From contig JACVRR010000009.1 of assembly GCA_014534345.1 (NCBI GenBank), positions 1 to 40,966 on the forward strand: a DNA stretch of 40,966 nt, read 5' to 3'. Under the pieces are notes generated by a model, which was given only the letters and a program-made list of their open reading frames with translations, did not search any database and was not told the DNA's origin. This DNA comes from Thermoleophilia bacterium (GTDB lineage: Bacteria > Actinomycetota > Thermoleophilia > Gaiellales > Gaiellaceae). Of the stretch, positions 1 through 40,966 are shown one piece after another. Numbering within the stretch: position 1 is the stretch's first letter; each line of letters begins with the position of its first letter. Made by a program: the position numbers and the translations under genes.

Positions 1-57
1 CTGGTGGCCGAAGTGCACGCCGGCCTCCAGCAGCTCCCGCATCGCGACGACTGCCAC
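1..57 (-). CDS. rpsB: 30S ribosomal protein S2, N-terminal fragment (runs off the left edge)
   Basis: Reverse complement reads GTG-AVVAMRELLEAGVHFGHQ, the S2 N-terminus; GGAAAGG Shine-Dalgarno-like sequence upstream. Confidence 0.85.
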   Translation of the reverse strand, partial: MAVVAMRELLEAGVHFGHQ

Positions 58-179
58 GCGATCAGCCCCTTTCCGGTGTGGTTTGGGTCATGCTCCGGTG
101 GGCCGGCGCGGAACCGCGCTCAGGGCTGCGGCACCCCCGCTCCGGCTGGTCTCCGGGTTGTGGAACGAACCGGCGCAGT

Positions 180-1106
180 CTAGCGGCCGCCCACCGGCCC
201 GACGGCGGCGCGCGCGAGCACGCGCGCGCGCTCGAGCGCCGCGGCGAGGTCGGCGGGCAACGCCGACGTCAGCTCGACCCGCTGGCCGCCGAACGGGTGC
301 GGGAAGGCCAGCCGGGCGGCGTGCAGGAACTGGCGCTCGAGCCCGAGGTCGCCGCGGACGCCGTAGACGGGGTCGCCCGCCACCGGCAGCCCGATCGCGG
401 CCAGGTGGACGCGGATCTGGTGCGTGCGCCCGGTCTCGAGGCGGACGGCGAGGAGGGCGTGGTCACGCAGCAGCTCACGAAGCTCGAAGTGGGTGACCGC
501 CTCGCGCGGCGTCTCGGTGTCGAGCGACTGGCGCGTCGGGTCGGCGCGGTCGCGTCCGATCGGCGCCTCGATCCGGCCGCGCCGGGATTGCGGACGCCCC
601 CGCACGAGCGCCAGGTACTCGCGCTCGAGCTCGCGCCGGCGGACCAGGCGCTGCAGGCGCCGGTGGGCGTCGTCGGAACGCGCGACGACGAGCAGCCCCG
701 AGGTGTCGCGGTCGAGGCGGTGGACGATCCCGGGGCGGTCGGAGTCGCCACCGCCCGCCGCGCGGCCGAGCAGCCCGTGCACCAGCGTGCCGGTCGCGCG
801 GCCGGCTCCCGGATGGACGACGAGGCCCGCCGGCTTGTCGACTACCAGCAGGTGCTCGTCCTCGTGGACGACCCGGAGCGGGACCGGCTCCGCGGCGAGC
901 GGCTCGGGAGCTGCCTCGGGGAGCTCGAGCTCCAGCTCCTCGCCGCCCTCCAGCCGGTGGCTCTTGGCGCGCGCCGTGCCGTCCACGCGCACGAAGCCCT
1001 GGGCGAGGACGCGCTCCGCGGCGGCGCGGGACCCCAGCTCCGGCAGGGCGGCGAGGAACCGGTCGAGCCGCGTCCCCGCGGCCGCCTCTGGAACCGTGAC
1101 CCTCAG
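180..1106 (-). CDS. rluD: RluD/RluA-family 23S rRNA pseudouridine synthase (S4 domain plus catalytic domain)
   Basis: LRVTVPEAAAGTRLDRFLAALPELGSRAAAERVL (S4-like), GIVHRLDRDTSGLLVVAR (catalytic HRLDRDTSG), GRTHQIRVHLAAIGLPVAGDPVYG. Start uncertain: only a CTG overlapping the lspA stop fits. Confidence 0.9.
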   Translation of the reverse strand: MRVTVPEAAAGTRLDRFLAALPELGSRAAAERVLAQGFVRVDGTARAKSHRLEGGEELELELPEAAPEPLAAEPVPLRVVHEDEHLLVVDKPAGLVVHPGAGRATGTLVHGLLGRAAGGGDSDRPGIVHRLDRDTSGLLVVARSDDAHRRLQRLVRRRELEREYLALVRGRPQSRRGRIEAPIGRDRADPTRQSLDTETPREAVTHFELRELLRDHALLAVRLETGRTHQIRVHLAAIGLPVAGDPVYGVRGDLGLERQFLHAARLAFPHPFGGQRVELTSALPADLAAALERARVLARAAVGPVGGR

Positions 1107-1699
1107 CGCCGCGCTCGTGGCGCCGCATCGCGGTCGGCTGCGATCAGGGCCGCGAGCAGGATCGCGACGCCGACGACGATGAACGTGTCGGCGAGGTTGA
1201 AGGCCGGCCAGAAGTCGACGTCCAGGAAGTCGGTCACCGCGCCGAGGCGGATCCGATCGAGCAGGTTCGAGATGCTGCCCCCGAGCACGAGCCCGAGCCC
1301 GATCGGCAGCAGGGGATGCCGGGCGGCCGAGCGCGCGAAGAAGACGAGCATCCAGGCGACGACGAGCGAGGTGAGGACGATCACCGCCGAGGTCGCGGTG
1401 GGGAACAGCCCGAACGCGATCCCCGAGTTCTCGACGTGGTGGATCGAAAATGGGCCGGCCACGCGGATCTCCTCGCCCAGCGCGACGCGGCTCGCGACGA
1501 GATGCTTCGTCACCTGGTCGGCGAGCGCGGCCGCGCCGGCCACCAGCGCGAGCGCCCCCCACTCGGCCGCGTTCGCTCCGACGCGGCGCTCGGCAACCGA
1601 GAGCGGCGTCAGCGCGTCGGATGCGGACCCGACGCGGACCTCGGGCACGGTCGGGCGACTGCCGCGCGGGGGCGGCGTCTCGGGTGCGGCCTCGCCCAT
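1103..1699 (-). CDS. lspA: Lipoprotein signal peptidase (signal peptidase II)
   Basis: ALADQVTKHLV, HHVENSGIAFGLF, GGSISNLLDRIRLGAVTDFLDV, AFNLADTFIVVG: LspA motifs with both catalytic Asp. Confidence 0.92.
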   Translation of the reverse strand: MGEAAPETPPPRGSRPTVPEVRVGSASDALTPLSVAERRVGANAAEWGALALVAGAAALADQVTKHLVASRVALGEEIRVAGPFSIHHVENSGIAFGLFPTATSAVIVLTSLVVAWMLVFFARSAARHPLLPIGLGLVLGGSISNLLDRIRLGAVTDFLDVDFWPAFNLADTFIVVGVAILLAALIAADRDAAPRARR

Positions 1700-1706
1700 C
1701 GGCCGG

Positions 1707-2084
1707 TTAGTCGAGCCGCTCCTGCGCGCGCGCGTCGTCGATGCAGAGGTCGGCCCACGGCCGGGCCTCGAGCCGCTCGGGCGCGATCTCGCGGCCGCAC
1801 ACGCGGCACGTGCCGTACGTGCCGTCCTCGATGCGCCGGAGCGCGCCGTCGATGGCGGTGAGAACCGCCTCGGCGTTGCCCTCGAGCGTGTAGTCGAGCT
1901 CGCGGTCGAAGGTCGCGGTCGCGGTGTCGCCCATGTGGTTGTCGGCGCTGCCGGAGACGAGCTCACCCGTCTCGTCCTCGAGCGAGCCCGGGTTCTCGCG
2001 GTGGAGGTGGTCGATCGCCGCGACGACGCGCTCGCGCTCCTCCAGCAGCATGGTCCGAAAGCGGTCGGTGTCGGGAAGCGTCAT
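1707..2084 (-). CDS. TraR/DksA-type zinc-finger protein
   Basis: GTYGTCRVCGREIAPERLEARPWADLCIDDA resembles the DksA C4 finger; the fourth Cys position is Asp. Confidence 0.82.
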   Translation of the reverse strand: MTLPDTDRFRTMLLEERERVVAAIDHLHRENPGSLEDETGELVSGSADNHMGDTATATFDRELDYTLEGNAEAVLTAIDGALRRIEDGTYGTCRVCGREIAPERLEARPWADLCIDDARAQERLD

Positions 2085-2377
2085 GGCCGTCGATCCTTTC
2101 TCTCCGCGGCGCGCAGCCGGCGTTCGGCCTCGGCCGCCGCGAGTCCCCGTACGCCGATCGTCTTGTCACGCGCGCCGTGTCCCGAAACGACGGCGACGCT
2201 CGCCGGGGACACGACCAGCGTACGCGCGAGCAGCTCGACGACGGCACGGTTCGCGGCGCCTCGCTCCGGTGGCGCCGCGACGCGGACCTTCCAGGCATCG
2301 CCGTGCCGACCGACGAGGGCGTCCTCCGACGCGCCCGGGACGACACGGAGGCGGAGGCGGGCGGAGGGCTCGGCCAT
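2081..2377 (-). CDS. DUF167/YggU-family protein
   Basis: LRLRVVPGASEDALVGRHGDAWKVRVAAPPERGAANRAVVELLA; ATGA overlap with the next gene. Confidence 0.83.
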   Translation of the reverse strand: MAEPSARLRLRVVPGASEDALVGRHGDAWKVRVAAPPERGAANRAVVELLARTLVVSPASVAVVSGHGARDKTIGVRGLAAAEAERRLRAAERKDRRP

Positions 2378-2399
2378 GCCGGAATCGTAGCCCTGCGCG

Positions 2400-2858
2400 T
2401 CAGGCGGCCTCCGCCTCGGCGCGCCCCTCGGCCAGTGCGCGGGGCCCCGGCTCCTCGAGCGTGTCGAGCGCCGCGCGTAGCAGCGCACGAACGCGCCGGC
2501 ACTCGCCCAGCAGCCGCTCCCGCTCGGCGAGCGCCTCGCGGACGGTCGCGCGCGCCTCGGCGTGCGCCTCCTCCATCACGAGCTGCGCCTCGCGCTTGGC
2601 CTGGTCCCTGAGCTCGTGCGCGGAGCGCTCGGCCGACACGAGCGTCGTGCGCAGCAGCGACTCGAGCTCCCGGTGGCGGGTCAGCTCGGCCTCGAGGTGC
2701 TCGACGCGGTCGAAGAGGTCGGCGCGTTCGCGCCAGACGTCCTCGTAGTTGTCGGCGAGCTCGGCCAGCAGGCGGTCGACCGCCCCGCGCCGGTACCCGC
2801 CGCCGAGACGCTTGCGGGGTAGCGGGCTGTGGCGCAGCTCGACGGGTGTGAGGGTCAT
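2400..2858 (-). CDS. DivIVA-domain coiled-coil protein
   Basis: N-terminal LTPVELRHSPLPRKRLGGGYRRGAVDRLLAELADNYE (DivIVA-like) then a long coiled coil; located next to yggT/lspA. Confidence 0.8.
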   Translation of the reverse strand: MTLTPVELRHSPLPRKRLGGGYRRGAVDRLLAELADNYEDVWRERADLFDRVEHLEAELTRHRELESLLRTTLVSAERSAHELRDQAKREAQLVMEEAHAEARATVREALAERERLLGECRRVRALLRAALDTLEEPGPRALAEGRAEAEAA

Positions 2859-2867
2859 CGCGACCTC

Positions 2868-3176
2868 CTAGAGACGGGTGAGCAGCGAGTTGATGACGCG
2901 CTCCGCCAGCAGCAGCGCGAAGATGGCGATAACCGGCGACAGGTCGAGCGGCCCGAGCGGGGGCAGCACGCGGCGGAAGATCCGCAGGTACGGCTCGCAC
3001 ACGTCGTACAGGAAGCGCTGGATCCGATTCAGCCAGAGGGAGTACGGCAGCCGGATCCAGCTCGTGATGATGTACGCGAGGATCAGCAGCGTGTAGACCA
3101 GCACGAACGCGCTCACGAACCGCTGGACCGAGTCGACGGCGTCCGCCAGCACGATGAAGTTGGCCAGAGCGCCCAT
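2868..3176 (-). CDS. YggT-family membrane protein
   Basis: VYTLLILAYIITSWIRLPYSLWLNRIQRFLYDVCEPYLRIFRRVLPPLGPLDLSPVIAIFALLL; typical length and YggT motifs. Confidence 0.9.
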   Translation of the reverse strand: MGALANFIVLADAVDSVQRFVSAFVLVYTLLILAYIITSWIRLPYSLWLNRIQRFLYDVCEPYLRIFRRVLPPLGPLDLSPVIAIFALLLAERVINSLLTRL

Positions 3177-3430
3177 CCGAGGTTCGTTCGCCTCCCTCTG
3201 TCCAAACCCTACGCGCGCGGGCTGCCGGCCCGCGGTTCCGCGCATCCGGAGTGACCAGGCGACCTCCCGGCGCCGATGCTCTCCGGCCGACGTCCTGACG
3301 GACCCACCTTCCGAGCACCGGCGTCCTAACTCGTTCGTGGGAGCGAGCACCCTCGGCGCCCGGTCGATGTACGCGCGTCGGGTCGAAACGACGCGAACCG
3401 CGCACACGCCAACCAACAAGGAGCTTCCTA

Positions 3431-3874
3431 GTGGAGAATTACGCACGGCGGATCGTCGGGACGAGGTGGATCCTCGCACTGACGCTCGGCGCGACCGCCT
3501 TCGCCACGGTCTTCGCCTTCGCCGCCTCGCTCACCGTCACCTCCGGCGGTCTCGGGGCCGGGAACGCCGCCGTGACCTCCTGCGACACCGACGGCGTCAA
3601 CACGAGCCACGGCGTCACCTACGCGGCCACGACGGGCTACAAGGTGACGACGGTGACGGTCACGAACATCGGCGTCAACGGCGCCTCGGCGAACGGCGCC
3701 TGCGCCGGGAAGTCAATGCGGGTCCAGCTGACCGGCGCCTCGAATGCATCGCTCGGCGAGAAGACCGTGACGCTGGCCAGCCCCGGGACAGGGAGCGACT
3801 CGCAGGTCGACTTCACGGCCAACGATGTCGCAGCCAGCTCGGTCACCGGCGTGCACGTGGTGATCTCCGGCTAG
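3431..3874 (+). CDS. Small exported protein, SipW-dependent-like (paralogue of the next gene)
   Basis: GTG start after AAGGAGC; N-terminal hydrophobic segment, then AASLTVTSGGLGAGNAAVTSC; two conserved Cys; beta-rich, Ser/Thr/Gly-rich. Confidence 0.7.
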   Translation: MENYARRIVGTRWILALTLGATAFATVFAFAASLTVTSGGLGAGNAAVTSCDTDGVNTSHGVTYAATTGYKVTTVTVTNIGVNGASANGACAGKSMRVQLTGASNASLGEKTVTLASPGTGSDSQVDFTANDVAASSVTGVHVVISG

Positions 3875-3914
3875 GCGCGCCGACGAGTCCCGACCAGCTG
3901 AGCGCGCCGGGCTG

Positions 3915-4301
3915 GTGCTCCGCCTCGTCCTTCTCGCCGTCGGCCTCGTGACCGCCGCGGCTGCCATCACCCTCGCGGCAGCCGCGGCGGTGCCCGTAGC
4001 GACATCGAGCGTCGGCGCGGGCACCGGCACGGTGAGCCGTTGCGACTCGAACGGGTTCACGTTCGCGAGCGTCCGGAACACGAGCGGAGCGATCACCTCG
4101 GTGACGGTCGGCGACATCGCGTCAGCGTGCGCCGGCGGATCGCTCATGCTGACGCTGACCAACAGCTCGAGCGCGAGCATCGGCAGCGGCTCGAGCGCGC
4201 TTCCGGCGACGGGGTTCTCGGGCTCCGCGGCAGTGAGCGTCAGCCCGCAGCCGGCGGCCACGAGCCTCGCTACGTACCGAGCCATCGTGGTCGGCCCGTG
4301 A
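3915..4301 (+). CDS. Small exported protein, paralogue of the upstream gene
   Basis: Signal-like N-terminus MLRLVLLAVGLVTAAAAITLAAAAA, then VPVATSSVGAGTGTVSRCDSNG and a C-terminal region alignable to 3431-3874. Confidence 0.65.
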   Translation: MLRLVLLAVGLVTAAAAITLAAAAAVPVATSSVGAGTGTVSRCDSNGFTFASVRNTSGAITSVTVGDIASACAGGSLMLTLTNSSSASIGSGSSALPATGFSGSAAVSVSPQPAATSLATYRAIVVGP

Positions 4302-4945
4302 GGAGCGCGCTCGCCTGCGGCCTCGTCACGGCGGCCGTCGTGGTTGGGAGCGCGTACGCAGCCACGCTCGGCGTGACGAGCCGGCAGCTCACCGAGTCGT
4401 CGCGCGCGGTCGTAGTCCAGACGTGCACGCTGAGCGCCGCGACGGCCGACTCCTACACCCGCGAGGACGCGGGGAGCTCGAACTTCGGCACCGCAACCAC
4501 GCTCGACGTGCGGAATCTGCTCGCGGCCCGGCGCTTCAGCTTCGTTCGCTTCGACCTGAGCTCTTGCGCGATCCCGAGCGGCGCCTGGGTGGAGTCGGCG
4601 ACGCTGACCTTGACCGTCCTCGCCGCACCGCTAACGTCGCTCACCTACGAGGTTCACCGCGTCACGGCTGGGTGGGGCCAGGGAACGATCACGTGGAGCA
4701 ACCAGCCCGTGGTTTCGCCCTCGCCGTCCGCGACGTTCACCACCGGGACGACTGCGCCGGCGACCCGCCAGGTCGCGGTCACCGCGGACGTCGACGCCTT
4801 CGTCGCTGGGACGGCGACGAACAACGGCTGGCGAATTCGCGACCCGAACACGCTGTCGACCGGCGCGACGCTCGTCCAGTTCGCGTCCACGGAGAACGGG
4901 ACTGCGGCGAACCGCCCACGGCTCGAGATCCGGTATGCCCGCTAG
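4298..4945 (+). CDS. Exported CBM96/DNRLRE-domain protein
   Basis: GTGA overlap with the previous stop; signal-like N-terminus; ADSYTREDAGSSNFGTATTLDVRN...RFSFVRFDLSS...ATLTLTV...VTAGWGQGTITWSNQP...GWRIRD: DNRLRE pattern. Confidence 0.8.
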   Translation: MRSALACGLVTAAVVVGSAYAATLGVTSRQLTESSRAVVVQTCTLSAATADSYTREDAGSSNFGTATTLDVRNLLAARRFSFVRFDLSSCAIPSGAWVESATLTLTVLAAPLTSLTYEVHRVTAGWGQGTITWSNQPVVSPSPSATFTTGTTAPATRQVAVTADVDAFVAGTATNNGWRIRDPNTLSTGATLVQFASTENGTAANRPRLEIRYAR

Positions 4946-5486
4946 CCCGACCGCTGCTCGGCGCCTTCGCGCCGCGCTTCGCGTGATGCGGCTCGCCGCG
5001 ACGGTCGCGCTCCTCGTCGTCTGGTTCTTCGCCTTCCGGCCGCAGGCGCTCGGCGGGCCCGTTGCATACGAGCTCGTCTCCGGTACGAGCATGCTGCCGA
5101 CATTCGAGAACGGCGACCTCGTCCTGGTACGCGAGCAGAGCAGCTACGCGGCCGGCGAAGTCGTCTCGTACCGCGTGCCGGCCGGGGATCCCGCCGAGGG
5201 CGCGCACGTCATCCACCGGATCGTCGGCGGCTCGGCCTCCGAAGGGTTCGTACTGCGCGGCGACAACCGGACGGCAACGGACCTGTGGCGACCAAAGGCG
5301 GCCGACGTCGTCGGGAGCCAGTGGCTCGCGATACCGCGCGTCGGTGATGCGGCCGCCCTGCTGCGGTCGCCGCTCGTGCTCGCCACGCTCGCGGGTCTGC
5401 TGGTCACCGCGGTCGCGCTCGGCGGACGTGGCACCCGCGAACGCGAGCAGGAACGCACTCGCGTCCGAACGCCTACGACTGGTTGA
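4935..5486 (+). CDS. Signal peptidase I, SipW/ER type (S26B)
   Basis: SGTSMLPTFENGDLVLV (Ser nucleophile), HVIHRIVGG (His general base as in ER/SipW type), VLRGDNRTATDLW; N- and C-terminal hydrophobic segments. Confidence 0.88.
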   Translation: MPASPTAARRLRAALRVMRLAATVALLVVWFFAFRPQALGGPVAYELVSGTSMLPTFENGDLVLVREQSSYAAGEVVSYRVPAGDPAEGAHVIHRIVGGSASEGFVLRGDNRTATDLWRPKAADVVGSQWLAIPRVGDAAALLRSPLVLATLAGLLVTAVALGGRGTREREQERTRVRTPTTG

Positions 5487-6024
5487 AGAAGCCGTCTCGC
5501 TCGAGGAGGCGGGCGCGCTCGGCGGCTGACACCTCGACGTTCGGCGGAGTCAGCAGGAACACCTTGTCGGCGACGCGCTGCATGCCGCCGTCGAGCGCGT
5601 AGGTCAGGCCGCTCGCGAAGTCGATCAGGCGCTTGGACAGCTCGGGGTCGGCGCCCTGCAGGTTGAGGATGACCGGCATCGCGTCCTTGAACTTGTCGGC
5701 CACCTGCTGGGCGTCGTTGAAGCTCCGCGGCACGACGAGATGGACGCGGATCGCCGCCGCGGCAGCCCCGCGGGGCGGCGCGTCGACGCTCCGCAGCCGG
5801 GCGGCGGGGCGGACGACGGCCGTCTGCGCCTCGCCCGGATCCGTCCAGTCGTCGAACTCGCCCGTCCGCCGGCGCGCCGGCAGGCGGCGCACGTTCGGAC
5901 GCTCGCGGTAGGCGCGCTCGAGGCCCTCCTCGGCGGCGTAGCCGTTCTCGTCCCACTCCTCGTCCTCGTCGTCGGCGATCCCGAAGTAGACGAGCGTCCG
6001 GTTCCACAGCTCCGCCAGGCCCAT
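5473..6024 (-). CDS. sepF: Cell division protein SepF
   Basis: IRVHLVVPRSFNDAQQVADKFKDAMPVILNLQGADPELSKRLIDFASGLTYALDGGMQRVADKVFLLTPPNVEVSAAE. Confidence 0.93.
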   Translation of the reverse strand: MGLAELWNRTLVYFGIADDEDEEWDENGYAAEEGLERAYRERPNVRRLPARRRTGEFDDWTDPGEAQTAVVRPAARLRSVDAPPRGAAAAAIRVHLVVPRSFNDAQQVADKFKDAMPVILNLQGADPELSKRLIDFASGLTYALDGGMQRVADKVFLLTPPNVEVSAAERARLLERDGFFNQS

Positions 6025-6081
6025 CCCGGAGATGCTACCCCCGTCCCCGGCGCCCCTCTCCCCACCGGCCGGGGCGCGCCG

Positions 6082-6684
6082 TCACTCGCCGTAGAGGACG
6101 CGACCGAGCCGGACGAGCGTCGCCCCTTCGTCGACGGCCACGCGCCAGTCCTGGCTCGTCCCCATCGACAGCTCGCGCAGTCCGTACGCGTCGGCCAGCT
6201 CCCGCAGGCGGCGGAAGTAGGGGCGCGACTGCTCGGGATCGTCGGCAAGCGGGGGCATGGTCATCAGCCCGCGCACGTCGTGGTACAGGCCGAGGACGCG
6301 CTCGAGCTCCTCCGGCGCGACCCCCGACTTGGTCGGCTCGCCGGAGAGGTTGACCTCGACGAGCGCCGGCACCGCGAGCCGCCGCGCCGCCGACTCGCTC
6401 GCCAGCGAGTGGACGAGCTCGCACGTCTCGTTGACGGCCTTCACCTTGCGGCTCTGCAGGTGGCCGATGAAGTGCCAGCGAAACACGCTCGCGAAGCTCG
6501 CGTGTTTGGCTAAGAGGTCCTGGACTCGGTTCTCGCCCACGACTTCGACGCCCGCGTCGGCGAGCACAGCCATGTCGCCGATCGACACGTACTTGGTGGC
6601 CGCGACGACGGTAACGCCCGGTCCCGCCTCCGCGCGGACAGCCTTATAGCGCTCGCGGACGACGTCAATCGCTAGGCCGGGCAC
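6082..6684 (-). CDS. YggS/PLPBP-family PLP-binding protein
   Basis: VTVVAATKYVS, GENRVQDLLAK, WHFIGHLQSRKVK, LVEVNLSGEPTKSGV, RGLMTMPPL, LSMGTSQDWRVAVDEGATLVRLGRVLYG. Confidence 0.92.
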   Translation of the reverse strand: MPGLAIDVVRERYKAVRAEAGPGVTVVAATKYVSIGDMAVLADAGVEVVGENRVQDLLAKHASFASVFRWHFIGHLQSRKVKAVNETCELVHSLASESAARRLAVPALVEVNLSGEPTKSGVAPEELERVLGLYHDVRGLMTMPPLADDPEQSRPYFRRLRELADAYGLRELSMGTSQDWRVAVDEGATLVRLGRVLYGE

Positions 6685-6842
6685 TCGACGCACTCTGCGC
6701 GTCGCCTCGGTCGGCGAGGACGACGGCGGACGGGCGGACGATAGCGGGTAGGCGGCCGCAGTCGGCTGCGTATCCTGTTCGGCTTGTCGGTCGTGGCCCG
6801 TCGTAGCAGCTATCCAGCGTACGGGGGCCTGGAATCGCGGCC

Positions 6843-7592
6843 GTGACCGCATACCGCACGTTCGTCGGGCGAGCACTCCGGAACTACCTGCTCGGTCTCT
6901 GGGACGGGGCGGAGGACGCGTACCGGCGCTGGATCCTCGACGCGGTCGGTCGGGCGGCCCCGGAATCGCTGCTCGACGTCGGCTGCCACGACGGAAGCTG
7001 GACGAGCAGCGTCGCGGAGGCGGCCGGAAGCCAGCTCCGGCGGCTCTGTGGCGTCGAAATCGTCGAGGCCGCCGCCGAGGAAGCGCGGGCGCGTGGTATC
7101 GACGTCACCACTGCTGACCTGAACAACCCGCTTCCGTACGGCGACGGCCGTTTCGACCTCGTCCACGCGAATCAGGTCATCGAGCACGTCGCCGACCTCG
7201 ACTCGTTCGTCAGCGAGGTCCGTCGTGTCCTCGCGCCGGGTGGCCGGGCGGTGATCTGCACGGAGAACCTCGCGAGCTGGCACAACGTCGCCGCGCTGGC
7301 GCTCGGGTACATGCCGTTCTCGCTCACGAACATCTCCAGCCGAGGCGCGATCGGGAACCCGTTCAACCTCGCCCCCGTGCCCGCCGACCAGGTGGCGCAC
7401 TCGTGGTTCCACACCCGCGTGCTGACCGCCGTCGGCCTCGCCGAGCTCCTCGAGCTGCACGGACTTCGCGTTGCGGAGCGGTTCGGGAGCGGCTACCACC
7501 CGCTGCCGGCGGCAATCGCGCAGCCGGTCGCGGGCCGCGACGTCAGGCACGCCGCGTTCATCGGAGTCGTCGCGGTTCGGGCCGACGCGTGA
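6843..7592 (+). CDS. Class I SAM-dependent methyltransferase
   Basis: LLDVGCHDGSW, FDLVHANQVIEHVADLDSFVSEVRRVLAPGGRAVICTENLASW. Confidence 0.85.
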   Translation: MTAYRTFVGRALRNYLLGLWDGAEDAYRRWILDAVGRAAPESLLDVGCHDGSWTSSVAEAAGSQLRRLCGVEIVEAAAEEARARGIDVTTADLNNPLPYGDGRFDLVHANQVIEHVADLDSFVSEVRRVLAPGGRAVICTENLASWHNVAALALGYMPFSLTNISSRGAIGNPFNLAPVPADQVAHSWFHTRVLTAVGLAELLELHGLRVAERFGSGYHPLPAAIAQPVAGRDVRHAAFIGVVAVRADA

Positions 7593-9910
7593 GTACGGGC
7601 GGTGCAACGCGCGAGCGCGCGGCGACGCCCGTGGCCGCGCGACGGCCACGCGTCCAGTGGCTTCCGAGCGAGCGGGCCGCGCGGCTCCGCGCGGCGACCT
7701 TCGTTCTCGCGTTCCTCGCGCTTGCGCTGTTCCTGTGGCCGACGACGCGCACGTGGTACCTCGGCGATGACGCGCAACACGCCTTCACGCCCGATGCGGT
7801 CGTCCAGCGCGGAGACTCACTCGCCGGCTTGATCTTCCACGAGATAGAGCGGTCGGCGCAGCAAACTGGCCGGTTCGCACCGCTCGCGTACTTCGTCGTC
7901 GTTCCTGCCTACTGGCTCACGCCGTCGGTCTTCGCGTTCAAGGTCGGCGCGCTCCTGATCGCTCTGCTCGCGGTCGCGCTCGCGACCATCCTTCTCAGAC
8001 AGCTCGGCCTCGCCTGGCCGTACGCGGCACTGCTGCCCCTCTCTCTCTGCGCGGTCGTCCAGTTCCGCTACTGGCACGACCCTCTGCTCGGGTACGCCGC
8101 AGGCATACCGATCGTCGCGTCGCTCGTTCTCGGAAGCCTCGTTGCGTTCCTGGCCGGCATCCGCCGGAACAGCGTTGTTCTGCACGTTGCCGCTGTCGCG
8201 CTCTTCGCGGCCGCATGCCTGTACTGGGAGGGCACGCCGCTCCTGATGCCGGTCGTCGTCCCCGTCGCGTGGGCGTTCGGGAACCCCTCCTTGCGCGTCG
8301 TCGTTCGGCGAGCCGCCCCGTTCGCCGCCGTGTCGGCGTCGTTCGTCGTACTCGTTCTCGCCCTCAGAGCCGCGGCGCCCGCGATCACTGAGTACGGCCA
8401 CTCGGCGCTGTACAAGCCCGACGTGTCCGCTGCAACTGTCGTCCCCGCACTGGCGAAGCAGATCTCGGGGAGCGTGCCGCTCAGCTATCTGATCGTCGCC
8501 GTGAACCGCGACGCGGAGGCCGACGTCCGTCCGGAACACCGCGCCAGCCCCTACGGCGCAGCGGCGGCGGGCGAGGACGTCGCGCCGGGGCTCGTCGATT
8601 CGCTACGAGCGTTGCTCGCTGACGAGGTCAGCGATCCGCTCGCGATCGCACTCCTGCTGCTCGTCGTCGCCGTGCTCGCGCTCGCGCTCACCGCTGCTGT
8701 TGCGAACGCTGCGCCGCGACGCGCCGCGGTTACCACGCTCGGCGTGGGAGTCTGCCTCGTTATCGGGGCCGCGCTCGCCCCGGTCCTCTCGTATCGCTGG
8801 CAGCGTGAGATCTTCTTCGGCGTCCCGTACATCTCGGTGTTCATCGAATACCTCGGAGTCGCGATGGTCATCGTCGCGGCGCTCGCGCTGGTGCTCGGCG
8901 CGCTTCGCTCGCGGCCGGCGGCGGCGGCCGCGGGCGCGGTGGTGTTCGCGGCCTGCGTGACCGCTGTGTCGGCGGCGACGTACGCCCTCAACGCACGCGT
9001 CGTCGAGGCGTTCCGAGGCGTCGAGACGGCGATGGAGTTCAACGAGCAGGCTCTCGCGGGAGGGCTGCTTCGGACGCCCCGGAGAGCGAACGAGCTCCTC
9101 ATCGACGACTCCGACGCGCCTCTGAGCGCGCACTTCATCAGCGTCGCGAGCGGCGATCCGGTTCCCCCGACGTCCTCGCTCGCCGAATTCGACCGCACGT
9201 TCGCAACCTGTGCCGACGACCGCGAAGCCTGCGAGCGTGTACGAAACTTCACGCCGTGGCTCGGGATCGCGCCCGTGGACGAGCTCACCTCGCCGGTGGC
9301 GTACCTGACCCGGCTCGACCAGCGCGGCATGCCATGGGCTGCGGTCTGCGCGATCGACGTCGCAGCGACACGTCGCGCCGCCGCCTCGGCGTGCCAGGGA
9401 GAGATCACCGTCGCGGTCGGCGGCGAGCGCTTCCCGCGCACGCGCTGCAGCTCGCTCATCCTCGACGGCGTCGCCGTGCAGACGGGCCGGGCTCGACCTG
9501 CGCGCCTGCCGATCCGCCTCGTGGAGACGCGATCGGCCCGAAGCGTGAGGTTCTGCCGCGCGGAGGCCAGGGCTCCCGTCTACGCCCGCTCGATCGTCGT
9601 CAGCCCGCGGCGGAGCCCGGCGGAGGGACCCCTGCGGATCGTGACGACGTACCCGTCGGAGACGCGCGCCGGCGAGCCGTTCAACGTCCAGCCCGACGGC
9701 CGGTCGGCCCTGGCAGTCGAAGGAGTCGGCATAACCCCTTCGACCCGTGTCGTCGTTGGCGGCGTCGACCTGTTGAGCCAGTACGCCGACGAGCACCTGG
9801 TGACTGCGCTGGTTCCGAAGCGGCTGTTCGCCCGGCCGAGACGGCTGCCGGTCGTACTGCGCGATCGTGGCGTGCGCTCGAACACGTTCATTCTCGAGGT
9901 GACGCGGTAG
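7589..9910 (+). CDS. Large polytopic membrane protein, possibly GT-C- or Wzy-like, with an extracytoplasmic C-terminal domain
   Basis: GTGA-coupled to the upstream methyltransferase; many TM segments after WYLGDDAQHAF; C-terminal Ig/IPT-like stretch. Enzyme class is not certain. Confidence 0.6.
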   Translation: MSTGGATRERAATPVAARRPRVQWLPSERAARLRAATFVLAFLALALFLWPTTRTWYLGDDAQHAFTPDAVVQRGDSLAGLIFHEIERSAQQTGRFAPLAYFVVVPAYWLTPSVFAFKVGALLIALLAVALATILLRQLGLAWPYAALLPLSLCAVVQFRYWHDPLLGYAAGIPIVASLVLGSLVAFLAGIRRNSVVLHVAAVALFAAACLYWEGTPLLMPVVVPVAWAFGNPSLRVVVRRAAPFAAVSASFVVLVLALRAAAPAITEYGHSALYKPDVSAATVVPALAKQISGSVPLSYLIVAVNRDAEADVRPEHRASPYGAAAAGEDVAPGLVDSLRALLADEVSDPLAIALLLLVVAVLALALTAAVANAAPRRAAVTTLGVGVCLVIGAALAPVLSYRWQREIFFGVPYISVFIEYLGVAMVIVAALALVLGALRSRPAAAAAGAVVFAACVTAVSAATYALNARVVEAFRGVETAMEFNEQALAGGLLRTPRRANELLIDDSDAPLSAHFISVASGDPVPPTSSLAEFDRTFATCADDREACERVRNFTPWLGIAPVDELTSPVAYLTRLDQRGMPWAAVCAIDVAATRRAAASACQGEITVAVGGERFPRTRCSSLILDGVAVQTGRARPARLPIRLVETRSARSVRFCRAEARAPVYARSIVVSPRRSPAEGPLRIVTTYPSETRAGEPFNVQPDGRSALAVEGVGITPSTRVVVGGVDLLSQYADEHLVTALVPKRLFARPRRLPVVLRDRGVRSNTFILEVTR

Positions 9911-11651
9911 GCGGCGCGTACGCGAGGCGTGTCCTCGCCGCCATCGCCGGCTCGCGCCGTCGCCGCAGTACGCGCCCGGTGAAGGCGGCCGCCGCGCCGG
10001 CCAAACGGGCGGCGTGGACGAGCGGAACCGCGCCGGCGAACGCGAGACCCACCGCGGGAGACCGGTGCTTCAGCGCAGCCAGGCCGCTCGCGCCGGCGAG
10101 GGCGCAGGCGTAGCCCGCGACACCGGCGCGACGAGCCCGCGGCGAGCGCGCGACCATCAGTACGAGAGCGGCCGTGGCGAGCGGGGCGCGGAGTGCCCCG
10201 CCCGCGTCGCTACGCCCGTCCCGTGCGAGCGACGTGCCCCATCCCTCGGCGGCCGCCCTCGCCGCGTGGCGCAGCAGCGGCGCGACGACCGGCGGCAACT
10301 CGCGCACGACGACGGCGTCCGGTGCGCCGACCACGAGCCCTCCGCGGGCGAGCGAGCGAACCGCGTCCTCGTCGCGCTGCGTCGCGGCGCCGAACCCCCC
10401 GCTCGCGACTGCCGCCTCGCGGCGGATCAGCAAGTTCGCCAGATCCTGCATCTCACCGACCCGGAGGTTCCCGGGGACGTGCAGTCGCGAGGAACGGCCG
10501 AGTGCGAAGAGCGACTCGTAGATCGAGCTCGAAACCGCGGTTCGGAGCGTTCCGTCCTGCGCGCAGACGACCGGCCCGCCCGCTGCGACGACCCCCGCCG
10601 ATGAGAGGAGCGGGATCAGGCGGCCGAGCCAGGTCGTGACCGGAAGCGAACCCGGCCGGAAGAATGCGACTGCGTCCTCGCCGGCGCCCGCCAGCAGGCG
10701 TGCGCGCCGTTCCCCCAGCGGCGCGCCGACGGCGCCGTTCCCCTCGGGGACGTCGGCGACCACGCGGGTCGGCTGCTGCTCGAGTCGCTCGACCGCAGCA
10801 AGCGTCCGCTCGAGCGCACCCGGCGCCGCGGGGCGGTCGTCCACCACCGCCACGAGCACCGTTCGCGGAGCTTCGGCACCGTCACCCGGGCGCACGAGCG
10901 CGCGGCGGCGGCGGTAGTACCGCAGGATCCGCACCCGGTAGAAGACCGCCATCGTGTCCCACAGCGCCTGCGCGATCGGAACGAAGCGAAGACCGCTGAG
11001 CTCGCCGCTGAACTCGAGCCGGACGGGCTCTTCCTCGATCCTGGTGAAGCCGAAGTCGCGCGCCACGGCGAGCAGCTCGAGGTCGAACGCGTACCGCTTG
11101 ACGAGGAGGTGCGGCGCGACGGCGTCGACGAGCTCCCGCCGGAACATCTTGATCCCGACCTGGGTATCTCGCACGTCCAGGCGGAAGAGGACGCGCACGA
11201 GCTGCTGGTAGAGCCACGAGTAGACGCGGCGGTGAGTCGGGTACGAGACCGACGACTCGGGATGTCGCTTCGAGCCGATCGCCGCGTCGAGACGACGCTC
11301 GCGCACGGCTGCGACGAACCGCGGGAGCGCTGCAGGATGCAGCTCGAGGTCGGCGTCGATGAACCCGACGATCGATCCCTTCGTAGCCACGAGGCCGGTG
11401 CGGACGGCGTGGCCCTTGCCGAGGTTGCGGTCGTAATGGACGACGCGGACGTTCTCGGCGTTCGCTGCGGACGCCTCGCGGATCGTGTCGTCCACCGAGC
11501 CGTCTGAGACGACCACGATCTCGTAGGCGAGGCCAGCCGCCTCAAGCTCCCGCGCGACGACCTCTAGGTTGCGCCGGATGAAGCCCTCGCCGTTCAGGAC
11601 GGGGACCACGACCGAAACGTCGATCGCCGGATCGCGATGTCTCGCAGTCAC
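9888..11651 (-). CDS. GT2-family glycosyltransferase (DPM1-like N-terminal domain) fused to a second, degenerate GT2-like region
   Basis: VSVVVPVLNGEGFIRRNLEVV, VVVSDGSVDDT, NLGKGHAVRTG, GFIDADLELHP; the C-terminal half has a GT2-like layout without a DxD motif. Confidence 0.82.
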   Translation of the reverse strand: MTARHRDPAIDVSVVVPVLNGEGFIRRNLEVVARELEAAGLAYEIVVVSDGSVDDTIREASAANAENVRVVHYDRNLGKGHAVRTGLVATKGSIVGFIDADLELHPAALPRFVAAVRERRLDAAIGSKRHPESSVSYPTHRRVYSWLYQQLVRVLFRLDVRDTQVGIKMFRRELVDAVAPHLLVKRYAFDLELLAVARDFGFTRIEEEPVRLEFSGELSGLRFVPIAQALWDTMAVFYRVRILRYYRRRRALVRPGDGAEAPRTVLVAVVDDRPAAPGALERTLAAVERLEQQPTRVVADVPEGNGAVGAPLGERRARLLAGAGEDAVAFFRPGSLPVTTWLGRLIPLLSSAGVVAAGGPVVCAQDGTLRTAVSSSIYESLFALGRSSRLHVPGNLRVGEMQDLANLLIRREAAVASGGFGAATQRDEDAVRSLARGGLVVGAPDAVVVRELPPVVAPLLRHAARAAAEGWGTSLARDGRSDAGGALRAPLATAALVLMVARSPRARRAGVAGYACALAGASGLAALKHRSPAVGLAFAGAVPLVHAARLAGAAAAFTGRVLRRRREPAMAARTRLAYAPPTASPRE

Positions 11652-12667
11652 TGACGCCACCCTGCCCGGTCGCGCATCCGCGGGCGGAGGCGGCCGCGAA
11701 TCGCGCCGAACCCGTACACCCAGAGCGTGATCCAGCAGGCGGCGACGTGGAAGAACCAGGCCCGATCGCGCGCCCGGCGCATGCCGCGGGCGACGTCGAA
11801 GAGCAGCGGCACGACGAGAACCGTGGAGAGCGTGAAGCGGACGACGGGCGCGCCTCGCGAAGGCCACGGATAGGTCCGATGGCCCGTGGCCGCGAAGAAG
11901 AAGTAGTCGTCCACGCGGCGGCGCGTCTTCCCGTAGAACTGCCCAACGCTGTCGCAGAAGTAGTGCCGGACCGGCACGTCGACGAGCGCGATCGTCCGCT
12001 CCCCGCGACGGGCGAGCTCGTAGACGAAGTCGATGTCGAACAGGTAGTCGCGCACGGGCACGACCTCGAGCGCCCGGCGGCGCACGAGGAATCCGTTCGC
12101 GCCGAGCGTCGGGACCCAGCGTGGGTCGAGGACGACGCGGAGCCACCCGTCGACCGGCTCTCCCGCATGCGGATACCCGGTCCAACGGCCGGTGAGCTGC
12201 GAGTGGCGGGCGTAGTTGCCGACATAGAGCGCGAGTGGGTCTCCCACCCCCGTCAGCGCAGACCAGCGCGTGACGAAGTGGTCCTCCCGCCGGTAGTCCC
12301 ACCTCAACGCCTCGCTCGCGATGACCGCGGCGTCGGCGAGCGGCTCGGCCATCCTCCGGAGCCAGTCTCGCCCGACGACGACGTTGTCGGAGTCGATGGA
12401 GAGGATGAGCTCGCCGTGCGCGGCGCGGAAGCCGACGGCCTTGCCCGACTCGCCGGTCCTAAGCGGGTTCGGGAGGACGCGGTCGACGCCCTGGTCTCGC
12501 GCGACGGCGAGCGTCCCGTCGGTCGACCCGCCGTCGACGACGAGGATCTCGATCTCGCCGTCGTACTCCTGGCCTCGCACCGCCTCGAGGCACTCGACGA
12601 GGTACTTCTCGGCGTTGAGCGTGGGGATGACGACGCTGACGCTGGGGTCGGCCACCGCGCGCCTCAC
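11648..12667 (-). CDS. GT2-family glycosyltransferase
   Basis: VSVVIPTLNAEKYLVECLEAVRGQEY, ILVVDGGSTDGT, SIDSDNVVVGRDWL; GTGA overlaps on both sides. Confidence 0.87.
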   Translation of the reverse strand: MRRAVADPSVSVVIPTLNAEKYLVECLEAVRGQEYDGEIEILVVDGGSTDGTLAVARDQGVDRVLPNPLRTGESGKAVGFRAAHGELILSIDSDNVVVGRDWLRRMAEPLADAAVIASEALRWDYRREDHFVTRWSALTGVGDPLALYVGNYARHSQLTGRWTGYPHAGEPVDGWLRVVLDPRWVPTLGANGFLVRRRALEVVPVRDYLFDIDFVYELARRGERTIALVDVPVRHYFCDSVGQFYGKTRRRVDDYFFFAATGHRTYPWPSRGAPVVRFTLSTVLVVPLLFDVARGMRRARDRAWFFHVAACWITLWVYGFGAIRGRLRPRMRDRAGWRQ

Positions 12668-13878
12668 TGACCGCCGGGCGTCCCCGAGGCATGGTCGCCG
12701 CCCGCGACGTCGTAGAGCGCGCGCTCGAAGGCGACGCTTGCCCGCTCCCAGGTGAACGTGCGGCCCCACTCGAGCGCGCCGTCCCGCAAGCGGTCGTAGA
12801 GACCCGGCTCGCGTAGCGCGCGCACGATCCCCGCCGCCAGCGAAGCGGGATCGGCGCCGGTCACCAGCCCGGTCTGTTCGTGGACCGTCGAGTCCCGTAG
12901 GCCCGGACGGTCGTACACGACCGCCGGCGTACCGAGGATGTTGGCCTCCGTCACGGCGAGGCCCCAGCCCTCGCGGACGGACGCCATGACCAGGAGTGAC
13001 GCGCGGCGGAGAAGGTCCTGCTTCTCAGCCTCGCCGACATAGCCGCGGAAACCCACGTACGGCGCGACCTTCAGCTCGCGAGCGTACGCCGCAAGTGACT
13101 CCCGTTCGCCGCCGGCCGCGCGGCCGACGATCTCCAGGCGCGCCGCTATGCCGGCGCTGCGGACCGCCGCGAGCGCGACGAGGAGGTGACGCACCCGCTT
13201 CGACGGCGTCACCCGTCCGACGTAGACGAGCAGCCCCGCCTCCTTCTCAGTTTCGCTCTCCGCGCCGGGCGGGTAAATCCCCGGCGGGACGACGGCAACG
13301 CGCTCGCCGCGAAAGCCCAGCGCCACGAGGTCGCGTTTCGTCGACTCCGAGGGGACGATCGCGGGTGTCGCCCGGTAGAGCCGCAGGTACGCACCTTCGA
13401 GGCCGTACCCGACGGGCGCGAGCGGCCGCGGCGCCTCGTGCCACCAGACCTCCCGTGCCAGCTGGTGGATCCACAGGAGACAGCGCGTCCGAGCCGCCAG
13501 ACCGACAAAGTACGGGAGCGTGTTGATCTCCTCGACGACCACGTCGAAGCGCCGGCCCGCGCGCGCCTGCGCCCGGTACCAGCGCACGGCGTGCGCGCGC
13601 GTCGTGACCGGCCCCCCACGCCGGACGATCTCGACGCCGTCGACGCGTTCGTCGGGAGGTGCTCCCGGAACGGCGCCGACGAACATCGTCACCCGGTGGC
13701 CACGCTCCGCCAGTCGACTCGCGTGCCCGTGCGTGAGCACCTCCGCACCCCCGGCTCGAGGGTGGCGGAGGTCGCGCCAGTTGAGAACGAGGACGTCGAG
13801 CCGACCGTCGGCGGTCGACCCGCCCGGCGAGCGGGGCGTCCGCATCGCGACGTCCGGACCAAAGCGCGGCCGGGTCAC
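12664..13878 (-). CDS. GT4-family glycosyltransferase
   Basis: GGAEVLTHGHASRLAERGHRVTMFVG, IVPSESTKRDLVALG, YVGRVTPSKRVRHLL, SVREGWGLAVTEANILGTPAVVYDRPGLRDSTVH. Confidence 0.9.
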   Translation of the reverse strand: MTRPRFGPDVAMRTPRSPGGSTADGRLDVLVLNWRDLRHPRAGGAEVLTHGHASRLAERGHRVTMFVGAVPGAPPDERVDGVEIVRRGGPVTTRAHAVRWYRAQARAGRRFDVVVEEINTLPYFVGLAARTRCLLWIHQLAREVWWHEAPRPLAPVGYGLEGAYLRLYRATPAIVPSESTKRDLVALGFRGERVAVVPPGIYPPGAESETEKEAGLLVYVGRVTPSKRVRHLLVALAAVRSAGIAARLEIVGRAAGGERESLAAYARELKVAPYVGFRGYVGEAEKQDLLRRASLLVMASVREGWGLAVTEANILGTPAVVYDRPGLRDSTVHEQTGLVTGADPASLAAGIVRALREPGLYDRLRDGALEWGRTFTWERASVAFERALYDVAGGDHASGTPGGQ

Positions 13879-14858
13879 CGCCGATCAGCTGCCGTGCTCG
13901 CACGGTTGCGCGTTGCGAAGAGGAACGCGAAGTCGAACTCAAAGCGATCGCGGAGATGGAGCAGGGGATCCGTCGCGGCCGCGATGGTGTAGGCGAGAAC
14001 GACGGCCAGCTGGAGCCGCACAACGCCGCGCAGACGCTGCCGACTCCGCAGGACGGCACGCATCGACTCCAGCCAGTACGCCGCCGGCGCGCGCCGGACG
14101 ATGACGTGGAAGCCTGCGTCGCGGAGGCGGTCGGACACCGTGGTGAGCCGCCCCTCCGGGTCGCTCTGCGTCGTGCCGTGAACCTCCGCGACGATCGCGG
14201 AAATCCGCCGAAGGGTCGAGTCTTCCGCACGGGTGAGGATGTCGTACTCCGCGCCCTCGACGTCGAGCTTCAGGAGGTCGACGGGCGCCGAGACGATCGA
14301 GTCGAGGGTCTCCGCCGCGACCGCGACCTCCCCTCCGTCCGTCGGCCGCACCGAGACTGACGTGGACTCGCGCCCGTCCACGAGCGCGACCGTTCGGGGC
14401 TCCGGCCAGAGGGCCCGCTGGCGGGCGTCCACGTTGTCCCTCGCGTTCCGTTCGATGTTACGGCGAAGAAGCTCGAAGTTTCCTGGATGCGGTTCGAGGG
14501 CGATCACGCGCCGTGCATGGGCGGACGCGAGCAGCGAGAACAGCCCGACGTGGGCTCCCGCATCGACGACCACACCCCGCTGGTCGCCGAGCGCGATCCC
14601 GCACCGCTCGTACTCCGCGAGGACGAGGTTGTCCTTGACCGCCGTCCAGAGGGCGTCCTCGTTCACGTCGACGGCGAAGTCGATTCCGGCCTCGGTGAAC
14701 CGGATCTCGCGCATGCGTCCGCGATCGCCGATCAGCCGCGCGACCAGCGTCTCGTGGCGCACGCCGTGGAGTCTAAGTGCGAGGTGCGCTCTGCCCGCGC
14801 TAACCCGTCCGCGAGCCGGCGCGTTCGCCCGCGAGCAGATGGAGCGACCGCACGGCAT
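13875..14858 (-). CDS. FkbM-family methyltransferase
   Basis: VVVDAGAHVGLFSLLAS, VIALEPHPGNFELLRRNIERN, VDLLKLDVEGAEYDIL. Start codon uncertain. Confidence 0.85.
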   Translation of the reverse strand: MPCGRSICSRANAPARGRVSAGRAHLALRLHGVRHETLVARLIGDRGRMREIRFTEAGIDFAVDVNEDALWTAVKDNLVLAEYERCGIALGDQRGVVVDAGAHVGLFSLLASAHARRVIALEPHPGNFELLRRNIERNARDNVDARQRALWPEPRTVALVDGRESTSVSVRPTDGGEVAVAAETLDSIVSAPVDLLKLDVEGAEYDILTRAEDSTLRRISAIVAEVHGTTQSDPEGRLTTVSDRLRDAGFHVIVRRAPAAYWLESMRAVLRSRQRLRGVVRLQLAVVLAYTIAAATDPLLHLRDRFEFDFAFLFATRNRASTAADRR

Positions 14859-14860
14859 CG

Positions 14861-15577
14861 TCAACCCGGCCGAGCGACGTACACCACGTCGGGCGCCAGG
14901 CTCGCGGACACCCGGCAGATCAGCCGGTCGATCGGGAACGGCCACACCGGCAGCGGATGCACCCGCACGAGCCGCCAGCCCTGCAGGTCAAAAAGGTCGC
15001 GCATGGCGCGATACGTGAACAGCCGGATGTGGCCCTGCGTGTCGTTCCCCTGGCCCAGGAACCGGAACCGGCGGCCCAGCTTCACCCGCGCCGAGTTCTC
15101 GACGAATAGCGGCGAGACGCCCACGAGCAGCAGCAGGCGATTGACCCAGTACGCGAGGTTCGGCGTCGAAAGCACCAGCAGGCCGTCTGCGCGCAGGAGT
15201 CGCCGGATGTCGTCGAGCAGCGCGTCCGGGCTGAAGACGTGCTCGACAACCTCGCCGCAGAAGACGACGTCGAACCGGTCTCCCTCGAATGCCTTCGCGA
15301 GACTCTCGTCGTTCAGGTTCACGCGCCGGAAGCACGGGAGCTCCTCCTCGGGCGCGACGATGTCGCACCCGCAGTATTCGTCGCTCGGCTCGACGTGCCG
15401 AGCCAGAATCGGACGGCGCCCGCACCCAACGTCGAGCACCCGTAGAGGCCGTTCGCCGCAGCCGGCGCGGTGTCGCCGGTACTCGGCGAGGAACACCTGC
15501 ATCCGCGCGTCGAGGTCGGTCGCGCCCATCTCTGCGCGCTCGTAGAACTCGTCGACCGTCCGGACGCCGTCGGTCAT
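14861..15577 (-). CDS. Class I SAM-dependent methyltransferase
   Basis: LRVLDVGCGRRPILARHV, FDVVFCGEVVEHVFSPDALLDDIRRLLRADGLLVLSTPNLAYW. Confidence 0.87.
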   Translation of the reverse strand: MTDGVRTVDEFYERAEMGATDLDARMQVFLAEYRRHRAGCGERPLRVLDVGCGRRPILARHVEPSDEYCGCDIVAPEEELPCFRRVNLNDESLAKAFEGDRFDVVFCGEVVEHVFSPDALLDDIRRLLRADGLLVLSTPNLAYWVNRLLLLVGVSPLFVENSARVKLGRRFRFLGQGNDTQGHIRLFTYRAMRDLFDLQGWRLVRVHPLPVWPFPIDRLICRVSASLAPDVVYVARPG

Positions 15578-15641
15578 ACTACGAGGCTAGCGCCGCTGCT
15601 CGGCCGGCCCGCTACCCCCGCCGTGCGTCGCGCGAGACGCC

Positions 15642-16985
15642 TCACGAGCCGCCCTGGTACTGGACCGCCGTCTCGCGCTGCAACAAAGTCCGAAGCGGCC
15701 ACGACGCGACGGCCTCGTAGGCGATCACCGCGACGACGCACGAGGCCGCCGTGACCGCGAGGATCCCCTGGGCAGAGCCGCCGACGAGCCACAGCGCGCC
15801 GACGTCGGCGACGGCGACGAGCGCGAGCACGACGGGATAGCGCCGGTCGGCGGCCGCCAGCGCGGTCGTGAGGAGGACGTGGGCGACCGCACCCGGCGTC
15901 ATCGCGAGCGCGAACGGGACGAGCAGCTCGCGCGCCTGGCCGAAGGTCGGCCCGAACAGCCACACGACGGCCGACGCGGGGACCGGCAGGAGCAGCGTGG
16001 CCGCGGCCAGGCCGAGCGCGGACACCGTCACGAGGCTCCGACCGACGGCACGCTTAAGCGCGGCGTGATCCGTTACCAGGTAAGCGGTCGCGCGCGGGAG
16101 GAGCACGAGCGCGATACCCGTCGCGGCGAAGAGGACGGCCTTTCCGACGAGCGCTGCGGATGCGTAGTTCCCCGCGTCGTAGGCCGAGAGCGCCGCCTTC
16201 GCGACGATGACGTCGACGTTGGTGAGAACGGCAAACCCGGTCACGCCGAGGAGGACGGGCCACAGCGGCGCGCCGCGCGTCCGACGTGGCGCCGCGCCGC
16301 TCGCCGGAAGCTTCCCGACCACGCGTCGGATCGCGACCCCGGAGATCACCAGCGGCACGAGCGCGGCGACAGCCGTGGCCGCCATCGCCCCGTCGACCCC
16401 GCCGAGCAGGATCAGCGGCGGTGCCAGCAGCGGCCGGGCGAACGCCCACACGAGGATGCTCGCGGCCAGCCAGCGGAAACGCTGCAGCCCCTGCAGCATC
16501 CCGTGCCCGACGGGGAGGACGGTGGCCGCGGCAATCGCGGCGGCCGTCAGCCAGACGCTGAGCCGCGAGTCGATCGCGAGGTGCTCCTGGATCGAACCGG
16601 TGCACGCAGCCGTCGCGGCGCCGAGCAGCACGCCGGTGGCCGCCATGCGCGCGAGCCAGCGCCGGAAGAGCGCCGCCACAGCCCCGCTGTGCCCGCCCGC
16701 CGAGAGCGCGGCGACATCGCGGCCGACCGCGTTCTGGATCGCAGCAAGCGGCAGGGACACGAGCAGCCCGAGCGACGTCAGCGCCGCGACCTCGCCGTAG
16801 TCCCCCGCTCCGAGCCAGCGGATCGCGATCAGGTTGAAGAGGTAACTGCCGACGCTCGCACCGCCGACAGCGGCGACCATCAGTTCGCCTGCTCGAGCCC
16901 CTTCGGACTGCCGATGCAGGTCGAGGAGGCGGCCGGCGACGGGAACACGGCGCTTCTCGTGCACGCGGGCCGCGAGCGTAGCCAA
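15642..16985 (-). CDS. Polysaccharide flippase / Wzx-like membrane protein
   Basis: Polytopic; SYLFNLIAIRWLGAGDYGEVAALTSLGLLVSLPLAAIQNAVGRDVAALS and TNVDVIVAKAALSAYDAGNYASAALVGKAVLF are flippase-like. Start (TTG) uncertain; ATG at 16880 is an alternative. Confidence 0.8.
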   Translation of the reverse strand: MATLAARVHEKRRVPVAGRLLDLHRQSEGARAGELMVAAVGGASVGSYLFNLIAIRWLGAGDYGEVAALTSLGLLVSLPLAAIQNAVGRDVAALSAGGHSGAVAALFRRWLARMAATGVLLGAATAACTGSIQEHLAIDSRLSVWLTAAAIAAATVLPVGHGMLQGLQRFRWLAASILVWAFARPLLAPPLILLGGVDGAMAATAVAALVPLVISGVAIRRVVGKLPASGAAPRRTRGAPLWPVLLGVTGFAVLTNVDVIVAKAALSAYDAGNYASAALVGKAVLFAATGIALVLLPRATAYLVTDHAALKRAVGRSLVTVSALGLAAATLLLPVPASAVVWLFGPTFGQARELLVPFALAMTPGAVAHVLLTTALAAADRRYPVVLALVAVADVGALWLVGGSAQGILAVTAASCVVAVIAYEAVASWPLRTLLQRETAVQYQGGS

Positions 16986-17066
16986 CCTCCGATCCGGGCG
17001 CTGGACGCACGCGCGGGTACTCCGTCGCAGAGCAGCCGTGTGCGCGGCTGCACCGAGGTCACGCGA

Positions 17067-17774
17067 TCAGGACCAGGCCTGGAGCGGCTTTCGGCCCCGC
17101 ACGAAGATGTTCGCGAGACCCCTATCTCGTCGCCACTCGCGATCGACGAGACGAAGCAGCCGGCACTCGAAGAACGGCCGCCGCCGGAAGATCCACTTGG
17201 CGACGTAGAGGTTGTTGATGTACAGCAATGTCCAGAGGCCGCCCCGTACCTCATGTTGCTCAAGAGCCAGGCCCGCATCCCGCAGGAGCGCGGCAAGAAT
17301 CTCGACTCGGTAGTGCCGATGCCCGATCAACCACCAGGCGGGATCGAGCACCGTCGACACCGTGCTCGCAAATGGTGTCGACAGGTAGAGGACGCCTCCG
17401 GGTCGCAGAACGCGCGCGATCTCGGTCAGCGCAGCAGGCTCGGTGCCTCGCGGCAGGTGCTCGATCACCTCCCACATCACGACGGTGTCGAACGAGCCAT
17501 CGTCGAACGGAAGTGCACGAGCGTCGGCGACGCAGAAGGAGGCGCGCTCGTCGTCGACGTGGCGTTCGGCGGTTGCGAGGTCAGTTCGCGTCGGCTCGAC
17601 CCCGACGATCGACCGACAGTCGAGATCGAGCGCCGCGAGCTCGAACCAGCCGAACCCGCACCCCACATCGAGCACATCACGCTCGGCGACGTCGTCTCGC
17701 GCGACGAATGACAGCGCATACGCGCTTCCGGCGTGCACCTCTCGTGTGGGCCGCTCGTCGAGTCGATTCCGCAT
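17067..17774 (-). CDS. Class I SAM-dependent methyltransferase
   Basis: DVLDVGCGFGWFELAAL, FDTVVMWEVIEHLPRGTEPAALTEIARVLRPGGVLYLSTPF. Confidence 0.85.
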   Translation of the reverse strand: MRNRLDERPTREVHAGSAYALSFVARDDVAERDVLDVGCGFGWFELAALDLDCRSIVGVEPTRTDLATAERHVDDERASFCVADARALPFDDGSFDTVVMWEVIEHLPRGTEPAALTEIARVLRPGGVLYLSTPFASTVSTVLDPAWWLIGHRHYRVEILAALLRDAGLALEQHEVRGGLWTLLYINNLYVAKWIFRRRPFFECRLLRLVDREWRRDRGLANIFVRGRKPLQAWS

Positions 17775-17886
17775 CCGGCGGAGGGCGATGCTAGCCCGAA
17801 CGAACGCGGACGAGCCGCCGGAGCGGCAGGACGGCCGTACCGTCGCCGGCGAGCAGCGCGGAGGGAGGAAGAGTGGCCAGCGACCC

Positions 17887-18609
17887 TCACGCCGTTCCGC
17901 CCGGGATGACCGCCAAGCCGCCTTGCCGACCCGTGACGCCCCCGTCGCGGCGGTGCGAGAAGAACCGCTCCGGCTCGCACGCCGTGCAGCCGCCGATCCG
18001 GTCGACGCGCGCCACGCCCGCCGCGCGCAACGCGCGCTCGACGGCGGCCGGGAGATCGAGCCGGCCGTCGCGGACGAGGCCGAGCCCGAACGCCGCGCGC
18101 ACGGGCCCCGCCACGTCGTCGCGCACCTCGTAGCAGCAAGGACCGATCCCCGGGCCGACGGCAGCCGCGACGAGCCGCCCGGCGAGCGCGGCGCGGCCGG
18201 CCGCGACGACGCCCCCGACCAGGCCACGCCAGCCGACGTGCAGGAGCGCGAGCGCGGGTCGCGCGCCGTCCACCCGTGCGAGCGCGACGGGCAGGCAGTC
18301 GGCCGCAACGACCAGGAGCGCGCGACCGGGCTCGTCCGTCCAGACGCCGTCGGCGGGGACGACGCGTCCGTCGGCGGCGACGACACGCGCGCCGTGGACC
18401 TGGCGCGTCCACGCCACCCGCTCGGGGTGGGCGCCGGCGGCGGCGAACAGCCGCCGGCGGTTCTCCTCCACGCGGTCGCGGTCGTCGTCGGTCAGCAGGC
18501 CGAGGTTGAGCGACGCGTACGGCCCGTCGCTGACCCCGCCCACGCGGGTCGAGAACACGACCTCGTACGGCGCGGGCGCCTCGTCCCAGCGCAGCACCTC
18601 AACCGCCAC
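17887..18609 (-). CDS. pgeF: Purine nucleoside phosphorylase / polyphenol oxidase-family protein (YfiH/PgeF/LACC1)
   Basis: STRVGGVSDGPYASLNLG, TRQVHGARV, AADCLPVAL, ALLHVGWRGLVGGV, VGPGIGPCCYEV, FFSHRRDGGVTGRQGGL. Confidence 0.92.
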   Translation of the reverse strand: MAVEVLRWDEAPAPYEVVFSTRVGGVSDGPYASLNLGLLTDDDRDRVEENRRRLFAAAGAHPERVAWTRQVHGARVVAADGRVVPADGVWTDEPGRALLVVAADCLPVALARVDGARPALALLHVGWRGLVGGVVAAGRAALAGRLVAAAVGPGIGPCCYEVRDDVAGPVRAAFGLGLVRDGRLDLPAAVERALRAAGVARVDRIGGCTACEPERFFSHRRDGGVTGRQGGLAVIPGGTA

Positions 18610-21157
18610 CGATCAGCTCCCGCGCCGCGGCCAGCTCCGACTCGCGGCCGTCGAGCTCGCCGTTCAGCTTCCGCCGGCGGAGCTCGGCGAGGACCTCGCC
18701 CACCCGCGGCGACTCCCCCAGGCCGAGCTCGCGCAGCTCGGCGCCGCCGATCTCCAGCCGCACGTCTCGCAGCCGTCCGAAGTACTCGTGCAGCGGCTCG
18801 AGGTCGGCGAGCGCGAGCGCGTAGAGTGGCGCGTCGGGCGCGTGCGGCTCGGCCAGCGCGGCCACCTCGGCCGGAGACAGGGCGCCGCCGCGCAGCTTCT
18901 CGACGATGCGCGGGCCGAGCGTGACCGCGGCCGCGATCCGCTCCGCGTCGCGCCGCCGCGCCTTGAGCCGCTCGAGCCACGCGTACAGCTCGTCCGGCGG
19001 CAGGCGGCGCGCGAGCGCGGCAAGCCCGAGCCGCCAGGCGGGGACCTCCGGCGCGTACCGCTCCCGCAGCTCGCCCAGGCGCGTGAACAGGGCGGCCGTC
19101 TCCTCGTCGGCCCGCAGGTGGGGGTGGATCGCGCGCTCGACGTGGAGCTCGCCCAGGCGGACGATCGCGCGCGGCGCCGCCTCCTCGGCGAGCAGGGCGA
19201 CCAGCTCGTCCCGCAGGCGCGCCGACGACAGGTCGCCCACCAGGCCCATCTCGATGCAGCCGCGGGCGAGGCGCACCGTCTGCCCGTCCATCGCGAAGCC
19301 GTAGCGGGCCTCGTAGCGGACGGCGCGGAAGATCCGCGTCGGGTCGTCGATGAAGGAGAGGTTGTGCAGGACGCGGACCGTCCCGTCCTCGAGGTCTGGC
19401 CGGCCGCCGAACGGGTCGACCAGCCGCCCGAAGTCCTCCCCGCGCAGGGAGACCGCCATCGCGTTGATCGTGAAGTCGCGCCGGAAGAGGTCCTCGCGGA
19501 TGGTCGCGTGCTCCACCGTCGGCAGCGCCGCGGGCGCGTCGTAGAACTCGGTGCGCGCGGTCACGACGTCGATCCGCTCTCCCCCGCCGTAGATCACCAC
19601 CGCGGTGCCGAACTTCCGGTGCGCGCGGACGCGCCCGTCGAGCGCGCGGGCGACCGCCCGGGCGAGCGCGATCGCGTCCCCCTCGACGGCGATGTCGACG
19701 TCGAAGCTGCGCTCGCCGAGCAGGATGTCCCGCACCGTCCCGCCGACCAGGTACACGCCGTCGAACCCCTCGCTGACCGCGGCAACCGCCTCGAACGCGG
19801 GCGCGAGATGGCCGAGCCGCTGCAGCTCGGCAGCGAGCGAGACCGCGCCCTCCGGCTCCCGCTCCGCGGCCTCGCCGAGCGCCTCCAGGACGTTCGTCGG
19901 CGTGACGACGCCCTCCACCTGCCCGTCCCCGACGACCGCCGCGCGACCGCCCGGCGCACCCGGCAGCAGCCGCTGCAGCTCGGCCAGCGTCGTGTCGGCC
20001 GAGACGGTCACCACGCGGGAGCTCATGATCCCCTTGACCGGCGCGTGCGAGAGGTTGTGGCCGATCGCCTTGTCGAGGTCGTCGCGGCCAACGACGCCGA
20101 CCAGCCGGCCGCCGTCCACCACCAGGATCCCGCCCTGCCCGTGCCGCTGGCAGGTCACCATCGCGTGCGCGACGGTGTCGTCGGGACCCACCGTCCGCGG
20201 CGGCGACGACATCAGCTCCCGCGCGGTCAGCGGGCCGCGCACGGCCGACGGCGCGGCGGCGAGCAGGTGCTCGCGCGCCTCCGCGAGCGGCAGCCGCGCG
20301 ATCGCGGAGGCGGCGTACGGGTGGCCGCCGCCGCCGAGGGCCCCGGCGAGCGCCGCGGCGTCGAGCTCGCGGACGCGGCTGCGCGTGACGCAGAACACGC
20401 GCTCGTCCATCTCGACCAGGAGCGCGAGCGCCCGCGCGTCGGTCAGGTCGACGAGCTTGTGCGCCAGGTTCGAGATGCCGTCCACGTACTCGGGCCACGC
20501 GACGGCCGAGACGAGCAGCTCGACGCCGGCCACGTCGACGGGCTCCGCGGCGGCGAGCAGCGCGTTCAGCAGCTCGCGCTCCTCGTCGGCGAGCGGCATC
20601 CGCAGGAAGCTCGCGAGCGCGTCCTGGCTCGCGCCGTGCCGGAGGCACCATGCGAGCGCCTCGGCGTCGCGCTGTGTCGTCGTCCGGTGCGTCAGCGACC
20701 CGGTGTCCTCGTGGATCCCCAGCGCGAAGGCGGTCGCCTCGACCGGGGTGACGGCGACCTCGCGCTCGGCCAGCACGCCGACGAGCGTCGTCGTCAGCGC
20801 GCCGTCCTCCGAGAGGACGACGTTCTCCGGCGGCGCCCAGTCGGGCAGCTCGCCGTGGTGGTCGAACACGACCTTCTCGACGCCGGGATCGCGCGCCAGC
20901 CGCTCGAGGTCGCCGAGCCGCGAGGCGCTCGTCGTCTCGACGACGATCAGGCGGCACACCGCGTCGAGCTCGAGCCGGGACGGGTCCACGGTCTCGACGT
21001 CCTCCGCGTGCAGGCGCACGAAGTCGCGGACGTTGCGGTTCAGCGACCCGGAGAGGCAGACGACGGCGCCGGGATAGAGCCGGCGGGCCGCGAGCATCGA
21101 GGCGAGGGCGTCGAAGTCGGTGTTGCTGTGCGTGCAGATGACGTCTTCGGCCCGCAT
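18599..21157 (-). CDS. DHH/DHHA1 phosphoesterase - CBS pair - tRNA nucleotidyltransferase/poly(A) polymerase fusion
   Basis: HSNTDFDALASM, VVFDHHGELPDW, GGGGHPYAAS (DHHA1); two CBS repeats; YLVGGTVRDILLGERSFDVDIAVEGDA, RRDFTINAMAV, DDPTRIFRAVRYEARYGF. Confidence 0.92.
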   Translation of the reverse strand: MRAEDVICTHSNTDFDALASMLAARRLYPGAVVCLSGSLNRNVRDFVRLHAEDVETVDPSRLELDAVCRLIVVETTSASRLGDLERLARDPGVEKVVFDHHGELPDWAPPENVVLSEDGALTTTLVGVLAEREVAVTPVEATAFALGIHEDTGSLTHRTTTQRDAEALAWCLRHGASQDALASFLRMPLADEERELLNALLAAAEPVDVAGVELLVSAVAWPEYVDGISNLAHKLVDLTDARALALLVEMDERVFCVTRSRVRELDAAALAGALGGGGHPYAASAIARLPLAEAREHLLAAAPSAVRGPLTARELMSSPPRTVGPDDTVAHAMVTCQRHGQGGILVVDGGRLVGVVGRDDLDKAIGHNLSHAPVKGIMSSRVVTVSADTTLAELQRLLPGAPGGRAAVVGDGQVEGVVTPTNVLEALGEAAEREPEGAVSLAAELQRLGHLAPAFEAVAAVSEGFDGVYLVGGTVRDILLGERSFDVDIAVEGDAIALARAVARALDGRVRAHRKFGTAVVIYGGGERIDVVTARTEFYDAPAALPTVEHATIREDLFRRDFTINAMAVSLRGEDFGRLVDPFGGRPDLEDGTVRVLHNLSFIDDPTRIFRAVRYEARYGFAMDGQTVRLARGCIEMGLVGDLSSARLRDELVALLAEEAAPRAIVRLGELHVERAIHPHLRADEETAALFTRLGELRERYAPEVPAWRLGLAALARRLPPDELYAWLERLKARRRDAERIAAAVTLGPRIVEKLRGGALSPAEVAALAEPHAPDAPLYALALADLEPLHEYFGRLRDVRLEIGGAELRELGLGESPRVGEVLAELRRRKLNGELDGRESELAAARELIGGG

Positions 21158-21164
21158 ACGCGAA

Positions 21165-21947
21165 ATGATGCCGCCCGTGGACGTGCACCCGTTCGTCGCC
21201 CGCGGGTTCGCGGACGTCGCGGAGGCGTACGAGCGCGGCCGGCCCGACTACCCGCCGGACGCGGTCGTGTGGCTCGCCCAGCGGGCGGGCATCGGGCCCG
21301 GCACGACCGTGGTCGACGTCGGCGCGGGCACGGGCAAGCTCACGCGCCACCTCGTCGCCCTGGGCGCGCGCGTCATTGCGGTCGAGCCGCTCGCTCCGAT
21401 GCGCGAGGTTCTGGCGCGTACGGTCCCGGACGCCGACCTGGTGGCCGGTTCGGCGGAGGCGATCCCGCGGCCCGACGCGAGCGCCGACGCCGTCACGGCC
21501 GGCCAGGCGGCGCACTGGTTCCGCGCGGACGAAGCGGCCGGAGAGTTCGCGCGCGTCCTGCGTCGCGGCGGCGGCGTCGGCCTGATCTGGAACGGTCGCG
21601 ACCTGGACGACCCACTGCAGGCGGCGATCGAGGAGCTGATCGCCCCGTCGCGCGAGCGGGCGCCGGTCGACCGCTGGCCCGACTGGCGCGACGGGCTCGC
21701 GCGCGGCCCGTTCTCGCCGCTCGAGGAGGCGCAGTTCGCGCACGTCCACCAGCTCGCGGTCGGCGAGGTCGCCGCGCTCGTCTCGTCCTACAGCTACGTG
21801 GGCGCGCTCCCGGCCCTGGAGCGCGACGCCCTGCTACAGCGCGTGCAAGAGCTCGTTCTCAGTAGTGACAACGTGTCACCTGCGTCAGAAGGCCCACGGG
21901 TCCGGCTGGCGTACCGGACGGACGCGTACGCCTGCCGACGGCGCTGA
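21165..21947 (+). CDS. Class I SAM-dependent methyltransferase
   Basis: VAEAYERGRPDYPPDAV, TTVVDVGAGTGKLTRHLVALGARVIAVEPLAPM, ADAVTAGQAAHWF. Confidence 0.88.
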   Translation: MMPPVDVHPFVARGFADVAEAYERGRPDYPPDAVVWLAQRAGIGPGTTVVDVGAGTGKLTRHLVALGARVIAVEPLAPMREVLARTVPDADLVAGSAEAIPRPDASADAVTAGQAAHWFRADEAAGEFARVLRRGGGVGLIWNGRDLDDPLQAAIEELIAPSRERAPVDRWPDWRDGLARGPFSPLEEAQFAHVHQLAVGEVAALVSSYSYVGALPALERDALLQRVQELVLSSDNVSPASEGPRVRLAYRTDAYACRRR

Positions 21948-22191
21948 CGGAGGCGTCCTTTCCCGCTAACGTGGACGGCCGGAAACCGAGCGCGGCAGGC
22001 GCTAGCCGGCGCAGGCGTGGAGAGCCTCGATGAGCGGTTCATGGCCTGCGCGCGGCCGCCCCGCCGCGCGGGCCTGCGAGATCAAAGGCGTCTTCCACCG
22101 GCGAGGCGTCCCGTGCGCGAAGCCCGGCTTGCCCGGGCGAGAGCGCAAGCGGGCGTCGTTACGTCGCCTGCGTCGAGGGAGGGGGGCTCGT

Positions 22192-22214
22192 GGGGGGAAC
22201 CGCAGGTTCCCCCC
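22192..22214. terminator. Candidate hairpin terminator between convergent genes
   Basis: Perfect 10-bp inverted repeat GGGGGGAACC-GCA-GGTTCCCCCC, 3 nt beyond the stop of 22218-22955; no U tract. Confidence 0.55.
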
Positions 22215-22217
22215 GCG

Positions 22218-22955
22218 CTACTGCCAGTCGACCGACACGACCTCGATCGGCTCGGCGATACCGCGCAGCGTGACGGAGCGCGGCTCGGACACGGGGTACG
22301 GTGACTCGCCCCCGACGGTCGACGCGCTGGCCACGATCTCGCCTCCTTCGGCGAGGCCGGCGATGCGGGCCGCCTCGTGCACACCCTTCCCGCGGAAGTT
22401 TCGGCCGACCTGGGCCGCCTCCGAGGCGTGGATGCCAATGCGCACCTGCGGCGCGAACCCGTGCTGGCGCCGGTGCTCGGCGAGCCGGCGCTGGATCGCG
22501 ACCGCGCACGCCAATGCCGCCTCGGGGCTGTCGAAGCCGACGAAGAACCCGTCGCCGGTGGCCACGACCTCCTCGCCCTGGTTCGCCGCGAACAGCCTGC
22601 GCAGCGTCTCGTCGTGCCAGCGGAGGAGGTCGCCCCACGCGTCGTCGCCGAGCGCGTCGGCGATCGCGGTCGAGCGCACCATGTCGGTGAACATGAAGGT
22701 CTTCAGCACCCGGCGGGCACGTCCGGCCCGGCCGCGCAGCTGCCACGGCAGCAGCTCCTCGACCTCCTCGATCTCGATCGCCGCCGTCGGGCACGACAGC
22801 GCCGCCGCGCGCAGCAGTTCCTCGTCGACGCTCTCGACGTCGACCACGTCGGCCTTCAGCAGGTCGCCCTCCAGCCAGTCGAACGCCGTCGGCGCGATGG
22901 TGATGCAGTTGCCCGCGCCGATGCAGCGGTGCCGGTCGACTCGTGCGCGCAGCAT
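22218..22955 (-). CDS. Ferredoxin domain - class III nucleotidyl cyclase fusion
   Basis: DRHRCIGAGNCITIAPTAFDW...AALSCPTAAIEI (single-cluster ferredoxin), then FMFTDMVRSTAIADALGD...VVATGDGFFVGFDSPEAAL...VHEAARIAGLA (cyclase). Confidence 0.88.
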   Translation of the reverse strand: MLRARVDRHRCIGAGNCITIAPTAFDWLEGDLLKADVVDVESVDEELLRAAALSCPTAAIEIEEVEELLPWQLRGRAGRARRVLKTFMFTDMVRSTAIADALGDDAWGDLLRWHDETLRRLFAANQGEEVVATGDGFFVGFDSPEAALACAVAIQRRLAEHRRQHGFAPQVRIGIHASEAAQVGRNFRGKGVHEAARIAGLAEGGEIVASASTVGGESPYPVSEPRSVTLRGIAEPIEVVSVDWQ

Positions 22956-22969
22956 CCCCGCTCCTCCGC

Positions 22970-25900
22970 CTACCCGTCCCCGCGGCGGAACGCGACCAGC
23001 GCTGCGCCGGCCCGCGAGGAGACGCCGAGCCTCGCATACATCTCGGTCAGCCGCCGCACGACGTCCTGCTCCGCGACGCCGAGCTCGCGCGCGATCTCCG
23101 CGTTCGTCCGGCCCTCGACGACCAGCCACAGCAGCCGGTCCTCCTCGTCGCGCGCGGCGGGACCGCCGCCGTCGCCGTCCGGGGAGCCGGCAGCAGCGGG
23201 CTCGGCGACGCCCGCGAGTGCCGAGAGGCGGCGGCCGACCGGGCCGCGGAACCAGCGGACCCGGATGTCGTCGTCGAGGATCCGCTGCGCGATGATCGCG
23301 CCGATCGTCCGCAGCTCCTCGCGCGTCGAGCGCGACTCCTCGCTGCTGCCGCCGGCCAGCAGCGCTCGCCCGGCGGGGAGCAGCACCTCGAGCATCAGGT
23401 CCTCGCGCCGGCCGGCCGCGAGCTCGCGGAGCGCCCGGCGCGCGGCCTCGGCCGCCGCCGCGGCGTCGCCCCGCGCGAGCGCGATGTCCGCGCGCGCAGC
23501 CTCGGCGTGCGCCGCGTACGGCGGGTGGCCCGGAAGCCGAGCGGCGAGCTCGACCGCCTCGCGGGCCGAGCGCTCGCCGACCGCGAGCAGGTCCTGGTCG
23601 TTCGTCGCGCCGCCGAGCCGGGCGGCCTGCAGCGCGAGCTGTGCGAGCGCCTCGCAGCGCGCCGCCGGCCGGCGCTGCTCGGTCGCGAGCGCGACCGCGC
23701 GCTCGAGATGCCGCCGCAGCCCGTCCCTCTCGCCCTTCGCGGCGCACACCATGCCCCTCGTGGTCTCGAGCTGACGCGCCCGCAGCGCCGTCGGCGCGGC
23801 GGCGGCGACCGCGGCCGCGCAGGCGACCCACTCGTCGGCCGCCTCGACGTCGCCGAGCTCGAGGTGCGTCAGCGCGAGGCCGCACGCGAGCGCGAACTCC
23901 AGCGACCGGTCGCCGAGGACGCGCGCCTTCTCGTACGCCCTCTCGCCGTGGGAGAGGGCGAGATCGGGGACGATCTTCGCGCGCGCGAAGACGTGGACGC
24001 CGTACAGCATCTGCGCCTCCGCGGCCGCGCGTTCGCTGCCGCGGCCGAGCAGCTCGAGCTGCTGCGAGACGCGCCTGATCTCCTCGATCCGCCGACCGGA
24101 GCCGTAGAGGTGGATACCGACGCCGAGGTTGGCGTAGGCGAGCGCGATGATCGTCGAGGTCACGCCGCGCCGATCGCCGACCTCCTCGAACAGCTCGGCG
24201 GCACGCTGGTAGCGGCGGGTCGCGCTCTCCACGAGCGCGAACGCGTCGGCGCCGATAATCTCCTGCGGAGACTCGCCCGCGGCCGCGCGGCGCGCGAACT
24301 CGAGCGGGTCCCCGGACGCGCGCGCGATGATGACCGCGCGAGCCCTCCCGGCGTCGATCACTCCCAGCTCGCGCGTGGCCGCCGCGAGCGCCCCCACGTC
24401 GCCCAGCTCGCCCGCCAGCCGGCACGCGCACCCGAACGCCTCCGCGGCGCCGTCGAGGTCGACCTCGCTTGCGACGGGACTGAACGACTCGCCCAGCGGG
24501 CTCCGAAGCAGCGTCTGCCCGAGCTCGAGGCAGGCGGCCAGCTCGGCCCGCCGGTCGCCGCGCTCTGCGGCCAGCGAGCGGACCCGGCCCGCGAGCTCGC
24601 CGGCCAGCTCGTCCTCGCCCGACAGCCGCCGGGCAGCGGCGCGGCGAAGCAGGACGCCGAGCTCCAGGTGCAGGTCGCCGAGCGCCTCCGCGAGCGCGCC
24701 GAGCTCGGCGAGCCCGTCGAGGCGGTCGGCCGCCCGCCGGAGCATGTCGAGCGCGTCGTCCTGCGCGGTGAGGAGCGCGACCCGGTCCTGCGCCGCCGAG
24801 GCCGCCGGCAGCGCCTGCTCGACCAGCCGGAGCACCTCCTCGGGCGCCCGCGCCGCGAGTGCCGCCCGGGCCGCGAGGATCGAGAAGCGGGCCGCCCGCT
24901 CGGCGTCGCCGGCGGCGAGCGCGTGGTGCGCCAGCAGCGGCAGGCTCTCGGGCAGGGGCTCGCCGTCGCCGCCCAGCATCTCCACGATCGCCGCGTGGAT
25001 CGCGCGGCGGCGCGGCGGCGGGAGCGACGCGGAGGCGAAGTGCCTGATCTGGTCGTGCGTGAAGGTGTAGTCGGCCGGCGAGCCGGGCGCGTGCTCGACC
25101 AGCAGGCCGGCGGCGACCGCCGGGGCGAGCGTCTCGGCGAGCCGGGTCGGCGAGCAGTCCTCGTCGGCGTCCCGCAGCTCGACCTTCACGGCGCGGAGGT
25201 CGCGCAGGCTGAAGCTACGGCCGACGATCGCCGCCTCGGCGAGCGTGCTCCGCGTCTCGGCCGGCACGCGGGCGGCGCGCCGCTGGATCAGCGTCTTGAC
25301 GGCGGAGGGCATCAGCCGCTCCCCGCCGCGCGCGAGCTTCCAGACGCCGTCGATCTGCTGGACGAGGCCGGACTCCCGGTACGAGCGCGCCAGCTCCTCG
25401 AGGATGAACCCGACTCCCTCCGCCTGCGCGTGCATGGTCGCCGCGGTCTGCGGGTCGACCGCCGCGCCGAGCGCCTGCGCGAGCAGCTCGGCGCTCTCGA
25501 GCTGGGTGAAGCGCGCGAGCCGGAGCCGCCTGACGACGCCCATCCGCTCCATGTCGGCGACGAGGTTCGTCGCCTCGGTGACGAGGCTCAGCTCGTGCGG
25601 GCGGCTGGCGAGCACGAGCAGTACGGGCAGCGACGCGTCGCTGCGGACGACGTAGCGGACGAGTCGCACGCTGTCCTCGTCGGCCCACTGCAGGTCGTCG
25701 ACCAGCAGCGCGAGCGGGCGGACGGAGGCGAGCGCGTGCACGGCGAGCGCGGCCAGGTCGAATACCCGCAGCAGCTTCTGGTCGGGGCTCAGCGTGGCGA
25801 GGGCCGGGTCGTCGCGGCCGGAGAGCGCCTCGACGGCGACGCGGAGCGGCTCCTCGGCGTCCGTCCCGGCCGCGAGCTCCGTCGCCGCCGGCGAGGCGAG

Positions 25901-26206
25901 CAGCGCCCGGGCGAGCAGGAACGGCCCGCGGATCTCCTCGTCGGCGGTGACCGCGACGGGCGCGAACCCCTCGCCGGCCGCGAGCTCGGCGGCCGTGAGC
26001 AGCAGCCGGGTCTTGCCGACGCCGGCCTCGCCCTCGAACGTCAGCGCCGCGAGGTGGCCCGCCTTCGCGGCGGCGAGCTCCTGGCGGACGGCGGAGACCT
26101 CCGCGGCGCGCCCGACGAGCGACCCCGCGGCGCGGCGGACGTGGAGCGCGAGCGGCGACAGCGGCGACAGCGCGAGGTCGCGAGCGGGTGCGAGCTGGTC
26201 GGTCAT
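22970..26206 (-). CDS. LAL-type ATPase/TPR regulator with C-terminal LuxR HTH
   Basis: Walker A GEAGVGKTRLL, Walker B LALLVDDLQWADEDS, TPR-rich middle, C-terminal LLWLVVEGRTNAEIARELGVAEQDVVRRLTEMYARLGVSSRAGAA. Confidence 0.88.
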   Translation of the reverse strand: MTDQLAPARDLALSPLSPLALHVRRAAGSLVGRAAEVSAVRQELAAAKAGHLAALTFEGEAGVGKTRLLLTAAELAAGEGFAPVAVTADEEIRGPFLLARALLASPAATELAAGTDAEEPLRVAVEALSGRDDPALATLSPDQKLLRVFDLAALAVHALASVRPLALLVDDLQWADEDSVRLVRYVVRSDASLPVLLVLASRPHELSLVTEATNLVADMERMGVVRRLRLARFTQLESAELLAQALGAAVDPQTAATMHAQAEGVGFILEELARSYRESGLVQQIDGVWKLARGGERLMPSAVKTLIQRRAARVPAETRSTLAEAAIVGRSFSLRDLRAVKVELRDADEDCSPTRLAETLAPAVAAGLLVEHAPGSPADYTFTHDQIRHFASASLPPPRRRAIHAAIVEMLGGDGEPLPESLPLLAHHALAAGDAERAARFSILAARAALAARAPEEVLRLVEQALPAASAAQDRVALLTAQDDALDMLRRAADRLDGLAELGALAEALGDLHLELGVLLRRAAARRLSGEDELAGELAGRVRSLAAERGDRRAELAACLELGQTLLRSPLGESFSPVASEVDLDGAAEAFGCACRLAGELGDVGALAAATRELGVIDAGRARAVIIARASGDPLEFARRAAAGESPQEIIGADAFALVESATRRYQRAAELFEEVGDRRGVTSTIIALAYANLGVGIHLYGSGRRIEEIRRVSQQLELLGRGSERAAAEAQMLYGVHVFARAKIVPDLALSHGERAYEKARVLGDRSLEFALACGLALTHLELGDVEAADEWVACAAAVAAAAPTALRARQLETTRGMVCAAKGERDGLRRHLERAVALATEQRRPAARCEALAQLALQAARLGGATNDQDLLAVGERSAREAVELAARLPGHPPYAAHAEAARADIALARGDAAAAAEAARRALRELAAGRREDLMLEVLLPAGRALLAGGSSEESRSTREELRTIGAIIAQRILDDDIRVRWFRGPVGRRLSALAGVAEPAAAGSPDGDGGGPAARDEEDRLLWLVVEGRTNAEIARELGVAEQDVVRRLTEMYARLGVSSRAGAALVAFRRGDG

Positions 26207-26296
26207 CGTGCGGGGCCTCGGATGCCGAGGGGGCGCATTATCGCGGCGCGGGCGCCGGCACCTCGCGGGCGAACCGGCCGGCGTGTACGGGGCGGC

Positions 26297-28021
26297 TCAT
26301 CGCTCCCCCGGCGCGGCGTACAGCGCGTCGATCTGCTCCCGGTAGCGCTCCTCGATCACGCGCCGGCGAACCTTGAGCGTCGGCGTCAGCTCGCCGTCCT
26401 CGACGGCGAACGGGCGCGGGAGGATCGCGAAGCGCTTGATCTGCTCCGTGCGGCCGAGCGGGGCGTTGACCGCGGTGACCACGTCCTCCACGGCCGAGCG
26501 GGCCTCGCGCTCGCCGGTTCCCGAGAGCTCGTCCGGGTCGAGCGTCAGCAGCGCCACGACGTACGGGCGCCGCTCGCCCACGACGACCGCGTCCGCGACC
26601 AGCGGGGACGCCTTGAGCGCGTTCTCGAGGTTCTGCGGCGCGATCTTCTTGCCGCCGGCGGTGACGATCAGCTCCTTCTTCCGGTCGGTGATCGCCAGGA
26701 AGCCGTCGGCGTCGACCTCGCCGACGTCGCCGGTGCGCAGCCAGCCGTCGGGGTCGACGGCGGCGGCGGTGTCCTCGGGGCGACCGTGGTAGCCCCGGAA
26801 GACCGTCGGCCCCCTGACCAGCACCTCGCCGTCGTCGGCCAGCCGCAGCTCGACGCCCGGAAGCGGCAGGCCGACCGTCCCGAACCGGTACGCGTCCGGA
26901 CGGTTGACCGTGCAGCCGCTCGTCGTCTCGGACAGCCCGTAGCCCTCGAGGATGACGATCCCGCAGGCGGCGAAGAACTCGACGATCTCCCGCGCCAGCG
27001 GCCCCCCGCCCGAGAGGGCAACGCGCATCCGGCCGCCGAGCCGCTCCTTCAGCTTCGAGAAGACGAGCCGGTCGGCGACACGGTGCTGCAGCCGGAGCGC
27101 GGCCGGGAGCGCCTCGCCGCGCTCGCGGCGCGCGGCCGCCTCGCGTCCGACGGCGAGTGACCGGTCGATCAGCCGCCGCTTTACTCCGGTCGCCTCGGCG
27201 AAGGAGGCCTCGACGCGGGCGTGCATCTTCTCGTAGATCCGCGGCACGCTGGGGAACGTGGTCGGGCGCACCTCGCCGAGCGCGCGCGTCACGTCCGTGG
27301 GCTCGGGGAGGAAGGCGACCGTCAGTCCGAGCGCCGCGGCCGAGAAGGTGACGAGGCGGGCGAAGTTGTGCGCGAGCGGCAGGAACAGCAGGACGACGTC
27401 GCGCTCGGCGAAGAGACCGGCGACCTGCCGCACCGCCTCGATCTCGGCGACGAAGTTCGCGTGTGTGATCGCGCACCCCTTGGCGGGGCCGGTCGTCCCG
27501 CTGGTGTAGATGAGGGTCAGCACGTCCTCGGAGCCGGCCGCCTCGCGCGCCGCCGCCAGACGCTCGCTCCCGACGCTCCGACCCGCGTCGGCGAGCTCGG
27601 CGAGCGAGCGGACGCCGGGGACGGGATCCATCGCGACGACCTCGGCGGGACCCGGGAGGCCGCGCGTCTTCTCGACCTGCTCGGAGTCCTCGCACACGAG
27701 CAGCCGCGCGCCTGAGTCCGCGAGCACGTGCGCGCACTCCTCGCGCGAGTTGGTCTGGTAGATCGGCGCGGTCACGGCGCCGATCGAGGCGGCGGCGAAG
27801 TCGCACAGCGCCCACTCGACCCGCGTCCGGCCGAGGATCGAGACGGTGTCGCCCGGCCCGACGCCCGCCGCGAGGAACCCCGCCGCGAGCTCGTCGACCC
27901 GCGCCCCCGCCTCCTCCCAGCCGACCTCGGCCCACCCGTCCGCGCGCTCGACCAGGTACGCCGGGTACGCACGTCCCGCGGTGACCGCGTCCCGCCACAC
28001 GTCCCCCATCGTGCGCCCCAC
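26297..28021 (-). CDS. AMP-dependent synthetase / long-chain acyl-CoA ligase
   Basis: LTLIYTSGTTGPAKGCAITHAN, EGYGLSETTSG, WLRTGDVGEVDADGFLAITDRKKELIVTAGGKKIAPQNLE. Confidence 0.93.
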   Translation of the reverse strand: MGRTMGDVWRDAVTAGRAYPAYLVERADGWAEVGWEEAGARVDELAAGFLAAGVGPGDTVSILGRTRVEWALCDFAAASIGAVTAPIYQTNSREECAHVLADSGARLLVCEDSEQVEKTRGLPGPAEVVAMDPVPGVRSLAELADAGRSVGSERLAAAREAAGSEDVLTLIYTSGTTGPAKGCAITHANFVAEIEAVRQVAGLFAERDVVLLFLPLAHNFARLVTFSAAALGLTVAFLPEPTDVTRALGEVRPTTFPSVPRIYEKMHARVEASFAEATGVKRRLIDRSLAVGREAAARRERGEALPAALRLQHRVADRLVFSKLKERLGGRMRVALSGGGPLAREIVEFFAACGIVILEGYGLSETTSGCTVNRPDAYRFGTVGLPLPGVELRLADDGEVLVRGPTVFRGYHGRPEDTAAAVDPDGWLRTGDVGEVDADGFLAITDRKKELIVTAGGKKIAPQNLENALKASPLVADAVVVGERRPYVVALLTLDPDELSGTGEREARSAVEDVVTAVNAPLGRTEQIKRFAILPRPFAVEDGELTPTLKVRRRVIEERYREQIDALYAAPGER

Positions 28022-28082
28022 TCGACCAACGTAGGAGGTGCGAGCCGCCCTGTCCAGCGGGGCGATCCTCGAGCCCGTCGCG

Positions 28083-28772
28083 CTACGCGCGCGGCCGCGT
28101 GCGCTTCGCCGCCCGCAGCCGGCGGATCAGCTTCGGCGAGGGATCCCGCGGCGAGACCTGGAGCACGGCGTCGCGCAGCGGGAAGTCCGCCGGTCCCACG
28201 GGGACGCGCAACACCGGCCGGACGGGATCGGCCCTGACCCACTCCTGCCCCCACTCGCGCTGGAACCCGGCGCGCGGAAGCGCGTGGACGACTCCGTCGG
28301 TGCACCAGGAGGACGGCTGCTCGTCGGTGAAGACGACGAAGAGGTAGAAGCGGCGCACGCGCGGCGGCCGTCCCAGGTGGGTGCAGCCGGTGAACACGCC
28401 CTCGACGTGGTCGCGTGCGACGACGGCGTAGAACATCGGCCAGATGCTGTCGTCGGCGGCGACGACGGCCAGCAGCTCGGTGTCGAAGTCACGTGCGGGG
28501 CGCGGCTCGAGCACCTCGAGAGCGGTGTCGTTCGAGCCGTGCAGCAGCAGGCGGTGCTCGACCGCGACGTACGTCAGCAGCTCGTGCGCCGGGTACGGGC
28601 ACCCCGTCAGGTCGACGAGCCCGTCGCGCTGCCGCGCCTCGGCGAGCACCCGCTCGAACGCCTCGCGCTGTGCCGCGTCGACCCGGTAGGGCGGGCCCTC
28701 CGTCGCGCCGACGTCGACGCCGACGCGCTCGCACAGGCGCCACAGCGCCACGCTCCAGCGAAGCGCGCGCAC
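28083..28772 (-). CDS. Uncharacterised protein with weak ADP-ribosyltransferase-like motif spacing
   Basis: Intact ORF after ridA; LLLHGSNDTALEVLEPRPARDFDTELLAVVAADDSIWPMFYAVVARD. Confidence 0.65.
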   Translation of the reverse strand: MRALRWSVALWRLCERVGVDVGATEGPPYRVDAAQREAFERVLAEARQRDGLVDLTGCPYPAHELLTYVAVEHRLLLHGSNDTALEVLEPRPARDFDTELLAVVAADDSIWPMFYAVVARDHVEGVFTGCTHLGRPPRVRRFYLFVVFTDEQPSSWCTDGVVHALPRAGFQREWGQEWVRADPVRPVLRVPVGPADFPLRDAVLQVSPRDPSPKLIRRLRAAKRTRPRA

Positions 28773-28840
28773 GGCGAGCCGCCCGCGCAGCGAGCCGCTG
28801 CGCCGCAGCCCCGCTCGGGGCGTGGTCCCGGGCGGCCGGC

Positions 28841-29230
28841 TCAGACGGTCGCGATCGCTTCGATCTCGACCCGTGCGCCCTGCGGGAGCGCGGCGATCTG
28901 GACCGTCGAGCGCGCGGGCGGCCGGTCGCCGACGTAGCGGGCGTAGACCGAATTCATGCCGGGGAAGTCGGCCAGGTCGGTCAGGAAGACCGTCGTCTTC
29001 ACGACCTGCGCGAAGCTGCTACCGGCCGCCTTGAGGATCGCCTTCAGGTTCTCGCATACCTGCTCGGTCTGCTCCTCGATCCCGCCGCCCATCAGCTCGG
29101 CCTCGCCCGGGCGCAGGGCGAGCTGCCCCGCGACGAACACGAAGTCGCCGGCGCGGATCGCCTGCGAGTACGGCGCGCCCTGGAACGGCGCGGGTGCGGC
29201 CTCGGTACGGACGACGGACTTTTCCCCCAC
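28841..29230 (-). CDS. ridA: RidA-family reactive intermediate/imine deaminase
   Basis: APFQGAPYSQAIRAGDFVFVAGQLALRPG, EEQTEQVCENLKAILKAAGSS, TTVFLTDLADFPGMNSVYARY, PARSTVQIAALPQGARVEIEAIA; AAGGAGG Shine-Dalgarno before GTG. Confidence 0.93.
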   Translation of the reverse strand: MGEKSVVRTEAAPAPFQGAPYSQAIRAGDFVFVAGQLALRPGEAELMGGGIEEQTEQVCENLKAILKAAGSSFAQVVKTTVFLTDLADFPGMNSVYARYVGDRPPARSTVQIAALPQGARVEIEAIATV

Positions 29231-29243
29231 GGCTCCTCCTTGT

Positions 29244-29759
29244 CTACGTGCGCGGGCGGCACGCCTCGCCGAGCGCCGCTCCCAGTCCCTTGAAGATCGC
29301 GTCGAGCACGTGCTGCGTCTCGCGTCCCTCGACGAGGCGGACGTGCAGGGTGAGCCCCGCCCCCTGCGCCAGCTCGCCGAGGAAGCGGGAGACGACGTCC
29401 GTTCCCAGCCCGCCGACGTGCTCGGGCGAGAGGTCGACGTTCGAGACCACGAGCGGCCGGCCCGAGGCCTCGAGCACGACCTGCGCAAGCGCCTCGTCCG
29501 AGGGCACGACCGCCGCCCCGAGCGCGCCGGCGGGCAGGACCTCGGCGAGCCGCTCGCCGAGCGAGCGCGCCGCCTCCAGCACTCCCTCGACGCCCCCGCC
29601 CGGGGCCACCTCGAGCGCGACGTCGAGCGCCGCATGCCGGGCGACGAGGCCGAGCAGGTGGTCGAGCACGGGCAAGCCGGTCGAGACGGTCGCGTCGCCG
29701 CGACCGCCCGTGCCCAGACGCACGGCGGCGCGCCGGGCCCGCGGCTGCGACGAGGCCAT
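29244..29759 (-). CDS. HisB-like (imidazoleglycerol-phosphate dehydratase fold) protein lacking most metal-ligand motifs
   Basis: TGLPVLDHLLGLVARHAALDV, VPSDEALAQVVLEASGRPLVV, LTLHVRLVEGRETQHVLDAIFKGLGAALG match HisB, but DDHHTxED and HHxxE are missing. Confidence 0.82.
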   Translation of the reverse strand: MASSQPRARRAAVRLGTGGRGDATVSTGLPVLDHLLGLVARHAALDVALEVAPGGGVEGVLEAARSLGERLAEVLPAGALGAAVVPSDEALAQVVLEASGRPLVVSNVDLSPEHVGGLGTDVVSRFLGELAQGAGLTLHVRLVEGRETQHVLDAIFKGLGAALGEACRPRT

Positions 29760-31069
29760 CAGCTCTCCGCGCGCTCGATACCAGCGCCGAGCGCGCGCAG
29801 GCGTTCGTCAATCCGCTCGTAGCCGCGCACGATCTGCGCCACGTTGCCGATCGTCGAGGCGCCCTCGGCGCAGAGCGCCGCGGCGAGCATCGCCCAGCCC
29901 GCGCGAATGTCGGGGCTCTCCATCCGCTGGCCGTACAGCCGCGCGGGCCCGCTCACGACGGCGCGGTGCGGGTCGCAGAGGATGATCCGCGCGCCCATGC
30001 TGACCAGCTTGTCGACGAAGAACAGGCGGGCATCGAACATCTTCTCGAAGATCAGCACCGTGCCGCGCGCCTGCGTCGCGACGGTCAGCGCGATGGCGGT
30101 GAGGTCGCTCGGAAAGGCGGGCCAGGGGCCGTCCTCGATCTTGGGGACCTGCCCGCCGAGATCGTTCTGCACGGCCAGGTCCTGGCCGTCCGGCACGCGT
30201 AGGCTCGTGCCCTCCAGCTCCATCCGCACCCCGAGCCGCTCGAACGGGGCGCGGATCGGCGCGAGGTCGTCGGGGACGACGTCGTCGATCACGACCTCGC
30301 CGTCGGTGACGGCCGCCAGCCCGACGAAGCTCGCGACCTCCACGTGGTCGGAGGCGATCCGGTACGTGCCGCCCCGCAGCTCGCGCACGCCCTCGACCCG
30401 GATGCGGTTCGAGCCGATCCCCTCGATGCGCGCGCCGAGCGTGACCAGGAAGCGGCACAGATCCTGCACGTGCGGCTCGCAGGCGGCGTTGTAGATCACG
30501 GTCTCGCCCTCCGCGGTCGCCGCCGCCATCACGGTGTTCTCGGTGCCGGTGACGCTCGCCTCGTCGAGCAGGACGAACGTGCCCACGAGGCGATCGGCCC
30601 AGAGCTCGTAGCGGCGATCCGGCAGCGCGGTCGCGCCGAGGCTCGTCAGCGCGTGGATGTGGGTGTCGATCCGGCGCCGGCCGATCACGTCGCCGCCCGG
30701 CGGCGGGAAGGTCACGCGGCCGCAGCGCGCGAGCAGCGGGCCGGCGAGGAGGATCGACGTCCGGATGCGCCGGCCGAGGGTGTCGTCGAGGTCCCAGGAT
30801 TCGATCTCGGCCGCGTGGATGCGAACCTCGTTCGGGCCCGTCCGCTCGACCTCGACCCCGAGCTGGGCCATCAGCTCCAGCATCGTGTCGACGTCCGCGA
30901 TCCGCGGCACGTTCTCGAGCAGCACCGGCTCGTGGGTGAGCAGGCACGCGGCCAGGATCGGCAGCGCGGCGTTCTTGTTCCCGGCGGCCCGGACGCGGCC
31001 GTTCAGGGGACGGCCGCCCTCGATGACGAATGACTCCACGAGCGCCTCGGCGAGTGCGGTTGGCGGCAT
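29759..31069 (-). CDS. murA: UDP-N-acetylglucosamine 1-carboxyvinyltransferase
   Basis: GNKNAALPILAACLLT, GRRIRTSILLAGPLLAR, GGDVIGRRRIDTHIHALTSLGA, PWPAFPSDLTAI, MFDARLFFVDKLVSMGARI, RGYERIDERLRALGA. Confidence 0.93.
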   Translation of the reverse strand: MPPTALAEALVESFVIEGGRPLNGRVRAAGNKNAALPILAACLLTHEPVLLENVPRIADVDTMLELMAQLGVEVERTGPNEVRIHAAEIESWDLDDTLGRRIRTSILLAGPLLARCGRVTFPPPGGDVIGRRRIDTHIHALTSLGATALPDRRYELWADRLVGTFVLLDEASVTGTENTVMAAATAEGETVIYNAACEPHVQDLCRFLVTLGARIEGIGSNRIRVEGVRELRGGTYRIASDHVEVASFVGLAAVTDGEVVIDDVVPDDLAPIRAPFERLGVRMELEGTSLRVPDGQDLAVQNDLGGQVPKIEDGPWPAFPSDLTAIALTVATQARGTVLIFEKMFDARLFFVDKLVSMGARIILCDPHRAVVSGPARLYGQRMESPDIRAGWAMLAAALCAEGASTIGNVAQIVRGYERIDERLRALGAGIERAES

Positions 31070-31130
31070 CACGCTAGCGGGGAGGGCGGACCGAGCCCGG
31101 ACGGCGAAGGGGGCTATCCTAGCGCCGCCG

Positions 31131-31706
31131 ATGGCGGTCACACGCGAACGCGCCTGGCAAACGCTCACGCGCTACACGAAGAGCGAGGCGCTGCTCCGGC
31201 ACGCCCTCGCGGTCGAGGCGGGTGTGCGGGCGTACGCGCGCAAGCTCGGCGGCGACGAGGAGCTGTGGGCGGCGACCGCGCTGCTGCACGACTTCGACTA
31301 CGAGATCCACCCGACCCTCGACCGGCACCCGCAGGACGGCGCGCCGATCCTGCGCGAGGAGGGCTACCCCGAGGAGCTGGTCGAGGCCGTCCTCTCGCAC
31401 GCGCAGCACCTCGGCCTACCGCGCGACACGCCGCTCGAGAAGGCGCTGTTCGCCTGCGACGAGCTGTCGGGGTTCATCCACGCCTGCGGGCGCGTGCGGC
31501 CCGACGGCCTCGAGACGCTCGAGCCGAAGTCGGTCAAGAAGAAGCTCAAGCAGCCGTCCTTCGCCGCGGGGGTGAACCGCGACGACGTCTACCAGGGCGC
31601 CGAGGAGCTGGGCGTCGACCTGGACGAGCACATCCGCTTCGTGATCGAGGCGATGCGGCCGATCTCCGCCGAGCTCGGGCTGCCGACCGCCGCGACGCCG
31701 GCGTAG
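31131..31706 (+). CDS. HD-domain predicted phosphohydrolase
   Basis: SEALLRHALAVEAGVRAYARKLGGDEELWAATALLHDFDYEIHPT...HPQDGAPILREEGYPEELVEAVLSHAQH. Confidence 0.88.
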   Translation: MAVTRERAWQTLTRYTKSEALLRHALAVEAGVRAYARKLGGDEELWAATALLHDFDYEIHPTLDRHPQDGAPILREEGYPEELVEAVLSHAQHLGLPRDTPLEKALFACDELSGFIHACGRVRPDGLETLEPKSVKKKLKQPSFAAGVNRDDVYQGAEELGVDLDEHIRFVIEAMRPISAELGLPTAATPA

Positions 31707-31905
31707 CGGGCCGCCTCGCAGGGCGCCGACGCGTCGCGGGGAGCGGCGGCCGCGGGTCTCGCCTGCGAGCAGGCCGGTTCGACACGCACGCTCGTCCGTC
31801 GAGCGGAGAGCGGCTCGCGCAACACGCGGACGCCGCGCTCGGCCGTCCGGCGACGGGCTTACTCCCGGAGATGACGCGCCGCGGCGCTTCCGCGCTTCCG
31901 CGCAC

Positions 31906-31924
31906 TCCCCACCCAGGGTGGGGA
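31906..31924. terminator. Candidate hairpin between convergent genes
   Basis: Perfect palindrome TCCCCACCC-A-GGGTGGGGA; 1-nt centre means the real loop would open the inner pairs. Could instead be an operator. Confidence 0.4.
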
Positions 31925-32082
31925 TCTCTCCGTCGTCCACCCGCCACCCGGCTCGAGCGTAACGCCGCATCGCGCGCAGGAGCGCGCCGGAAGCGAGCCA
32001 AGTTCGTGATCATCCGCGGTGAGACGCGGCGCGCGTCGCCCGCCGCGCCGCCGGCGACGGCCGCCACCCTCGCGCGCCCGCG

Positions 32083-32547
32083 TCAGCCGCGCTCCACCAG
32101 CCGTCGCGCCTCGGCGCGGGCGCGGCGGTTCAGCGGGAGCATCCTCAGCCGGGCGAACGCCTGCTGCGAGACCGCGTGGTACTCGTCTTCCAGCTCCGTA
32201 AACGGCCCGAGCGCCTCGTCGACGTCGGCCGAGCCGCGGAAGCGGACGTACGCGATCGCGCGGGTCGCCCAGCGCGGCGACAGGCGCCGCGCGAGCAGCT
32301 GCTCCGCCCAGCCGCGCGCGAGCAGCATGGCCGCCTCGCTGGCGTTCATCCCGCCGCGCCCGAGCTCGCGCAGCGCGCGCTCGAACGTCCGGCGCGCCTC
32401 GCCCGCGTCGGACTCACCCGCCTCGGCGAGGCTACGCACCGCCGGCACGTCGTGCCCCTCCGCGAGCAGCTCGCGGGCGATCTCGGACAGCTGGCTGGTC
32501 AGGATGTGGCCGGCGCGCCAGCGGGCCTCGAGCTCGTCGAGGTTCAC
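32083..32547 (-). CDS. Conserved-looking uncharacterised protein
   Basis: GTG start in a GTGA overlap with the repeat-derived micro-ORF; 154 aa, helical, VNLDELEARWRAGHILTSQLSEIARELLAEGHDVPAVRSLAEAG. Confidence 0.65.
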   Translation of the reverse strand: MNLDELEARWRAGHILTSQLSEIARELLAEGHDVPAVRSLAEAGESDAGEARRTFERALRELGRGGMNASEAAMLLARGWAEQLLARRLSPRWATRAIAYVRFRGSADVDEALGPFTELEDEYHAVSQQAFARLRMLPLNRRARAEARRLVERG

Positions 32548-32627
32548 CGGGCAGCCTCGGTGTTGCTGCGGCGGAGCGGGCGAACGACGGACGAGGCGTT
32601 CATCCGGCCAAACCCGACGCGTAGCGT
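32544..32627 (-). repeat. Repeated leader element, copy A
   Basis: ACGCTACGCGTCGGGTTTGGCCGGATGAACGCCTCG...CTCCGCCGCAGCAACACCGAGGCTGCCCGGTGA; 84 nt, ungapped alignment to copy B at 36465-36548. Confidence 0.75.
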
Positions 32628-32628
32628 T

Positions 32629-33711
32629 TCATGCCAGCGCCTCGACCAGCCGCTCGAGGTCGTCCTCGTTCGTCCAGTAGCCGCAGGAGGCGCGGACGAG
32701 CCCGGTTCCCGGGAGGTCGCGGACGATCACGCCGCGCTCGGCCGCCCGCGCGACCGCGTCCGCCGCCGCGTCGTCCCCGAGCCGGATGCTGACGAGCGTG
32801 CCGCCGCCGTCGGCCGCGACGAGGTCGAAGCGCGCCCCCAGCAGCTCGCGGCAGCGGGCCGTCATCGCCGCCGCGCGCTCGTACCCCCACTCCGGCAACT
32901 CGGCGAGCGCGGTCTCGAGCCCGGCCAGCGCGGGCAGCCCGAGCCATCCCCAGTCGTGGCGGCCGGCGCCCGGGCGCGCGGTGAACGAGCCGTCGGGCTC
33001 GTAGCCGACCTGCGCGAAGTAGCTGGGCAGCGCGACCCGCACCGCCTGGGGGTCGCGGACGACGAGCGCCCCGGTCCCGTCCGGCCCGCACAACCACTTC
33101 TGGGCCGAGACGGTGTAGAAGTCGTAGCGGGAGGCGTCGACGGGGATCGCGCCGGCCGACTGCGCGCCGTCCACCAGCAGCGGCAACCCGGTCGCCTCCT
33201 GCAGCTCGTCGATCGGCAGCAGCTCCCCCGTGAACCAGGACACGTGCTGCAACGCCAGCAGGCGCGTTCGCGGGGTGACCGCCTCCAGCAGCGCGGCAAG
33301 CGCCTCGTCCCGTCGGCGGCCGAGCACCGGCGCGACGCGCACGGTCGCGCCCGACGCGTGCAGCGGCCCCACGAGCCCGAAGTGCTCCGAGTCCGTCGTC
33401 ACGACCTCGTCGCCCGGGCCGAGGCCGAGGCCCGCGACCACGATCCGGCACGAGTCGGATGTCGAGCCGGTCAGCGCGACCTGCTCCGCCTCGACGCGAA
33501 GCAGCGCGGCCAGCGCCGCCCGGACGCGCGTCCGCGCTTCGAGCACCTCCTCGATGTGCCGGCGCGACCCCCGGCCGAGGTCGGCGTCGCGGCGCTGTGC
33601 CGCTTCGACGGCGGCGACGGTCGCGCGGGAGAGCGGCCCCATCGAGCCCGCGTTCAGGAACGCGACCCGCTCCAGGAGCGGGAACCGCGCCCGCGCCTCC
33701 GCGAATGTCAC
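32629..33711 (-). CDS. Aminotransferase class V-fold PLP enzyme
   Basis: VAFLNAGSMGPLSRATVAAVEAAQ, VALTGSTSDSCRIVVAGLGLGPGDEVVTTDSEHFG, PLLVDGAQSAGAIPVD, YDFYTVSAQKWLCGPDGTGALVV (Lys). Confidence 0.9.
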   Translation of the reverse strand: MTFAEARARFPLLERVAFLNAGSMGPLSRATVAAVEAAQRRDADLGRGSRRHIEEVLEARTRVRAALAALLRVEAEQVALTGSTSDSCRIVVAGLGLGPGDEVVTTDSEHFGLVGPLHASGATVRVAPVLGRRRDEALAALLEAVTPRTRLLALQHVSWFTGELLPIDELQEATGLPLLVDGAQSAGAIPVDASRYDFYTVSAQKWLCGPDGTGALVVRDPQAVRVALPSYFAQVGYEPDGSFTARPGAGRHDWGWLGLPALAGLETALAELPEWGYERAAAMTARCRELLGARFDLVAADGGGTLVSIRLGDDAAADAVARAAERGVIVRDLPGTGLVRASCGYWTNEDDLERLVEALA

Positions 33712-34517
33712 CCGACGACCGCCTCGACGGGGGCGTGGTCCGAGAGCAGGAGGCCGTTCCGCCGACGCCGCGCGGCGGGCCAGGTCGTGACGGGACCCAC
33801 GTCGGCGCCGCGCGCGAGCACGTGGTCGATGCCACGGCCACCGCCGCGGAATCCCCAATCCGGCTTCGCCAGCTCGCGCAGCGTCCACGACGTCGCCGTC
33901 CGGGCGTTGAAGTCGCCGGCGAGGACGCACACCTCGTCCGGCCGCGCGACGGTGTCGGCGAACACCGCGGCGCGGAGGAGCTCCGCGTCAGCCAGCCGCG
34001 CGTCCGGCCGGTAGGCCGTCGCATGCAGGTTGGCGACGAGCGCCGTCCGGCCGTCGGGGAGCGCGAGCCGGACGGCGTGGCAGACCCGGCGCTCGCCCGC
34101 CCAGGCGAGACGAGCGACCGGCGAAAGCGCGAGCCAGTGCGCCTGCGCCCGCCGGAACCGCCGCGGGTTGAGCACGATGCAGCCGGCCGCCTCCGGGCGG
34201 TGCTCGGGCCGGACGAGGATCGCGTTCGCCTGCCCGGCGAACGCGGAGCGGAACAGGCCGTGGTGCAGGCGGGTCAGCGCGCGCCCGAGCGACGGGGTCG
34301 CCGGGAACGGCCCCACGCTCGCGCGCGCGGCCGGCTCGCCGAACGCCGCGAGGCCGCTCCAGGCCGCCAGCCGGTCGAGCGCCCACAGGGGCACCTCCTG
34401 CAGGCAGAGCACGTCGGGCCGGTCGGCGCTCGCGAGGCCGACGGCCTCCTCCAGCCGGGCGGCGCGGCGCGGCGGGACGGTGTTGCCGTGGAAGAGGTTC
34501 CAGGTGCGGACGAGCAC
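33708..34517 (-). CDS. Endonuclease/exonuclease/phosphatase-family protein
   Basis: VRTWNLFHGNTVPP, DRPDVLCLQEV, VCVLAGDFNAR, GRGIDHVLARG, LLSDHAPVEA. Confidence 0.88.
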   Translation of the reverse strand: MLVRTWNLFHGNTVPPRRAARLEEAVGLASADRPDVLCLQEVPLWALDRLAAWSGLAAFGEPAARASVGPFPATPSLGRALTRLHHGLFRSAFAGQANAILVRPEHRPEAAGCIVLNPRRFRRAQAHWLALSPVARLAWAGERRVCHAVRLALPDGRTALVANLHATAYRPDARLADAELLRAAVFADTVARPDEVCVLAGDFNARTATSWTLRELAKPDWGFRGGGRGIDHVLARGADVGPVTTWPAARRRRNGLLLSDHAPVEAVVG

Positions 34518-34537
34518 GGCGGCCTACTCTACGGCGC

Positions 34538-35584
34538 GTGCGCGTCCTGCTCGCGGACCCGCCCGCGTTCACGCCCGCGTACGACCACGCGCTCGCGGCG
34601 GCGCTCGCGGCCGCCGGCGCCGAGGTCGAGCTCGTGACCGCCCGCTTCCGCTTCGGCGAGGCGCCGCGTCCCGACGGCTACCGGCGAACGGAGCTCTTCT
34701 ACGGGCTGTCGGGGCGGGTGTTCCGGCGCTCGCGCCTGCGGTTGCCGCTGAAGCTGGCCGAGCACGCCGTCGGCCTCGCCCGCCTGGCGGGCCGCGCGGC
34801 GGACGTCACCCACTTCCAGTGGCTCCCCGTGCCGCAACTGGACGACCTCCTGCTGCGGCGCCGCCACCCGTCCGTCCTCACGGCGCACGATGTCCTCCCG
34901 CGCCGGACGGCGCGCCGGCGCGCGCGCCGGGGGCCGCGGTTGGGGCGCCTCGCCGCCGGGGGCGTGCCCCGCGAGCGCGCGCGCGGCGCGCTGGTTGCGC
35001 TCGGCGTGCCCGCCGCCCGCCTGCGCGTGATCCCGCACCCGGTCTTCCCCGCGGACGTCACGCCGGCCGACGACGGGCGCACCGTGCTCGCGCTCGGCGT
35101 CATCCGCCCCTACAAGCAGCTCGAGCACGCCGTCGAGGCGGCGCGGAGGGCGGACGCGCGGCTGCTGGTGGCCGGCGATCCCGCCATGCCGCTCCGCCGT
35201 CCGGCCGGTGACGGGGTCGAGTGGCGGCTCGGCTACCTGCCGGAGGACGAGCTCGACCGCGCGCTCGCCGACTCGACGCTCGCCGTCTTCCCGTACCGGG
35301 CGGAGCTCGACCAGAGCGGCGCGCTGCTGCGCGCGCTCGGCGCGGGCGTGCCGGCCGTCGTCTACGACGTTGCGGGCCTCCCCGAGCCGGTGCGGGCGTT
35401 CGGCGCGGGCCGGGTCGTGCCGGCGGACGACGTCGGCGCGCTCGCCGGCGCGGTCCGCGAGCTCCTGGACGATCCGGACGCGCTCGCCGCCGCCCGCGAG
35501 GGCGCGCGTCGGGCGCGCGCGGCGCTGACCTGGGACGCGTCCGCGCGCGCGCACCTCGAGCTGTACGAGGAGCTTCGCGGATGA
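34538..35584 (+). CDS. GT4-like glycosyltransferase
   Basis: DVTHFQWLPVPQLD, LTAHDVLPRR, LVALGVPAARLRVIPHPVF, LALGVIRPYKQLEHAVEA, VFPYRAELDQSGALLRALGAGVPAVVYDVAGLPE. Confidence 0.85.
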   Translation: MRVLLADPPAFTPAYDHALAAALAAAGAEVELVTARFRFGEAPRPDGYRRTELFYGLSGRVFRRSRLRLPLKLAEHAVGLARLAGRAADVTHFQWLPVPQLDDLLLRRRHPSVLTAHDVLPRRTARRRARRGPRLGRLAAGGVPRERARGALVALGVPAARLRVIPHPVFPADVTPADDGRTVLALGVIRPYKQLEHAVEAARRADARLLVAGDPAMPLRRPAGDGVEWRLGYLPEDELDRALADSTLAVFPYRAELDQSGALLRALGAGVPAVVYDVAGLPEPVRAFGAGRVVPADDVGALAGAVRELLDDPDALAAAREGARRARAALTWDASARAHLELYEELRG

Positions 35585-35670
35585 GCGCGCCTCGCACCCG
35601 GGTGGACCGCGGCGACGCCCTCGTCCTCGCGGCCGTGCGCCGCCGCCTCCGCGCCGGGGTCGCTCCGTGA
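35581..35670 (+). CDS. Possible 29-aa microprotein between two coupled genes
   Basis: ATGA overlap with the GT4 stop and GTGA overlap with the next start: MSAPRTRVDRGDALVLAAVRRRLRAGVAP. Confidence 0.4.
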   Translation: MSAPRTRVDRGDALVLAAVRRRLRAGVAP

Positions 35671-35981
35671 GCTTCCGGCGGGCGCGCTTCGGCGACCTGA
35701 TCGAGCGTCAGCTGGCGCTCTTCGTCGAGGACGACGGCGACCTGCTCGAGGACGTCGACGCCGCACTCGCGCGCTACGACGGAGCCGACCGCGACGAGGC
35801 CGAGGAGCTGTTCGGCGACTACCAGCTCGCGCTCGAGGCCGCCGCCGAACGCCTGGCCGAGCTTCGCGACGCCTACGGACGGACACTCGCCGGCGCGGAC
35901 GCGGAGCGCTACGAGGAGGAGTTCAACGGCGCCGTCTCGCGCCGCTGGCCGGCCCTCACCGCCGCGATCGAGGAGGCGTGA
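35667..35981 (+). CDS. Uncharacterised acidic helical protein (104 aa)
   Basis: GTG start; RARFGDLIERQLALFVEDDGDLLEDVDAALARYDGADRDEAEELFGDYQLALEAAAERL. Confidence 0.65.
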   Translation: MSFRRARFGDLIERQLALFVEDDGDLLEDVDAALARYDGADRDEAEELFGDYQLALEAAAERLAELRDAYGRTLAGADAERYEEEFNGAVSRRWPALTAAIEEA

Positions 35982-35988
35982 CCAGCCG

Positions 35989-36468
35989 TTACAGCCCGTG
36001 CGCGAACGCGCCCACGATCGCGCCGTAGACGAGGTGCAGCGCCACCATGACCGCGGCCGTCGCGTGCCCGTAGTTCCAGAGCATGAAGCCGGGCGGCTCC
36101 AGGAGCGGCGCCTCCTCGGGGTCCGACCACGGCGTGCCCATGCGCGGGTGCACGGCGGGGAGCAGCACGTTGACCAGCGCGCCGCCGGCGAACGCGGCGT
36201 GCACGAGCCCGAGCAGGCCGCCGAACAGCCAGTCGGCGCGCCCGGTGGCCGCGAACACCGCGTAGTAGGCGAGCGCGAAGAGCAGGCCGTTGACGAAGTG
36301 CACGGCGAAGCCGATCACCTCCGCGCGGCTGCGGTTCGGTGTGAACGCCGTCCCCAGGAGGAGCGGCAGGTCCATCCGGGTGACGCCGGCCTCCTGCGCC
36401 AGCCGCAGGCCGCTGGTCAGCACGACCGTGCCGACCAGGCCCCCGGCCAGCGCGCCCCAGAGGCTCAT
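35989..36468 (-). CDS. Small multi-pass membrane protein
   Basis: About four hydrophobic segments: WGALAGGLVGTVVLTSGL, GFAVHFVNGLLFALAYYAVF, WLFGGLLGLVHAAFAGGALVNVLL, AAVMVALHLVYGAIVGAFA. Confidence 0.7.
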   Translation of the reverse strand: MSLWGALAGGLVGTVVLTSGLRLAQEAGVTRMDLPLLLGTAFTPNRSRAEVIGFAVHFVNGLLFALAYYAVFAATGRADWLFGGLLGLVHAAFAGGALVNVLLPAVHPRMGTPWSDPEEAPLLEPPGFMLWNYGHATAAVMVALHLVYGAIVGAFAHGL

Positions 36469-36548
36469 GGGGCCACCTCGGTGCGACTGCAGCGGAGAAG
36501 ATGTGCGACGTCCGAGGAGGGCCACCGGCCAGACCAGACGCGTAGCGT
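36465..36548 (-). repeat. Repeated leader element, copy B
   Basis: ACGCTACGCGTCTGGTCTGGCCGGTGGCCCTCCTCGGACG...CTCCGCTGCAGTCGCACCGAGGTGGCCCCATGA; pairs with copy A. Confidence 0.75.
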
Positions 36549-36550
36549 GC

Positions 36551-38353
36551 TCATCGGCCGGCGTCCGCGCGCTCGAGCGCGACGGCGGCGGTGACGAGCG
36601 CGAGGTGGACGAGCGCCTGTGGGAAGTTGCCGAGGAAGGTGCCGTCCGCCGCCATCTCCTCGGAGTACAGCCCGACGTCGTTCGCGAGCGAGACGAGGTC
36701 GCCCATCAGCGCCGCCGCCTCGTCGACCCGGCCCGTCTTCGCCAGCGCGCCGACGAGCCAGAACGAGCACGGCAGGAAGAAGCCCTCGTTGCCGTCCAGG
36801 CCGTCCTCGCCCCGGTAGCGGCAGACGAGCGGGCCCTCCGCGAGCTCGCGCCGCACGGCGTCCACGGTGGCGACCAGCCGCGCGTCGTCGGAGCGGGAGT
36901 ACTCGAACAGCGCGAGCGTCAGCAGGCTGGCGTCCAGCTCGCGCAGCGACGTCGCGCGGACGTAGGTTCCCCGCTCGTCGTCCCAGCCCTCCGCGTCGAC
37001 GAACGCCCGGATCGCGTCCGCCTCGGCGCGCCAGCGGCGCCGCCGGTCGGGCACGAGGCCGCGGTCCGCCAGCTTGCAGGCGCGATCGAGCGCGACCCAG
37101 CACATCGCCTTCGACTGGACGAAGTGGGCGGGGGCGGAGCGGACCTCCCAGATCCCCGCGTCGCGCTCCCGCCAGTGCTCGCACACCCAGTCGGCGATCG
37201 AGCCGACGTCCCGGCGCGACGCCGCGCGCAGCTCGCCGCAGTGCTGCGCGTACAGCCAGATGCTCTCGAACCAGGCGCCGTAGACGTCGAGCTGCGTCTG
37301 CGCGGCGGCGCCGTTGCCGACCCGCACCGGGCGGGAGCCGCGGTAGCCGGCGAGCTCGAGCTCCTCCTCCCCCGTGTGCAGGTCGCCGTCCACGCGGTAG
37401 AGCACTTTCAGCTCCGGCCGGCTCTGCGCGGTCGCGTGGCCGAGCCACCAGAGGAACGCCTCGGCCTCGGACTCGAATCCGAGCTGCAGCAGCGTTGTCA
37501 CGGTGTACGCGGCGTCACGGATCCAGGTGTAGCGGTAGTCCCAGTTGCGCTCGCCGCCGATCCACTCGGGCAGCGAGGTCGTCGGCGCCGCGACGATGGC
37601 GCCGGACGGCGTGAAGACGAGCAGCTTCAGCGCCAGCGCGCTGCGGACGATCTCGCCCTTCCACGGGCCGTCGTACGCGACGCGAGCACTCCAGTCGCGC
37701 CAGAACTGCACCGTCCGCGCCAGCCGGCGCTCCGTGTCGTCGCGCGCGCCGAGGACGAGCGGCTGCCTGCTCGCCGCGTCGAGGTCGAGCAGGGCGGTCT
37801 CCCCCGCGGCGAGCTCGAAGCGGCCGCCGAAGCCGCCGCGGTCGACCTCGACCTCGCCGGCGCCCCAGGCGCCGAGCGCCACGGCCTCGCGTCCCGAGAG
37901 TGCCACGGGGCGCCCGGCCCGCCGCTCGATCCGCGTCTTGCCGCCGGCGTACCCGAAGCGAGGCTCGACCCGCCAGGCGAACGCGACGCGCCCGGCCAGC
38001 CCCTCGACGCGGCGCACCAGCTCGCGCAGCGGAGAGAGCCACGTGCGGTCGGCCACGGCGAGCGCGTCCGTGACCCGCGCGACGCCGGACGCGGTGCGGA
38101 AGGTGGTCTCCAGCACGTTCGTCCCCTCGGCGTAGCGGCGCTCGACCGCGAACGGCTCCTCCGGGGCGAGCGTGAAGGCGCCGCCCTGCTCGGCGTCGAG
38201 CAGACGGCCGAACACGCTCGGCGAGTCGACGTTCGGCAGGCACAGCCAGTCGATCGACCCGTCGCGGGCGACCAGCGCCGCCGTGCGGCCGTCGCCGATC
38301 ACAGCGTAGTCGCGGATCGGCGCGTACCCGTTCACTCGGCCGTCGTCGCTCAT
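36551..38353 (-). CDS. Glycoside hydrolase family 15-like protein (glucoamylase/trehalase type)
   Basis: YAPIRDYAVIGDGRTAALVARDGSIDWLCLPNVDSPSVFGRLLD, WIGGERNWDYRYTWIRDAAYTVTTLLQLGF, AGIWEVRSAPAHFVQSKAMCWVALDRA, GLYSEEMAADGTFLGNFPQALVHLAL. Confidence 0.93.
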   Translation of the reverse strand: MSDDGRVNGYAPIRDYAVIGDGRTAALVARDGSIDWLCLPNVDSPSVFGRLLDAEQGGAFTLAPEEPFAVERRYAEGTNVLETTFRTASGVARVTDALAVADRTWLSPLRELVRRVEGLAGRVAFAWRVEPRFGYAGGKTRIERRAGRPVALSGREAVALGAWGAGEVEVDRGGFGGRFELAAGETALLDLDAASRQPLVLGARDDTERRLARTVQFWRDWSARVAYDGPWKGEIVRSALALKLLVFTPSGAIVAAPTTSLPEWIGGERNWDYRYTWIRDAAYTVTTLLQLGFESEAEAFLWWLGHATAQSRPELKVLYRVDGDLHTGEEELELAGYRGSRPVRVGNGAAAQTQLDVYGAWFESIWLYAQHCGELRAASRRDVGSIADWVCEHWRERDAGIWEVRSAPAHFVQSKAMCWVALDRACKLADRGLVPDRRRRWRAEADAIRAFVDAEGWDDERGTYVRATSLRELDASLLTLALFEYSRSDDARLVATVDAVRRELAEGPLVCRYRGEDGLDGNEGFFLPCSFWLVGALAKTGRVDEAAALMGDLVSLANDVGLYSEEMAADGTFLGNFPQALVHLALVTAAVALERADAGR

Positions 38354-38422
38354 GTGCGCGTTGCCTCGATCCCCCCGGCGTCGTACGATACGGCCGCCCT
38401 TTTCCACGAACCGGAGTGGTCC

Positions 38423-39568
38423 ATGCAACGGATCTCGCTTCTCGCGACAGTGGCGGCGCTGTCGGCGTTTCTCCTCGCGATCCCGGCGCAGGCACGCGTC
38501 GACGACGCGGCGGCCGACCGGTACATCGTCGTCCTGAAGGACGGGATCGACGCTGCGGCAGTGGCAAGCCAGCACGCACGCGCGCACGGCGCGGGCATCG
38601 CGCACGTCTACGGGCACGCGCTGAACGGCTACGCCGCGGTGATCCCGAACCAGCGAGTCGCCGCGATCCGCTCGGACAGCCGGGTCGCCTACGTCGAGCC
38701 CGACGGCGCGGTCGCCGTCGCGAACCACCAGCAGACGCTGCCGTGGGGAGTCAACAAGGTCGACGCCGACACCAGCTCGACCACAGCCGGTGACGGTTCG
38801 GGGGCGATCACGAACGTGAACGTCTACGTGATCGACACTGGCGTCGACACGGGCCACCGCGACCTCAACATCGCCGGCCACGTCAACTTCGCCGGCGGCC
38901 AGAACAGGGACTGCCACGGACACGGCACGCACGTCGCGGGGACGGTCGCCGCGCGGGACGACCACTACGACGTCGTCGGCGTCGCGCCCGGCGCGCCGAT
39001 CACCGGCGTCAAGGTGCTCGGCTGCAGCGGCAGCGGGACGTGGTCGGGCGTGATCGCAGGGATCGACTGGGTTACCGCGAACGCGCGCAAGCCGGCGATC
39101 GCCAACATGAGCCTCGGCGGCGGGGCGAACCAGGCCGTCGACGACGCCGTCCGCAGGTCGGCCGCGAGCGGCGTCTTCTACGCGGTAGCCGCCGGCAACG
39201 AGGGCGCGAACGCGTGCAACTCCTCGCCGGCGCGCGCGGGAGCGGGCACGAACAACGGCATCGCCACCGTGGCGGCCACCGACTCGAGCGACCGGGAAGC
39301 GTCGTGGTCGAACTACGGCAGCTGCGTCGACATCTGGGCGCCCGGCGTGAGCGTCCTGTCGACCAGGCGCGGCGGCGGGACGACGACGATGTCGGGCACG
39401 TCGATGGCCTCGCCGCACACCGGCGGCGGCGGCGCGCTCTACCTGTCGAGCAACACGGGTGCGAGCCCGTCGACCGTCGAGAGCGCGCTCAAGAGCACTG
39501 CGACGACGACCGGCACGACGAGCAAGGACGGCCGCGCGATCAAGCGGCTGTACGTCGGCGGGTTCTAA
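38423..39568 (+). CDS. Secreted S8 subtilisin-like serine protease with I9 propeptide
   Basis: Signal peptide MQRISLLATVAALSAFLLAIPAQA; YIVVLKDGIDAAAVASQH propeptide; VIDTGVDTGH (Asp), GHGTHVAGT (His), SGTSMASPH (Ser). Confidence 0.95.
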   Translation: MQRISLLATVAALSAFLLAIPAQARVDDAAADRYIVVLKDGIDAAAVASQHARAHGAGIAHVYGHALNGYAAVIPNQRVAAIRSDSRVAYVEPDGAVAVANHQQTLPWGVNKVDADTSSTTAGDGSGAITNVNVYVIDTGVDTGHRDLNIAGHVNFAGGQNRDCHGHGTHVAGTVAARDDHYDVVGVAPGAPITGVKVLGCSGSGTWSGVIAGIDWVTANARKPAIANMSLGGGANQAVDDAVRRSAASGVFYAVAAGNEGANACNSSPARAGAGTNNGIATVAATDSSDREASWSNYGSCVDIWAPGVSVLSTRRGGGTTTMSGTSMASPHTGGGGALYLSSNTGASPSTVESALKSTATTTGTTSKDGRAIKRLYVGGF

Positions 39569-39573
39569 CCCGG

Positions 39574-40966
39574 CTAGCGGTGACCGAAGTGGTGGGCGCC
39601 GGGCAGGCTGGCGCCCACCGCTTCCACTTCCGAGACCTGCCGCGCGAGCGGGCCGAGCGTGTCGAGCCGCGAGACGAGGACGTTCTGGTTGCGCCCGCGG
39701 CGCTCGAAGCGGCCGCGCGCGAGCAGCAGCGACTCCCCGCGGACGATCGCCCGGAAGCGGTCGTACACCGGCGGCGGGACGATCAGGTTGAACTGCCCGT
39801 GCTCGTCCTCGAGGAGCATGAAGACGACGCCGTTCGCCGTCGCGGGGCGCTGGCGGGCGACCACCATGCCGGCCGCGGCGACGTACCCTCCGTCGGCCGT
39901 CTCGCAGAGGTCGCGGCTCGAGAGGACGCCCGCGGGAAGATGCGGGCGCAGGAGCTCGAGCGGGTGGACGCCGACCGAGACCCGGGTCGTCCGGTAGTCC
40001 GCCAGCATCCGCTCCCACGGGGACTGCTCCGGCAGCGCCGGCGTCTCGACCGTCGGCGCGAGCGGGAGCGCGAGCTGGCGCGCCTCGCCGCCGGAGCCGG
40101 CGACGCTCTGCGAGCGCGGGACGAGGCCGAGCTCCCACAGCAGCGCGCGGCGCGGTGAGCCGAAGGAGTCGCACGCGCCGCCCGCGATCAGCGCTTCGAG
40201 CGCCGGCAGCGGGACGGGCGCCCGCTGCGCGAGGTCTCGCACGTCGACGAACGGCCCGCGGCGCTCCCGCTCCGCGACGAAGTCCTTCGCCTTCGCCTCG
40301 CCGACGTCGGCCACGTACGCGAGGCCAATCCGCACCGCGCCCTCCTCGAAGGCGCACTTCCAGTCGCTCAGGTTGACGTCCGGCGGGCGCACCTCCACCC
40401 CGCGCCGCTGGCCGTCGCGGACGAGGCTCGCCGGCGGGTAGAAGCCCATCGGCTGCGCGTTCAGCAGCGCGCAGAGGAACTCGGCCGGATAGTGGTGGCG
40501 CAGCCAGGCCGACTGGTAGGCGAGCAGCGCGAAGGCGGCCGCGTGCGACTTCGGAAAGCCGAAGCCGGAGAAGGCGGCCAGCTTGTCGTAGACCCGGTTC
40601 GCGGTCTCCACGTCGACCCCCTGCTGCGCGGCCCCTGCGACGAACCGCGCGCGGAAGGCCTCGATCGCGTCCTCGCTGCGCTTGCGGCTCATCGCCCGCC
40701 GCAGTCCCTCCGCCTCGCCGATCGAGAAGCCGGCGAGCGCGATCGCCACCTCCAGCACCTGGTCCTGGAAGACGACGACGCCGAGCGTGTCGCGCAGCGG
40801 CTCGGCGAGCAGCGGGTGGTCGACGGGTGGCACGAACTCGGGGTGACGGCGGAGACGCTCCCTGTGCGCGATGTACGGATGGACGGCCTTGGCCTGGATC
40901 GGCCCGGGCCGGACGAGCGCGACCTGGACGGTCTGGTCGTCGAGGTTCTCCGGGCGCGTCCTGAGC
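39574..40966 (-). CDS. dnaE2: Error-prone DNA polymerase III alpha-type, C-terminal part (5' end beyond right edge)
   Basis: VQVALVRPGPIQAKAVHPYIAHRERLRRHPEF, VFQDQVLEVAIALAGFSIGEAEGLRRAMSRKR, GFGFPKSHAAAFALLAYQSAWLRHHYPAEFLCALLNAQPMGFYPPASLVRD. Confidence 0.92.
   Translation of the reverse strand, partial: LRTRPENLDDQTVQVALVRPGPIQAKAVHPYIAHRERLRRHPEFVPPVDHPLLAEPLRDTLGVVVFQDQVLEVAIALAGFSIGEAEGLRRAMSRKRSEDAIEAFRARFVAGAAQQGVDVETANRVYDKLAAFSGFGFPKSHAAAFALLAYQSAWLRHHYPAEFLCALLNAQPMGFYPPASLVRDGQRRGVEVRPPDVNLSDWKCAFEEGAVRIGLAYVADVGEAKAKDFVAERERRGPFVDVRDLAQRAPVPLPALEALIAGGACDSFGSPRRALLWELGLVPRSQSVAGSGGEARQLALPLAPTVETPALPEQSPWERMLADYRTTRVSVGVHPLELLRPHLPAGVLSSRDLCETADGGYVAAAGMVVARQRPATANGVVFMLLEDEHGQFNLIVPPPVYDRFRAIVRGESLLLARGRFERRGRNQNVLVSRLDTLGPLARQVSEVEAVGASLPGAHHFGHR

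Follow-up and report, generated by a model that had tools for sequence, protein, structure and literature searches.

A conserved, apparently undescribed cassette of exported proteins and an S26B signal peptidase in Actinomycetota and Chloroflexota

The cassette and its products

The window, i.e. the whole stretch of 40,966 nucleotides that was analysed, stems from a draft genome of a Thermoleophilia bacterium (about 69% complete), and the cassette lies internal to this 41-kb contig. A preceding sequence-only reading had described four close-packed plus-strand genes at 3431-5486, all of which were found at these coordinates. The features are as follows:

3177..3430, no strand: intergenic region between P1 and the divergently read yggT, where the promoter of the cassette presumably lies
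3431..3874, plus strand: P1, small exported subunit, 147 aa, with a predicted beta domain C51-G147
3461..3523, plus strand: signal peptide region of P1, ending at the predicted cleavage site FAFA↓A, where cleavage would take place
3524..3553, plus strand: candidate donor strand of P1, ASLTVTSGGL, residues 32-41 (mature +1 to +10), from conservation and an AlphaFold monomer model
3915..4301, plus strand: P2, small exported subunit paralogous to P1, 128 aa, same N-terminal motif region, conserved C43 and C72
4298..4945, plus strand: P3, exported protein with a DNRLRE/CBM96 domain, 215 aa, whose mature N-terminus, AATLGVTSRQL, resembles those of P1/P2
4935..5486, plus strand: Pep, signal peptidase of the S26B (ER/archaeal) type, 183 aa, with Ser52 (SGTSMLP), His94 (VIHRI) and GDN 109-111

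P2 runs 4 nt into P3, and P3 runs 11 nt into Pep. An RBS-like AAGGAG is located about 7 nt 5' of the GTG start of P1 at 3431; a pattern search revealed neither a sigma-70 consensus promoter nor a terminator pattern at the cassette. P1 has a hydrophobic segment at residues 12-30 (approximately) with predicted cleavage after A31, and Pep carries hydrophobic segments at its N- and C-terminal ends.

P1 and P2 had been taken for paralogues with two conserved cysteines, and both statements held. The proteins were related by BLASTP (E=4e-5) and by hhalign of alignments with 49 and 30 members (99.5%, E=5.7e-23), and the two cysteines, Cys51 and Cys91 in P1, were invariant in the 49 P1-type and 30 P2-type sequences. 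The motifs quoted earlier were letter-exact in the window proteins. Searches of P1 and P2 against Pfam and NCBIfam matched no named family, and a P1 homologue was not found in plasmid records. A first AlphaFold model of P1 from 13 sequences was poor; a 49-row alignment bettered the domain, which then reached a pLDDT mostly above 80 (overall 76.9), while residues 34-47 stayed below 50. Searching this model against the PDB gave no significant fold match (best E 0.07), with TasA absent among the 50 matches listed, and the P1-family profile yielded chance-level PDB matches to a viral F protein, antibodies and chemokines (best E 0.025). The domains of P1 and P2 are probably Ig-like beta structures, a description that leans on weak but recurrent matches to FN3/Ig-type domains since no fold match was significant. 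In one locus (L057:3588-4852) three P1 copies stand in tandem within a single cassette, which suggests an amplified P1 in the role of major subunit.

P3 resembles P1 and P2 in its N-terminus only. The DNRLRE/CBM96 domain ascribed to it was recovered with PF24517 (E=9e-22) and NF033679 (E=2.6e-28), its scores of 99.2 and 78.1 bits exceeding the respective cut-offs of 34 and 26 bits. The founding CBM96 module is described as binding alginate (PMC9971899), and the domain name would make P3 a putative adhesin.

The Ser-His arrangement of Pep was likewise sustained, as SGxSMxP, VIHR and GDN are invariant in 10 orthologues. All ten matched TIGR02228 (best E 5.5e-20), the window copy with E=1.6e-13 and 50.8 bits against a curated cut-off of 51.85; the only solved relative found was Sec11C (E=0.011). 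The earlier label 'SipW-type' is therefore right at the level of S26B and wrong for SipW itself, for which Pep scored 21.1 bits against an equivalog cut-off of 190 (NF046067). Pep is an extra enzyme, because its own genome encodes a separate LepB-type enzyme on another contig; the genome holds no second close relative of Pep.

Linkage, distribution and mobility

Nine loci, all within a single Thermoleophilia family, had the complete order P1-P2-P3-Pep, and two more loci were cut by contig ends. A P1-seeded search of 299 genomes of the class recovered the family in 11, plus one borderline match, and a Pep-seeded search of the same genomes scored above 250 bits in the same 11 and in no other, the next match reaching 124 bits. 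Among 297 genomes of the phylum, eight were P1-positive, and in seven of them Pep shared contig and strand with P1/P2 genes and lay no more than about 0.8 kb away from them; the one without a nearby Pep had the weakest P1 match. The genome of the window is one of the seven and was counted in both the class and the phylum sample; in the window itself Pep lies about 0.6 kb from P2. An adjacent S26B peptidase as the rule, which the sequence-only reading had made a test of its proposal, was thus what P1-seeded searches returned, with Pep present in 11/11 class and 7/8 phylum genomes and nearly always adjacent.

When 84,980 species were scanned with Pep as the seed, 49 loci were obtained; Actinomycetota, Chloroflexota and a Dormibacteraeota bin account for 47. 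P1/P2-family genes (E<0.01) were present in 44 of these 47, and two of the three loci without one (L066 and L077) have a contig end upstream of Pep. The P1-seeded searches carry more weight, since the Pep-seeded scan is biased by its seed. Stray P1-family genes occurred without a nearby Pep (L007, L036) or beside a divergent S26B peptidase (L034), in genomes that also contain a cassette, and looser versions of the cassette are spread over Actinomycetota and Chloroflexota. The four-gene arrangement is far beyond chance, and the linkage supports the view of the genes as a single unit that has an S26B peptidase of its own. We hold with high confidence that the cassette combines a dedicated peptidase with its substrates.

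In the window, the cassette sits between sepF and yggT and antisense to both; in relatives these genes were same-strand neighbours, 24-480 bp apart, in all 18 readable cases. The cassette splits the oppositely oriented cluster yggS-sepF-yggT-divIVA (2400-6684). Neither sepF nor yggT was found near the cassette in eight other cassette loci examined. Cassettes lie at different genomic sites, so the set seems to travel horizontally as a unit. Its base composition is unremarkable, and no repeats flanking the insertion were recognised. The cassette is real, conserved and mobile. It is also apparently undescribed, as had been supposed: P1 and P2 lack a Pfam or NCBIfam family, and the literature yielded no such system outside Bacillota.

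The shared N-terminal element

The mature N-termini follow the motif A-A-S/T-L-x-V-T-S-x-x-L behind a predicted cleavage site (A/G)-x-A↓A, in which A31 is present in 49/49 P1-type sequences and position -3 is always A or G. Residues 31-51 of P1 averaged 1.81 bits per column compared with 1.48 in the folded domain, and L34 and L41 are conserved within the candidate strand. A looser regular expression matched 27% of the background genes and a stricter one was used instead. With it, the motif was found in 19 of 44 other cassette genes with a hydrophobic N-terminus vs 3 of 117 such genes elsewhere, two of these three being themselves cassette genes; the Fisher P of about 5e-10 is optimistic because related genes were counted as independent. 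These other cassette proteins with the motif have DNRLRE bodies or bodies of no recognised kind.

The motif was present in 98 of 107 called proteins with a P1/P2 domain, redundant loci included. Five full P1-type domains, in five loci, lack it, and three of these are combined with RTX repeats. The latter are motif-less P1-type domains fused to RTX calcium-binding repeats (PF00353) at L046:1258-2061, L056:8033-8986 and L059:4392-5342, with their genes placed between P2 and the final substrate gene. Another motif-less domain, from a Dehalococcoidia bin (L052:6468-8177), is fused to a long Pro/Thr linker and to a hydrophobic part that apparently spans the membrane; it is possibly an anchored acceptor. 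Some operons, that of the window included, encode no domain-only protein.

The earlier interpretation as a whole was upheld in part, and its proposal that the shared N-terminus could serve as an assembly strand as well as an export signal found support: the element is common, conserved and unfolded in the model (pLDDT <50), and a role as assembly strand is plausible from conservation, modelling and analogy. Judged from sequence, the occurrence of proteins with strand and domain, with the strand only and with the domain only fits what a donor-strand fibre bounded by end pieces of two kinds would require.

Comparison with known systems and a model of assembly

In Bacillus, SipW trims TasA and TapA. 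Residues 28-38 of TasA, the first of the mature protein, form a donor strand that enters the next subunit, and TapA, which has a complete fold of its own and the N-terminus of TasA, can only start the filament (PMC9674648, PMC10151520). The cassette resembles the biofilm-fibre operon tapA-sipW-tasA and sipW-tasA/calY of B. cereus in its compact layout with an S26B peptidase and exported beta proteins, and resembles tapA-sipW-tasA further in having substrates of unlike body with common first mature residues, here P3 and other cassette proteins. It differs in the two invariant cysteines of P1 and P2, in the CBM96 domain encoded by the third gene and in its occurrence in Actinomycetota and Chloroflexota, and none of the model or profile tests made P1 and P2 homologues of TasA/camelysin. 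By analogy, the cassette likely works like SipW, TasA and TapA; judged by its sequences, it is not a member of their family.

Other likenesses are partial. Pep shares the Ser-His arrangement and conserved motifs with the S26B/archaeal-ER peptidases (TIGR02228, Sec11) and is set apart by its fixed association with P1/P2, the window copy scoring just under the curated cut-off. The body of P3 belongs to the DNRLRE/CBM96 surface proteins, from which P3 differs by its P1/P2-type mature N-terminus and its tie to Pep. The proposed donor-strand logic recalls chaperone-usher pili; unlike there, the strand would be bared by removal of the signal peptide, and no periplasmic chaperone or outer-membrane usher was found in or adjoining the cassette. 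None of P1, P2 and P3 has a hydrophobic tail at its end, so that they lack the C-terminus of sortase pilins (LPxTG, membrane segment, charged tail).

Taken together, we propose that P1, P2 and P3 would be exported by Sec, that the cassette peptidase would cut off their signal peptides and so bare the common mature N-terminus AASLxVTSxxL, and that a Cys-Cys bond, presumably a disulphide, may stabilise the P1 and P2 subunits. The free N-terminal strand of P1/P2 would then enter the next subunit by donor-strand exchange, giving rise to a surface fibre. P3, which has the strand and a complete CBM96 body and therefore could donate but not accept, would be placed at one end as a TapA-like starter or glycan-binding tip, while domain-only proteins would form the acceptor-side end subunit. 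An anchor or assembly factor was not evident in the cassette version of the window. We rate this export-and-assembly reading as a whole, donor-strand fibre included, as an even bet; for polymerisation by a donor strand taken by itself our estimate falls slightly below that.

The step assigned to Pep calls for care. In TasA, with Trp at position P2 of the cleavage site, the aromatic P2' residue makes the site refractory to LepB (PMC10269814). The cassette sites carry F, S or L at position P2, a partial resemblance (compare PMC10269814), and look LepB-compatible with Ala at P1' and S, T or Q at P2' in most cases. As the sites lack the aromatic P2', an exclusive dependence on Pep is conjectural. 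The same compatibility would agree with Pep being a general second signal peptidase that stands beside these genes incidentally, as would the other S26B subtypes that are widespread in the class without P1. Cassette-type Pep, however, occurs in exactly the P1-bearing genomes of the class and moves together with P1 to different genomic sites, which makes an incidental neighbourhood quite improbable. The main rival of the fibre reading takes the shared N-terminus for a peptidase recognition signal only, for sorting or cleavage, and the mature proteins for secreted, non-polymeric, glycan-binding ones of the surface or matrix. Much of what was observed would also be expected of such a secreted protein pair. 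The motif directly adjoins the cleavage site and sits on proteins of unrelated body, with the dedicated peptidase nearly always close by; yet the conservation in P1/P2 reaches +10 (L41) and continues as far as +20 (C51), and the five motif-less P1-domain proteins share the same operons. Signal peptidases are not known to read that far into the mature protein, and we regard this explanation as unlikely, though by no means negligible.

Strict membership in the SipW/TasA-camelysin family would account for the pairing of an S26B peptidase with small exported beta proteins and for the weak SipW model match of 21 bits. None of 17 P1/P2-family proteins, however, matched PF12389, NF046066 or TIGR04088 (positive control for the latter: L148 passes), P1 and P2 had no TasA model match, and a profile comparison with a TasA-like actinobacterial protein reached only 1%. 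PF12389 was also absent from the window's own genome, with a positive B. subtilis control, and the L006/L065 genome and Cellulomonas timonensis have a genuine TasA/M73-like gene elsewhere. Strict membership was rejected on these model and profile tests and is very improbable. That P1 and P2 are lipoproteins or sortase substrates is scarcely credible: VTSC resembles a lipobox and P2 has LPATG, but the cysteine lies about 20 residues past the hydrophobic segment, the window P2 reads VSRC, and LPATG is internal, with no membrane segment after it and a Thr that is not conserved. Both readings were rejected on position and conservation.

The donor-strand fibre, if real, might represent a new class of bacterial surface fibre, occurring in Actinomycetota and Chloroflexota. 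Its subunits, from a two-Cys beta-sandwich family that had no name before, would join by donor-strand exchange, with the strand freed by a private eukaryote-like signal peptidase and both kinds of end piece encoded in the operon. These would be donor-only (strand plus CBM96 or a body of no recognised kind) and, in some operons, acceptor-only (strandless P1 domain with RTX repeats or a membrane domain). We advance this widest claim tentatively and would not wager on it. If true, donor-strand fibres that a dedicated S26B peptidase sets free would have arisen in two large phyla on the basis of an unrelated subunit family, a function could be given to two widespread protein families that lack annotation, and the eukaryote-like signal peptidase beside LepB in scattered Actinomycetota and Chloroflexota would be explained. 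The carriers include the culturable genera Arthrobacter, Cellulomonas and Sanguibacter, so that the idea can be tested.

Canonical TasA/M73-like proteins are encoded in cassette-bearing genomes at L148:1483-2574 and at L149:1351-2082 with 2099-2980, and in Cellulomonas timonensis the TasA/M73-like gene adjoins another peptidase-like gene. In a sister genus, a membrane protein gene lies directly 3' of the peptidase:

L006:7526-8980, L035:8158-9627, L037:8565-10028, L039:8051-9457, L066:846-2306 and L044:8405-9841: membrane protein gene after Pep

Its start coincides with the last codon of Pep in L006, L035 and L066. The L006 product is clearly a sensor histidine kinase by sequence, and the gene is possibly a regulator of the cassette. 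Many class members also encode a second subtype of S26B enzyme, whose C-terminal part is long (frames of about 545-755 aa); at L034:7437-8690 a P1 copy is found close to it, as is a small exported protein whose N-terminus is of the AYA↓FTAANTVPATNAGSGSG type.
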